Below, piece by piece: positions 1 through 33,271 of a DNA stretch of 33,271 nucleotides; position 1 is the stretch's first letter; each line of letters opens with the position of its first letter. The stretch lies in contig CALUQL010000014.1 in NCBI GenBank assembly GCA_944322895.1, forward strand, positions 1-33,271. Direction: 5' to 3'. The notes beneath the pieces were generated by a model. That model ran no database searches, was not told the DNA's origin, and was given only the letters and a program-made list of their open reading frames with translations. Source of the stretch: Candidatus Gastranaerophilales bacterium (GTDB lineage: Bacteria > Cyanobacteriota > Vampirovibrionia > Gastranaerophilales > Gastranaerophilaceae). The position numbers and the translations under genes were made by a program.

Positions 1-820
1 ACATCCTTTATCTAGTTACTATAATAATAACATACATCAATATATGGCTAATGTCATTTCTTGATGCGAATTTTATATTGTTTTTTTTAGCTTGTAAACA
101 GATTTTAAAATCCATAATTTAGAATGTCAAAAATGAGATTTACACCTCTTTTTTTTAGAAAATGGCTTTCTAAAAGGGATTTTAGATAGTTTTAGAGAAA
201 ATTGGAAATTCTGCTAAATATGGTAATTTTTCTTACTTAGAGTAATTTATACCACTAAATATAGATTGTTAAAAATTTTAAAAACACAACTACTTTTTAT
301 ATCATGGTCGTTTTTTAAGTGATTTTTGTTAATGTTTTATACAAAATATTGTAGGTAATGAACAATACTATATTATTCTTATAAAACGCTTATATAATTT
401 ATATAATCAAAAAATAAGCAATTAGTTTTTTCTAGTGTTTTTTTTCAGTTCAAAAAATAGCAAATTAGTGTTGGTAAAATTTACATTTTTGAAGAATAAT
501 AAAAAATTAAAAAAAATTTAAAAATGTATGATTCGTATACACCTACTTTCCCGTAAATGGGTTAAATTCTGTAAGTTTTCATGAAAACGCAATTTTTTTA
601 CCACAAAAACCCAAACGTAGAGGAACCAACCAACTTCCTTTTTCTTTTCCAAGCTTGCTATACCTAATTCCAATTCTCAAACAGTACACGTGCAAAACCA
701 CTAAACCAGAATAAGCAAAACCAATAAAAAACCAACTATTACTGAAACATCTAACATTGGATAATTGAAAAAAGGAGGGAAGATCAGAAGAAATATGTAT
801 CAGCGTAATCATCAGTAATA

Positions 821-1034
821 CTGAAATCTTCAGTTATCTCTACCACTGCTACTTTAGTAATAACTTCTATATCTATTGCGATTACTATAACTATAGCTGT
901 TATAACACAATAGTTGTTTTCTTTTTATGCGGCTTTACTGTTATTAGCATTATGATTACGATTACGATTATCATTCCCTAATATTTTTAAGAGAAACGGC
1001 AATAATGAAAGAGTAGGGGAATGGTAATGGTAAT
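821..1034 (+). promoter_or_regulatory. Thr/Ile-rich leader-like reading frames with hairpin
   Basis: A rightward frame ending at TAG 911-913 has about half its codons for Thr or Ile (for example ATTITIAVITQ-like composition). Its only near start is CTG at 821. A second frame at 952-981 starts with ATG and encodes MITITIIIP. It is followed by an imperfect long hairpin pairing 961-978 with 1017-1034 (16 of 18 positions). Threonine and isoleucine codons followed by alternative hairpins are the hallmark of the thr-operon attenuator of Gammaproteobacteria. No thrA follows here, because the tail stops at 1149. The start codon is weak, so this is a tentative reading. Confidence 0.25.
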
Positions 1035-1066
1035 AACTCATAACCTTAGAACTAAACTAAAAACAA

Positions 1067-1102
1067 AGCTCAAGGCATTATTTGTAATAATAACCTTGAG
1101 CT
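1067..1102 (-). terminator. leftward intrinsic terminator-like hairpin
   Basis: Arms AGCTCAAGG (1067-1075) and CCTTGAGCT (1094-1102) enclose a partly self-complementary AT loop. On the minus strand the stem is followed by TTTGTTTTTAG, a U-rich tract. It would end leftward transcription coming from the G-rich block at 1150-1397. Confidence 0.5.
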
Positions 1103-1149
1103 AAGCATTAAGAGTTAAGGATAGAATAAGATAAAAGTTTGAAGAATGT

Positions 1150-1226
1150 AATAATGATTAGTTATTTAACGTTAGCAATTGCCTAATGGGGATGATGCGA
1201 GTTGTGTTCGGGTTGGGTGATTTATG
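1150..1226. repeat. 77-bp direct repeat, left copy
   Basis: Positions 1150-1226 are identical to 33195-33271, which is the end of the window. The bases just before differ (T at 1149, A at 33194). A 77-base exact match at a contig end is what a de Bruijn assembler with k=77 leaves when a path re-enters a node. It therefore supports a circle of 32,045 bp, or entry into a multi-copy repeat. Confidence 0.9.
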
Positions 1227-1397
1227 TATGTTGCCGTCTACTGGGGGGGGCTCTGCGTAAGGGCAACGTAAGATTCGCTTGTTAATCAATCTAACAAGTA
1301 TGTTCAGGCGTGCAGAGGGGCTTTGTACAGTCAGTTCTTTTTGTAAGACTAATAACGCTCGATAGCTGAATTTTAAAGAATAAACTCCTAACACCAT
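1158..1397 (-). CDS. possible 79-residue protein in the G-rich block (doubtful)
   Basis: This leftward frame has an ATG at 1395-1397 and a stop at 1158-1160. It lies in a block of clearly higher GC and strong strand skew (C-rich on the coding strand), unlike all its neighbours. No ribosome binding site precedes the ATG. An AGGAG lies just inside the frame, which argues against this start. The product has no signal peptide or known motif; its C-terminal third is rich in Pro, Asn and Thr. Its last 23 codons fall in the 77-bp repeat also found at the window end, so the block may be a multi-copy non-coding repeat that happens to be open. I do not recognise it. Confidence 0.2.
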   Translation of the reverse strand: MVLGVYSLKFSYRALLVLQKELTVQSPSARLNILVRLINKRILRCPYAEPPPVDGNIHKSPNPNTTRIIPIRQLLTLNN

Positions 1398-1650
1398 ATG
1401 CTAAATTTAAACCAAATCAAAACTTTTCTTTATTTGTTCGTTCTGAACAAAAAATAAACAACAAAAAAGTTTACTAAAAAAATACAATTTAGGGTTTAAA
1501 TGGCTCGAGCGTGTAGGGAAGGGCTTCTAATTAATTAAAGTGTATTAATATATGACCTTTAATGAAAAATAAAGTTCTTTGTTTTGAACACCAAAGAAGA
1601 AGTGACTTTATTTTGAGTTATTGAGTTATTTTTTAGGAGTTCTAATTCAC
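1398..1650. other. intergenic region before the first HTH gene
   Basis: AT-rich sequence with no gene. It contains a perfect inverted repeat TTTGTTC (1433-1439) / GAACAAA (1445-1451) with a 5-base spacer, which could bind a dimeric regulator or recombinase. It also contains the left copy of the 26-bp direct repeat (1578-1603). Confidence 0.5.
1578..1603. repeat. 26-bp direct repeat, left copy (possible recombination site)
   Basis: Identical to 5623-5648. With the flanking bases 1575-1577, this copy forms an inverted repeat TTCTTTG (1575-1581) / CAAAGAA (1592-1598) around a 10-base spacer. Short inverted arms with a central spacer are the general layout of tyrosine-recombinase core sites. The two copies bracket a 4.0-kb module that itself encodes two recombinases. 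Confidence 0.7.
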
Positions 1651-2364
1651 ATGCTTTCAAATTCTCAAATATATCAAATACGTCAATTGTCTAAAAAAGG
1701 ACTTTCACAGCAAAAAATTGCTGAGCAAATTGGGTGCTCTAAACCTACAGTTAATAAAATCTTAAATCAGGGTATTTCGTATAGAAAAAAATATGAATAT
1801 CTTAAACCTTCAAAAAAATATTGGAATGAACAGTGGCTTTCTTTTAGAGATAATGCTGAAGATTTATCTTATTACTATGATAAGTATGTATCTTATGCTT
1901 TATCTAAAAATAAGCTGGCAATGCCACGCAATACTTTTAATTACAAAATGAAGAATCTTGTTAAAGAAAAATGTACTTTGACATATTTATTGAATTTACA
2001 AGAATTTGAAGATTTGTTGTTGTGTGTTGGTGTTAATTTTAAAAATACAATGATTAACTTAATAGGTACTACTAGAGTTAATAAAACAAGAACTTTTCTT
2101 GATGTGAAGAAGGTTGCCATAAATTTCTTTATTTATCATAAATTTGGATGTAATAAAGAAATGTTTCAATTCGTAAATGAATTGTTGGTTCTAGGTAGAT
2201 TCAATAAAGATATTGTTGAGAAAATTAACAATGATTATGATTTTAATAAGATGAAATGCAATGAATTTTTTAAAAAAGTACAAGATTTAACTCTAAAGTT
2301 TAGAGCTTTTCAATATGCAGATATTCAAGAAAGATTAAGAAATAATTGCAGCACTGAATACTAA
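1651..2364 (+). CDS. HTH protein of unknown function, paralogue of the gene at 20023
   Basis: The product is 237 residues. The first 40 residues form a clear helix-turn-helix of the Hin/transposase type (LSQQKIAEQIGCSKPTVNKI). The rest is a mainly helical, basic and aromatic region I cannot assign. The ATG at 1651 is chosen over an upstream in-frame TTG at 1621 because AGGAG at 1634-1638 is well placed for it. Residues about 55-105 share a pattern with the protein at 20023-20439 (NE, then an aromatic, then N, then S-YY, then a second helix-rich part), so the two are probably distant paralogues. It is the first gene after the left direct repeat. It could be a DNA-binding accessory, maintenance or replication protein; none of these is shown by the sequence. 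Confidence 0.7.
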   Translation: MLSNSQIYQIRQLSKKGLSQQKIAEQIGCSKPTVNKILNQGISYRKKYEYLKPSKKYWNEQWLSFRDNAEDLSYYYDKYVSYALSKNKLAMPRNTFNYKMKNLVKEKCTLTYLLNLQEFEDLLLCVGVNFKNTMINLIGTTRVNKTRTFLDVKKVAINFFIYHKFGCNKEMFQFVNELLVLGRFNKDIVEKINNDYDFNKMKCNEFFKKVQDLTLKFRAFQYADIQERLRNNCSTEY

Positions 2365-2404
2365 AGAAAAACGACAAAGTTACTTCTTGATTAATTCAAT
2401 GTTA

Positions 2405-3432
2405 TTACTTGTAATCTTTAATATTTAATTCAGAGCCAGACAATATACTTGAAGTTATTAAAATTAACCATTTCGACCAAATAATTTGAATGTTTTTTCT
2501 TTGTTCAAAGAAATCTGTTCTAAGATATGCTCTCTCGGTTGATGAAAAATTAAAATGACAAATATAAGCTTCTTTTTCTTCAAAGGTAAAAGTTTTATTA
2601 TTTTCTAATAATTCAATTGTCGTTCTATATATTGCTCGACATCCGTGAATTGTGAAAAGCTCTTTATATTGAGTAGGAATTGTTCTTCTGATAAAAGATG
2701 AGAAATTTTTATATTTACAAACAAATTCTTGAGTATCTTTAATAAGAGAATTTAAAATTGAAGTTACAGGAATCATAAAATTTTTTTTACATTTGGTATT
2801 TATAACAACATAACTATCATTTTCTTTGTAGTTTTTGATTAGTTGAATTGTTTCATTGACACGAGTTGCAGCAATGAATTGAATTAACCAAATTTTATAT
2901 ACATAGATTGATTGTTTTTGATAGATATTTAAAAAAAAATGATAGATTTCTTTTTGGGCATCGTTTAAGGTATGAAAATTATCACAGTTAAGAGCAGGAC
3001 GTTTAATACTATCATTCTTTAGTTTGGGAATTTTGTAATTTTGTAGGGGGTTATATGGAATCAGTTCATTTTCATATAGCCAAGTGAAAAAAAACTTACA
3101 TATAGTGAGATAATAAATTTTAGTTTGGTTTTTTATTTTTTTTTGAAGAAGTTGTCTTGTTTTTTGTGAAAAATCAATTTCTGTTACTTTTTTTTTAAGT
3201 TTGTATTTCCTATTAAATTATTTAATGCTACCAATAATGCTTTTTTACTATTAGTTGGTTTATTCTGAATTTCTATAAAGTATATATAGTGTTCGTATAT
3301 TGTATTTTTGTCGTTATATTTTTTTGTATTTAAAGAAATTTTTGCTTCTTCAGGAGTTAAAACTTCAATTGTTTTTGATGTTATTCTGATATAGATTTCA
3401 GTATTATCATCATTTTTATAAATTACAGTCAT
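2405..3432 (-). CDS. tyrosine recombinase in two frames joined by -1 slippage
   Basis: The upstream frame (ATG 3430-3432 to TAA 3184-3186, 82 residues) is followed by a second open frame from about 3217 to 2405, shifted by -1. Joined, they give 342 residues, a normal integrase length. The second frame holds the whole catalytic domain: Arg in AATRVNE (codon 2861-2863), a Lys-rich beta-turn near 2792, HGCR (His 2645-2647, Arg 2636-2638), a second His (2555-2557) and the nucleophile Tyr in RAYLRTDFFEQR (2525-2527). These motifs resemble the P4-type/phage integrase family. The shift falls in nine A residues ending in A AAA AAG, directly before the zero-frame stop. The gene starts inside the end of the serine recombinase gene (17-bp overlap), so the two are co-transcribed. 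It could be programmed frameshifting, transcriptional slippage, a decayed gene, or an indel error. Confidence 0.75.
3184..3196 (-). promoter_or_regulatory. slippery A-run with immediate stop (candidate -1 frameshift site)
   Basis: On the coding strand the zero frame reads TTA AAA AAA AAG TAA. The heptamer A AAA AAG (3193 to 3187) is in exactly the phase used by the E. coli dnaX and many IS frameshift sites. An SD-like AGGA lies upstream at 3211-3208, 14 bases before the heptamer, at the approximate distance of stimulatory internal SDs. The nine-A run would also allow RNA-polymerase slippage. Confidence 0.6.
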
Positions 3433-4006
3433 GTTTTTTCCTTTTATATCTAGTTAGAGTAGATATACTTATATTAAGCAGTTGTGATACTTCTTTATAG
3501 CTTTTTCCATTATTTAACATTTCAATTGCAGCATTGAGTTTATTTTCAGAAAATTTTTTAGGTCTTCCTTCTTTGTAAGTAGATTTTTGTTTTGCAATGG
3601 CTTTGCCTTCAAATGTTCTTTGTTTGATAAGGTCCCTTTCAAATTCGGCAAACGAGAACATAATACTTATCATTAGTTTTCCTGTTGGATTAGAATCGTC
3701 AAAGATTCCAAAATTTAAAACATTTAAAATAATATGTTTTTCTTGAAGTTGTTTTAATAATTTTGATCCATCCAAAACTGAACGAGCAATTCTATCTAGT
3801 TTTGTTACAACTAGCATATCATTTGATTCTAGTTTTTTTAATAATGTCTTTAATTGAGGTCTATCAATTGATGCTCCACTTTTAATATCAATGAATATGT
3901 TATCTTCAGTAATGCCATAGGCTAAAAGCAAATTTTTTTGAGCTTCAATTGAATTTCCATCAGTTGCTTGATTTCGAGTGCTAACTCTTATATAGCCAAG
4001 TTTCAT
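3416..4006 (-). CDS. serine recombinase (resolvase/invertase family)
   Basis: The product is 196 residues, the usual size of small resolvases and invertases. The N-terminus GYIRVST places the catalytic serine at residue 9. The downstream motifs TKLDRIARS and the dimerisation-helix region FAEFERDLIKQRT are typical. The C-terminus GRPKKF plus SYKEVSQLLNISISTLTRYK is the expected HTH. AAAGGAAT lies just before the ATG. The stop overlaps the start of the tyrosine recombinase, so the two recombinases form one operon divergent from the toxin-antitoxin pair. Known roles of the family are dimer resolution and inversion. The direct repeats at 1578 and 5623 are conceivable substrates, but this is inference. 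Confidence 0.93.
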   Translation of the reverse strand: MKLGYIRVSTRNQATDGNSIEAQKNLLLAYGITEDNIFIDIKSGASIDRPQLKTLLKKLESNDMLVVTKLDRIARSVLDGSKLLKQLQEKHIILNVLNFGIFDDSNPTGKLMISIMFSFAEFERDLIKQRTFEGKAIAKQKSTYKEGRPKKFSENKLNAAIEMLNNGKSYKEVSQLLNISISTLTRYKRKKHDCNL

Positions 4007-4052
4007 AAATTTATTATTCCTTTTTAATTTTTGTTATAATAAATGCATTCAT

Positions 4053-4081
4053 TTACGCTTAGTTTATTAGTAATATATTAT
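4053..4081 (+). promoter_or_regulatory. candidate promoter of the toxin-antitoxin pair
   Basis: TTACGC (4053-4058), a 17-base spacer and TATTAT (4076-4081) precede the antitoxin gene by about 70 bases. Tandem TTATAATATG repeats follow directly and could be an alternative -10 or an autoregulation site. Confidence 0.4.
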
Positions 4082-4150
4082 AATATGTTATAATATGTAT
4101 ATGTGTATTTTATTAAAATATAAAAATTTGGATGATAAAAGGAGAATTCT

Positions 4151-4420
4151 ATGGAATACAAAGATTTAGATGATTACTTCGAACAAGATGAAAAAGAAGA
4201 ACAACCTGATTTATGCCAAGGTCTAACCAGAGAAATATGGAATGACAATTTTAAAAAGAATGGTTTCATATATATAGAAGTTGGAGATGAGCCTAAAGGA
4301 TGGTCTTCGAGAGTTTATAAAGATAATCATAGAGAATTTATTGATTTAGATGAAAATTATAAAATTGTTGTAAAAGGTATTGCTCCTGATTTTGATTGGG
4401 AAAAAGCTCTAAATGAATAA
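4151..4420 (+). CDS. small acidic protein, presumed antitoxin of the zeta-type toxin
   Basis: The product is 89 residues, strongly acidic at its N-terminus (residues 3-20). A perfect AAAGGAG lies 6 bases before the ATG. It has no recognisable DNA-binding domain and does not resemble the classical epsilon antitoxin by eye. Its stop overlaps the toxin start by 8 bases, the translational coupling usual in toxin-antitoxin operons. The antitoxin call rests on size, charge, order and overlap with the zeta-like gene, not on a recognised family. It may correspond to small acidic partners found next to standalone zeta-family kinases. Confidence 0.6.
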   Translation: MEYKDLDDYFEQDEKEEQPDLCQGLTREIWNDNFKKNGFIYIEVGDEPKGWSSRVYKDNHREFIDLDENYKIVVKGIAPDFDWEKALNE

Positions 4421-5306
4421 AACTGAGAATACTCATGTAAGACTTGTTATTCTTGCAGGTCCAAATGGTTCAGGTAAAAGCTCATATTTTGAAAAAAGAA
4501 ATAAATTATTTCCAAAAATTTTTGTTAATCCTGATGTTATAGCTAAGGAAATTAATTCTGAGGATGTTTGGTCTGTAAGAATAGTCGCAGGACGAAAAGC
4601 AATTGAGCAGAGAGAGGAGTATTTAAGCAAAAAGGAATCATTTTGCATAGAATCGACTCTTAGTGGAAATTCTGAAATAAATTTTATTAAAAAAGCTATT
4701 CAAAACGGTTTTAAAGTTACTTTAATTTTTGTTGCTGTAGATAATGTAAATTATAATGTCTTTAGAGTTTCTCAAAGAGTTTTAAATGGTGGACACGATG
4801 TACCTTATCAAGATATTGCGAGAAGAAGAGAACGTTCGCTGAATAATTTTTTAAAGATTTTTCCTTTAGTTCCTAGAATTTTAGTAATAGATAATACAAA
4901 AAAAATAAAAACAATTCTTCGGAAAAATAATAATAAAATAACTTTTATCTCAAAAGTTTTGCCTAAATGGTTTACCTATTTATTTTCAAATGAGTTATTA
5001 GAACAATATCGAATTGAGTCAACAAAAAACAAAAATATTAGTAGCACTAAGGATACATATTTTATCGTTCCTTTAGGCATGAAATACAAGGAAGGTAAAG
5101 CTTTAGGGGCTCAATGGGATTCTACAATTAAATATTGGTATGTTCCATCAGGAAATGATTTAACAACATTTTATGAAAAAGGTTGGAAGATACTTCCTGA
5201 TGAAGAAGTTAACAAGTTAAAATCTCAAAAAGCAATACTTGAAGAAACTAAAAAAGAAACAAAAAAAACTATTATTGTTGATGAGAGCCGTGGACGTGGA
5301 AGATAA
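4413..5306 (+). CDS. zeta-type toxin kinase fused to a DUF5710 domain
   Basis: The product is 297 residues. Residues 10-190 form a P-loop kinase of the zeta/PezT type: Walker A GPNGSGKSS (residues 16-24), a VNPDVIAKEI motif corresponding to the substrate-binding Asp region, an E-T motif in FCIESTLSG, and an arginine-rich lid (ARRRERS). Known zeta toxins phosphorylate UDP-N-acetylglucosamine and block cell-wall synthesis; some relatives use other substrates. Residues about 215-258 (a YFIVPLGMKYKEG-type start, then GAQWD, then KYWYVP) match the DUF5710 fold common in plasmid primase and ArdC-type proteins, and recur in the TraC protein of this same element. The last 25 residues are charged. The gene overlaps its presumed antitoxin by 8 bases and is followed by a terminator. 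Confidence 0.8.
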   Translation: MNKTENTHVRLVILAGPNGSGKSSYFEKRNKLFPKIFVNPDVIAKEINSEDVWSVRIVAGRKAIEQREEYLSKKESFCIESTLSGNSEINFIKKAIQNGFKVTLIFVAVDNVNYNVFRVSQRVLNGGHDVPYQDIARRRERSLNNFLKIFPLVPRILVIDNTKKIKTILRKNNNKITFISKVLPKWFTYLFSNELLEQYRIESTKNKNISSTKDTYFIVPLGMKYKEGKALGAQWDSTIKYWYVPSGNDLTTFYEKGWKILPDEEVNKLKSQKAILEETKKETKKTIIVDESRGRGR

Positions 5307-5318
5307 TGCCTAAAATAG

Positions 5319-5340
5319 AAACATTTTTATAAATGTTTTT
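5319..5340 (+). terminator. terminator of the toxin-antitoxin operon
   Basis: Arms AAACATTT (5319-5326) and AAATGTTT (5331-5338) with loop TTAT, followed by a short T run. It lies 13 bases after the toxin stop. Confidence 0.55.
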
Positions 5341-5601
5341 GACTATAAGTTTTGACCATGGTAAAACCATTGTTTCACCGTTGCAAAATTTCATATTCAA
5401 AACTCTTGAGTTATGAACATCTTATCAAGTACTTTTTCTCCAATATCATATATAATGTAAATTTAAATAATTCTATTTTAACAAATGATGAAAAATGTAA
5501 AATTCTAAATTAGCTAGTTTGCCTGCTGTAGGATATGCTTTTATTTTTGTTATTAGATGGTTAAATTTCATAATAAAAAGTAGATATAAATTTATAATTA
5601 T
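5341..5601. other. intergenic region without a supported gene
   Basis: AT-rich. A 32-codon hydrophobic frame starting with TTG near 5519 and ending at TAG 5612-5614 is open, but has no ribosome binding site. I see no reason to call it. No repeats resembling an origin are visible. Confidence 0.5.
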
Positions 5602-5626
5602 AAGAGGAGGCTAGCTCCTCTTTTTG
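5602..5626 (+). terminator. strong intrinsic terminator overlapping the right direct repeat
   Basis: Perfect arms AAGAGGAG (5602-5609) and CTCCTCTT (5615-5622), loop GCTAG, followed by TTT G TTTT. The U tract is the first part of the 26-bp direct repeat, so the module boundary and the transcription stop coincide. Confidence 0.75.
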
Positions 5627-5648
5627 TTTTGAACACCAAAGAAGAAGT
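5623..5648. repeat. 26-bp direct repeat, right copy
   Basis: Identical to 1578-1603. The base before it differs (T at 5622, C at 1577), which breaks one position of the left inverted arm. It marks the right edge of the recombinase/toxin module. Confidence 0.7.
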
Positions 5649-5657
5649 CTTGGGTGT

Positions 5658-5795
5658 TTAGTTCATGAAAAATATAATAGATAAACCAACAATTGAACCA
5701 AAAACTATTGCAATTAAAAATAATTCATAAGTTTTAGGAGTGATTTCTATTTTTTTGATTTTGTTCTGTTCGTCTCTTATAACTTGAATTTTCAT
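5658..5795 (-). CDS. 45-residue single-span membrane protein (hypothetical)
   Basis: An ATG at 5793-5795 opens a 45-codon frame ending in TAA at 5658-5660. The N-terminal 22 residues are charged (MKIQVIRDEQNKIKKIEITP); the last 20 are a clear hydrophobic span ending FFMN. The layout is the same as in the neighbour at 5868-6008: a charged N-terminus and a C-terminal membrane anchor. No clear ribosome binding site precedes this start, so it may be translated by coupling or weakly. It is probably on the transcript from the promoter at 6070-6098. I do not recognise the family. Its place next to traM suggests a transfer-associated membrane role, but this is only context. Confidence 0.5.
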   Translation of the reverse strand: MKIQVIRDEQNKIKKIEITPKTYELFLIAIVFGSIVGLSIIFFMN

Positions 5796-5867
5796 AAAAT
5801 TTTTAATATAATTGTTTCTACAAATAAGCCCCCTAGATTTTAGGGAACTTAGAAATTTTGTGTACGT

Positions 5868-6008
5868 TTAGTAAACTAACACAATAAGTAATATCACGGT
5901 AAATGAAAGAACTATTGCTAGGTTTACTGAACGTTCTGAGATATTTTTCATCTCTATTTCAACTCCGACGAACTTAAATTTAAGCTCAATCTTTGTAGAA
6001 ACTTTCAT
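5868..6008 (-). CDS. 46-residue single-span membrane protein (hypothetical)
   Basis: An ATG at 6006-6008, preceded by AGAAAGGAAAAAT (a good ribosome binding site), opens a 46-codon frame ending in TAA at 5868-5870. The first 25 residues are charged and amphipathic (KIELKFKFVGVEIEMKN). Residues about 29-46 are a hydrophobic C-terminal anchor (NLAIVLSFTVILLIVLVY). It has the best promoter of this region, 62 bases upstream of its start, which supports real expression. Function is unknown. Small tail-anchored proteins near mobilisation genes can act in exclusion, regulation or relaxosome anchoring, but none of these is shown here. Confidence 0.7.
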   Translation of the reverse strand: MKVSTKIELKFKFVGVEIEMKNISERSVNLAIVLSFTVILLIVLVY

Positions 6009-6069
6009 ATTTTTCCTTTCTTTTTCTTTGCTCGGACGGCGTGCTCTGCTTCACGTTTGTAATGCTTAT

Positions 6070-6098
6070 ATTATAAGGTTTTTTGTATTAAAAATCAA
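6070..6098 (-). promoter_or_regulatory. consensus-like sigma70 promoter for the two tiny membrane proteins
   Basis: On the minus strand: TTGATT (6098-6093), a 17-base spacer, TATAAT (6075-6070). The -10 is perfect. The transcript would begin near 6063 and carry a leader of about 55 bases with a locally GC-rich stretch (6023-6050) before the gene at 6008. Confidence 0.7.
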
Positions 6099-6166
6099 TA
6101 TAATATACATATAAAATATAATAAATATTTGTATTATAAATATATTTTTATTATTTATAATATATG

Positions 6167-6670
6167 TTATAAAAGTTTAACCACCAGAGCTATTGCTATT
6201 GTTAAATTAGCAATAAGAGAGAGAGTTGCAAAAAAGATTAAATTAGTTTTTTTTCTTTTAAATTTGTTATAAGTCTCTTCTAATAATGTCTTGTATTCAT
6301 TTTTGTTATTTTCAATAAGTGCTGTAATTTTAGCATTATTTGCAACCAGTAACTGTTCTATTTCTTTTTTTTCTATTTCAATTTTTTCATTAAAAAGTGA
6401 ATCAAAATTTTTCTTATAACTTTCTAAATTTTCATCAAGATCTGTAACTGAATCTTGATAGTTTTTTTGGTTTTCTGCAATTGCTGTATGATATTGTTGT
6501 AACTTAGTGGATAATTGCATAATAATGAAATATTCAGCAATCAGTGGATCGTAGTTATTACAATCTATATTAAATTTTTGATATAACAAATTACGCAAAA
6601 AATCTTTTTTTTCTAAAAAAGCTTTTTCAAGTTCAGGATTGATTTCAAATAGATTTTCTTCACTTAACAT
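6167..6670 (-). CDS. traM: TraM-like transfer protein, coiled coil with C-terminal anchor
   Basis: The product is 167 residues. Residues 55-140 are rich in Glu, Lys, Asn and Leu with heptad character, predicting a long coiled coil. Residues about 143-167 are one hydrophobic span (LIFFATLSLIANLTIAIALVV). RP4 TraM (about 145 residues) has the same size, position after traL and C-terminal anchor, and increases transfer efficiency. The assignment rests mainly on gene order next to traL and traK plus architecture, since this family is poorly conserved. A terminator-like hairpin separates it from traL, so its expression is probably lower than that of traK and traL. Confidence 0.65.
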   Translation of the reverse strand: MLSEENLFEINPELEKAFLEKKDFLRNLLYQKFNIDCNNYDPLIAEYFIIMQLSTKLQQYHTAIAENQKNYQDSVTDLDENLESYKKNFDSLFNEKIEIEKKEIEQLLVANNAKITALIENNKNEYKTLLEETYNKFKRKKTNLIFFATLSLIANLTIAIALVVKLL

Positions 6671-6686
6671 TTTTTATTATTTCCAA

Positions 6687-6708
6687 AAAAGGGACCAAAG
6701 TCCCTTTT
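6687..6708 (-). terminator. terminator/attenuator between traL and traM
   Basis: Arms AAAAGGGAC (6687-6695) and GTCCCTTTT (6700-6708) with loop CAAA. On the minus strand the stem is followed by TTTTTTGG. It lies inside the traK-L-M operon and may set a lower level of traM. Confidence 0.7.
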
Positions 6709-6724
6709 AAAAAGTACAGATAGA

Positions 6725-7447
6725 TTATTCTAATCCCACTAAAGAATTGTTAATTAAGGTGAAATAATCACGCTTAATGTTTTTAATTCTTTGTTTTTGC
6801 ATAAGTCTGAAGTCTGGAGATTCGACTCCTTCATCGAATGTTAAATGTTTCTTTAATAAGCTATTTAAATCAGCCTCAAACTCATTTTTAATTTTTGGAA
6901 GGGTCACAACACCACGAATTTTTTCTTTATTTTCTGTATAAACTATTGTGTCATAGAATGTTTTGTTATCAGCAATGTTGCCAAACATTGAATTGAACCA
7001 TACAACAATATCAGTATTGAATGATCGACAGATTGATTTTAGTCCGATCATTGTATCGTTTAAGCTTTGACCACCGATGATTACAGTATGAATGAACACT
7101 TTATGTCCCATGTCAAGTAACATTGGTAATACTTCATTGTTAATTAAGTAATTTGCAAATGGTTGAAAGTTAGATGCACCTGTATCAATAATACAATCAT
7201 CGCAATTATTGTCAGCAATTGTTTCAATCAGTTTATCAAATTTGCTAGGATCAACTTCCTTTTCATCGTTGTAAATTTCAAGATGAGTAACGTTCAAGTT
7301 TTTGAATGCTGTGAGTGTTGCATTATTTGGGTCGGTATCAATAGGAAGAATAGTATTGCCTAAAGAGTTGAAATATTGACATAATAGATATGCAACAAAT
7401 GATTTACCGACACCACCTTTACCTTGCATTATTATATGAATGTTCAT
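6725..7447 (-). CDS. traL: TraL-like ParA-type ATPase of the transfer region
   Basis: The product is 240 residues; RP4 TraL has 241. The N-terminus MNIHIIMQGKGGVGKS carries the deviant Walker A (residues 9-16, GKGGVGKS). It is followed by DTDPNNATLTAFKNLNV, closely matching the IncP TraL start, and a Walker A' type CIIDTGAS near residue 88. ParA-family ATPases dimerise on ATP. TraL is a non-essential helper of transfer and is not a partition protein in RP4. Its place between traK and traM, with no parB nearby, argues for TraL rather than a plasmid-partition ParA. Confidence 0.88.
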   Translation of the reverse strand: MNIHIIMQGKGGVGKSFVAYLLCQYFNSLGNTILPIDTDPNNATLTAFKNLNVTHLEIYNDEKEVDPSKFDKLIETIADNNCDDCIIDTGASNFQPFANYLINNEVLPMLLDMGHKVFIHTVIIGGQSLNDTMIGLKSICRSFNTDIVVWFNSMFGNIADNKTFYDTIVYTENKEKIRGVVTLPKIKNEFEADLNSLLKKHLTFDEGVESPDFRLMQKQRIKNIKRDYFTLINNSLVGLE

Positions 7448-7468
7448 ATTTTATAATTTCCTTAATTG

Positions 7469-7864
7469 TTAAAAAATTTGAATATCTTCAGTAGGATCAT
7501 AATGGAAAGGAACTTTTTCCTGAGTTTTAGAAATAATTTCTTTTTTAGCTGCTTTTACTGATCCTAAATTGGTTTGTGCTTCAACTTTAGAAGTAGTAAC
7601 TACTTTAGATTTTGATTCTGTTTGATGTTCTTCTGATTTAACTTCCTCTTTTGGTGTTGTTTCTTTTTCTGCTGTTTTTTGTTTTAGTAAAAAACTGAAG
7701 TATGGATAACTACAATTTATCTTTCCTTGAGCTTTTAAATATTTATAAATCTGCCTTTTTGCGATAGGCAAGTTGCTCACTTTATTGATAAATTCAGCGT
7801 TGGTGATTAAATCGATTTTTTTATAGGCACAGCTCTTTATGAATGAATCAATATCGTTCTTCAT
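7469..7864 (-). CDS. traK: TraK-like oriT-binding protein
   Basis: The product is 131 residues from the ATG at 7862-7864, which has AAAGGAG 11 bases upstream. The longer frame to 7960 would start upstream of the promoter at 7918-7947 and is rejected. Residues 1-60 hold a compact helical domain with a motif of the IAKRQIYKYLKAQG type, probably DNA-binding. The C-terminal half is a charged Lys/Glu/Thr-rich linker. RP4 TraK (134 residues) binds and bends the oriT region between traK and the nick site. The order traK-traL-traM leftward from oriT is exactly that of RP4. Sequence similarity to TraK is low by eye, so the name is from position, size and composition. Confidence 0.7.
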   Translation of the reverse strand: MKNDIDSFIKSCAYKKIDLITNAEFINKVSNLPIAKRQIYKYLKAQGKINCSYPYFSFLLKQKTAEKETTPKEEVKSEEHQTESKSKVVTTSKVEAQTNLGSVKAAKKEIISKTQEKVPFHYDPTEDIQIF

Positions 7865-7917
7865 AATTATGTATGCTCCTTTATGATAAATAATAACAAG
7901 AAATAATACACTTATAT

Positions 7918-7947
7918 ATTGTATAATACGAAATAATAATTTACAAT
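7918..7947. promoter_or_regulatory. overlapping divergent promoters of traK and traJ operons
   Basis: Rightward: TTGTAT (7919-7924), 17 bases, TACAAT (7942-7947). Leftward: TTGTAA (7946-7941), 17 bases, TACAAT (7923-7918). The two promoters occupy the same 30 bp as a near-palindrome, so only one polymerase could bind at a time. RP4 likewise has divergent traJ and traK promoters at oriT. Confidence 0.6.
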
Positions 7948-7992
7948 ACATAATCATCACAGATGATTAAATATGATTTATACGAAAAATGG

Positions 7993-8059
7993 CAAGTTAG
8001 TATTGGTAGGACTACCTACCAAAAACGTAACTTGTTTACTTATTCGCACTTAAAAGTGC
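7993..8059. other. oriT: origin of transfer (oriT) with nested inverted repeats
   Basis: An outer inverted repeat CAAGTTA (7993-7999) / TAACTTG (8028-8034) encloses a perfect inner one, TTGGTAGG (8003-8010) / CCTACCAA (8015-8022). A second hairpin GCACTT (8046-8051) / AAGTGC (8054-8059) follows. It lies between divergent traK-like and traJ-like genes, as oriT does in RP4, where TraJ binds an inverted repeat beside the nick. The stretch TTTACTTATTCGC (8035-8047) resembles, with one gap, the RP4 sequence around its nick (TTCACCTATCCTG/C). A cut near 8046/8047 is therefore a guess. Confidence 0.7.
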
Positions 8060-8080
8060 TCAACGAAATAAAGGGACAAA

Positions 8081-8419
8081 ATGCCAAGTAAAAGAAAGCA
8101 GCTAAAAGTCTATGCTACTGATGAAGAAGTCGCTTTTATAAAAGAGAAGGCTTTAAGTGCCAATATGACAATTTCATTCTATCTGCTAAAAATGGGAATG
8201 CTTAAACCTTTACTTACCGAAAAAGATTTAAGCATGCAAAGAGATTTAGCAAGATGCTCTTCTGTACTAGGAAAATACACAGGATCTTTAATTAAATACC
8301 TAAATGAAAGAGGTGATGTAATTTCAAGAGCTGAAGTTTTAAATGAGCTAAAAACAGTTAAAGCAACACATCACGAATTGAGAAAAGTTATTCAGAAGAT
8401 TGCAGAAATATACAGTTAG
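8081..8419 (+). CDS. traJ: TraJ-like relaxosome protein (ribbon-helix-helix)
   Basis: The product is 112 residues; RP4 TraJ has 123. The start (KQLKVYATDEEVAFIKEKA then MTISFYLLKMGM) is the MobC/TraJ pattern: a beta strand with KVY, then two helices of a ribbon-helix-helix DNA-binding domain. GGGAC lies 4 bases before the ATG. In RP4, TraJ binds the oriT inverted repeat and recruits the TraI relaxase. It is the first gene of the rightward operon, directly beside the oriT repeats, and ends 10 bases before the relaxase. Confidence 0.88.
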   Translation: MPSKRKQLKVYATDEEVAFIKEKALSANMTISFYLLKMGMLKPLLTEKDLSMQRDLARCSSVLGKYTGSLIKYLNERGDVISRAEVLNELKTVKATHHELRKVIQKIAEIYS

Positions 8420-8429
8420 TGTTTGAGAA

Positions 8430-9800
8430 ATGATTGCTAAGAGAGTTGATAAAAAAGGAGATATTAAAGGGTCTTTAAAAGGCCTTATTAAATATATTTC
8501 CAATGATCAAGGCAATGAAGAACGTCTTAAAGAGGACGTTAGAATTACTAATTGTTTAAGTGATGATTTAGATTGTGCCATTGCGGAGATGCAAGTCGTT
8601 CAGAATATGAATCATAAATGTAAAGAAGACAAGAAGACATATCACTTAGTTATTTCTTTTCATAAAGATGATTTAGAAAAATTAGATTCTCATAAATTAC
8701 ATGATATTGAAGATCGTGTTGTTAAATCCTTAGGTTTTCAAGATTGCCAAAGAGTAAGTGTAATTCATGGTGATACTGATGAACCGCATATTCATGTTGC
8801 AATAAATACAATTCACCCTAAAACATTTAGAAGAATGAACACTTGGCAAGATCAAGTGACAATGAGAAAAATTTGTAAAGAAATAGAAAGAGAATATGGT
8901 TTAACCGAAACTGCTGAAATTAAAACGGAGCAGACATATTCAAAGAGTGAAAATAAAACTAAAGATTTTGAAAATGCAACAGGTGATAAATCACTATTAA
9001 CAACATTAAAAGAATTACATTTGGAGAATATTTTTGAAAGATGTAATTCATGGAGAGATATTCATATTGCGTTGGCAAGATTAGGTATTAATCTTCATAA
9101 AAGAGGTAATGGACTTGTATTTTCAAGTAATGGTGTAAGTGTTAAGGCAAGTTCTGTTAATAGAGATTTTTCATTAAAAAATTTAGAAAAAAGGTTTGGT
9201 AGTTTTGAAAAACTTGATGATGAAACTATCAAAGAAAATTGGAAAAAGGATAGTTGTGGTTATCGTTCTCACTCTATTACTAGAGTAGAAATTCTTGAAA
9301 TAAGAAGAATCAATAGATTTGAATTGATTCAAGAAATGAAGGATATAAATCAGAATTATAAATTGATGAATAATCTTATGAATATGCAATGGCAAAATTG
9401 TAATCCTGAATTTGCTATATTGATGAGATATTTTTTAAAGAAATGGCGTGAGGATGAAATTAAGAGAGCTATAGAAGTTGAAAGGCGCAGAAATACTAAT
9501 ATGAGATCTTCTAATGGAAGAACCAAAGAAGAAAATATCAGAAGACAAAGGCAGCAAATGAATCCTCAACAAATTTTTCAAAATATTTGTGAGAGAAGAT
9601 TTAATTCTAATCATGATGAAAGATGTCATGATTTATTAAGTTATTTTAAAAATTTGGTGAAAACTAATACTTTAAAGGCTCATATAGATAGAGAAAAGAT
9701 TTTAGCTATTTTAAAACAAAGACAATCAGATATAAGAAGACAACAACAAAGAATGCAAGAGCAGCATAGGAATCAAAATCAGCAAGGGGTTAAACGATGA
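8430..9800 (+). CDS. traI: MOBP-family relaxase, TraI of IncP type
   Basis: The product is 456 residues; RP4 TraI is longer (about 730). The N-terminus MIAKRV, the catalytic Tyr22 in KYIS, TNC around residue 41, and the metal-binding histidine motif VIHGDTDEPHIHVAIN (His113, His120, His122) match RP4 TraI nearly position by position. The middle part (about 190-265) keeps the conserved TraI region with GLVFSSNGVSVKASS and LEKRFGSF. The C-terminal 120 residues are basic and Gln/Arg-rich. The enzyme nicks one strand at oriT, stays bound to the 5' end through Tyr22 and leads it into the channel. It lacks the long RP4 C-terminal extension. The next gene overlaps it by ATGA. Confidence 0.95.
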   Translation: MIAKRVDKKGDIKGSLKGLIKYISNDQGNEERLKEDVRITNCLSDDLDCAIAEMQVVQNMNHKCKEDKKTYHLVISFHKDDLEKLDSHKLHDIEDRVVKSLGFQDCQRVSVIHGDTDEPHIHVAINTIHPKTFRRMNTWQDQVTMRKICKEIEREYGLTETAEIKTEQTYSKSENKTKDFENATGDKSLLTTLKELHLENIFERCNSWRDIHIALARLGINLHKRGNGLVFSSNGVSVKASSVNRDFSLKNLEKRFGSFEKLDDETIKENWKKDSCGYRSHSITRVEILEIRRINRFELIQEMKDINQNYKLMNNLMNMQWQNCNPEFAILMRYFLKKWREDEIKRAIEVERRRNTNMRSSNGRTKEENIRRQRQQMNPQQIFQNICERRFNSNHDERCHDLLSYFKNLVKTNTLKAHIDREKILAILKQRQSDIRRQQQRMQEQHRNQNQQGVKR

Positions 9801-10174
9801 AAAGAGTAAGTACTAATTCAATTGTTGTATCAAAGATGAAGGATGAAGAATACTATAAATTACGTCTACATGAATGTGCTTGCACTGATTGCAAGAATGC
9901 AGTATGGCAGAGACGTAATACTTTAATAGTTTGTTATTGTCATCTTAATTTTGGTGAATGTTTTGTTACAGGGGATCACCCAATATTTATTAGTGAATGT
10001 GATGGCAGCATCGATGAAGAAAGCGAATTAAAAATTAGTAAGCATTCAAAAGAAATTATAGAAGAAAGTGAAGTAATTGATTCAATATCTGAAGATATTG
10101 ATGAGGTTGAAGAGGAACTTTTTGATCCTTCTGAAGGTATTGAGGATAAAGATGGAAGAGATCTTAAAAAATGA
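9797..10174 (+). CDS. small Cys-rich protein between relaxase and coupling protein
   Basis: The product is 125 residues. Residues 27-69 hold a Cys cluster (CACTDC, then 14 residues later CYC, then GECF and CDG) that could bind zinc. Residues 80-125 are a strongly acidic tail. The ATG overlaps the relaxase stop (ATGA), and the gene itself overlaps traG by 23 bases, so it is tightly coupled to both. In RP4 this slot between traI and traG is taken by traH, which lies inside traI and is also acidic; this protein is not clearly similar. It may be a relaxosome or coupling-protein accessory. I do not recognise the family. Confidence 0.75.
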   Translation: MKRVSTNSIVVSKMKDEEYYKLRLHECACTDCKNAVWQRRNTLIVCYCHLNFGECFVTGDHPIFISECDGSIDEESELKISKHSKEIIEESEVIDSISEDIDEVEEELFDPSEGIEDKDGRDLKK

Positions 10175-12185
10175 GAAAAAGCCTAAATATAGGACTTTAA
10201 AAATATGCAATGCAATTGCAGTTGCATGTATATGTTGTGGAGCTATGCAAGCAGCAACGCAACATTTTGCAGCTATAGTTAAATACAATAGTTTATTAAA
10301 AGTTGATGAGATTGCTGAGCATTTTTATACCCCTTGGGCAATATTAAATTGGTGGGGGAGGTTTGGTGAACAACAACCTGAATTATTTAAGCAGCCTGCA
10401 CAAACAGGAATGCTAATTTTTGTGGTTGGGATGGTTATTGTTATTTGTATTACTGTTGGGGTAAAAAGCAAATTAAGAGGGCTAGAGACATTACACGGTT
10501 CAGCACATTGGGCTACTGATGAAGAAGTTGAACGTTGTGGGCTACTTCATAAGAAAGAAGATGATAGCAAACCTTATGTATACGTAGGAGCTTATGTAGA
10601 TAAGCATAAGAAAGTACATTATTTGAAGCATTCAGGACCCGAACACGTTCTTTGCTATGCCCCAACAAGATCTGGTAAAGGGGTGGGGTTGGTAATACCT
10701 ACATTATTGTCTTGGAACGAATCAGCAGTGATAACTGATTTAAAAGGGGAATTGTGGGCATTAACAGCAGGTTATAGAAAGCAAGAAATGAAACAAAAGA
10801 CTATTCGTTATGAACCTGCAAGTGATACGTCAGCATGTTGGAATCCTTTATTAGAGATTCGAGTTGGTACTGAAAATGAAGTTGGTGATGCTCAAAACTT
10901 AGCTAATATGATCGTTGATCCTAATGGGCAAGGTTTAGATGGTGCTGATGGGCACTGGAAGAAAACAGCTTTTGCTTTATACACTGGTTTAATTCTTTAT
11001 GTGTTAGATTTAAAAGCTCAAGGAAAGATACAAGAGGCTTCTTTACGTGTTATCGATGATATGTTAGCAGGTAAGGATATTTCTATTGAGGCAAGGAAGA
11101 ATTTAAAAAAAGGCGATCCAGAGCCGAAGAAAAGTTTTAACGAGTACATGGAAGACATGGCAAAGTCTGCTAATCCAGTTGTTAGTTCTGCTGCTCAAGA
11201 CCAATTAGATAGACCGCGAGACGAAGGCGGTTCTGTACTTTCTACAGTAAAATCAAATTTATCATTATTCCGTGATCCAATTGTTGCAAGAAATAGTGCA
11301 ACATCAGATTTCAAGATTCGTGACATCATGAATTCCAATATGGCAGTAAGTGCTTATGTTGTAACTCAACCAAATGATAAAACACGTTTAAAGCCGTTAG
11401 TACGTATTTTTGTGAACATGTGTGTTCGCTTGTTGGCAGATAGAATGAAATTTGAAGGAGGTCGAGCAAAATCATGTAACCATCATAGATTATTGATGAT
11501 GCTTGATGAATTTCCTTCTTTAGGTAAGTTAGAAATTATGCAAGAATCATTAGCATTCGTTGCAGGCTATGGTATCAAGTGTTACTTAATAACACAGGAT
11601 TTATCACAACTTAAAAGCCGTGAAAACGGATATGGTAGTGAAGAATCTATCACATCTAACTGCCACATTCAGAATGCTTATCCGCCAAATCGAATGGAAA
11701 CTGCCGAATTTTTATCAAAAATGTCAGGTCAAACTACAGTTGTTAAGAAGTCGATTACTAAGAGTGGTACAAGCTTATTTAATACAAGCACTAGCACTAC
11801 CATGCAAGAAGTACAAAGACCACTTCTTACTCCTGATGAATGTATGCGATTGCCTGGTCCCAAAAAGAATTCTAAAGGTGATATTGAAGAGGCAGGTGAC
11901 ATGTTAGTCTTTGTATCAGGGTTTCCTGCTATCTATGGCAAGCAACCTTTATATTTTAAAGATCCTGTGTTTTTAGCTCGTTCTAAAATTAAAGCACCTG
12001 ATAAAACAGATGTTATTAATCCTGAAGATCGTTATATAGATCCTAATGAGCAAGGACAAACTCAAGTTGTAACATCATCACCAAAAGAGACTACAGATAC
12101 TAATACTAATACTAATACAAAGAAGGATGCAGTAAATGCAACTCACTCGGAAGAAAGTCAAAAGTATATCAATAATCCTTTTTAG
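10152..12185 (+). CDS. traG: type IV coupling protein, TraG/VirD4 family
   Basis: The product is 677 residues from the ATG at 10152 (RP4 TraG: 635). This start has GAGG upstream and gives a normal N-terminus; a 25-residue longer version from 10077 is just frame overlap. Two membrane segments lie in the first 110 residues (about 15-43 and 87-108). Walker A APTRSGKG is at residues 170-177, Walker B MMLDEFPSLGK near 450. The C-terminus is a Thr/Asn repeat region. This hexameric inner-membrane ATPase links the TraI-DNA complex to the Trb channel. Its end overlaps traF by 50 bases. Confidence 0.95.
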   Translation: MEEILKNEKKPKYRTLKICNAIAVACICCGAMQAATQHFAAIVKYNSLLKVDEIAEHFYTPWAILNWWGRFGEQQPELFKQPAQTGMLIFVVGMVIVICITVGVKSKLRGLETLHGSAHWATDEEVERCGLLHKKEDDSKPYVYVGAYVDKHKKVHYLKHSGPEHVLCYAPTRSGKGVGLVIPTLLSWNESAVITDLKGELWALTAGYRKQEMKQKTIRYEPASDTSACWNPLLEIRVGTENEVGDAQNLANMIVDPNGQGLDGADGHWKKTAFALYTGLILYVLDLKAQGKIQEASLRVIDDMLAGKDISIEARKNLKKGDPEPKKSFNEYMEDMAKSANPVVSSAAQDQLDRPRDEGGSVLSTVKSNLSLFRDPIVARNSATSDFKIRDIMNSNMAVSAYVVTQPNDKTRLKPLVRIFVNMCVRLLADRMKFEGGRAKSCNHHRLLMMLDEFPSLGKLEIMQESLAFVAGYGIKCYLITQDLSQLKSRENGYGSEESITSNCHIQNAYPPNRMETAEFLSKMSGQTTVVKKSITKSGTSLFNTSTSTTMQEVQRPLLTPDECMRLPGPKKNSKGDIEEAGDMLVFVSGFPAIYGKQPLYFKDPVFLARSKIKAPDKTDVINPEDRYIDPNEQGQTQVVTSSPKETTDTNTNTNTKKDAVNATHSEESQKYINNPF

Positions 12186-12675
12186 TGCATTTTTAATTGT
12201 GTTGTTAGTAGGGATTAAAAATATGATGTATAGCTTAAATACGTCAAGTTCTATGCCTATTGGCTATTACAAACTTCTTGCTGCTGAAAATATTCATAAA
12301 GATGATTTAGTAATTGTTTGTTTAAAAGATAGCCAATTAAAAAAAGATGCAATTGAAAAGGGGTATTTAGAAGTTGTAAATCATGAAAGATGTAACATTG
12401 TTCCTTTGCTTAAAAAGGTTGTTGCAGAAGCACAAGATCATATTTTAGTTACTGCTGAAGGTGTTTTTATTAATGGTAATTTTGTTGAAAATTCAAGACC
12501 GATTCATACAGACTCACAAGGTAGGATATTACCAATAGCATCACTTGATAAAATATTATCTAAGGATGAATATTTTGTTTTAGGAGAACATCAAAAAAGT
12601 TTTGATGGCAGATACTTTGGAATAATAACAAAAGATGAAATTATAAATAAGGCTGAGCCTAGTTTCACATTTTAA
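12136..12675 (+). CDS. traF: TraF-type S26 signal peptidase (pilin maturation)
   Basis: The product is 179 residues (RP4 TraF: 178). One N-terminal membrane span lies at residues 11-30. The serine-box is at SSSMPIG with catalytic Ser39 and Met40. The lysine-box is at PLLKKVVA (Lys93). The C-terminal box LGEHQKSFDGRYFG follows. In RP4, TraF removes the C-terminal tail of the TrbC pilin and joins its ends into a ring. Both TraF and a very RP4-like TrbC are present here, so cyclic pilin is likely. AAGGA lies 8 bases before the ATG, inside the end of traG, supporting this start despite the 50-base overlap. Confidence 0.92.
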   Translation: MQLTRKKVKSISIILFSAFLIVLLVGIKNMMYSLNTSSSMPIGYYKLLAAENIHKDDLVIVCLKDSQLKKDAIEKGYLEVVNHERCNIVPLLKKVVAEAQDHILVTAEGVFINGNFVENSRPIHTDSQGRILPIASLDKILSKDEYFVLGEHQKSFDGRYFGIITKDEIINKAEPSFTF

Positions 12676-12690
12676 AAAGGATAAATGATT

Positions 12691-14982
12691 ATGAGATTAT
12701 TCATAGCAGAAAAGCCAAGCGTGGCAAAGGCAATTGCTAACGTTATAGGCATTGAAAAGAACAACAAGAACTATATTGAATGTAAGGATCAAACACTTGT
12801 TGCGTGGTGCTTTGGTCATCTTTACGAACTCGCAGAACCTGATGTATATACTGACGTTAATGCTCCAAGATCTTCAAAGACTAATAAAAAAATGTGGAGG
12901 TGGGAAGATCTGCCAATAGTTCCTCAAATTTGGCAAACTATAGAAAAGGAAGAACATAAAGAACATATCAATATGTTATTTAATTTAATTAGTAAATGTG
13001 ATTGTATTGTACATGCAGGAGATCCAGATCGTGAAGGACAGTTATTAGTTGATGAAGTAATTGAAAAAGCAGGATTTACAGGAAAGGTTCTAAGATACTG
13101 GGCAAATGCAATTGACGATAAATCAATTAAAAAAGCACTCGATAATTTAGAAAATAATTCAAAATATGAACCGTTGTCGAATGCAGCAATTGCTCGCCAA
13201 CGTTGCGATTGGCTAGTGGGAATGAATATTACTAGAGCAACAACATTATTACATCAAGATATTTATACAGTGGGTCGTGTACAAACTCCGACTCTTAATC
13301 TTGTATATCAAAGGGACCAAGCAATTAAGCACTTTAAATCAATAGATTTTAACGTTTTAAAAATAGATGTAAATGTTAATAACGGCAATTATCAAGCAAC
13401 ATTACAACCTAGCGACACTCAGTTAGGACTTGATGAAGAAGGACGTTTAATCGATAGTGCAGTTGCTCAAGATATTGCGGATTTTTGTAAAGATAAAGAT
13501 GCAACAGTGATTAGTGTTCAAAAGACCAAAAAGACAGTTAATCAACCAAAGGGATTTTCTCTTGCAGAACTTACAGCAACAGCAAGTAAAGTTTTAGGTT
13601 TTACTGCTGCACAAACTCTAAAAACGGCTCAAAGTCTTTATGAAAAGAGGTGTACTTCTTATCCAAGAACAGATTGTTGTTATTTGCCTACATCTCAGTA
13701 TGAAGATAAAAGCTTTATTCTTGATTCTATAAGTTTAATTTGTGAAAAATTCAAAGATGCTTGTATATCTGTTAAAGATTCAACTATAAAAAGTAAAATT
13801 TGGAACGATGAGAAGACAACTGCACACCATGCGATAATTCCTACATTTTCAGATTCAAAAGTTGATTTAACTGATGCTGAAATGAAACTTTATGAATTAA
13901 TTGCTAAACGCTATATTGTGCAATTCATGACAGCTCATGAATATGAACAAACTGAAGTAATAACTCAGGTTGTAACCTATAACTTTAAGACAATAGGCAA
14001 AAGAATTCTAGTCAATGGTTTTAAAGATTTTGATCAAGATAAAGATGAAGAAGATAATAAAGAACAAGAATTTAATAATCTTCCCGAATTGAATGAAGGT
14101 GATGTCGGTACAGTTCAAAACGTTAATATTCAAAAACAGAAGACTCAACCTCCTAAATTCTTCACAGAAGGTACTTTAATTACTGCAATGGAAAATATCC
14201 ATCGTTATGTTGACAATGAAGAATATAAAAAACTATTGAAAGATGGTGATGGTATAGGCACTTCTGCAACTCGTGCTTCAATTATTGAAGAACTTAAGAA
14301 GAGAGAATTTATCAAAGTAGAAGGGAAATTCATAAAATCTACAGAGAAAGGTGCAAATTTACTAGCAAATATTAGTGAAGAAGTTAAAAGTCCGATTTTG
14401 ACTGCTACCTTTGAAAGAGAATTAACAGATATTGCTGAAAATCAAAAAGGGATAGGTGCTTTATTAGATCAATGTGTTGATTTTGTGCAAGCTGAAGTTA
14501 TTAGTGCTCGAGCAAAAGCTAAATTACTTTCTAAAAAAGTAAGTGTATTAGATTGTCCTTACTGTAAGGAAAAAATGATTGAGCAAAAGTTCACTTATTC
14601 TTGTGAAAAATGCGGTTTTAAAATCAATAAAGAAATAGCACAAGCGACACCTTCTGTTGAATATTATCAAAAAGTTTTGAATAAAGAAGATGTTCTTCCT
14701 TTGGTGTTCAGAAGTAAAGAAAATAAAAAATTTAAAGCAAAATTAGAACTGGATTATGCTAATAAGAAATTGGTTTTTAAATTTGAATCAAAGGAAAAAA
14801 CAAATTCAGAAGTTTCAAAATATACCTGCAAAATTTGTGGGAAGGGCTTGATTAGAAGAGAATCTGCTAAGAAGAAAGGTGTGTTCTGGTGGGGCTGTTC
14901 TGGATATCCAGAATGCAAGCAGACTTACTTTGATGATAATGGCAAACCTGATTTGGAAGATAAAAAGAAAAACAAGGAATAA
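12691..14982 (+). CDS. traE: type IA DNA topoisomerase III (TraE position)
   Basis: The product is 763 residues from the ATG at 12691. AAAGGA is 9 bases upstream of that ATG but only 3 from the in-frame ATG at 12685. The Toprim domain begins RLFIAEKPSVAKAI and carries the acidic motif GDPDREGQL at residues about 110-118. The nucleophile is Tyr324 in TSYPRTD. Two zinc-finger modules close the protein: CPYCKEKM (about 621) with SCEKCGF, and CKICGKG (about 713) with GCSGYPEC. RP4 traE also encodes a topoisomerase III homologue in this position. It relaxes or decatenates DNA by single-strand passage, probably resolving transfer or replication intermediates. Confidence 0.95.
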   Translation: MRLFIAEKPSVAKAIANVIGIEKNNKNYIECKDQTLVAWCFGHLYELAEPDVYTDVNAPRSSKTNKKMWRWEDLPIVPQIWQTIEKEEHKEHINMLFNLISKCDCIVHAGDPDREGQLLVDEVIEKAGFTGKVLRYWANAIDDKSIKKALDNLENNSKYEPLSNAAIARQRCDWLVGMNITRATTLLHQDIYTVGRVQTPTLNLVYQRDQAIKHFKSIDFNVLKIDVNVNNGNYQATLQPSDTQLGLDEEGRLIDSAVAQDIADFCKDKDATVISVQKTKKTVNQPKGFSLAELTATASKVLGFTAAQTLKTAQSLYEKRCTSYPRTDCCYLPTSQYEDKSFILDSISLICEKFKDACISVKDSTIKSKIWNDEKTTAHHAIIPTFSDSKVDLTDAEMKLYELIAKRYIVQFMTAHEYEQTEVITQVVTYNFKTIGKRILVNGFKDFDQDKDEEDNKEQEFNNLPELNEGDVGTVQNVNIQKQKTQPPKFFTEGTLITAMENIHRYVDNEEYKKLLKDGDGIGTSATRASIIEELKKREFIKVEGKFIKSTEKGANLLANISEEVKSPILTATFERELTDIAENQKGIGALLDQCVDFVQAEVISARAKAKLLSKKVSVLDCPYCKEKMIEQKFTYSCEKCGFKINKEIAQATPSVEYYQKVLNKEDVLPLVFRSKENKKFKAKLELDYANKKLVFKFESKEKTNSEVSKYTCKICGKGLIRRESAKKKGVFWWGCSGYPECKQTYFDDNGKPDLEDKKKNKE

Positions 14983-14985
14983 TAT

Positions 14986-15357
14986 ATGTCAGCACAAGAT
15001 AATACAGAGAATTTTTTTAAATCTCTTACTCCTGAAGAAATAGCGGAGTTTAAGAGAATTTCAGCGGAAGCCAGGGCGAAAAAAAATTACGTGTCACCTG
15101 AACGCTTGGCACAAATTAAGCGCATGATTTATTTATGTGATCAAAATTTAAGAATTACACAAGCAGAGGCTCAAGCTTTAGCAGAAGAAGGTTATGAATT
15201 AATATCTTCAAATCAAGCTGAAGATATGTCAATAGCAACTAAAAATTACAGGGAGGAGACATTAGAAGATACTTATAAAAGAGTAACAAGCTCTGAATAT
15301 CAGAAAATATTAAAAGACTTTATTGAAGAAGTTAAAAGATTAAAAAATAAGAAATAA
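14986..15357 (+). CDS. traD: small helical protein in the traD position
   Basis: The product is 123 residues (RP4 TraD: about 129), all helical, charged, with no signal peptide or membrane span. It contains SLTPEEIAEFKRISAEARAKKN and an Arg/Lys-rich C-terminus. A GGAAT just before the ATG lies inside the end of traE, with only 3 bases between the genes. The symbol is given from the colinear order traE-traD-traC; I cannot confirm similarity by eye. No function is known for RP4 TraD. Confidence 0.6.
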   Translation: MSAQDNTENFFKSLTPEEIAEFKRISAEARAKKNYVSPERLAQIKRMIYLCDQNLRITQAEAQALAEEGYELISSNQAEDMSIATKNYREETLEDTYKRVTSSEYQKILKDFIEEVKRLKNKK

Positions 15358-15374
15358 TTTTTCTTTTGGTTTGA

Positions 15375-15416
15375 TGAGTCTGAATATCAACAAATTATTA
15401 TTTAGACTCAATTTTT
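15375..15416 (+). terminator. terminator-like hairpin between traD and traC
   Basis: TGAGTCT (15375-15381) pairs with AGACTCA (15404-15410), followed by ATTTTTAATTT. The loop is 22 bases. It may attenuate transcription into the very long traC gene. Confidence 0.5.
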
Positions 15417-15447
15417 AATTTACATTTAATTTTAATAGGGATTTGTA

Positions 15448-18400
15448 ATGGCTAATAATGCTGAAAATGCAATGGAAAACTATAAGAAAATGGTTTCCGA
15501 CATGATTATTTCATCAATTGAAAAAGGTGTTGCACCGTGGGAAAAACCTTGGTCAGTTGAAGATATGAAGATGTTAAGACCTCATAATCCAGAATCTGGA
15601 TCTTTTTATCAGGGAAATAATGCTTTAACTTTAGTATTAGCAAGTATGGTTAAAGGATATAACGATTCTCGTTGGATGACGTACAACCAAGCGAAAAAGG
15701 CAGGTGGTACTGTACGTTCAGGCGAAAAAAGTATTCCTTTAGTACATGTTATTTATGGAAAGGAAGAACCTGAAGTTGATGAGCAAGGAAGACCAATTGT
15801 TGATGATAAGGGCAAACTTAAGATGAAGTATATTCCTTTTCGTGTGCCAGTCGTTACTAAATTTAATTTATTTAATGTAAAACAAATTGATTTTCCTTTG
15901 GACCATGAATATTCTCAGTCAATAAAACCTGAAGCTCTTCCTACTCAGTCATGGGATGATTATGAGCGAGCAGAGCAAATGATCAAAGATACAGATGCTA
16001 AGATAAGTTATTCTGGTACACAGGCTTATTATCAACCAAGTTCTGATGAAATTTACATTCCTCCAAAAGAATTATTCTCAACTCAAGAAGGATTCTATAG
16101 TACTGTTTTTCACGAGCTGTCTCATTGGACAGGTGCTGAATCAAGACTTAATAGACACTATGGAGCAAAAGGGACTAAAGCTTATGCTCAAGAAGAACTT
16201 GTTGCCGAAATTTCAAGTTTTATGATTTGCTTAAATTTGGGGATTGGACATAACTTAGAAAATCATGCAACTTATGTTAATTCATGGAATGAATGTCTTC
16301 ATGATGATAAGCAGGATATAGTTGATGCAGTAGATCAAGCTTTTGATGCGCAGAAATACATTACAAAATTATGTCGTGATAAAGAAAAAGATCGTGTAAA
16401 TGCAGTAAATAATGCGGATGAACGTATATATTTAGTTAATATTAACAATGCTGAAGATATAGCTAAGTTAGCAAGTCTTGGTGCATTGTTAGATGATGAT
16501 CAACGTACTTATATTACGCAAGAGCATGAATTAAAGGATTTTATAGATTATCTTCCTGATGATATCAAGAATACGTTACTTCAAAATTCTGAAGAACAAT
16601 CAGAAAATCAAATATTTGATACCGTTAAAGGTGTATTCTCTGATTTTAGTCTGGTTGAAGAGTATGTTCATAGAAATAATAATTCTCTATCAGAAAAAGA
16701 AAAAAATAAATTAACTGAAGATTTGCAAAAAGTTAGAGAACAAGCTGATGCTCTTTTAGCTTTACTTCAAAAGTCTGAAGAACAAACTGAAGATCTAGTT
16801 GTATCTCCTTCTGATGTTGAAGTTGAAAATGTGGATCAACGTGATAAGATTGATGAATTTACTCAATCTAAGAAAGAACAAGAAGATGATATTTCAGATA
16901 ATAACAATCCTAAACTATATCAAAGTGAAACAGTAGCAAGATTAATAACGGACTTTAATAATGAGGCTTTTAATCTGGATGAACATCATCCTGTGTTAGA
17001 ACCCATTTATAGAACACTTGCCAGATTTGCAACTGAAGATTCTTTGAAATTTGAGGTGACTCAAAATGATCATTCGATTAGGAATCCAAATAAATTTTTT
17101 TCGGTTCTGAAAGAAGAATCAGAAAAATTGGGCAATAACCAAGCGTATGAATTACTAACAAGTGATGATTATTATAATAGTTATAAATATAACTTTATTA
17201 ATAATATTCTATTTAGGGACATAAGATATGATGCTTTACGTTACTTATCAAGAGAAACGATTATTAAAGATCCTGATATTCAAGCAAGTAATAATAATAA
17301 TGTAGAATTTAATAATTTTGAAAATTTAGAAGTTACTTATCATTGGTCAGAGTATGGTTTTGACATACCTAATGATAAAGATATAGTTTTAAAAGGAAAG
17401 GATGCTTACCAACTGTTAAAGAAAGTAATGAATGTTGATAAAGAATTCTTTAATCGAGGTAGTGGTTGTTATAAAACTGAACTTGATATCAAAATTGGTA
17501 ACATAGAATTTCGTGACCGATTTGGCTTAGGTGAAGGTGAATTTAGATATGATACATTAGGTGAAAGCTTAATACATATTTATAGACGGTCTTTTGATTA
17601 TGATATGGTTTTTCAAAAAGAAAATGCTTTATCAGAAGATGAATTCCGTTCAAAATTACCAAAAGAATTATTTGATTTAATAAGTCAAGAAAAGGCTTTT
17701 GAACGAGAAATAGAAAATACAGAAGTATTACAACCTAAAGTACAAGCCGAATCTTCTATTGAAGATATAGGGTATGGTATTCCTAACAGAAATGAAGAAG
17801 TTGAAAATAAAGAAATCAATTTAAAAGCTTTTTATAAAAAGCATGTTGATCATTCTTACAAAAGTTATGTAGACACTTTATATGATGATAAGGGTCAAAT
17901 AACCGTCAAAAATGCTGATGATTTTAAAAATCTTATTACTCAAGATATAGCTACACAAGAGTTTAAAGATCAGCAAGGCGCTCAGACTGATTGGAATAAC
18001 ATTAATTGGGATGCAGAATTTACAAGATATCAAAAACGTTTCCACAGACGTGATGATCGTTTTGAAGATAAAAAACATCCTAATTGGGAACGAATCAAAT
18101 TAGTATGTTCAATATTTGCAAGAAATTTTGTGAAGGGGTATAAAGCTTTACATCCAGAAAAAGAAGATGATTTATTATCAAATGAAAAGTTATTACAAGA
18201 TTTTTCTGAAAAAACTCTTGAAAATATTACTTCATACAGAGAATACGTTAATCAACAGATACAAATAAATTTAGAATCAATTAGTAAAGGTGAAGACTCT
18301 AACTATGCTAAATTAGCAGATTATATGCTCAACGATAAAAAAGCATATGATGCTTTATTTGGAAATATTGTAAATGAAATCGTAGCAAAGGATTTAGATA

Positions 18401-19845
18401 AGGAGCAAAGTGAAACATCTGAAGAAGAAGTATCACAGACGTCTGTTCAGAATTCTGAATCCAAAGTTGAATCGACTACTGATGAAGTTGAAAAAACTGA
18501 AGAACAAACAACTACTCAGGAAGAAGCTCAAACGGCTAGTGTAGATACAGAAAATTACACTAACATTGCTGATGTTAATGATATGGATTCTTATTTGAGT
18601 AAAGATATTTCTAATGTTCCAAATAGAGAATATTTGAACGTTGATTTTTCAGAAAAAAACGCTGTTAAATCAATGGGGGCTCAATGGGATAAAGACAAGA
18701 AAAAATGGTATGTCGAAGGCGAACTTATAGGCGATCCTAGATTTGAGCAATGGAGAAAACCTAAAGTTGTAAATATTCAGGAAGAAACAGTGGTGTATGA
18801 TAATGTTAATGAGGCTTTTGAGGCTTTTAAACGTGATTTAGATGTTTATGGTTGCAAATTAGATGAACGTTCATTTAAACAAAATGGCGATCAAATTTCA
18901 GGAAGAGTAAGTGTGCCAGGTGATAAACAGGGTGAAAAAGGTGCTACTTTCTATTTTCATACTAATGAAAATCAGGCTGTTACAGGTATTTTATACGACT
19001 TCCATCAAGCAAATAGAGTTGTATTTAAACGTACATATGCAACAGTTAATTCTATTAATAATATGAGAGCTAGAAATGGGCAATCAAAGCGTTACACTAA
19101 CTTTGGTAATACTCAACCTCAGCAGCCAATTATTAAGAATCAAGTTCAAAGAAAAGTATCTAACTATAATGTTACAAATGCTGTATTACTTGAAATAAAG
19201 AAATATCCTAAAGCTCAACATCACTCTTATTTAGTAAAGAAAGGTATTCAGCCAACAGAAGGAACTTATATTAAGCCATGGAATGGTAATAATTACCTGT
19301 CAATTCCGATGGTTGATATAAATGGTAAGATTACAGGGTGTCAATATATTCGAGAAGATGGCTCTAAGACTAACAAGTTAGAGTCTAACAAGAAGGGGGC
19401 TTTTCATCCAATTAATGGAATTCAAACCTTAGCAAATAAACCTGCAATAATTATTGCTGAAGGGTATGCTACTGCATGCACAATCAATGAAGTCACTAAA
19501 AATTATTTTGGTGTTGTTTCTTCTTTTGGTTCTGATAACATTTCAGATGTTGCAGAAAAGCTTCATGAACGTTATCCTGAATCTTTAATTGTTATTGCTG
19601 CTGATAATGATCACAAGCATTCTGATGGTCACAATGTTGGAATTGAATCAGCACAACACGCTGCACAAAAGGTGAATGGTGTAGTTGTAATTCCTAACGT
19701 TACGCAAGGCAATGATTTTAATGATCTTTATAAGGAAAAGGGGCTTGAATCTGTAAGAGCTGAATTCTTGAAAGTTCTTGAAGAACTTAAAAAGCGTAAA
19801 AACGTTAAACAAGAAATTAAACAACAAAAAGGTTGTTCTCGATAG
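15448..19845 (+). CDS. traC: TraC-type antirestriction/primase fusion (ArdC, DUF5710, Toprim)
   Basis: The product is 1465 residues, longer than RP4 TraC1 (about 1061). Residues 1-300 are an ArdC (DUF1738) domain: APWEKPW, NNALTL, the metalloprotease-like HELSHW at 222-227 and a downstream Glu in QEELVAEISS. Residues about 328-378 look like a degenerate DUF5710. An acidic, low-complexity linker follows. An intact DUF5710 lies near 1058-1105 (REYLNV, MGAQWD, KKWYV). The C-terminal 240 residues form the TraC Toprim primase: IIIAEGYATA at about 1331-1340, VIAADNDHK and QGNDFNDLY. ArdC domains bind single-stranded DNA and blunt restriction. TraC primase is sent to the recipient, where it primes the complementary strand. 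Confidence 0.92.
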   Translation: MANNAENAMENYKKMVSDMIISSIEKGVAPWEKPWSVEDMKMLRPHNPESGSFYQGNNALTLVLASMVKGYNDSRWMTYNQAKKAGGTVRSGEKSIPLVHVIYGKEEPEVDEQGRPIVDDKGKLKMKYIPFRVPVVTKFNLFNVKQIDFPLDHEYSQSIKPEALPTQSWDDYERAEQMIKDTDAKISYSGTQAYYQPSSDEIYIPPKELFSTQEGFYSTVFHELSHWTGAESRLNRHYGAKGTKAYAQEELVAEISSFMICLNLGIGHNLENHATYVNSWNECLHDDKQDIVDAVDQAFDAQKYITKLCRDKEKDRVNAVNNADERIYLVNINNAEDIAKLASLGALLDDDQRTYITQEHELKDFIDYLPDDIKNTLLQNSEEQSENQIFDTVKGVFSDFSLVEEYVHRNNNSLSEKEKNKLTEDLQKVREQADALLALLQKSEEQTEDLVVSPSDVEVENVDQRDKIDEFTQSKKEQEDDISDNNNPKLYQSETVARLITDFNNEAFNLDEHHPVLEPIYRTLARFATEDSLKFEVTQNDHSIRNPNKFFSVLKEESEKLGNNQAYELLTSDDYYNSYKYNFINNILFRDIRYDALRYLSRETIIKDPDIQASNNNNVEFNNFENLEVTYHWSEYGFDIPNDKDIVLKGKDAYQLLKKVMNVDKEFFNRGSGCYKTELDIKIGNIEFRDRFGLGEGEFRYDTLGESLIHIYRRSFDYDMVFQKENALSEDEFRSKLPKELFDLISQEKAFEREIENTEVLQPKVQAESSIEDIGYGIPNRNEEVENKEINLKAFYKKHVDHSYKSYVDTLYDDKGQITVKNADDFKNLITQDIATQEFKDQQGAQTDWNNINWDAEFTRYQKRFHRRDDRFEDKKHPNWERIKLVCSIFARNFVKGYKALHPEKEDDLLSNEKLLQDFSEKTLENITSYREYVNQQIQINLESISKGEDSNYAKLADYMLNDKKAYDALFGNIVNEIVAKDLDKEQSETSEEEVSQTSVQNSESKVESTTDEVEKTEEQTTTQEEAQTASVDTENYTNIADVNDMDSYLSKDISNVPNREYLNVDFSEKNAVKSMGAQWDKDKKKWYVEGELIGDPRFEQWRKPKVVNIQEETVVYDNVNEAFEAFKRDLDVYGCKLDERSFKQNGDQISGRVSVPGDKQGEKGATFYFHTNENQAVTGILYDFHQANRVVFKRTYATVNSINNMRARNGQSKRYTNFGNTQPQQPIIKNQVQRKVSNYNVTNAVLLEIKKYPKAQHHSYLVKKGIQPTEGTYIKPWNGNNYLSIPMVDINGKITGCQYIREDGSKTNKLESNKKGAFHPINGIQTLANKPAIIIAEGYATACTINEVTKNYFGVVSSFGSDNISDVAEKLHERYPESLIVIAADNDHKHSDGHNVGIESAQHAAQKVNGVVVIPNVTQGNDFNDLYKEKGLESVRAEFLKVLEELKKRKNVKQEIKQQKGCSR

Positions 19846-19887
19846 AATGTTGTCTTTTATTGAAAAAACAATACTTTCATGATAAAA

Positions 19888-19921
19888 TTAGAGCAGTAGG
19901 TTTAAAAACCTGCTGCTCTAA
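19888..19921 (+). terminator. long hairpin after traC
   Basis: TTAGAGCAG-T-AGGTTT (19888-19903) pairs with AAACCT-G-CTGCTCTAA (19906-19921), 15 Watson-Crick pairs and one wobble around a 2-base loop. The following TATATTTAATT is only moderately U-rich, so it is either a terminator or an mRNA 3' stabiliser. It separates traC from the HTH gene at 20023. Confidence 0.65.
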
Positions 19922-20022
19922 TATATTTAATTGATAAATGGAAGTGATTTTTTACCATCTTCAAAGAAAGCAAAAGAAAAATTAGTTTAATTATAACATA
20001 TTTTTTTCTTTTGGGGGTTATT

Positions 20023-20439
20023 ATGAGAAAAAAGACAGGAAATAAGCAAGGTTTAGGGGGGAAAGTTCGTAAACTAAAAGCTGCTGGAAAGAGTTTGCTC
20101 GAAATATCACGCATTTTATCAATTAGTTATGAAAAGTTAATGTACTTTGAGAAAAATAACGAAAGAGCAAAATCGGCAAACAAAATTTTACCTAAAAAAC
20201 AATACTTAAATGAAATCTATGAGGATTTTAAAAAAAATCCTAAAAGTTGCTCAGCTTATTATCAAGATTTTATTAAAATTAAAGAAGGCAATGAATTAAC
20301 AAGTTCAGAATTTCTTAAATGTTTTTTAACATATATTCAGAAACGTGAACATACTGACTATAACTTCACAGATTATAAAAATTATTATACTCAGCAAAAG
20401 AAAGAAAATGAAAAAAAAGCAAGTGACTTGCTAACTTAG
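20023..20439 (+). CDS. small HTH protein, paralogue of the gene at 1651
   Basis: The product is 138 residues from the ATG at 20023. The upstream TTG at 20011 would add four residues and lies inside the G-rich ribosome binding site GGGGG. Residues 12-45 (VRKLKAAGKSLLEISRILSISYEKLMYFEKN) form an HTH. Residues 55-105 then share with the protein at 1651 the sequence pattern NE, aromatic, N-P/A, S-YY and a following helix. It is the last rightward gene, separated from traC by a strong hairpin and followed by a terminator, so it is probably its own unit. A regulatory or maintenance role is likely; the exact function is unknown. Confidence 0.75.
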   Translation: MRKKTGNKQGLGGKVRKLKAAGKSLLEISRILSISYEKLMYFEKNNERAKSANKILPKKQYLNEIYEDFKKNPKSCSAYYQDFIKIKEGNELTSSEFLKCFLTYIQKREHTDYNFTDYKNYYTQQKKENEKKASDLLT

Positions 20440-20496
20440 AATTAGCTTAGTAAAATAATACTTATTCAATATACTTATTCAATAAAAGGTATCAAG

Positions 20497-20522
20497 CCGT
20501 GAAATTTTTTCACGGTTTTTTT
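20497..20522 (+). terminator. intrinsic terminator ending the rightward genes
   Basis: Perfect arms CCGTGAAA (20497-20504) and TTTCACGG (20508-20515) with loop TTT, followed by seven T residues. Confidence 0.9.
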
Positions 20523-20603
20523 GTTTTTGACAAAATAAGCAAGCTTATTGTTGTAGCTATTAGATTAGTAAGTCGTTCAGAATTAGATTTTTAATAAAAA
20601 TAA

Positions 20604-20632
20604 ATAAGCCGTGCCTAGCGAACACGGCTTAT
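20604..20632 (-). terminator. intrinsic terminator ending the trb operon
   Basis: Perfect arms ATAAGCCGTG (20604-20613) and CACGGCTTAT (20623-20632) with a 9-base loop. On the minus strand the stem is followed by TATTTTTATTAAAAA. It ends leftward transcription of the mating-pair-formation genes. Confidence 0.85.
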
Positions 20633-20648
20633 GGATGGCAAATTTTAC

Positions 20649-20682
20649 GTTTGCTGCGATTCTCCAAGTGACTTCAGCAAAC
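20649..20682. repeat. inverted repeat between trbM and its terminator
   Basis: GTTTGCTG (20649-20656) pairs with CAGCAAAC (20675-20682) across an 18-base loop. It lies between the last trb gene and the terminator, so it would be part of the 3' untranslated mRNA. No U tract follows on either strand. Its role is unclear. Confidence 0.5.
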
Positions 20683-20692
20683 AACGCTAGAA

Positions 20693-21454
20693 TTATTTGT
20701 AATAAAAAGTTGCCCCCATCACTTGTTCATCAACAGTAACTTCAACCCAATTTAAAGTCGCTGTGCAACCTTTTGGTGTAGATTTACCTCTTGTATCACG
20801 AACACAAGGAGTACCTCTTACATAAGCTTCATCATTATACTTAATGCATTTTGTTTGCACACAAGTGTTAGAGTATTGACCAACGCCATATTTAACACAT
20901 TCTGTTTTTTCGCAATAAGCATTGGCAGGGATATATGCGGCAATACCTTCATTTGAACTAATATTTGAACCTTTAAAAGAAGTTAAATTTGAACTTGCTA
21001 AACAAGGACTCAAAGGTGGTAGTGGTGACTTATGGTGTCTGATTCTTCTGATAGCTTCTCTTTTAGCACCACTACATCCTTTTGGAAAACCTGTGGGCAA
21101 GCATAACCAAATTGCACATTTATTATCTGGATTACTTGAAGTTGCTTGAATCGATTGTTTTTGTTCATCGTTGATTCGATCAGAATATTCATCTACAAGA
21201 TCTAAAGCTTTATCATCAATTTTTTGCTGTTGATCTTCAAGTTTATTAAGTTTGTCTTGAGATGCATTCTCTACAAGCTTTTGATTATCAGATTCAAGAT
21301 TATTAAGATTAACAGTTTCAAGTTTATCTTCTAATTTATCTTTTGCATTATAGAATTGATCATTTTCTAAACCTGTACTGAATTCATCAGTATTTGCTAA
21401 AGCTAAGTTAGAAATTCCAAGTAGAATTAGTGTTGCTATTACTATCTTTTTCAT
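20693..21454 (-). CDS. trbM: TrbM-like periplasmic Cys-rich protein
   Basis: The product is 253 residues. A signal peptide MKKIVIATLILLGISNLALA is followed by a coiled-coil-like region (about 25-105) rich in Asp, Glu, Asn and Lys. A motif CAIWLCLPTGFPKGCSG at residues about 113-129, then basic residues and a closing Cys, matches the TrbM signature (C-x-x-x-x-CL-x-x-G plus a later Cys). The last 75 residues carry six more Cys, probably disulfide-bonded in the periplasm. RP4 TrbM is about 195 residues, so the coiled coil and the second Cys domain look like additions. The gene follows the TrbL-like genes, as in RP4. Confidence 0.75.
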   Translation of the reverse strand: MKKIVIATLILLGISNLALANTDEFSTGLENDQFYNAKDKLEDKLETVNLNNLESDNQKLVENASQDKLNKLEDQQQKIDDKALDLVDEYSDRINDEQKQSIQATSSNPDNKCAIWLCLPTGFPKGCSGAKREAIRRIRHHKSPLPPLSPCLASSNLTSFKGSNISSNEGIAAYIPANAYCEKTECVKYGVGQYSNTCVQTKCIKYNDEAYVRGTPCVRDTRGKSTPKGCTATLNWVEVTVDEQVMGATFYYK

Positions 21455-21462
21455 AATATTCC

Positions 21463-22674
21463 TTATTTTTGATGATTAGAGTTATTTGAAGAGTTATTTT
21501 TGTTTTTATTTAGATTACTTTGATGTTGAGCATCATTGTTTCTTGAATTTCTTATATGATTTCTAATAGAATCAGTTGCTGCGGATGCAAGAGAACTAAC
21601 TGCTCCAACACCCCTTTTTGCTAAAGCAATAGGAGCTCCCACTGCTCTACCTAATAAGTTACCTGCTGTTGCAGTTGCTGCTTGTACAGGGGTAGATGTT
21701 GCGGCAGAAGTCAAGGCTTTAGTAGCATATTTACCTGCTACCATGGCACCTGTTGCAGCAGCTGCAAATGTTAATGCATTTGAGCCTGACATACTTGAAT
21801 CAATTAAATTACCAACGGCACTTGGCACACTTAGAGCAGTTGCGGCAAAAACAAGCATAAACATTATTAAACAAATTGTATTTGTTAAGAATGCAGTAAA
21901 TCCTGCAAAGCTTGGATTGCTATCTATTTGATTATTGATAAATTCTGTACCTACTTGAATCAAGAAGATTAAAGTCATAAGTTGTAATGCAAGGGAAAGA
22001 CCTGCTTTAAAATAGTTAATAGCAAATTGGTTGGTGAAAGTTAAACCTCCTAGTCCAACTGCTAATATACCTGCTCCCATGACAAAATACATTTTTACGC
22101 AAATAACAATGTAATTTGCCATAATTATAAATAAACCAAAAATGCCGATTATTCCTATAATAACTGCTAAGACATTAGCAAAGGATAGTTCTGTAGCGGC
22201 TTTAGTTGCTAATTGGTATTCATATTTACCTATAAGTTCCCAAATAGCTTGTACAGATGAATTTGCAGAAGATCCTGTAGGAATTTGAGCTATAGAGTCT
22301 ATAATTCCTACAATGTTTTCAAAACCAAAGTTTATAACACCAATGAGAAGACCAATAAACAATATCAGCTTAATTACTTCAGCAAAAAATGTTTGAGTAC
22401 TTTCTTGATTAAAGATTAACTTATAACCGAGAAAAACAACTGCTATTGATGTTACATACATTAGAATCCTATTAGCTGCATCGAATACTTTGATACTAGC
22501 TGTGGCAACAGAATCTTTTATCTCTTGCATCATAAGTGCAGGTAGCTGACTAACAATGTCATCATGTGACATATCTCTGATTTCTTCAACTGTTGAGGCA
22601 AAGCAATCATTAGAAAATGATATTATTCCTAATATTAATATTAGAAGTAGGGGGGATTGGAGGAATCTGTTCAT
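21463..22674 (-). CDS. trbL: TrbL/VirB6-type channel protein
   Basis: The product is 403 residues. An N-terminal signal or membrane span is followed by six or so hydrophobic segments between residues 70 and 290. The conserved loop PTGSSANSS is near residue 133 and the SVPSAVGNLIDSSMSGSN motif near 280. The Ala/Gly-rich then Asn/Ser/Lys-rich hydrophilic tail (300-403) is typical of TrbL. This polytopic inner-membrane subunit lines the DNA path of the type IV secretion system. It is the downstream member of a tandem pair with the gene at 22677, and 2 bases separate the two. Confidence 0.88.
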   Translation of the reverse strand: MNRFLQSPLLLILILGIISFSNDCFASTVEEIRDMSHDDIVSQLPALMMQEIKDSVATASIKVFDAANRILMYVTSIAVVFLGYKLIFNQESTQTFFAEVIKLILFIGLLIGVINFGFENIVGIIDSIAQIPTGSSANSSVQAIWELIGKYEYQLATKAATELSFANVLAVIIGIIGIFGLFIIMANYIVICVKMYFVMGAGILAVGLGGLTFTNQFAINYFKAGLSLALQLMTLIFLIQVGTEFINNQIDSNPSFAGFTAFLTNTICLIMFMLVFAATALSVPSAVGNLIDSSMSGSNALTFAAAATGAMVAGKYATKALTSAATSTPVQAATATAGNLLGRAVGAPIALAKRGVGAVSSLASAATDSIRNHIRNSRNNDAQHQSNLNKNKNNSSNNSNHQK

Positions 22675-22676
22675 AT

Positions 22677-23657
22677 CTATCCCTTAATTTTCTTTATTAT
22701 GTTTTTAGAAAGTGGACTTATCCAACCGAAAACGAATAAGAAAGATTGTTTTACACCCATTGTATGTGTACTTTGTGGTGATATTAGTTTGCCTACCGAA
22801 TTTGGAACTTCTATGGTTAAATAAGCAAAACAAAATGTAACAATGGTAAACAACAATGAGTTTGTAAAAAAAGTGAATGGATTTAAGAAAAAGTCTTTTG
22901 CAAGAAGGTCTTTGAGTAAATAATCACAAGTCATTATTAAGAATGTATTAGTCATAAGAATTAAAGCAAAAGCTATTGCCATCTTAAAATAATTCATAGC
23001 AAATTCATTTGTAGAACTTACACCACCCAAAGCTAAACACAGAATGCCAACGCTTGAAACAAAATACATTTGTATAGTTATAATCAGATAATTTGCAAGA
23101 ATAAACAATAAAAAGAATGTTGAAATTATTGCAAAAACACTTGAAAAAATGCAATGTTGAGCCACTGTACTGTAACTAAATATGTTCCAAATATTGATCT
23201 GAGACTTTACATAAGAAATAATCATTTTCCAAATATTAGTTATTTGATCAACAATCAGTTGTATGCAGTTATATTCTTCTCCTGTAGGTAACTTGGTTAT
23301 AGATGTTATATAAGAAATAATTTCAGGGAATGAAAGATAATTTAAAAATCCCCAAATAGCACCAAATACTAGTATTATTTGAATAATTTCTTTGCAAAAT
23401 TCTTTAAAATCATGAGAACCGAAAATCAGTCTTTTTCCTGCAAAAATTATTGCTAACGTTATCATGAAATTAACAATATACTTAGCAGAATCTATAATCT
23501 TTTGGATATTTCTGTTAATTGATTGAAGAATTTGATCATCGAATTCTTCAGAAATATGAACTAAATAATTAGTATCCATCTCTTTAACCTCATCGCCAAG
23601 AGCTAGATTGTTACTAATTAAAAACAAAAAGAGAAATAGTTTAAAGACTTTTTTCAT
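22677..23657 (-). CDS. second TrbL/VirB6-type protein without the hydrophilic tail
   Basis: The product is 326 residues. It aligns throughout with the neighbour at 21463: signal-like start, GKRLIFG-type motif near 75, LPTGEE near 122, ILANYLIITIQMYFV with GILCLALGG near 200-225, and VPNSVGKLI near 287. It stops shortly after the last span and lacks the Ala/Gly-rich tail. In RP4 the slot between trbJ and trbL is held by the small exclusion lipoprotein gene trbK; here it is a TrbL duplicate. It could be a second channel subunit, a specialised partner, or an exclusion factor. Sequence alone does not say. Confidence 0.85.
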   Translation of the reverse strand: MKKVFKLFLFLFLISNNLALGDEVKEMDTNYLVHISEEFDDQILQSINRNIQKIIDSAKYIVNFMITLAIIFAGKRLIFGSHDFKEFCKEIIQIILVFGAIWGFLNYLSFPEIISYITSITKLPTGEEYNCIQLIVDQITNIWKMIISYVKSQINIWNIFSYSTVAQHCIFSSVFAIISTFFLLFILANYLIITIQMYFVSSVGILCLALGGVSSTNEFAMNYFKMAIAFALILMTNTFLIMTCDYLLKDLLAKDFFLNPFTFFTNSLLFTIVTFCFAYLTIEVPNSVGKLISPQSTHTMGVKQSFLFVFGWISPLSKNIIKKIKG

Positions 23658-23661
23658 TTTA

Positions 23662-24420
23662 CTATTTTTTTAAATTATCAGGGTTGTATTTGTTACCAAT
23701 TTGGTTTTTCAATTGTGCTCTTTCTTGATTAGTTTGAGTGTATTTAATTTGAATATCATTTGCACGTTGTTCACCTATCATTTTTCTCAGAGTTACAATT
23801 TCGGTTGTTAATACGGTGAGCATTTCAAACATACGAGCATTAAGTTGTGCTTCTGTAGTATCATTACTGAAATTAGTACTGATGTTTTCAATTCTTTCTT
23901 TAGATTCGTCAATGTCTTGCTCAAATTGGCTTTTCTGCCCATCTGTACTGTTGTACATTTCAAGTTCACTTCGTAGAAGACTTATGATATTTTGAGATAT
24001 GTTTAATTTTTGAGTGTTAAGTTCTCTTAATTCATCATCGGTACATGTGTGTCCTGTAGCGCATAAAATTGAAATTTTGCTTTCAACAAACTCTAAGTCG
24101 TCAATAAATTCTTTTAAAGAATTGTATCTAGTTGCTAAAGCGTTATATCTATGCGCAAGTGATCTATATGCTTGTATATCTCTATTAATTCTATTAATTA
24201 TATCCATACCAGGAACTTCAATTCTTCTTAGCTGCTCAATTTCATTTGCGTAAGAATCAAGCATTGTATGAGTTTGCTCAATCATTTCTAAATAATTAAT
24301 TAATGTTTGCGTTAAACTGGCTACGTCAATTGTTGGTATACCTGATGCATGAGTTGGTGTACTTATGCTAAAAGACAAAGTGAAAATAGCTGCAAATATA
24401 GTATTTTTAATTTTCTTCAT
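23662..24420 (-). CDS. trbJ: TrbJ/VirB5-type pilus protein
   Basis: The product is 252 residues from the ATG at 24418-24420, which has GGAG 6 bases upstream; the TTG at 24432 is rejected. A signal peptide ends near STPTHA. The mature protein is helical with coiled-coil segments (about 30-120 and 140-230). It has two Cys (CATGHTC) in the middle that probably form a disulfide. TrbJ is the VirB5-like minor pilus component and also contributes to entry exclusion functions in IncP plasmids. Order trbI-trbJ-trbL fits RP4. Confidence 0.85.
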   Translation of the reverse strand: MKKIKNTIFAAIFTLSFSISTPTHASGIPTIDVASLTQTLINYLEMIEQTHTMLDSYANEIEQLRRIEVPGMDIINRINRDIQAYRSLAHRYNALATRYNSLKEFIDDLEFVESKISILCATGHTCTDDELRELNTQKLNISQNIISLLRSELEMYNSTDGQKSQFEQDIDESKERIENISTNFSNDTTEAQLNARMFEMLTVLTTEIVTLRKMIGEQRANDIQIKYTQTNQERAQLKNQIGNKYNPDNLKK

Positions 24421-24436
24421 AAAAAACTCCAACGAC

Positions 24437-25768
24437 TTACCTAAAGTTGTAAGGTTTGCTAAATTGAATATCCTTATTTACGATAATGTTAAAACGATAA
24501 CCGTTTCTTATCTCAATTGTAGGGCTTATGTTCATGTGCTTACGAATTAATTCAGTAGTAACTTGTCCTAATTCATTGCCTAGAGCTTCAGACATTGCAC
24601 TAGTTGCAGATTGTGTTTCTGAGGTCCCATTGTTATATTTATTGTCTGCATAGGTAACGCTTGCAGTAACAACTGAAAGCAAGAAAGCCCCTTTGAATAG
24701 TTTCCAGTAGTGATTGTTAACTTGATCTGAAAAACCACTCGCACCTGCCATGTCAACACCTTGCATTGATTCTAAATCAAGTGTTTGACCATTTGGAAAT
24801 ACTAATCTGTTCCAAATTACAAATACTCTTTCTTGACCAAATTGAATACTATTTGAAAAAGCTCCAAAAATTTTGGTCCCTTGTGGAATTAACAAATGAT
24901 GTCCTGTAGCAGTGTCATATACATTTTGGCTCACCATTGCAAGAATATTACCTTTAAGATCGCTATTGATTGCAGTTTGTAGCACAGCGGGAATAACAAA
25001 TCCTGTATTGATTGTTAGTGTTTTAGTTTTTTCTACAGAATGACCTAAATCCCAATTAGTAGATGAAGCTTTAGTAACAGATGCGTATGCATTGTTATTA
25101 TTGGTATTATTACTGTTGTTATTATTAACGTAATTTCCCATCAACTCTTGAGCAAGCTTCATTTTTTCTTTATAAGATGAAGTGGTTGATTTTTGAGCTC
25201 TAATTTGAGCTTGAACTTTATTATAATAAGCCATCTTTTCTTCATAGCTTGCATCGTTTGATGGACGTGCAATTTGTTGAGCTGAAGAAGAACGTTCGGT
25301 ATCTTTTGATAGTGTAAGTTTTGATGATGATTTCATTGCAGAAATGAATAAGTTATTTCTAATCTGCTTGAATTGATCGAATCTTTCATCAACTTCACCC
25401 ATTCCTTGAATATCTTCATCTTTGATGATCTCGATATTTTTAGGAAGTTTTTTTGAACCTTGATTTACTGTTTGATTTGCTGAAACTTCAGTTTTTTCAT
25501 CTTCAATGTTTAGAATTTCAGTTTTCTGTTCTTCAAAGTTTTTTTCAAAAGATGCAGTTTTTAAAATATCTTCAGCAGCAAAATTTTTTTCTTCTTGCGT
25601 TTTTACTGCTGCTACCTTTTCTCTTTCAGTTGAAGTATTCTGCTCTAAATTTTTATTATAAAGACTATAGAATACAACCGCTAATGTTAAAGCTAAAGCA
25701 CCAACACCAATAACTTTTGGCATAGCACTAAAATTTTTATTTTGAGGTTGATTTGGATTAGGTGCCAT
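24437..25768 (-). CDS. trbI: TrbI/VirB10-type envelope-spanning protein
   Basis: The product is 443 residues. A short cytoplasmic N-terminus rich in Asn, Gln and Pro is followed by one membrane span (about 14-37). A long acidic and Asn-rich periplasmic linker includes a poly-Asn stretch near 215-225. The VirB10 beta-barrel domain covers about 235-440, with IPAVLQTAINSDLKGNILAMVS, LLIPQGTKIFG and LDLESMQGVDMAGASG, which are the characteristic TrbI motifs. It spans inner and outer membrane and forms the core complex with TrbG and TrbH. Confidence 0.95.
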   Translation of the reverse strand: MAPNPNQPQNKNFSAMPKVIGVGALALTLAVVFYSLYNKNLEQNTSTEREKVAAVKTQEEKNFAAEDILKTASFEKNFEEQKTEILNIEDEKTEVSANQTVNQGSKKLPKNIEIIKDEDIQGMGEVDERFDQFKQIRNNLFISAMKSSSKLTLSKDTERSSSAQQIARPSNDASYEEKMAYYNKVQAQIRAQKSTTSSYKEKMKLAQELMGNYVNNNNSNNTNNNNAYASVTKASSTNWDLGHSVEKTKTLTINTGFVIPAVLQTAINSDLKGNILAMVSQNVYDTATGHHLLIPQGTKIFGAFSNSIQFGQERVFVIWNRLVFPNGQTLDLESMQGVDMAGASGFSDQVNNHYWKLFKGAFLLSVVTASVTYADNKYNNGTSETQSATSAMSEALGNELGQVTTELIRKHMNISPTIEIRNGYRFNIIVNKDIQFSKPYNFR

Positions 25769-25772
25769 GGTC

Positions 25773-26246
25773 TTACCTCATTAGAGTCCAGTTAGAAGCT
25801 GTTGTTATTGTGCCGTTAGATTCTGAGTAGAATCTTGCTAATACATCGTTGTTAACGTGAATAACTATTTGATAGTTTCTTTTATCTTTTTCTCTATTAT
25901 TCAATACGTAACTAAGTCTTAAATGGTCCGTGTAAATAACTACATCTTTACCATCTCGTTGTTGCACGTAATTTATCGCATAACCTTTTTGTCTTAATTT
26001 AGCAATTAGTAAATTATGAAAATAATCATCTTTAGCATAGGTTACGCTAAATTGAGTTTTGGCAGGCGGATATACAGTCACTAATTTATTAACTGTATCA
26101 TCTGCGATAAAAGTAATATCTTTAGTGTAATTTACTTGTTTTGAATTACTGAAGTTTCCAACATTTTGAGTTGTGCTGCATGCAGAGATTGCAGTTAGCA
26201 TTGTAATTACACTTAAAGCTTTAATTGATGATTTTATAAAATTCAT
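25773..26246 (-). CDS. trbH: TrbH-like outer-membrane lipoprotein
   Basis: The product is 157 residues. It starts with a lipoprotein signal, with the lipobox ISAC placing the lipid-carrying Cys at residue 23. The rest is a beta-rich domain of about 115 residues ending ASNWTLMR. RP4 TrbH (about 160 residues) is the VirB7-like lipoprotein of this system and holds the same position between trbG and trbI. The start codon directly abuts the trbG stop (TAAATG), indicating translational coupling. Confidence 0.88.
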   Translation of the reverse strand: MNFIKSSIKALSVITMLTAISACSTTQNVGNFSNSKQVNYTKDITFIADDTVNKLVTVYPPAKTQFSVTYAKDDYFHNLLIAKLRQKGYAINYVQQRDGKDVVIYTDHLRLSYVLNNREKDKRNYQIVIHVNNDVLARFYSESNGTITTASNWTLMR

Positions 26247-27131
26247 TTATTTTGCCGCCTTTCTTATAATAACTTTATCTTGACTAGAACCTACACCTGC
26301 AATTAGCTCTGCTTCAAAGAAAATAGCATCAACAATAAATCTATTATGTTGTAATCTATAATTAACTAATTGCTCATTAGACTTGCTATTTGCATTGAAT
26401 TTTGTAACGACTAAAGCAGGAGCTTCATTTGAGTTCATTGTTTTAGGCATTTCAATGATTGTTTTGACACCGTCATTGTAGACACGTATAGGTTTCCAAA
26501 CGACATCATCACCTTCAATTAAATAGTCAAAATTTAAGTTATCTAAATATTCACCTGTTTCAGGAATAACTTTTGCAGCATAAGCTTGTTGCTTGCTTTG
26601 CTGTTTTGCTTTAAATTTTGCCATGGCTTCTTCAGGATATACAAAGCTTACCTGCGGCATAAATTCATTTTTAGTGGATACTAGATTGATGTGATAGATT
26701 CTTCTATCAGTAGTAACAATTAAGTTTGTTTTGATATTTACATCAAGAGGTTTAATAATTAAGTGTTCTGTAGAATAACCACCATCACCTTCTATTGCAG
26801 GTTCAATAGTCCAACGAGAACTATCCCCTAAAAAAATTTGTTGCGTAACTTCTCCTTGTTGCAATTTGATATCACAAACTTGCATCGGAGAGCATACAAC
26901 ACTAGGTTTTTGCGCACCGTATACGTATTGAACATAGCCGTTTTGAGCCTCTGAAGGGGCTACAGTGTTTCGATTTTGAATTTGTTTAGATAAATCTAAA
27001 GCTTTAATTTCATTTTCTGTTAGTTCAATATCTTCAGAATTAGAAGTGTATATTTCATAGTTTTCATCTGCTGCGTATATTGAACTTGATAATGCTAGTG
27101 CTGTTGCTACTGCTAATAAATTTTTTTTCAT
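26247..27131 (-). CDS. trbG: TrbG/VirB9-type outer-membrane core protein
   Basis: The product is 294 residues from the ATG at 27129-27131. This start begins a proper signal peptide (MKKNLLAVATALALSSSIYA); the TTG at 27146 is the longer alternative. Motifs typical of VirB9/TrbG follow: VVCSPMQVCDIKLQQGE near 78, FLGDSSRWTIEPA near 98, EHLIIKPLDVNIKTNLIV near 120, and a C-terminal part with VWKPIRVYNDGVKTIIEMPK. It forms the outer-membrane core ring with TrbH and TrbI. Confidence 0.93.
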   Translation of the reverse strand: MKKNLLAVATALALSSSIYAADENYEIYTSNSEDIELTENEIKALDLSKQIQNRNTVAPSEAQNGYVQYVYGAQKPSVVCSPMQVCDIKLQQGEVTQQIFLGDSSRWTIEPAIEGDGGYSTEHLIIKPLDVNIKTNLIVTTDRRIYHINLVSTKNEFMPQVSFVYPEEAMAKFKAKQQSKQQAYAAKVIPETGEYLDNLNFDYLIEGDDVVWKPIRVYNDGVKTIIEMPKTMNSNEAPALVVTKFNANSKSNEQLVNYRLQHNRFIVDAIFFEAELIAGVGSSQDKVIIRKAAK

Positions 27132-27147
27132 CGCTGCTATTTCCAAA

Positions 27148-27849
27148 TTAGTTACGTAATTTTTGAATGTTGAAGTCTTTGATGTAAAGCCCTAAAGGAT
27201 TATTTTTAAGTGTGTCAAATGATAAAGATGAGTTGTCTACAAAGTATATTGTTATTGTTGCTTTGAATTTTTCTTTCTTGAGAATACGACCTTGAGTTGA
27301 ACGAGTGATTTCCTCCCATTCAACTTGATAGGTATCATCTGTTATATTTAAAATTGTTGTAATATCTAAAGATACATTTTCCTTTGTTACACGTTTAAAA
27401 GGGTTATTCTTTTGATTATCTGCTTGATAATATTCAGATAGCTTAATTGATGCAGGAGTGTTATTTTCTACCTTTGCATAAGCCCTATTAACCATATTAA
27501 GTTGATATGCAGTATCTAACGACACTGTTCTTACATCGTTGATAAAATCCATTATTTGAATTTGTACAATCTTAGGATCTTGCGTATTATATTGAGGTAT
27601 AACTCCAGAAAATTGAGATCTACCAAGTTGATCAATTTCAATAACATATGGAGTGAATTTGGATTGAGAACCAATATATATAATTCCACCAATTGAAAGA
27701 AGGCATCCACTTAAACTTAATAATGCAACAATTTGCCATAATTTTTTGGTTGCAGTTTCTGATGAAATGTAGTCATTCCAAGTTCTTCTTGCGTTGATAT
27801 ATGGATTGTTATTACTTTTCTCTTCGGTGTTTACTTTATTCGTAGTCAT
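27148..27849 (-). CDS. trbF: TrbF/VirB8-type inner-membrane protein
   Basis: The product is 233 residues. The N-terminus NPYINARRTWNDYISSETATKK is the TrbF signature. It is followed by one membrane span (about 40-60) and a periplasmic NTF2-like domain ending in LGLYIKDFNIQKL. TrbF is the VirB8-type assembly factor that links inner-membrane parts to the core complex. Its start overlaps the trbE end by 14 bases. Confidence 0.93.
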   Translation of the reverse strand: MTTNKVNTEEKSNNNPYINARRTWNDYISSETATKKLWQIVALLSLSGCLLSIGGIIYIGSQSKFTPYVIEIDQLGRSQFSGVIPQYNTQDPKIVQIQIMDFINDVRTVSLDTAYQLNMVNRAYAKVENNTPASIKLSEYYQADNQKNNPFKRVTKENVSLDITTILNITDDTYQVEWEEITRSTQGRILKKEKFKATITIYFVDNSSLSFDTLKNNPLGLYIKDFNIQKLRN

Positions 27850-30373
27850 TTAAATTAAGTCCTTTTATTGTTAAGTATTCATCAACCCATGCATTGCCAT
27901 GCTTTCTTTCTAATTCTTTAATGAGTGCTATTGTCTCTTTGTCTGATACTGCAACAAAAGCGAGCGTAAGCTTTTGTAAAGCGAGAGAGAATAATCTTCT
28001 TCCTTCTGAAGATACAAAATAATAATCACGTTTAGGAACGGCATTTGCTAAAATTTGAATTTGTACATCGTTCAAGCCAAATTTATGATACATTTCTGAT
28101 GTATCCTCATTTGTTGCAGTCGCATTTGGTAAGAAGATGCGAGTAGGGCAGGATTCGTTAATTACATCCATAATTCCTGAATTTGCAGCATCAGACATGC
28201 TTTGTGTTGCCATGATTACTGCACAATTTGCTTTACGGAGAACTTTGAGCCATTCTCTTATTTTTTCTCTAAATACAGGATTAGAAAGCATAATCCATGC
28301 TTCATCTAAGATAATTACAGAAGGTTGACCTTTCAAAGAATCTTGAATTTTTTTAAAGAGATAAAGCAAAATTGGAATTCTGTTTTTATCAGGATGATTC
28401 ATGATTTCTTCCATTTCAAAAACTGTAAATTTAGAAAGTTCAATTGAATCTTTTTCACCATCGAGAATTTTTCCCATTGCTGAATAACCAATGTAATTAT
28501 CAAGAATTAATCTAATGTCTGTATCTTGAATTGATGAATAGAAAGAACTTAAAGTTTTTTCATTGTTATCAGACATTGATTTTAGAGCTTGCTTAATTGC
28601 TTGAATCTGTAATGGTGTAACTATTCCTGTTTCATTGATATTATTTAGTGTAAGAATTGATGATATAAAGTTTGTTGCCCATTCTTGATCTGCCGCAGTT
28701 TCCAAATGTGCCAAAGGGCAAAATTGCAAACTTGAATCATCAGCACCTATTTCATAATGACTTCCATCGCATGCTTTGCATAATGCATACATTGACATGC
28801 CCTTATCAAAGGCAAAGATACTCATTCCTTCATATCTTTGAAGTTGTGCTGCAATTGTTGCAAGTAATGTTGATTTACCTGCACCTGTAGGTCCTAAAAT
28901 TAAGGTATGACCTAAATCTCTCACGTGCAGATTCAATCTAAAAGGTGATGAACCATCAGTAACGCAATACATTAGCGCAGGAGAATTAGTCGGATAAAAT
29001 GGACAAGGACAGTAATCTCTGCCAGTCCAAATTGACGAACTAGGGATTAAATGTGTTAGATTTAAAGTGTGTAATAATGGTTTTCTGATATTATTTGATG
29101 TGTTTTGGGGTAATGACCCAAGATAAGCATCAACTGAATTTGCTGATTCAATTCGAGCTGTAAAACCTATATTATTGATACATTTAACTATGTAATGTGC
29201 ATTGATATCTAACTCTTTATAGTCTTCACTCATTAAAATGATATTAGATGTGTAATAACCACACCCAACTAGCCCTGAAGATACTTCAGAATACATTTCT
29301 TCTGCATCATTAGCCATGTCTAAAGCATCATGATCGATTTTTGATGAAGGTAGATTAAATACTTGAGCTAATAACCCTCTTACTTTTTGCTTCCATTTTT
29401 TTTGATATTTGTTAATTTGTCCCTGCGCAGTGTAAGAATCAAGAAAAATATATCTTGTATTCCAACGACAAGAGCAAGATACTTTGGAAATATTATTAAG
29501 TATTCCCATGTATGATTCCATTGGAAAACCATCAATAGCTATAACTTTAATGTATTTATTTCCTATGCTAGGTATAGTACCAACATAGAAATCTTGACTC
29601 GCTAATATTTGGTCGAGAAAAATAGGATTGTCAGGAAGTCTAATTGGATGATAAATTCCTGTAATACAGTAATTTATAAAAGCTAATTGTCGATCAAAAG
29701 TAATAGTCTTACCATCTTCATCTTGGTATGAAAAACTCCTTAATCTATCTAAAGACATTGTTAAAGACAATTGGCTTTCAATGTCAGATAAAGTGTTTTT
29801 AAATTTTTCTAATATTTCTTTCGTGAAATCATTACTTTTATTTTTTTCTTCTTCTTCAGTTGTTTCATACATTAAACTTATAAATTTATGTTGCGTTAAT
29901 GTAGGTGGAAGATATGTAATAGTTAAAACAAATTCTGTTTCGTAAACATTACCAAGTTGAGAAAAATAACGTCTTCTTTCTTCATCGATGGCACGGCTTA
30001 CTCTATTTGGAAAGCTGCTACAATATCTTTCGGAATAAGAATCTGTTTCTTTGCGAATTGAATCTAATTGAAAAACCCAACCATCGCCAAGCTGTACAAA
30101 TAACGCATTGATTCTACTGGCAATCGCATTTTTTTCGTCGTCCGTGGTTGAATCGTTATCATCGCAAATATATGCATATGAGGCACTTAAAGAGCCATCT
30201 TTACCTAAGATAATACCGTCTTCAATAATTGACCCATATCTTAATAATTCAGCAAAACTCTTTCTTTTGTCTTTTTTAAATTTCTGATCATTGATTGATG
30301 CAATGATTAGTCGAGAAAAAATAATAATAAAAACTAAAGAAGTAAGTCCTAAAGATAACGCAATAAAAATCAT
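27836..30373 (-). CDS. trbE: TrbE/VirB4-type ATPase
   Basis: The product is 845 residues (RP4 TrbE: 852). An N-terminal hydrophobic segment (about 2-27) is followed by the VirB4 N-terminal domain and a RecA-like ATPase. Walker A GPTGAGKS lies near 492-499 and Walker B VIILDEAWIM near 685-694, followed by ATQSMSDA. It is the universal ATPase of type IV secretion, acting at the inner membrane in pilus assembly and substrate transfer. It starts 2 bases after trbD and overlaps trbF. Confidence 0.97.
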   Translation of the reverse strand: MIFIALSLGLTSLVFIIIFSRLIIASINDQKFKKDKRKSFAELLRYGSIIEDGIILGKDGSLSASYAYICDDNDSTTDDEKNAIASRINALFVQLGDGWVFQLDSIRKETDSYSERYCSSFPNRVSRAIDEERRRYFSQLGNVYETEFVLTITYLPPTLTQHKFISLMYETTEEEEKNKSNDFTKEILEKFKNTLSDIESQLSLTMSLDRLRSFSYQDEDGKTITFDRQLAFINYCITGIYHPIRLPDNPIFLDQILASQDFYVGTIPSIGNKYIKVIAIDGFPMESYMGILNNISKVSCSCRWNTRYIFLDSYTAQGQINKYQKKWKQKVRGLLAQVFNLPSSKIDHDALDMANDAEEMYSEVSSGLVGCGYYTSNIILMSEDYKELDINAHYIVKCINNIGFTARIESANSVDAYLGSLPQNTSNNIRKPLLHTLNLTHLIPSSSIWTGRDYCPCPFYPTNSPALMYCVTDGSSPFRLNLHVRDLGHTLILGPTGAGKSTLLATIAAQLQRYEGMSIFAFDKGMSMYALCKACDGSHYEIGADDSSLQFCPLAHLETAADQEWATNFISSILTLNNINETGIVTPLQIQAIKQALKSMSDNNEKTLSSFYSSIQDTDIRLILDNYIGYSAMGKILDGEKDSIELSKFTVFEMEEIMNHPDKNRIPILLYLFKKIQDSLKGQPSVIILDEAWIMLSNPVFREKIREWLKVLRKANCAVIMATQSMSDAANSGIMDVINESCPTRIFLPNATATNEDTSEMYHKFGLNDVQIQILANAVPKRDYYFVSSEGRRLFSLALQKLTLAFVAVSDKETIALIKELERKHGNAWVDEYLTIKGLNLNDYE

Positions 30374-30375
30374 TA

Positions 30376-30660
30376 TTATTTTTCCTCAAAAAATGGAGTT
30401 GATTTGGCGGAATAGAAACGAGCGTAACGTATATATTGAAGATATATATCACGCATTTTTGGATCTGCTTTAACCATTATTCGAGAAGCCCATAAACTGA
30501 AAAGCCATAAACAGATACCGAAAATGGTAGAAAGCAAGCTTTGTAAAATAAATATTAGAGCAACAGAAATAACAAGTGACATCAATATGATTTCACGATC
30601 TCCTCCCATGAAAAGAGTATGTCTGATAACTGATCTATGAATAGGAACTCTATTTAACAT
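30376..30660 (-). CDS. trbD: TrbD/VirB3-type membrane protein
   Basis: The product is 94 residues (RP4 TrbD: 103). The N-terminus VPIHRSVIRHTLFMGGDRE is the VirB3/TrbD pattern. It is followed by one or two hydrophobic segments (about 25-62) and a basic C-terminal part with DPKMRDIYLQYIRYARFY. It works with the VirB4-type ATPase encoded immediately after it. Order and spacing match the IncP trb operon. Confidence 0.93.
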   Translation of the reverse strand: MLNRVPIHRSVIRHTLFMGGDREIILMSLVISVALIFILQSLLSTIFGICLWLFSLWASRIMVKADPKMRDIYLQYIRYARFYSAKSTPFFEEK

Positions 30661-30677
30661 TCTGCTGCTCTCTTAAA

Positions 30678-31046
30678 TTAAACTGACTGATTGATAACAA
30701 GTGTATTTTGAGGTTGAATATTGTAAGTTGTTGTTATTAACGCTCCTGTGCTAGTGGTTGAGCCACCCACGGCAGAGAATATTGAGTTAGCTCCAACGAT
30801 TAAGCAAATTACTAATACAAGATAGATGATTGATTTCATGAATTGAGACACTTCACCACCAAAGATCAACATGCCACCTGCTGCAACAATACCAATAATT
30901 GATATTGCTTGAGCGACAGGACCAGTGAGTGATGATTGTATTTTTGATAATCCTGATTCCCAAGGCAATGAACTTGCAAATGAGGGTTCAATACAAACAA
31001 TGGTTGTTACCAATAGAACAAATAAACGAAATAAATTTTGGTTCAT
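30678..31046 (-). CDS. trbC: TrbC pilin, RP4-like, probably cyclised
   Basis: The product is 122 residues from the ATG at 31044-31046, which has AAAGGA 6 bases upstream; the longer frame to 31076 is rejected. A signal peptide ends at SFA, leaving a Ser at the mature end. SLPWES and TGPVAQAISIIGIVAAGGML follow, then LIFGGEV, nearly the same as RP4 TrbC. Two membrane segments precede SAVGG and a C-terminal extension of about 28 residues. In RP4 the tail is trimmed and the N-terminal Ser is joined to a Gly by TraF, making a cyclic pilin. The Gly in SAVGG is the plausible joining point here. Confidence 0.95.
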   Translation of the reverse strand: MNQNLFRLFVLLVTTIVCIEPSFASSLPWESGLSKIQSSLTGPVAQAISIIGIVAAGGMLIFGGEVSQFMKSIIYLVLVICLIVGANSIFSAVGGSTTSTGALITTTYNIQPQNTLVINQSV

Positions 31047-31092
31047 AAGTGATCCTTTAAAAAATATGAAAAACAAAAAAATAATGTTGAAA

Positions 31093-32055
31093 TTAAGTAA
31101 TCTCTTCAGTTAGATAACATTTATTGAAGTTGTCATAACCATTAACTTTAAGAATGGATGCTATCTTTCTGTCATGACCTACACGAGTAATATGCACTAT
31201 TACATGCACACAGGATGCAATAAGAGGTTCAATTGGTTTTGGATAATCTCTATTCATTGATATAAGTAAAGCAATACGTTCAAGTGCTGCTACAGGGTTA
31301 TTCGCATGAACTGTTGCAGCACCACCCTCATGTCCTGTATTCCATGCCATTAGTAAATCTAAAGCCTCTGGCCCTCTTACTTCCCCTACAAGAATGCGAT
31401 CAGGACGCATTCTCAACGTTGTTTTTAATAAGTCAGTCATTGAAACATTTGGAGAAGTGTGAAACTGTACATTATTCTTTGCAGAACATTGAATTTCACC
31501 AGTATCTTCAATAATTACCAGTCTTTCTTTGGGATTATTCTGTACCATAGCTTCAATAACAGCGTTAACAAGAGTAGTTTTACCAGAACCTGTACCACCC
31601 ACAATTAAAATGTTTTGGTGATTTTTTACAGCGTTTAAAATGATGTTTTTTTGATTTTCTGACATAACACCATTCTCAACATATTGTGATAGCGTGAAAA
31701 TTGAAACTGCTTTTTTACGAATGGTAAAAGTAGGACTTTTAACGCAAGGAAAAAGTTGAGCGGCAAAACGGCTCCCATCCAGCGGAAATTCACATTCCAG
31801 AACGGGATGTGTTTCATTAGCTATTTTTGAGTGAAAAGATGCAACTGTTTGAATTAAATCAAGGGATGAGCAAGAGCTCATTTGACACAACTCTTCCATG
31901 CCGCTGCCGAGTTTTTCGACCCATACGGTACAATCAGAGTTGAGCATAAGTTCAACAGTTTTTGGGTCTTCTAAAGCATGAAGAATTGTATTGCCTAGAA
32001 GAATTTTAATTTTCTCGATAGTTCGAGTTATTACAAGAGAATCAGTTATTGCCAT
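31093..32055 (-). CDS. trbB: TrbB/VirB11-type ATPase
   Basis: The product is 320 residues (RP4 TrbB: 320). Walker A GGTGSGKT is at residues 153-160, the Asp box VIIEDTGEIQC near 180, Walker B region ILVGEVRGPEALD at 221-233 and the His box GHEGGAATVHANN near 241-253. It is the hexameric cytoplasmic ATPase of the secretion system. It is the first gene of the leftward operon. No good ribosome binding site precedes the ATG; the sequence there is part of an inverted repeat. Confidence 0.97.
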   Translation of the reverse strand: MAITDSLVITRTIEKIKILLGNTILHALEDPKTVELMLNSDCTVWVEKLGSGMEELCQMSSCSSLDLIQTVASFHSKIANETHPVLECEFPLDGSRFAAQLFPCVKSPTFTIRKKAVSIFTLSQYVENGVMSENQKNIILNAVKNHQNILIVGGTGSGKTTLVNAVIEAMVQNNPKERLVIIEDTGEIQCSAKNNVQFHTSPNVSMTDLLKTTLRMRPDRILVGEVRGPEALDLLMAWNTGHEGGAATVHANNPVAALERIALLISMNRDYPKPIEPLIASCVHVIVHITRVGHDRKIASILKVNGYDNFNKCYLTEEIT

Positions 32056-32057
32056 AT

Positions 32058-32117
32058 GTATAATTATTGTTTAAATATATCAACAATAATTATACAATAA
32101 TACATAAGTATTGGCAA
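32058..32117 (-). promoter_or_regulatory. trb operon promoter with a 14-bp inverted-repeat operator
   Basis: On the minus strand: TTGCCA (32117-32112), a 17-base spacer, TATAAT (32094-32089). A perfect inverted repeat GTATAATTATTGTT / AACAATAATTATAC (32058-32071 and 32082-32095, 10-base spacer) covers the -10 box and runs to 2 bases before the trbB start. A repressor dimer bound there would block polymerase. The regulator at 32390-33088 is the obvious candidate. Confidence 0.8.
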
Positions 32118-32185
32118 TGATTATTTTAAATAATTAAATACAATACAATATAAAAGCTATTACTTTTTTATCTTATATGATTTTT

Positions 32186-32371
32186 TTAAAACGAAACTTT
32201 ATTTTTAAGAGAACCATTATACAAATCGCATTCGTTTTGAATCACATCATTCTCATCATTAACACATTTTTTTACTACAACTTTTTTCTGAGGGACTAAT
32301 TCTGTCATGCTGCAACCTTGTAATCCCAAACCCAAAGCAAGCAAAAAAGAAACTAATAATAATCTTTTCAT
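32186..32371 (-). CDS. 61-residue lipoprotein, possible entry-exclusion (TrbK-like) protein
   Basis: ATG at 32369-32371 with AAGGA 8 bases upstream. Hydrophobic residues 3-19 end in the lipobox LQGC, so the mature protein is a lipid-anchored peptide of about 42 residues. It has a basic VVVKK patch and two further Cys. RP4 TrbK, the entry-exclusion lipoprotein, is about 69 residues with the same architecture but lies between trbJ and trbL; that slot here holds a TrbL duplicate. This gene follows the regulator by 18 bases and precedes the trb promoter. The exclusion role is inferred from architecture only. Confidence 0.75.
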   Translation of the reverse strand: MKRLLLVSFLLALGLGLQGCSMTELVPQKKVVVKKCVNDENDVIQNECDLYNGSLKNKVSF

Positions 32372-32389
32372 CAAGTTTATCCTTAAATT

Positions 32390-33088
32390 TTAATCGTAAA
32401 ACATTTCTATCAGTGATTCTATATTAGTTGGTACTAATTTGCAAACATTAATATATCCTTTAGGTGTATTTTTTATATTAGAAATTGGAGTTGAAAATAA
32501 AATTGGTGGATAGAATGGAACAGTATCAAGTATACGAGATAATGTTTTCAATGTAGGTATATTTTCATAAGTTGTTAATCTATGAAAATGTTGCATTGAT
32601 AAACCACTATCTCCAAGACATTTTGTAAGTGTAATATTATATTTTTTTAAGCTCAATTTAAGAGATTCAACAAAATAATCTATATATTTGTTTACTAAAT
32701 TATTTATTTCATCATCATTGTTTGTAACAAGTTCTTTAATTTCATTGTTTGGTTTGTATTCGTTTGCAAGTTTAAAGAAGTCTACAATTGAGCAATCTTT
32801 AGGAACTAAAATATCAATTCTTGTAAAAGAATGTTCTTTTGTCTCCCATTCAGGAAGTTTGAAAAAATCAGACAAGGGAATACTTAAACATTGAGATGCC
32901 CTAACAATAAAAGTTAAACCTATTGAATTAGCAAGTCTTTTAACTGCATAGTAGTTAATGCGTTGAATTCCACTATATTCGCAGAACTTATTTACAGAGC
33001 ATTTTCTCTTTTTAAGTTCATTGTCAATAAGCTCCATGATGTATGTTTGTAAACGTGAACAAATATCATTTTCTTCTTTGGTATTCAT
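32390..33088 (-). CDS. regulator with two tandem HTH-like domains
   Basis: The product is 232 residues. Two halves (about 8-80 and 125-195) show the same plan: a long amphipathic helix, then VNKFCEYSGI / LTKCLGDSGL, then a recognition-helix-like part (RINYYAVKRLAN / SMQHFHRLTTYE), then a helix with LTFIVRASQCLSIPLSDFF / PTLKTLSRILDTVPFYPPILF. This resembles XRE-type HTH domains repeated once. It lies upstream of and points toward the trb operon, the place held by the repressor gene trbA in RP4, although it is larger than TrbA. It probably controls the inverted-repeat promoter at 32058-32117. Confidence 0.7.
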   Translation of the reverse strand: MNTKEENDICSRLQTYIMELIDNELKKRKCSVNKFCEYSGIQRINYYAVKRLANSIGLTFIVRASQCLSIPLSDFFKLPEWETKEHSFTRIDILVPKDCSIVDFFKLANEYKPNNEIKELVTNNDDEINNLVNKYIDYFVESLKLSLKKYNITLTKCLGDSGLSMQHFHRLTTYENIPTLKTLSRILDTVPFYPPILFSTPISNIKNTPKGYINVCKLVPTNIESLIEMFYD

Positions 33089-33121
33089 TTTTTTATTGAC
33101 TCTTTTTAAGTTTTAGGTATA

Positions 33122-33156
33122 AACTATAGTTACCTTTTGAAGACTTTCTTCCAAAG
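33122..33156. promoter_or_regulatory. palindromes upstream of the regulator gene
   Basis: A perfect palindrome AACTATAGTT lies at 33122-33131. It is followed by a near-perfect inverted repeat CTTTTGAAGA (33134-33143) / TCTTCCAAAG (33147-33156) with one mismatch and a 3-base spacer. They lie 34-68 bases before the regulator start and may be autoregulatory sites. No convincing promoter boxes were found. Confidence 0.4.
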
Positions 33157-33190
33157 TAGCGTACATTGGTATCTTTTGATGCTATGCGAT

Positions 33191-33215
33191 GTTAAATAAT
33201 GATTAGTTATTTAAC
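33191..33215. repeat. perfect inverted repeat at the circle junction (possible att/core site)
   Basis: GTTAAATAA (33191-33199) and TTATTTAAC (33207-33215) around the 7-base spacer TGATTAG. The equivalent site at 1146-1170 keeps the spacer and right arm but only part of the left arm, because the tail sequence differs before 1150. Nine-base arms with a 7-base centre match the general layout of tyrosine-recombinase crossover sites. Confidence 0.6.
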
Positions 33216-33271
33216 GTTAGCAATTGCCTAATGGGGATGATGCGAGTTGTGTTCGGGTTGGGTGATTTATG
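33195..33271. repeat. 77-bp direct repeat, right copy at the window end
   Basis: Identical to 1150-1226 up to the last base of the window, so the true length of the repeat is at least 77 bp. See the left copy for what this implies about circular closure. Confidence 0.9.

Follow-up and report, generated by a model that had tools for sequence, protein, structure and literature searches.

A recombinase gene whose reading frame is broken at a run of nine adenines raises the question of whether an active enzyme can still be made from it and, if so, how. The gene lies near the left end of a 33,271-nucleotide stretch of DNA (the window), deposited as contig CALUQL010000014.1 of a Candidatus Gastranaerophilales bacterium. 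An earlier sequence-only reading had proposed that its two parts are joined by programmed -1 frameshifting to give a tyrosine recombinase, with the short N-terminal product competing for DNA.

The split integrase gene

On the minus strand, frame 0 of the integrase gene opens with ATG at 3432 and closes at 3184 with the codons AAC TTA AAA AAA AAG TAA, with the -1 frame being open from 3217 to its stop at 2405 (Table 1). The features on which the sequence-only reading had relied were all found, namely the zero-frame end TTA AAA AAA AAG TAA, the in-phase heptamer followed at once by a stop codon (A_AAA_AAG TAA; 3193-3184), the AGGA at 3211-3208, 14 bases 5′ of the heptamer, and a joined product of 342 residues (82 + 260) containing all of the expected catalytic residues, with ..NTNLKKKVTEIDF.. 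spanning the frame junction. A separate start for the catalytic half was ruled out, with no ATG, GTG or TTG in the -1 frame between 3217 and 2776, the latter falling inside the catalytic domain; as such an active enzyme would require the two frames to be joined. The 17-bp overlap between the end of the adjoining serine resolvase gene and the start of the integrase gene (3416-3432) suggests translational coupling of the serine and tyrosine recombinases.

The joined product is predicted to be a tyrosine recombinase, in agreement with the identity first given to it, with the catalytic residues occurring in the order R (ATRVNE), K (TKCKKNF), HGCR, H (CHFNF) and Y (RAYLRTDFF), the catalytic K being placed by eye in the K-rich strand segment TKCKKNF. 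The motifs ATR, TKCKKNF, HGCR, CHFNF and AYLRTDFF are conserved across the window and its two homologues (see below). The catalytic part matches the PHROG_1 integrase profile (E=1.9e-10) and the integrase matches the XerD profile TIGR02225 (E=7e-5), with the score against Pfam PF00589 (14.8 bits) falling under the cut-off of 27.1, indicating a divergent member of the family. An AlphaFold model of the catalytic half, built from three sequences only, reached a pLDDT of 46 and gave no significant match in Foldseek, and was discarded as support.

Table 1. Coordinates of features in the window discussed in the text (A9, run of nine A; ICE, integrative and conjugative element; L010 and WG-1, elements carrying homologous integrases).
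Feature	Start	End	Strand	Remarks
attL core, ICE left end, nrdD side	1151	1169	+	
HTH protein beside integrase	1651	2364	+	Conserved in WG-1
Integrase catalytic part, -1 frame	2405	3187	-	260 aa and stop; PHROG_1 integrase match
In-phase heptamer A_AAA_AAG	3187	3193	-	Sole in-phase copy among the element's listed genes
A9 tract, frame break	3188	3196	-	Nine A on coding strand, exact
AGGA, SD-like	3208	3211	-	14 nt 5′ of heptamer; Gly codon conserved in WG-1
Integrase N-terminal part, frame 0	3184	3432	-	82 aa; ATG start, AAG TAA end; split identical in L010
Serine resolvase/invertase	3416	4006	-	Pfam Resolvase E=1e-36; 17-bp overlap with integrase start
Small ORF (4151-4420) and zeta-toxin-like ORF with DUF5710 (4413-5306)	4151	5306	+	Other module in L010
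MobA/VirD2-like relaxase	8430	9800	+	
Type IV coupling protein	10110	12185	+	
VirB4-like ATPase, type IV secretion	27836	30373	-	
VirB11-like ATPase, type IV secretion	31093	32055	-	
att core, right end	33192	33214	+	TTAAATAA-TGATTAG-TTATTTAA; left end of the same element follows, forming an attP-type junction
Contig-end overlap with 1150-1226	33195	33271	+	Graph adjacency; 32,045-bp circle or tandem

Homologues and selection on the gene

The same nine-A run and the same split occur in a second element, L010, from the uncultured Succinivibrionaceae MAG BRZ_RV bin21 (genome G406), where the run lies at 2477 in the L072/L010 counterpart. L010 is distinct from the window, since its toxin module is different and the two ICE backbones share 96.6% identity (3.4% difference), the integrase region being 99.5% identical. 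An error of assembly or sequencing, the doubt that had been raised over the split, would be in keeping with a single-base break in a homopolymer judged from assembled contigs, but is highly improbable because two separate assemblies that are non-identical elsewhere agree on the break.

The only other homologue found was that of WG-1 (Succinivibrionaceae bacterium, L011), with an integrase identity of 75-76%, the N-terminal part of its gene falling in a gap of the scaffold. At the junction WG-1 reads TTA AGA AAA AAA GTA, such that a G interrupts the A run and the frame is continuous; the sequence of the continuous junction is AGAAAAAAAG, the frame transition itself reads AAGAAAAAAAG (A7) and the length across the junction equals that of the -1 product of the window. 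The alignment of homologues bears out the earlier reading in part, with the split and heptamer shared by L010 but WG-1 continuous and lacking the nine-A run. As deposited, the WG-1 integrase carries two frame-shifting indels 60-100 nt 3′ of the junction in a homopolymer context (L011 4050-4110), which are jointly length-neutral modulo 3 so that the frame is restored, and six genes adjoining it have no frame errors. WG-1 was presumably sequenced with 454, a method that produces homopolymer indel errors, and the two indels may be real or errors of this kind. For this reason WG-1, continuous at the junction but with two indels further 3′, was dropped as proof of an intact gene. No further homologue was found in viral contigs, plasmids or phages, nor in 41 genus, 383 family and 383 order genomes of the bin's taxa, samples that follow a bin that is probably the wrong organism and so miss relatives of the true host, which were covered by the scan of genome contigs instead.

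The integrase genes of the window and L010 are separated by three substitutions only, a small sample, all synonymous and spread over both halves; the probability of three synonymous and no non-synonymous changes without constraint is about 0.7-2.6%. The intact resolvase next door has five non-synonymous changes among nine in the same comparison. For the catalytic part compared with WG-1 omega is 0.20, with values of 0.05-0.32 for other genes of the element. No other stop or indel was found in the integrase gene of the window or L010. By these measures the gene looks selected and does not look dead, with a very recent loss still possible.

A programmed site or a chance run

The joined gene contains three runs of nine or more. 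When synonymous codons were shuffled the mean was 2.1 and 33% of shuffles reached three, so that base composition accounts for the nine-A run. Loss of one A from codons for Lys-Lys-Lys-Val automatically generates A_AAA_AAG followed by TAA, and the heptamer, its phase and the stop codon are as such not independent evidence for recoding. The AGGA agrees with the published description of an SD-like element (PMC4066793), with a motif of this kind at the same spacing occurring at 9.3% of in-phase positions in the genes of the element. No 3′ structure was detected downstream of the site (z-scores +0.7 to +1.4), leaving the AGGA at a permitted spacing as the one candidate stimulator. Conservation of frameshift sites has been judged on clusters of five or more (PMC3711429), while here the site is shared by only two near-identical copies with WG-1 continuous. 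Likewise, an A/T run of at least nine is not conserved at the frame transition, being A9 in the window and L010 and A7 in WG-1.

Programmed -1 frameshifting, whether ribosomal or transcriptional, would have been selected to limit the integrase and to make an 82-residue regulator. In keeping with this the heptamer is in phase, a stop follows at once, AGGA stands at a permitted spacing, no other in-phase A_AAA_AAG occurs in the element's genes and the A9 is kept in two copies. Against this, the relative has no such site, the SD-like motif has the background given above and falls within a conserved Gly codon, the heptamer and stop are automatic, no 3′ stimulator was seen and the run is expected from composition. 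A dedicated programmed device is therefore not supported by the sequences and, though first proposed for this gene, is improbable, nor was support found for the 82-residue product as a competitor for DNA. Were recoding to occur, the nine-A run would be no less suited to slippage by RNA polymerase than to slippage by the ribosome.

The element, its ends and its host

The window closes with 77 bases (33195-33271) that repeat 1150-1226 exactly, and other contig ends in the same assembly also overlap by exactly 77 bases, indicating an assembly k-mer of 77 and an end overlap that reflects adjacency in the assembly graph. The reads therefore ran from the right end through the core into the left end. 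The cores of tyrosine recombinases are expected to have inverted arms around a short spacer, and the right-end core consists of perfect 8-bp inverted arms flanking 7 bp (8-7-8, palindromic). The window thus combines attL with an attP-type junction, which points to an element of about 32,045 bp in the form of either an excised circle or a tandem array. The presence of this junction argues that the element bearing the nine-A run still recombines, possibly with a recombinase acting in trans.

In the genome of L010 the left end lies upstream of nrdD (L072; gene named by eye) and the right end enters the 3′ end of rpiA (attR, G406:C16; ribose-5-phosphate isomerase, named by eye), with the rpiA-side core one base shorter, TTAAATAAGATTAGTTATTTAA. 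In WG-1 a 15-bp repeat, ATATCTAAGTTATAT, stands on either side of the element, which adjoins a different gene (ruvX-like by eye). The att sites in the other loci lie at L072 4452-4528, L094 18421-18442, L069 ~18420-18520 and L070 ~6740-6770.

Since conjugation genes stand between the two att cores, the window is interpreted as an ICE of rumen bacteria, about 32 kb long and inserted at the 3′ end of rpiA, whose integrase gene sits close to the left end, rather than as carrying an integrase of the plasmid or phage type as had first been supposed. In addition to the relaxase, coupling protein and type IV secretion ATPases (Table 1), a VirB-type set, a topoisomerase and an ArdC-like protein are encoded between the cores. 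The relaxase, coupling protein and T4SS, with integration between direct repeats and an excised-type junction (a tandem also being possible), are the features looked for in an ICE, and the element is predicted from gene content to be conjugative. A full-text literature search for Succinivibrionaceae ICEs returned only work on the yak rumen resistome, off-topic judging by title and abstract.

The toxin modules have been swapped between the two ICE copies, the window carrying a zeta-like module (4151-5306) and L010 a nucleotidyltransferase (89-1530; AbiEii-like by eye), with both modules ending in the same DUF5710-type tail. A perfect 26-bp direct repeat (1578-1603 and 5623-5648; none expected by chance) flanks the cassette of HTH, integrase, resolvase and toxin genes; the repeat is also present in L072, G406:C16 and WG-1 and resembles the start of an XRE-like gene at 33088 (ATGAACACCAAAGAAGAA). 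Inside the left end, a relatively G+C-rich 240-bp stretch (1160-1397) is 88% identical in WG-1 (L070 6510-6751), the WG-1 neighbours diverging around it. No Rfam match and no folding excess were found for a non-coding RNA at 1180-1400, and the stretch may harbor arm sites, a small RNA or an oriT.

The contig is probably mis-binned, with the bin in which it was deposited (G000) not being the host, and the true host is most likely the Succinivibrionaceae species of L010. About 20 kb of chromosome beside the element in the L010 genome has no match in 1.86 of the 2.15 Mb of G000, and the 1,149-bp chromosomal flank of the window is identical to that of L010. The ribosomal protein S10 of G000 scores higher against non-gammaproteobacterial S10 than against that of E. 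coli, with the S10 chains being those we take to belong to these organisms. In G000, rpiA was not found. G000 carries both tRNA-Lys(UUU) and tRNA-Lys(CUU), the latter of which would make slippage of the ribosome on AAG weaker (PMC5009743), but this argument was dropped because the contig is evidently mis-binned, in which case these tRNAs are not those of the host; no tRNA genes were found in the examined pieces of the other two genomes. The use of the host dnaX as an internal control was likewise abandoned, the gene not having been found in the examined pieces of G000, itself probably the wrong organism.

Explanations for the broken frame

The best explanation, to which we give an even chance, is that an indel in the A tract of an ICE integrase is partly rescued by transcriptional slippage, ribosomal slippage or both. 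The break would be a one-base change in the A run of this lineage and not an ancestral regulatory device, because the relative that lacks an uninterrupted tract is continuous. RNA polymerase adding an A, or the ribosome slipping -1 on A_AAA_AAG, would then generate a minority of full-length enzyme of 342 residues, with this reduced amount sufficing for excision and re-integration of the element. Counted in its favor are the nine-A split in L010, the three synonymous changes with no non-synonymous change, the omega of 0.20 and the circular or tandem junction, with the right end running into rpiA in the L010 genome instead. What we infer is the slippage itself, its mechanism and the making of the junction by the enzyme so produced, and the junction could also reflect a tandem array or a recombinase supplied in trans. 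Runs of nine A or T are slippage-prone in many bacteria, nine being the length at which slippage matters (PMC1088944), and in Blochmannia genes broken at poly-A tracts but otherwise intact yield about 30% full-length transcripts, with a sister species that has an interrupted tract showing no break (PMC3017870). The same protein would result if the ribosome slipped -1 on A_AAA_AAG (PMC4066793; PMC5009743). Counting against rescue, slippage of E. coli RNA polymerase on A runs is less efficient than on T runs (PMC6260861), and a genome-wide survey of Buchnera and E. coli found no restored reading frame (PMC5574713).

Recent inactivation is the next most likely explanation, a real but clearly smaller prospect, in which the one-base break killed the integrase and the element is either fixed or moved by a different recombinase or, in trans, by a relative that is intact, the circular junction then being, with the same limited probability, a tandem array or the product of such mobilization. 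Replication slippage is the easiest way to alter the length of an A run, WG-1 is continuous at the break point, no 3′ stimulator is present and the two indels in WG-1 as deposited hint that breakage of the gene may recur. Weighing against inactivation, two non-identical copies share the break with no other disabling or non-synonymous change and the attP-type junction is present. Less likely again, and doubtful, is a mixed or phase-variable population in which the A run flips in length, such that the nine-A (off) allele is the majority that was assembled and a minority in-frame allele supplies the integrase. Poly-A tracts, being hypermutable, are able to serve as phase-variable switches (PMC3711429) and consensus contigs hide minority alleles, but the run is A9 in both assemblies and classical switches usually have tracts longer than nine. 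After partial rescue of the broken frame, the order that remains is recent inactivation, then a mixed-length population, then a truly programmed site.

Comparison with known systems

Partial rescue by slippage has its closest parallels in the poly-A indel genes of Blochmannia and Buchnera (PMC3017870; Tamas et al. 2008, cited there), where likewise an AT-rich gene is broken at an A run, the rest of the gene is conserved and a relative has an interrupted tract without a break. Here, however, the gene is the integrase of a mobile element known from sequence, the tract is A9 only and the host is no endosymbiont. The same nine-A run is found in Thermus thermophilus dnaX, which uses RNA-polymerase slippage, and the same heptamer with an SD-like element in E. 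coli dnaX, which uses a ribosomal -1 shift. In dnaX, however, the long product comes from the zero frame and the shift occurs efficiently, with E. coli dnaX having a 3′ stem-loop whereas no stem-loop and no conservation were found at the integrase site. The catalytic part of the recombinase is likewise in the -1 frame in IS3-family transposases with A_AAA_AAG or A9/T9 recoding (PMC4066793; PMC1088944), although these are conserved across families and have stimulators, and their orfA, taken by itself, is a DNA-binding domain whose role is known. The integrase shares with the tyrosine integrases of ICEs and P4/HP1-type islands the order R..K..HxxR..H..Y, a position as the terminal gene of the element, inverted arms around 7 bp and insertion at the 3′ end of a gene, differing in that it is divergent, its frame is split and its target is rpiA or, in WG-1, near a ruvX-like gene.

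The finding may thus be of a known kind, a homopolymer frame break possibly tolerated by slippage, here in the integrase of an ICE. It is an unlikely but conceivable extension that the A tract sets the mobility of this ICE family, with slippage or length switching acting as a throttle on excision. If the nine-A allele is active, frame-broken integrases in metagenomes should not be dismissed as dead and slippage alone can sustain ICE excision, while if the allele is dead the circular junction requires another recombinase. Either way, the integrase, the 8-7-8 core site, the rpiA target and the conjugation genes outline an ICE family of the Succinivibrionaceae.
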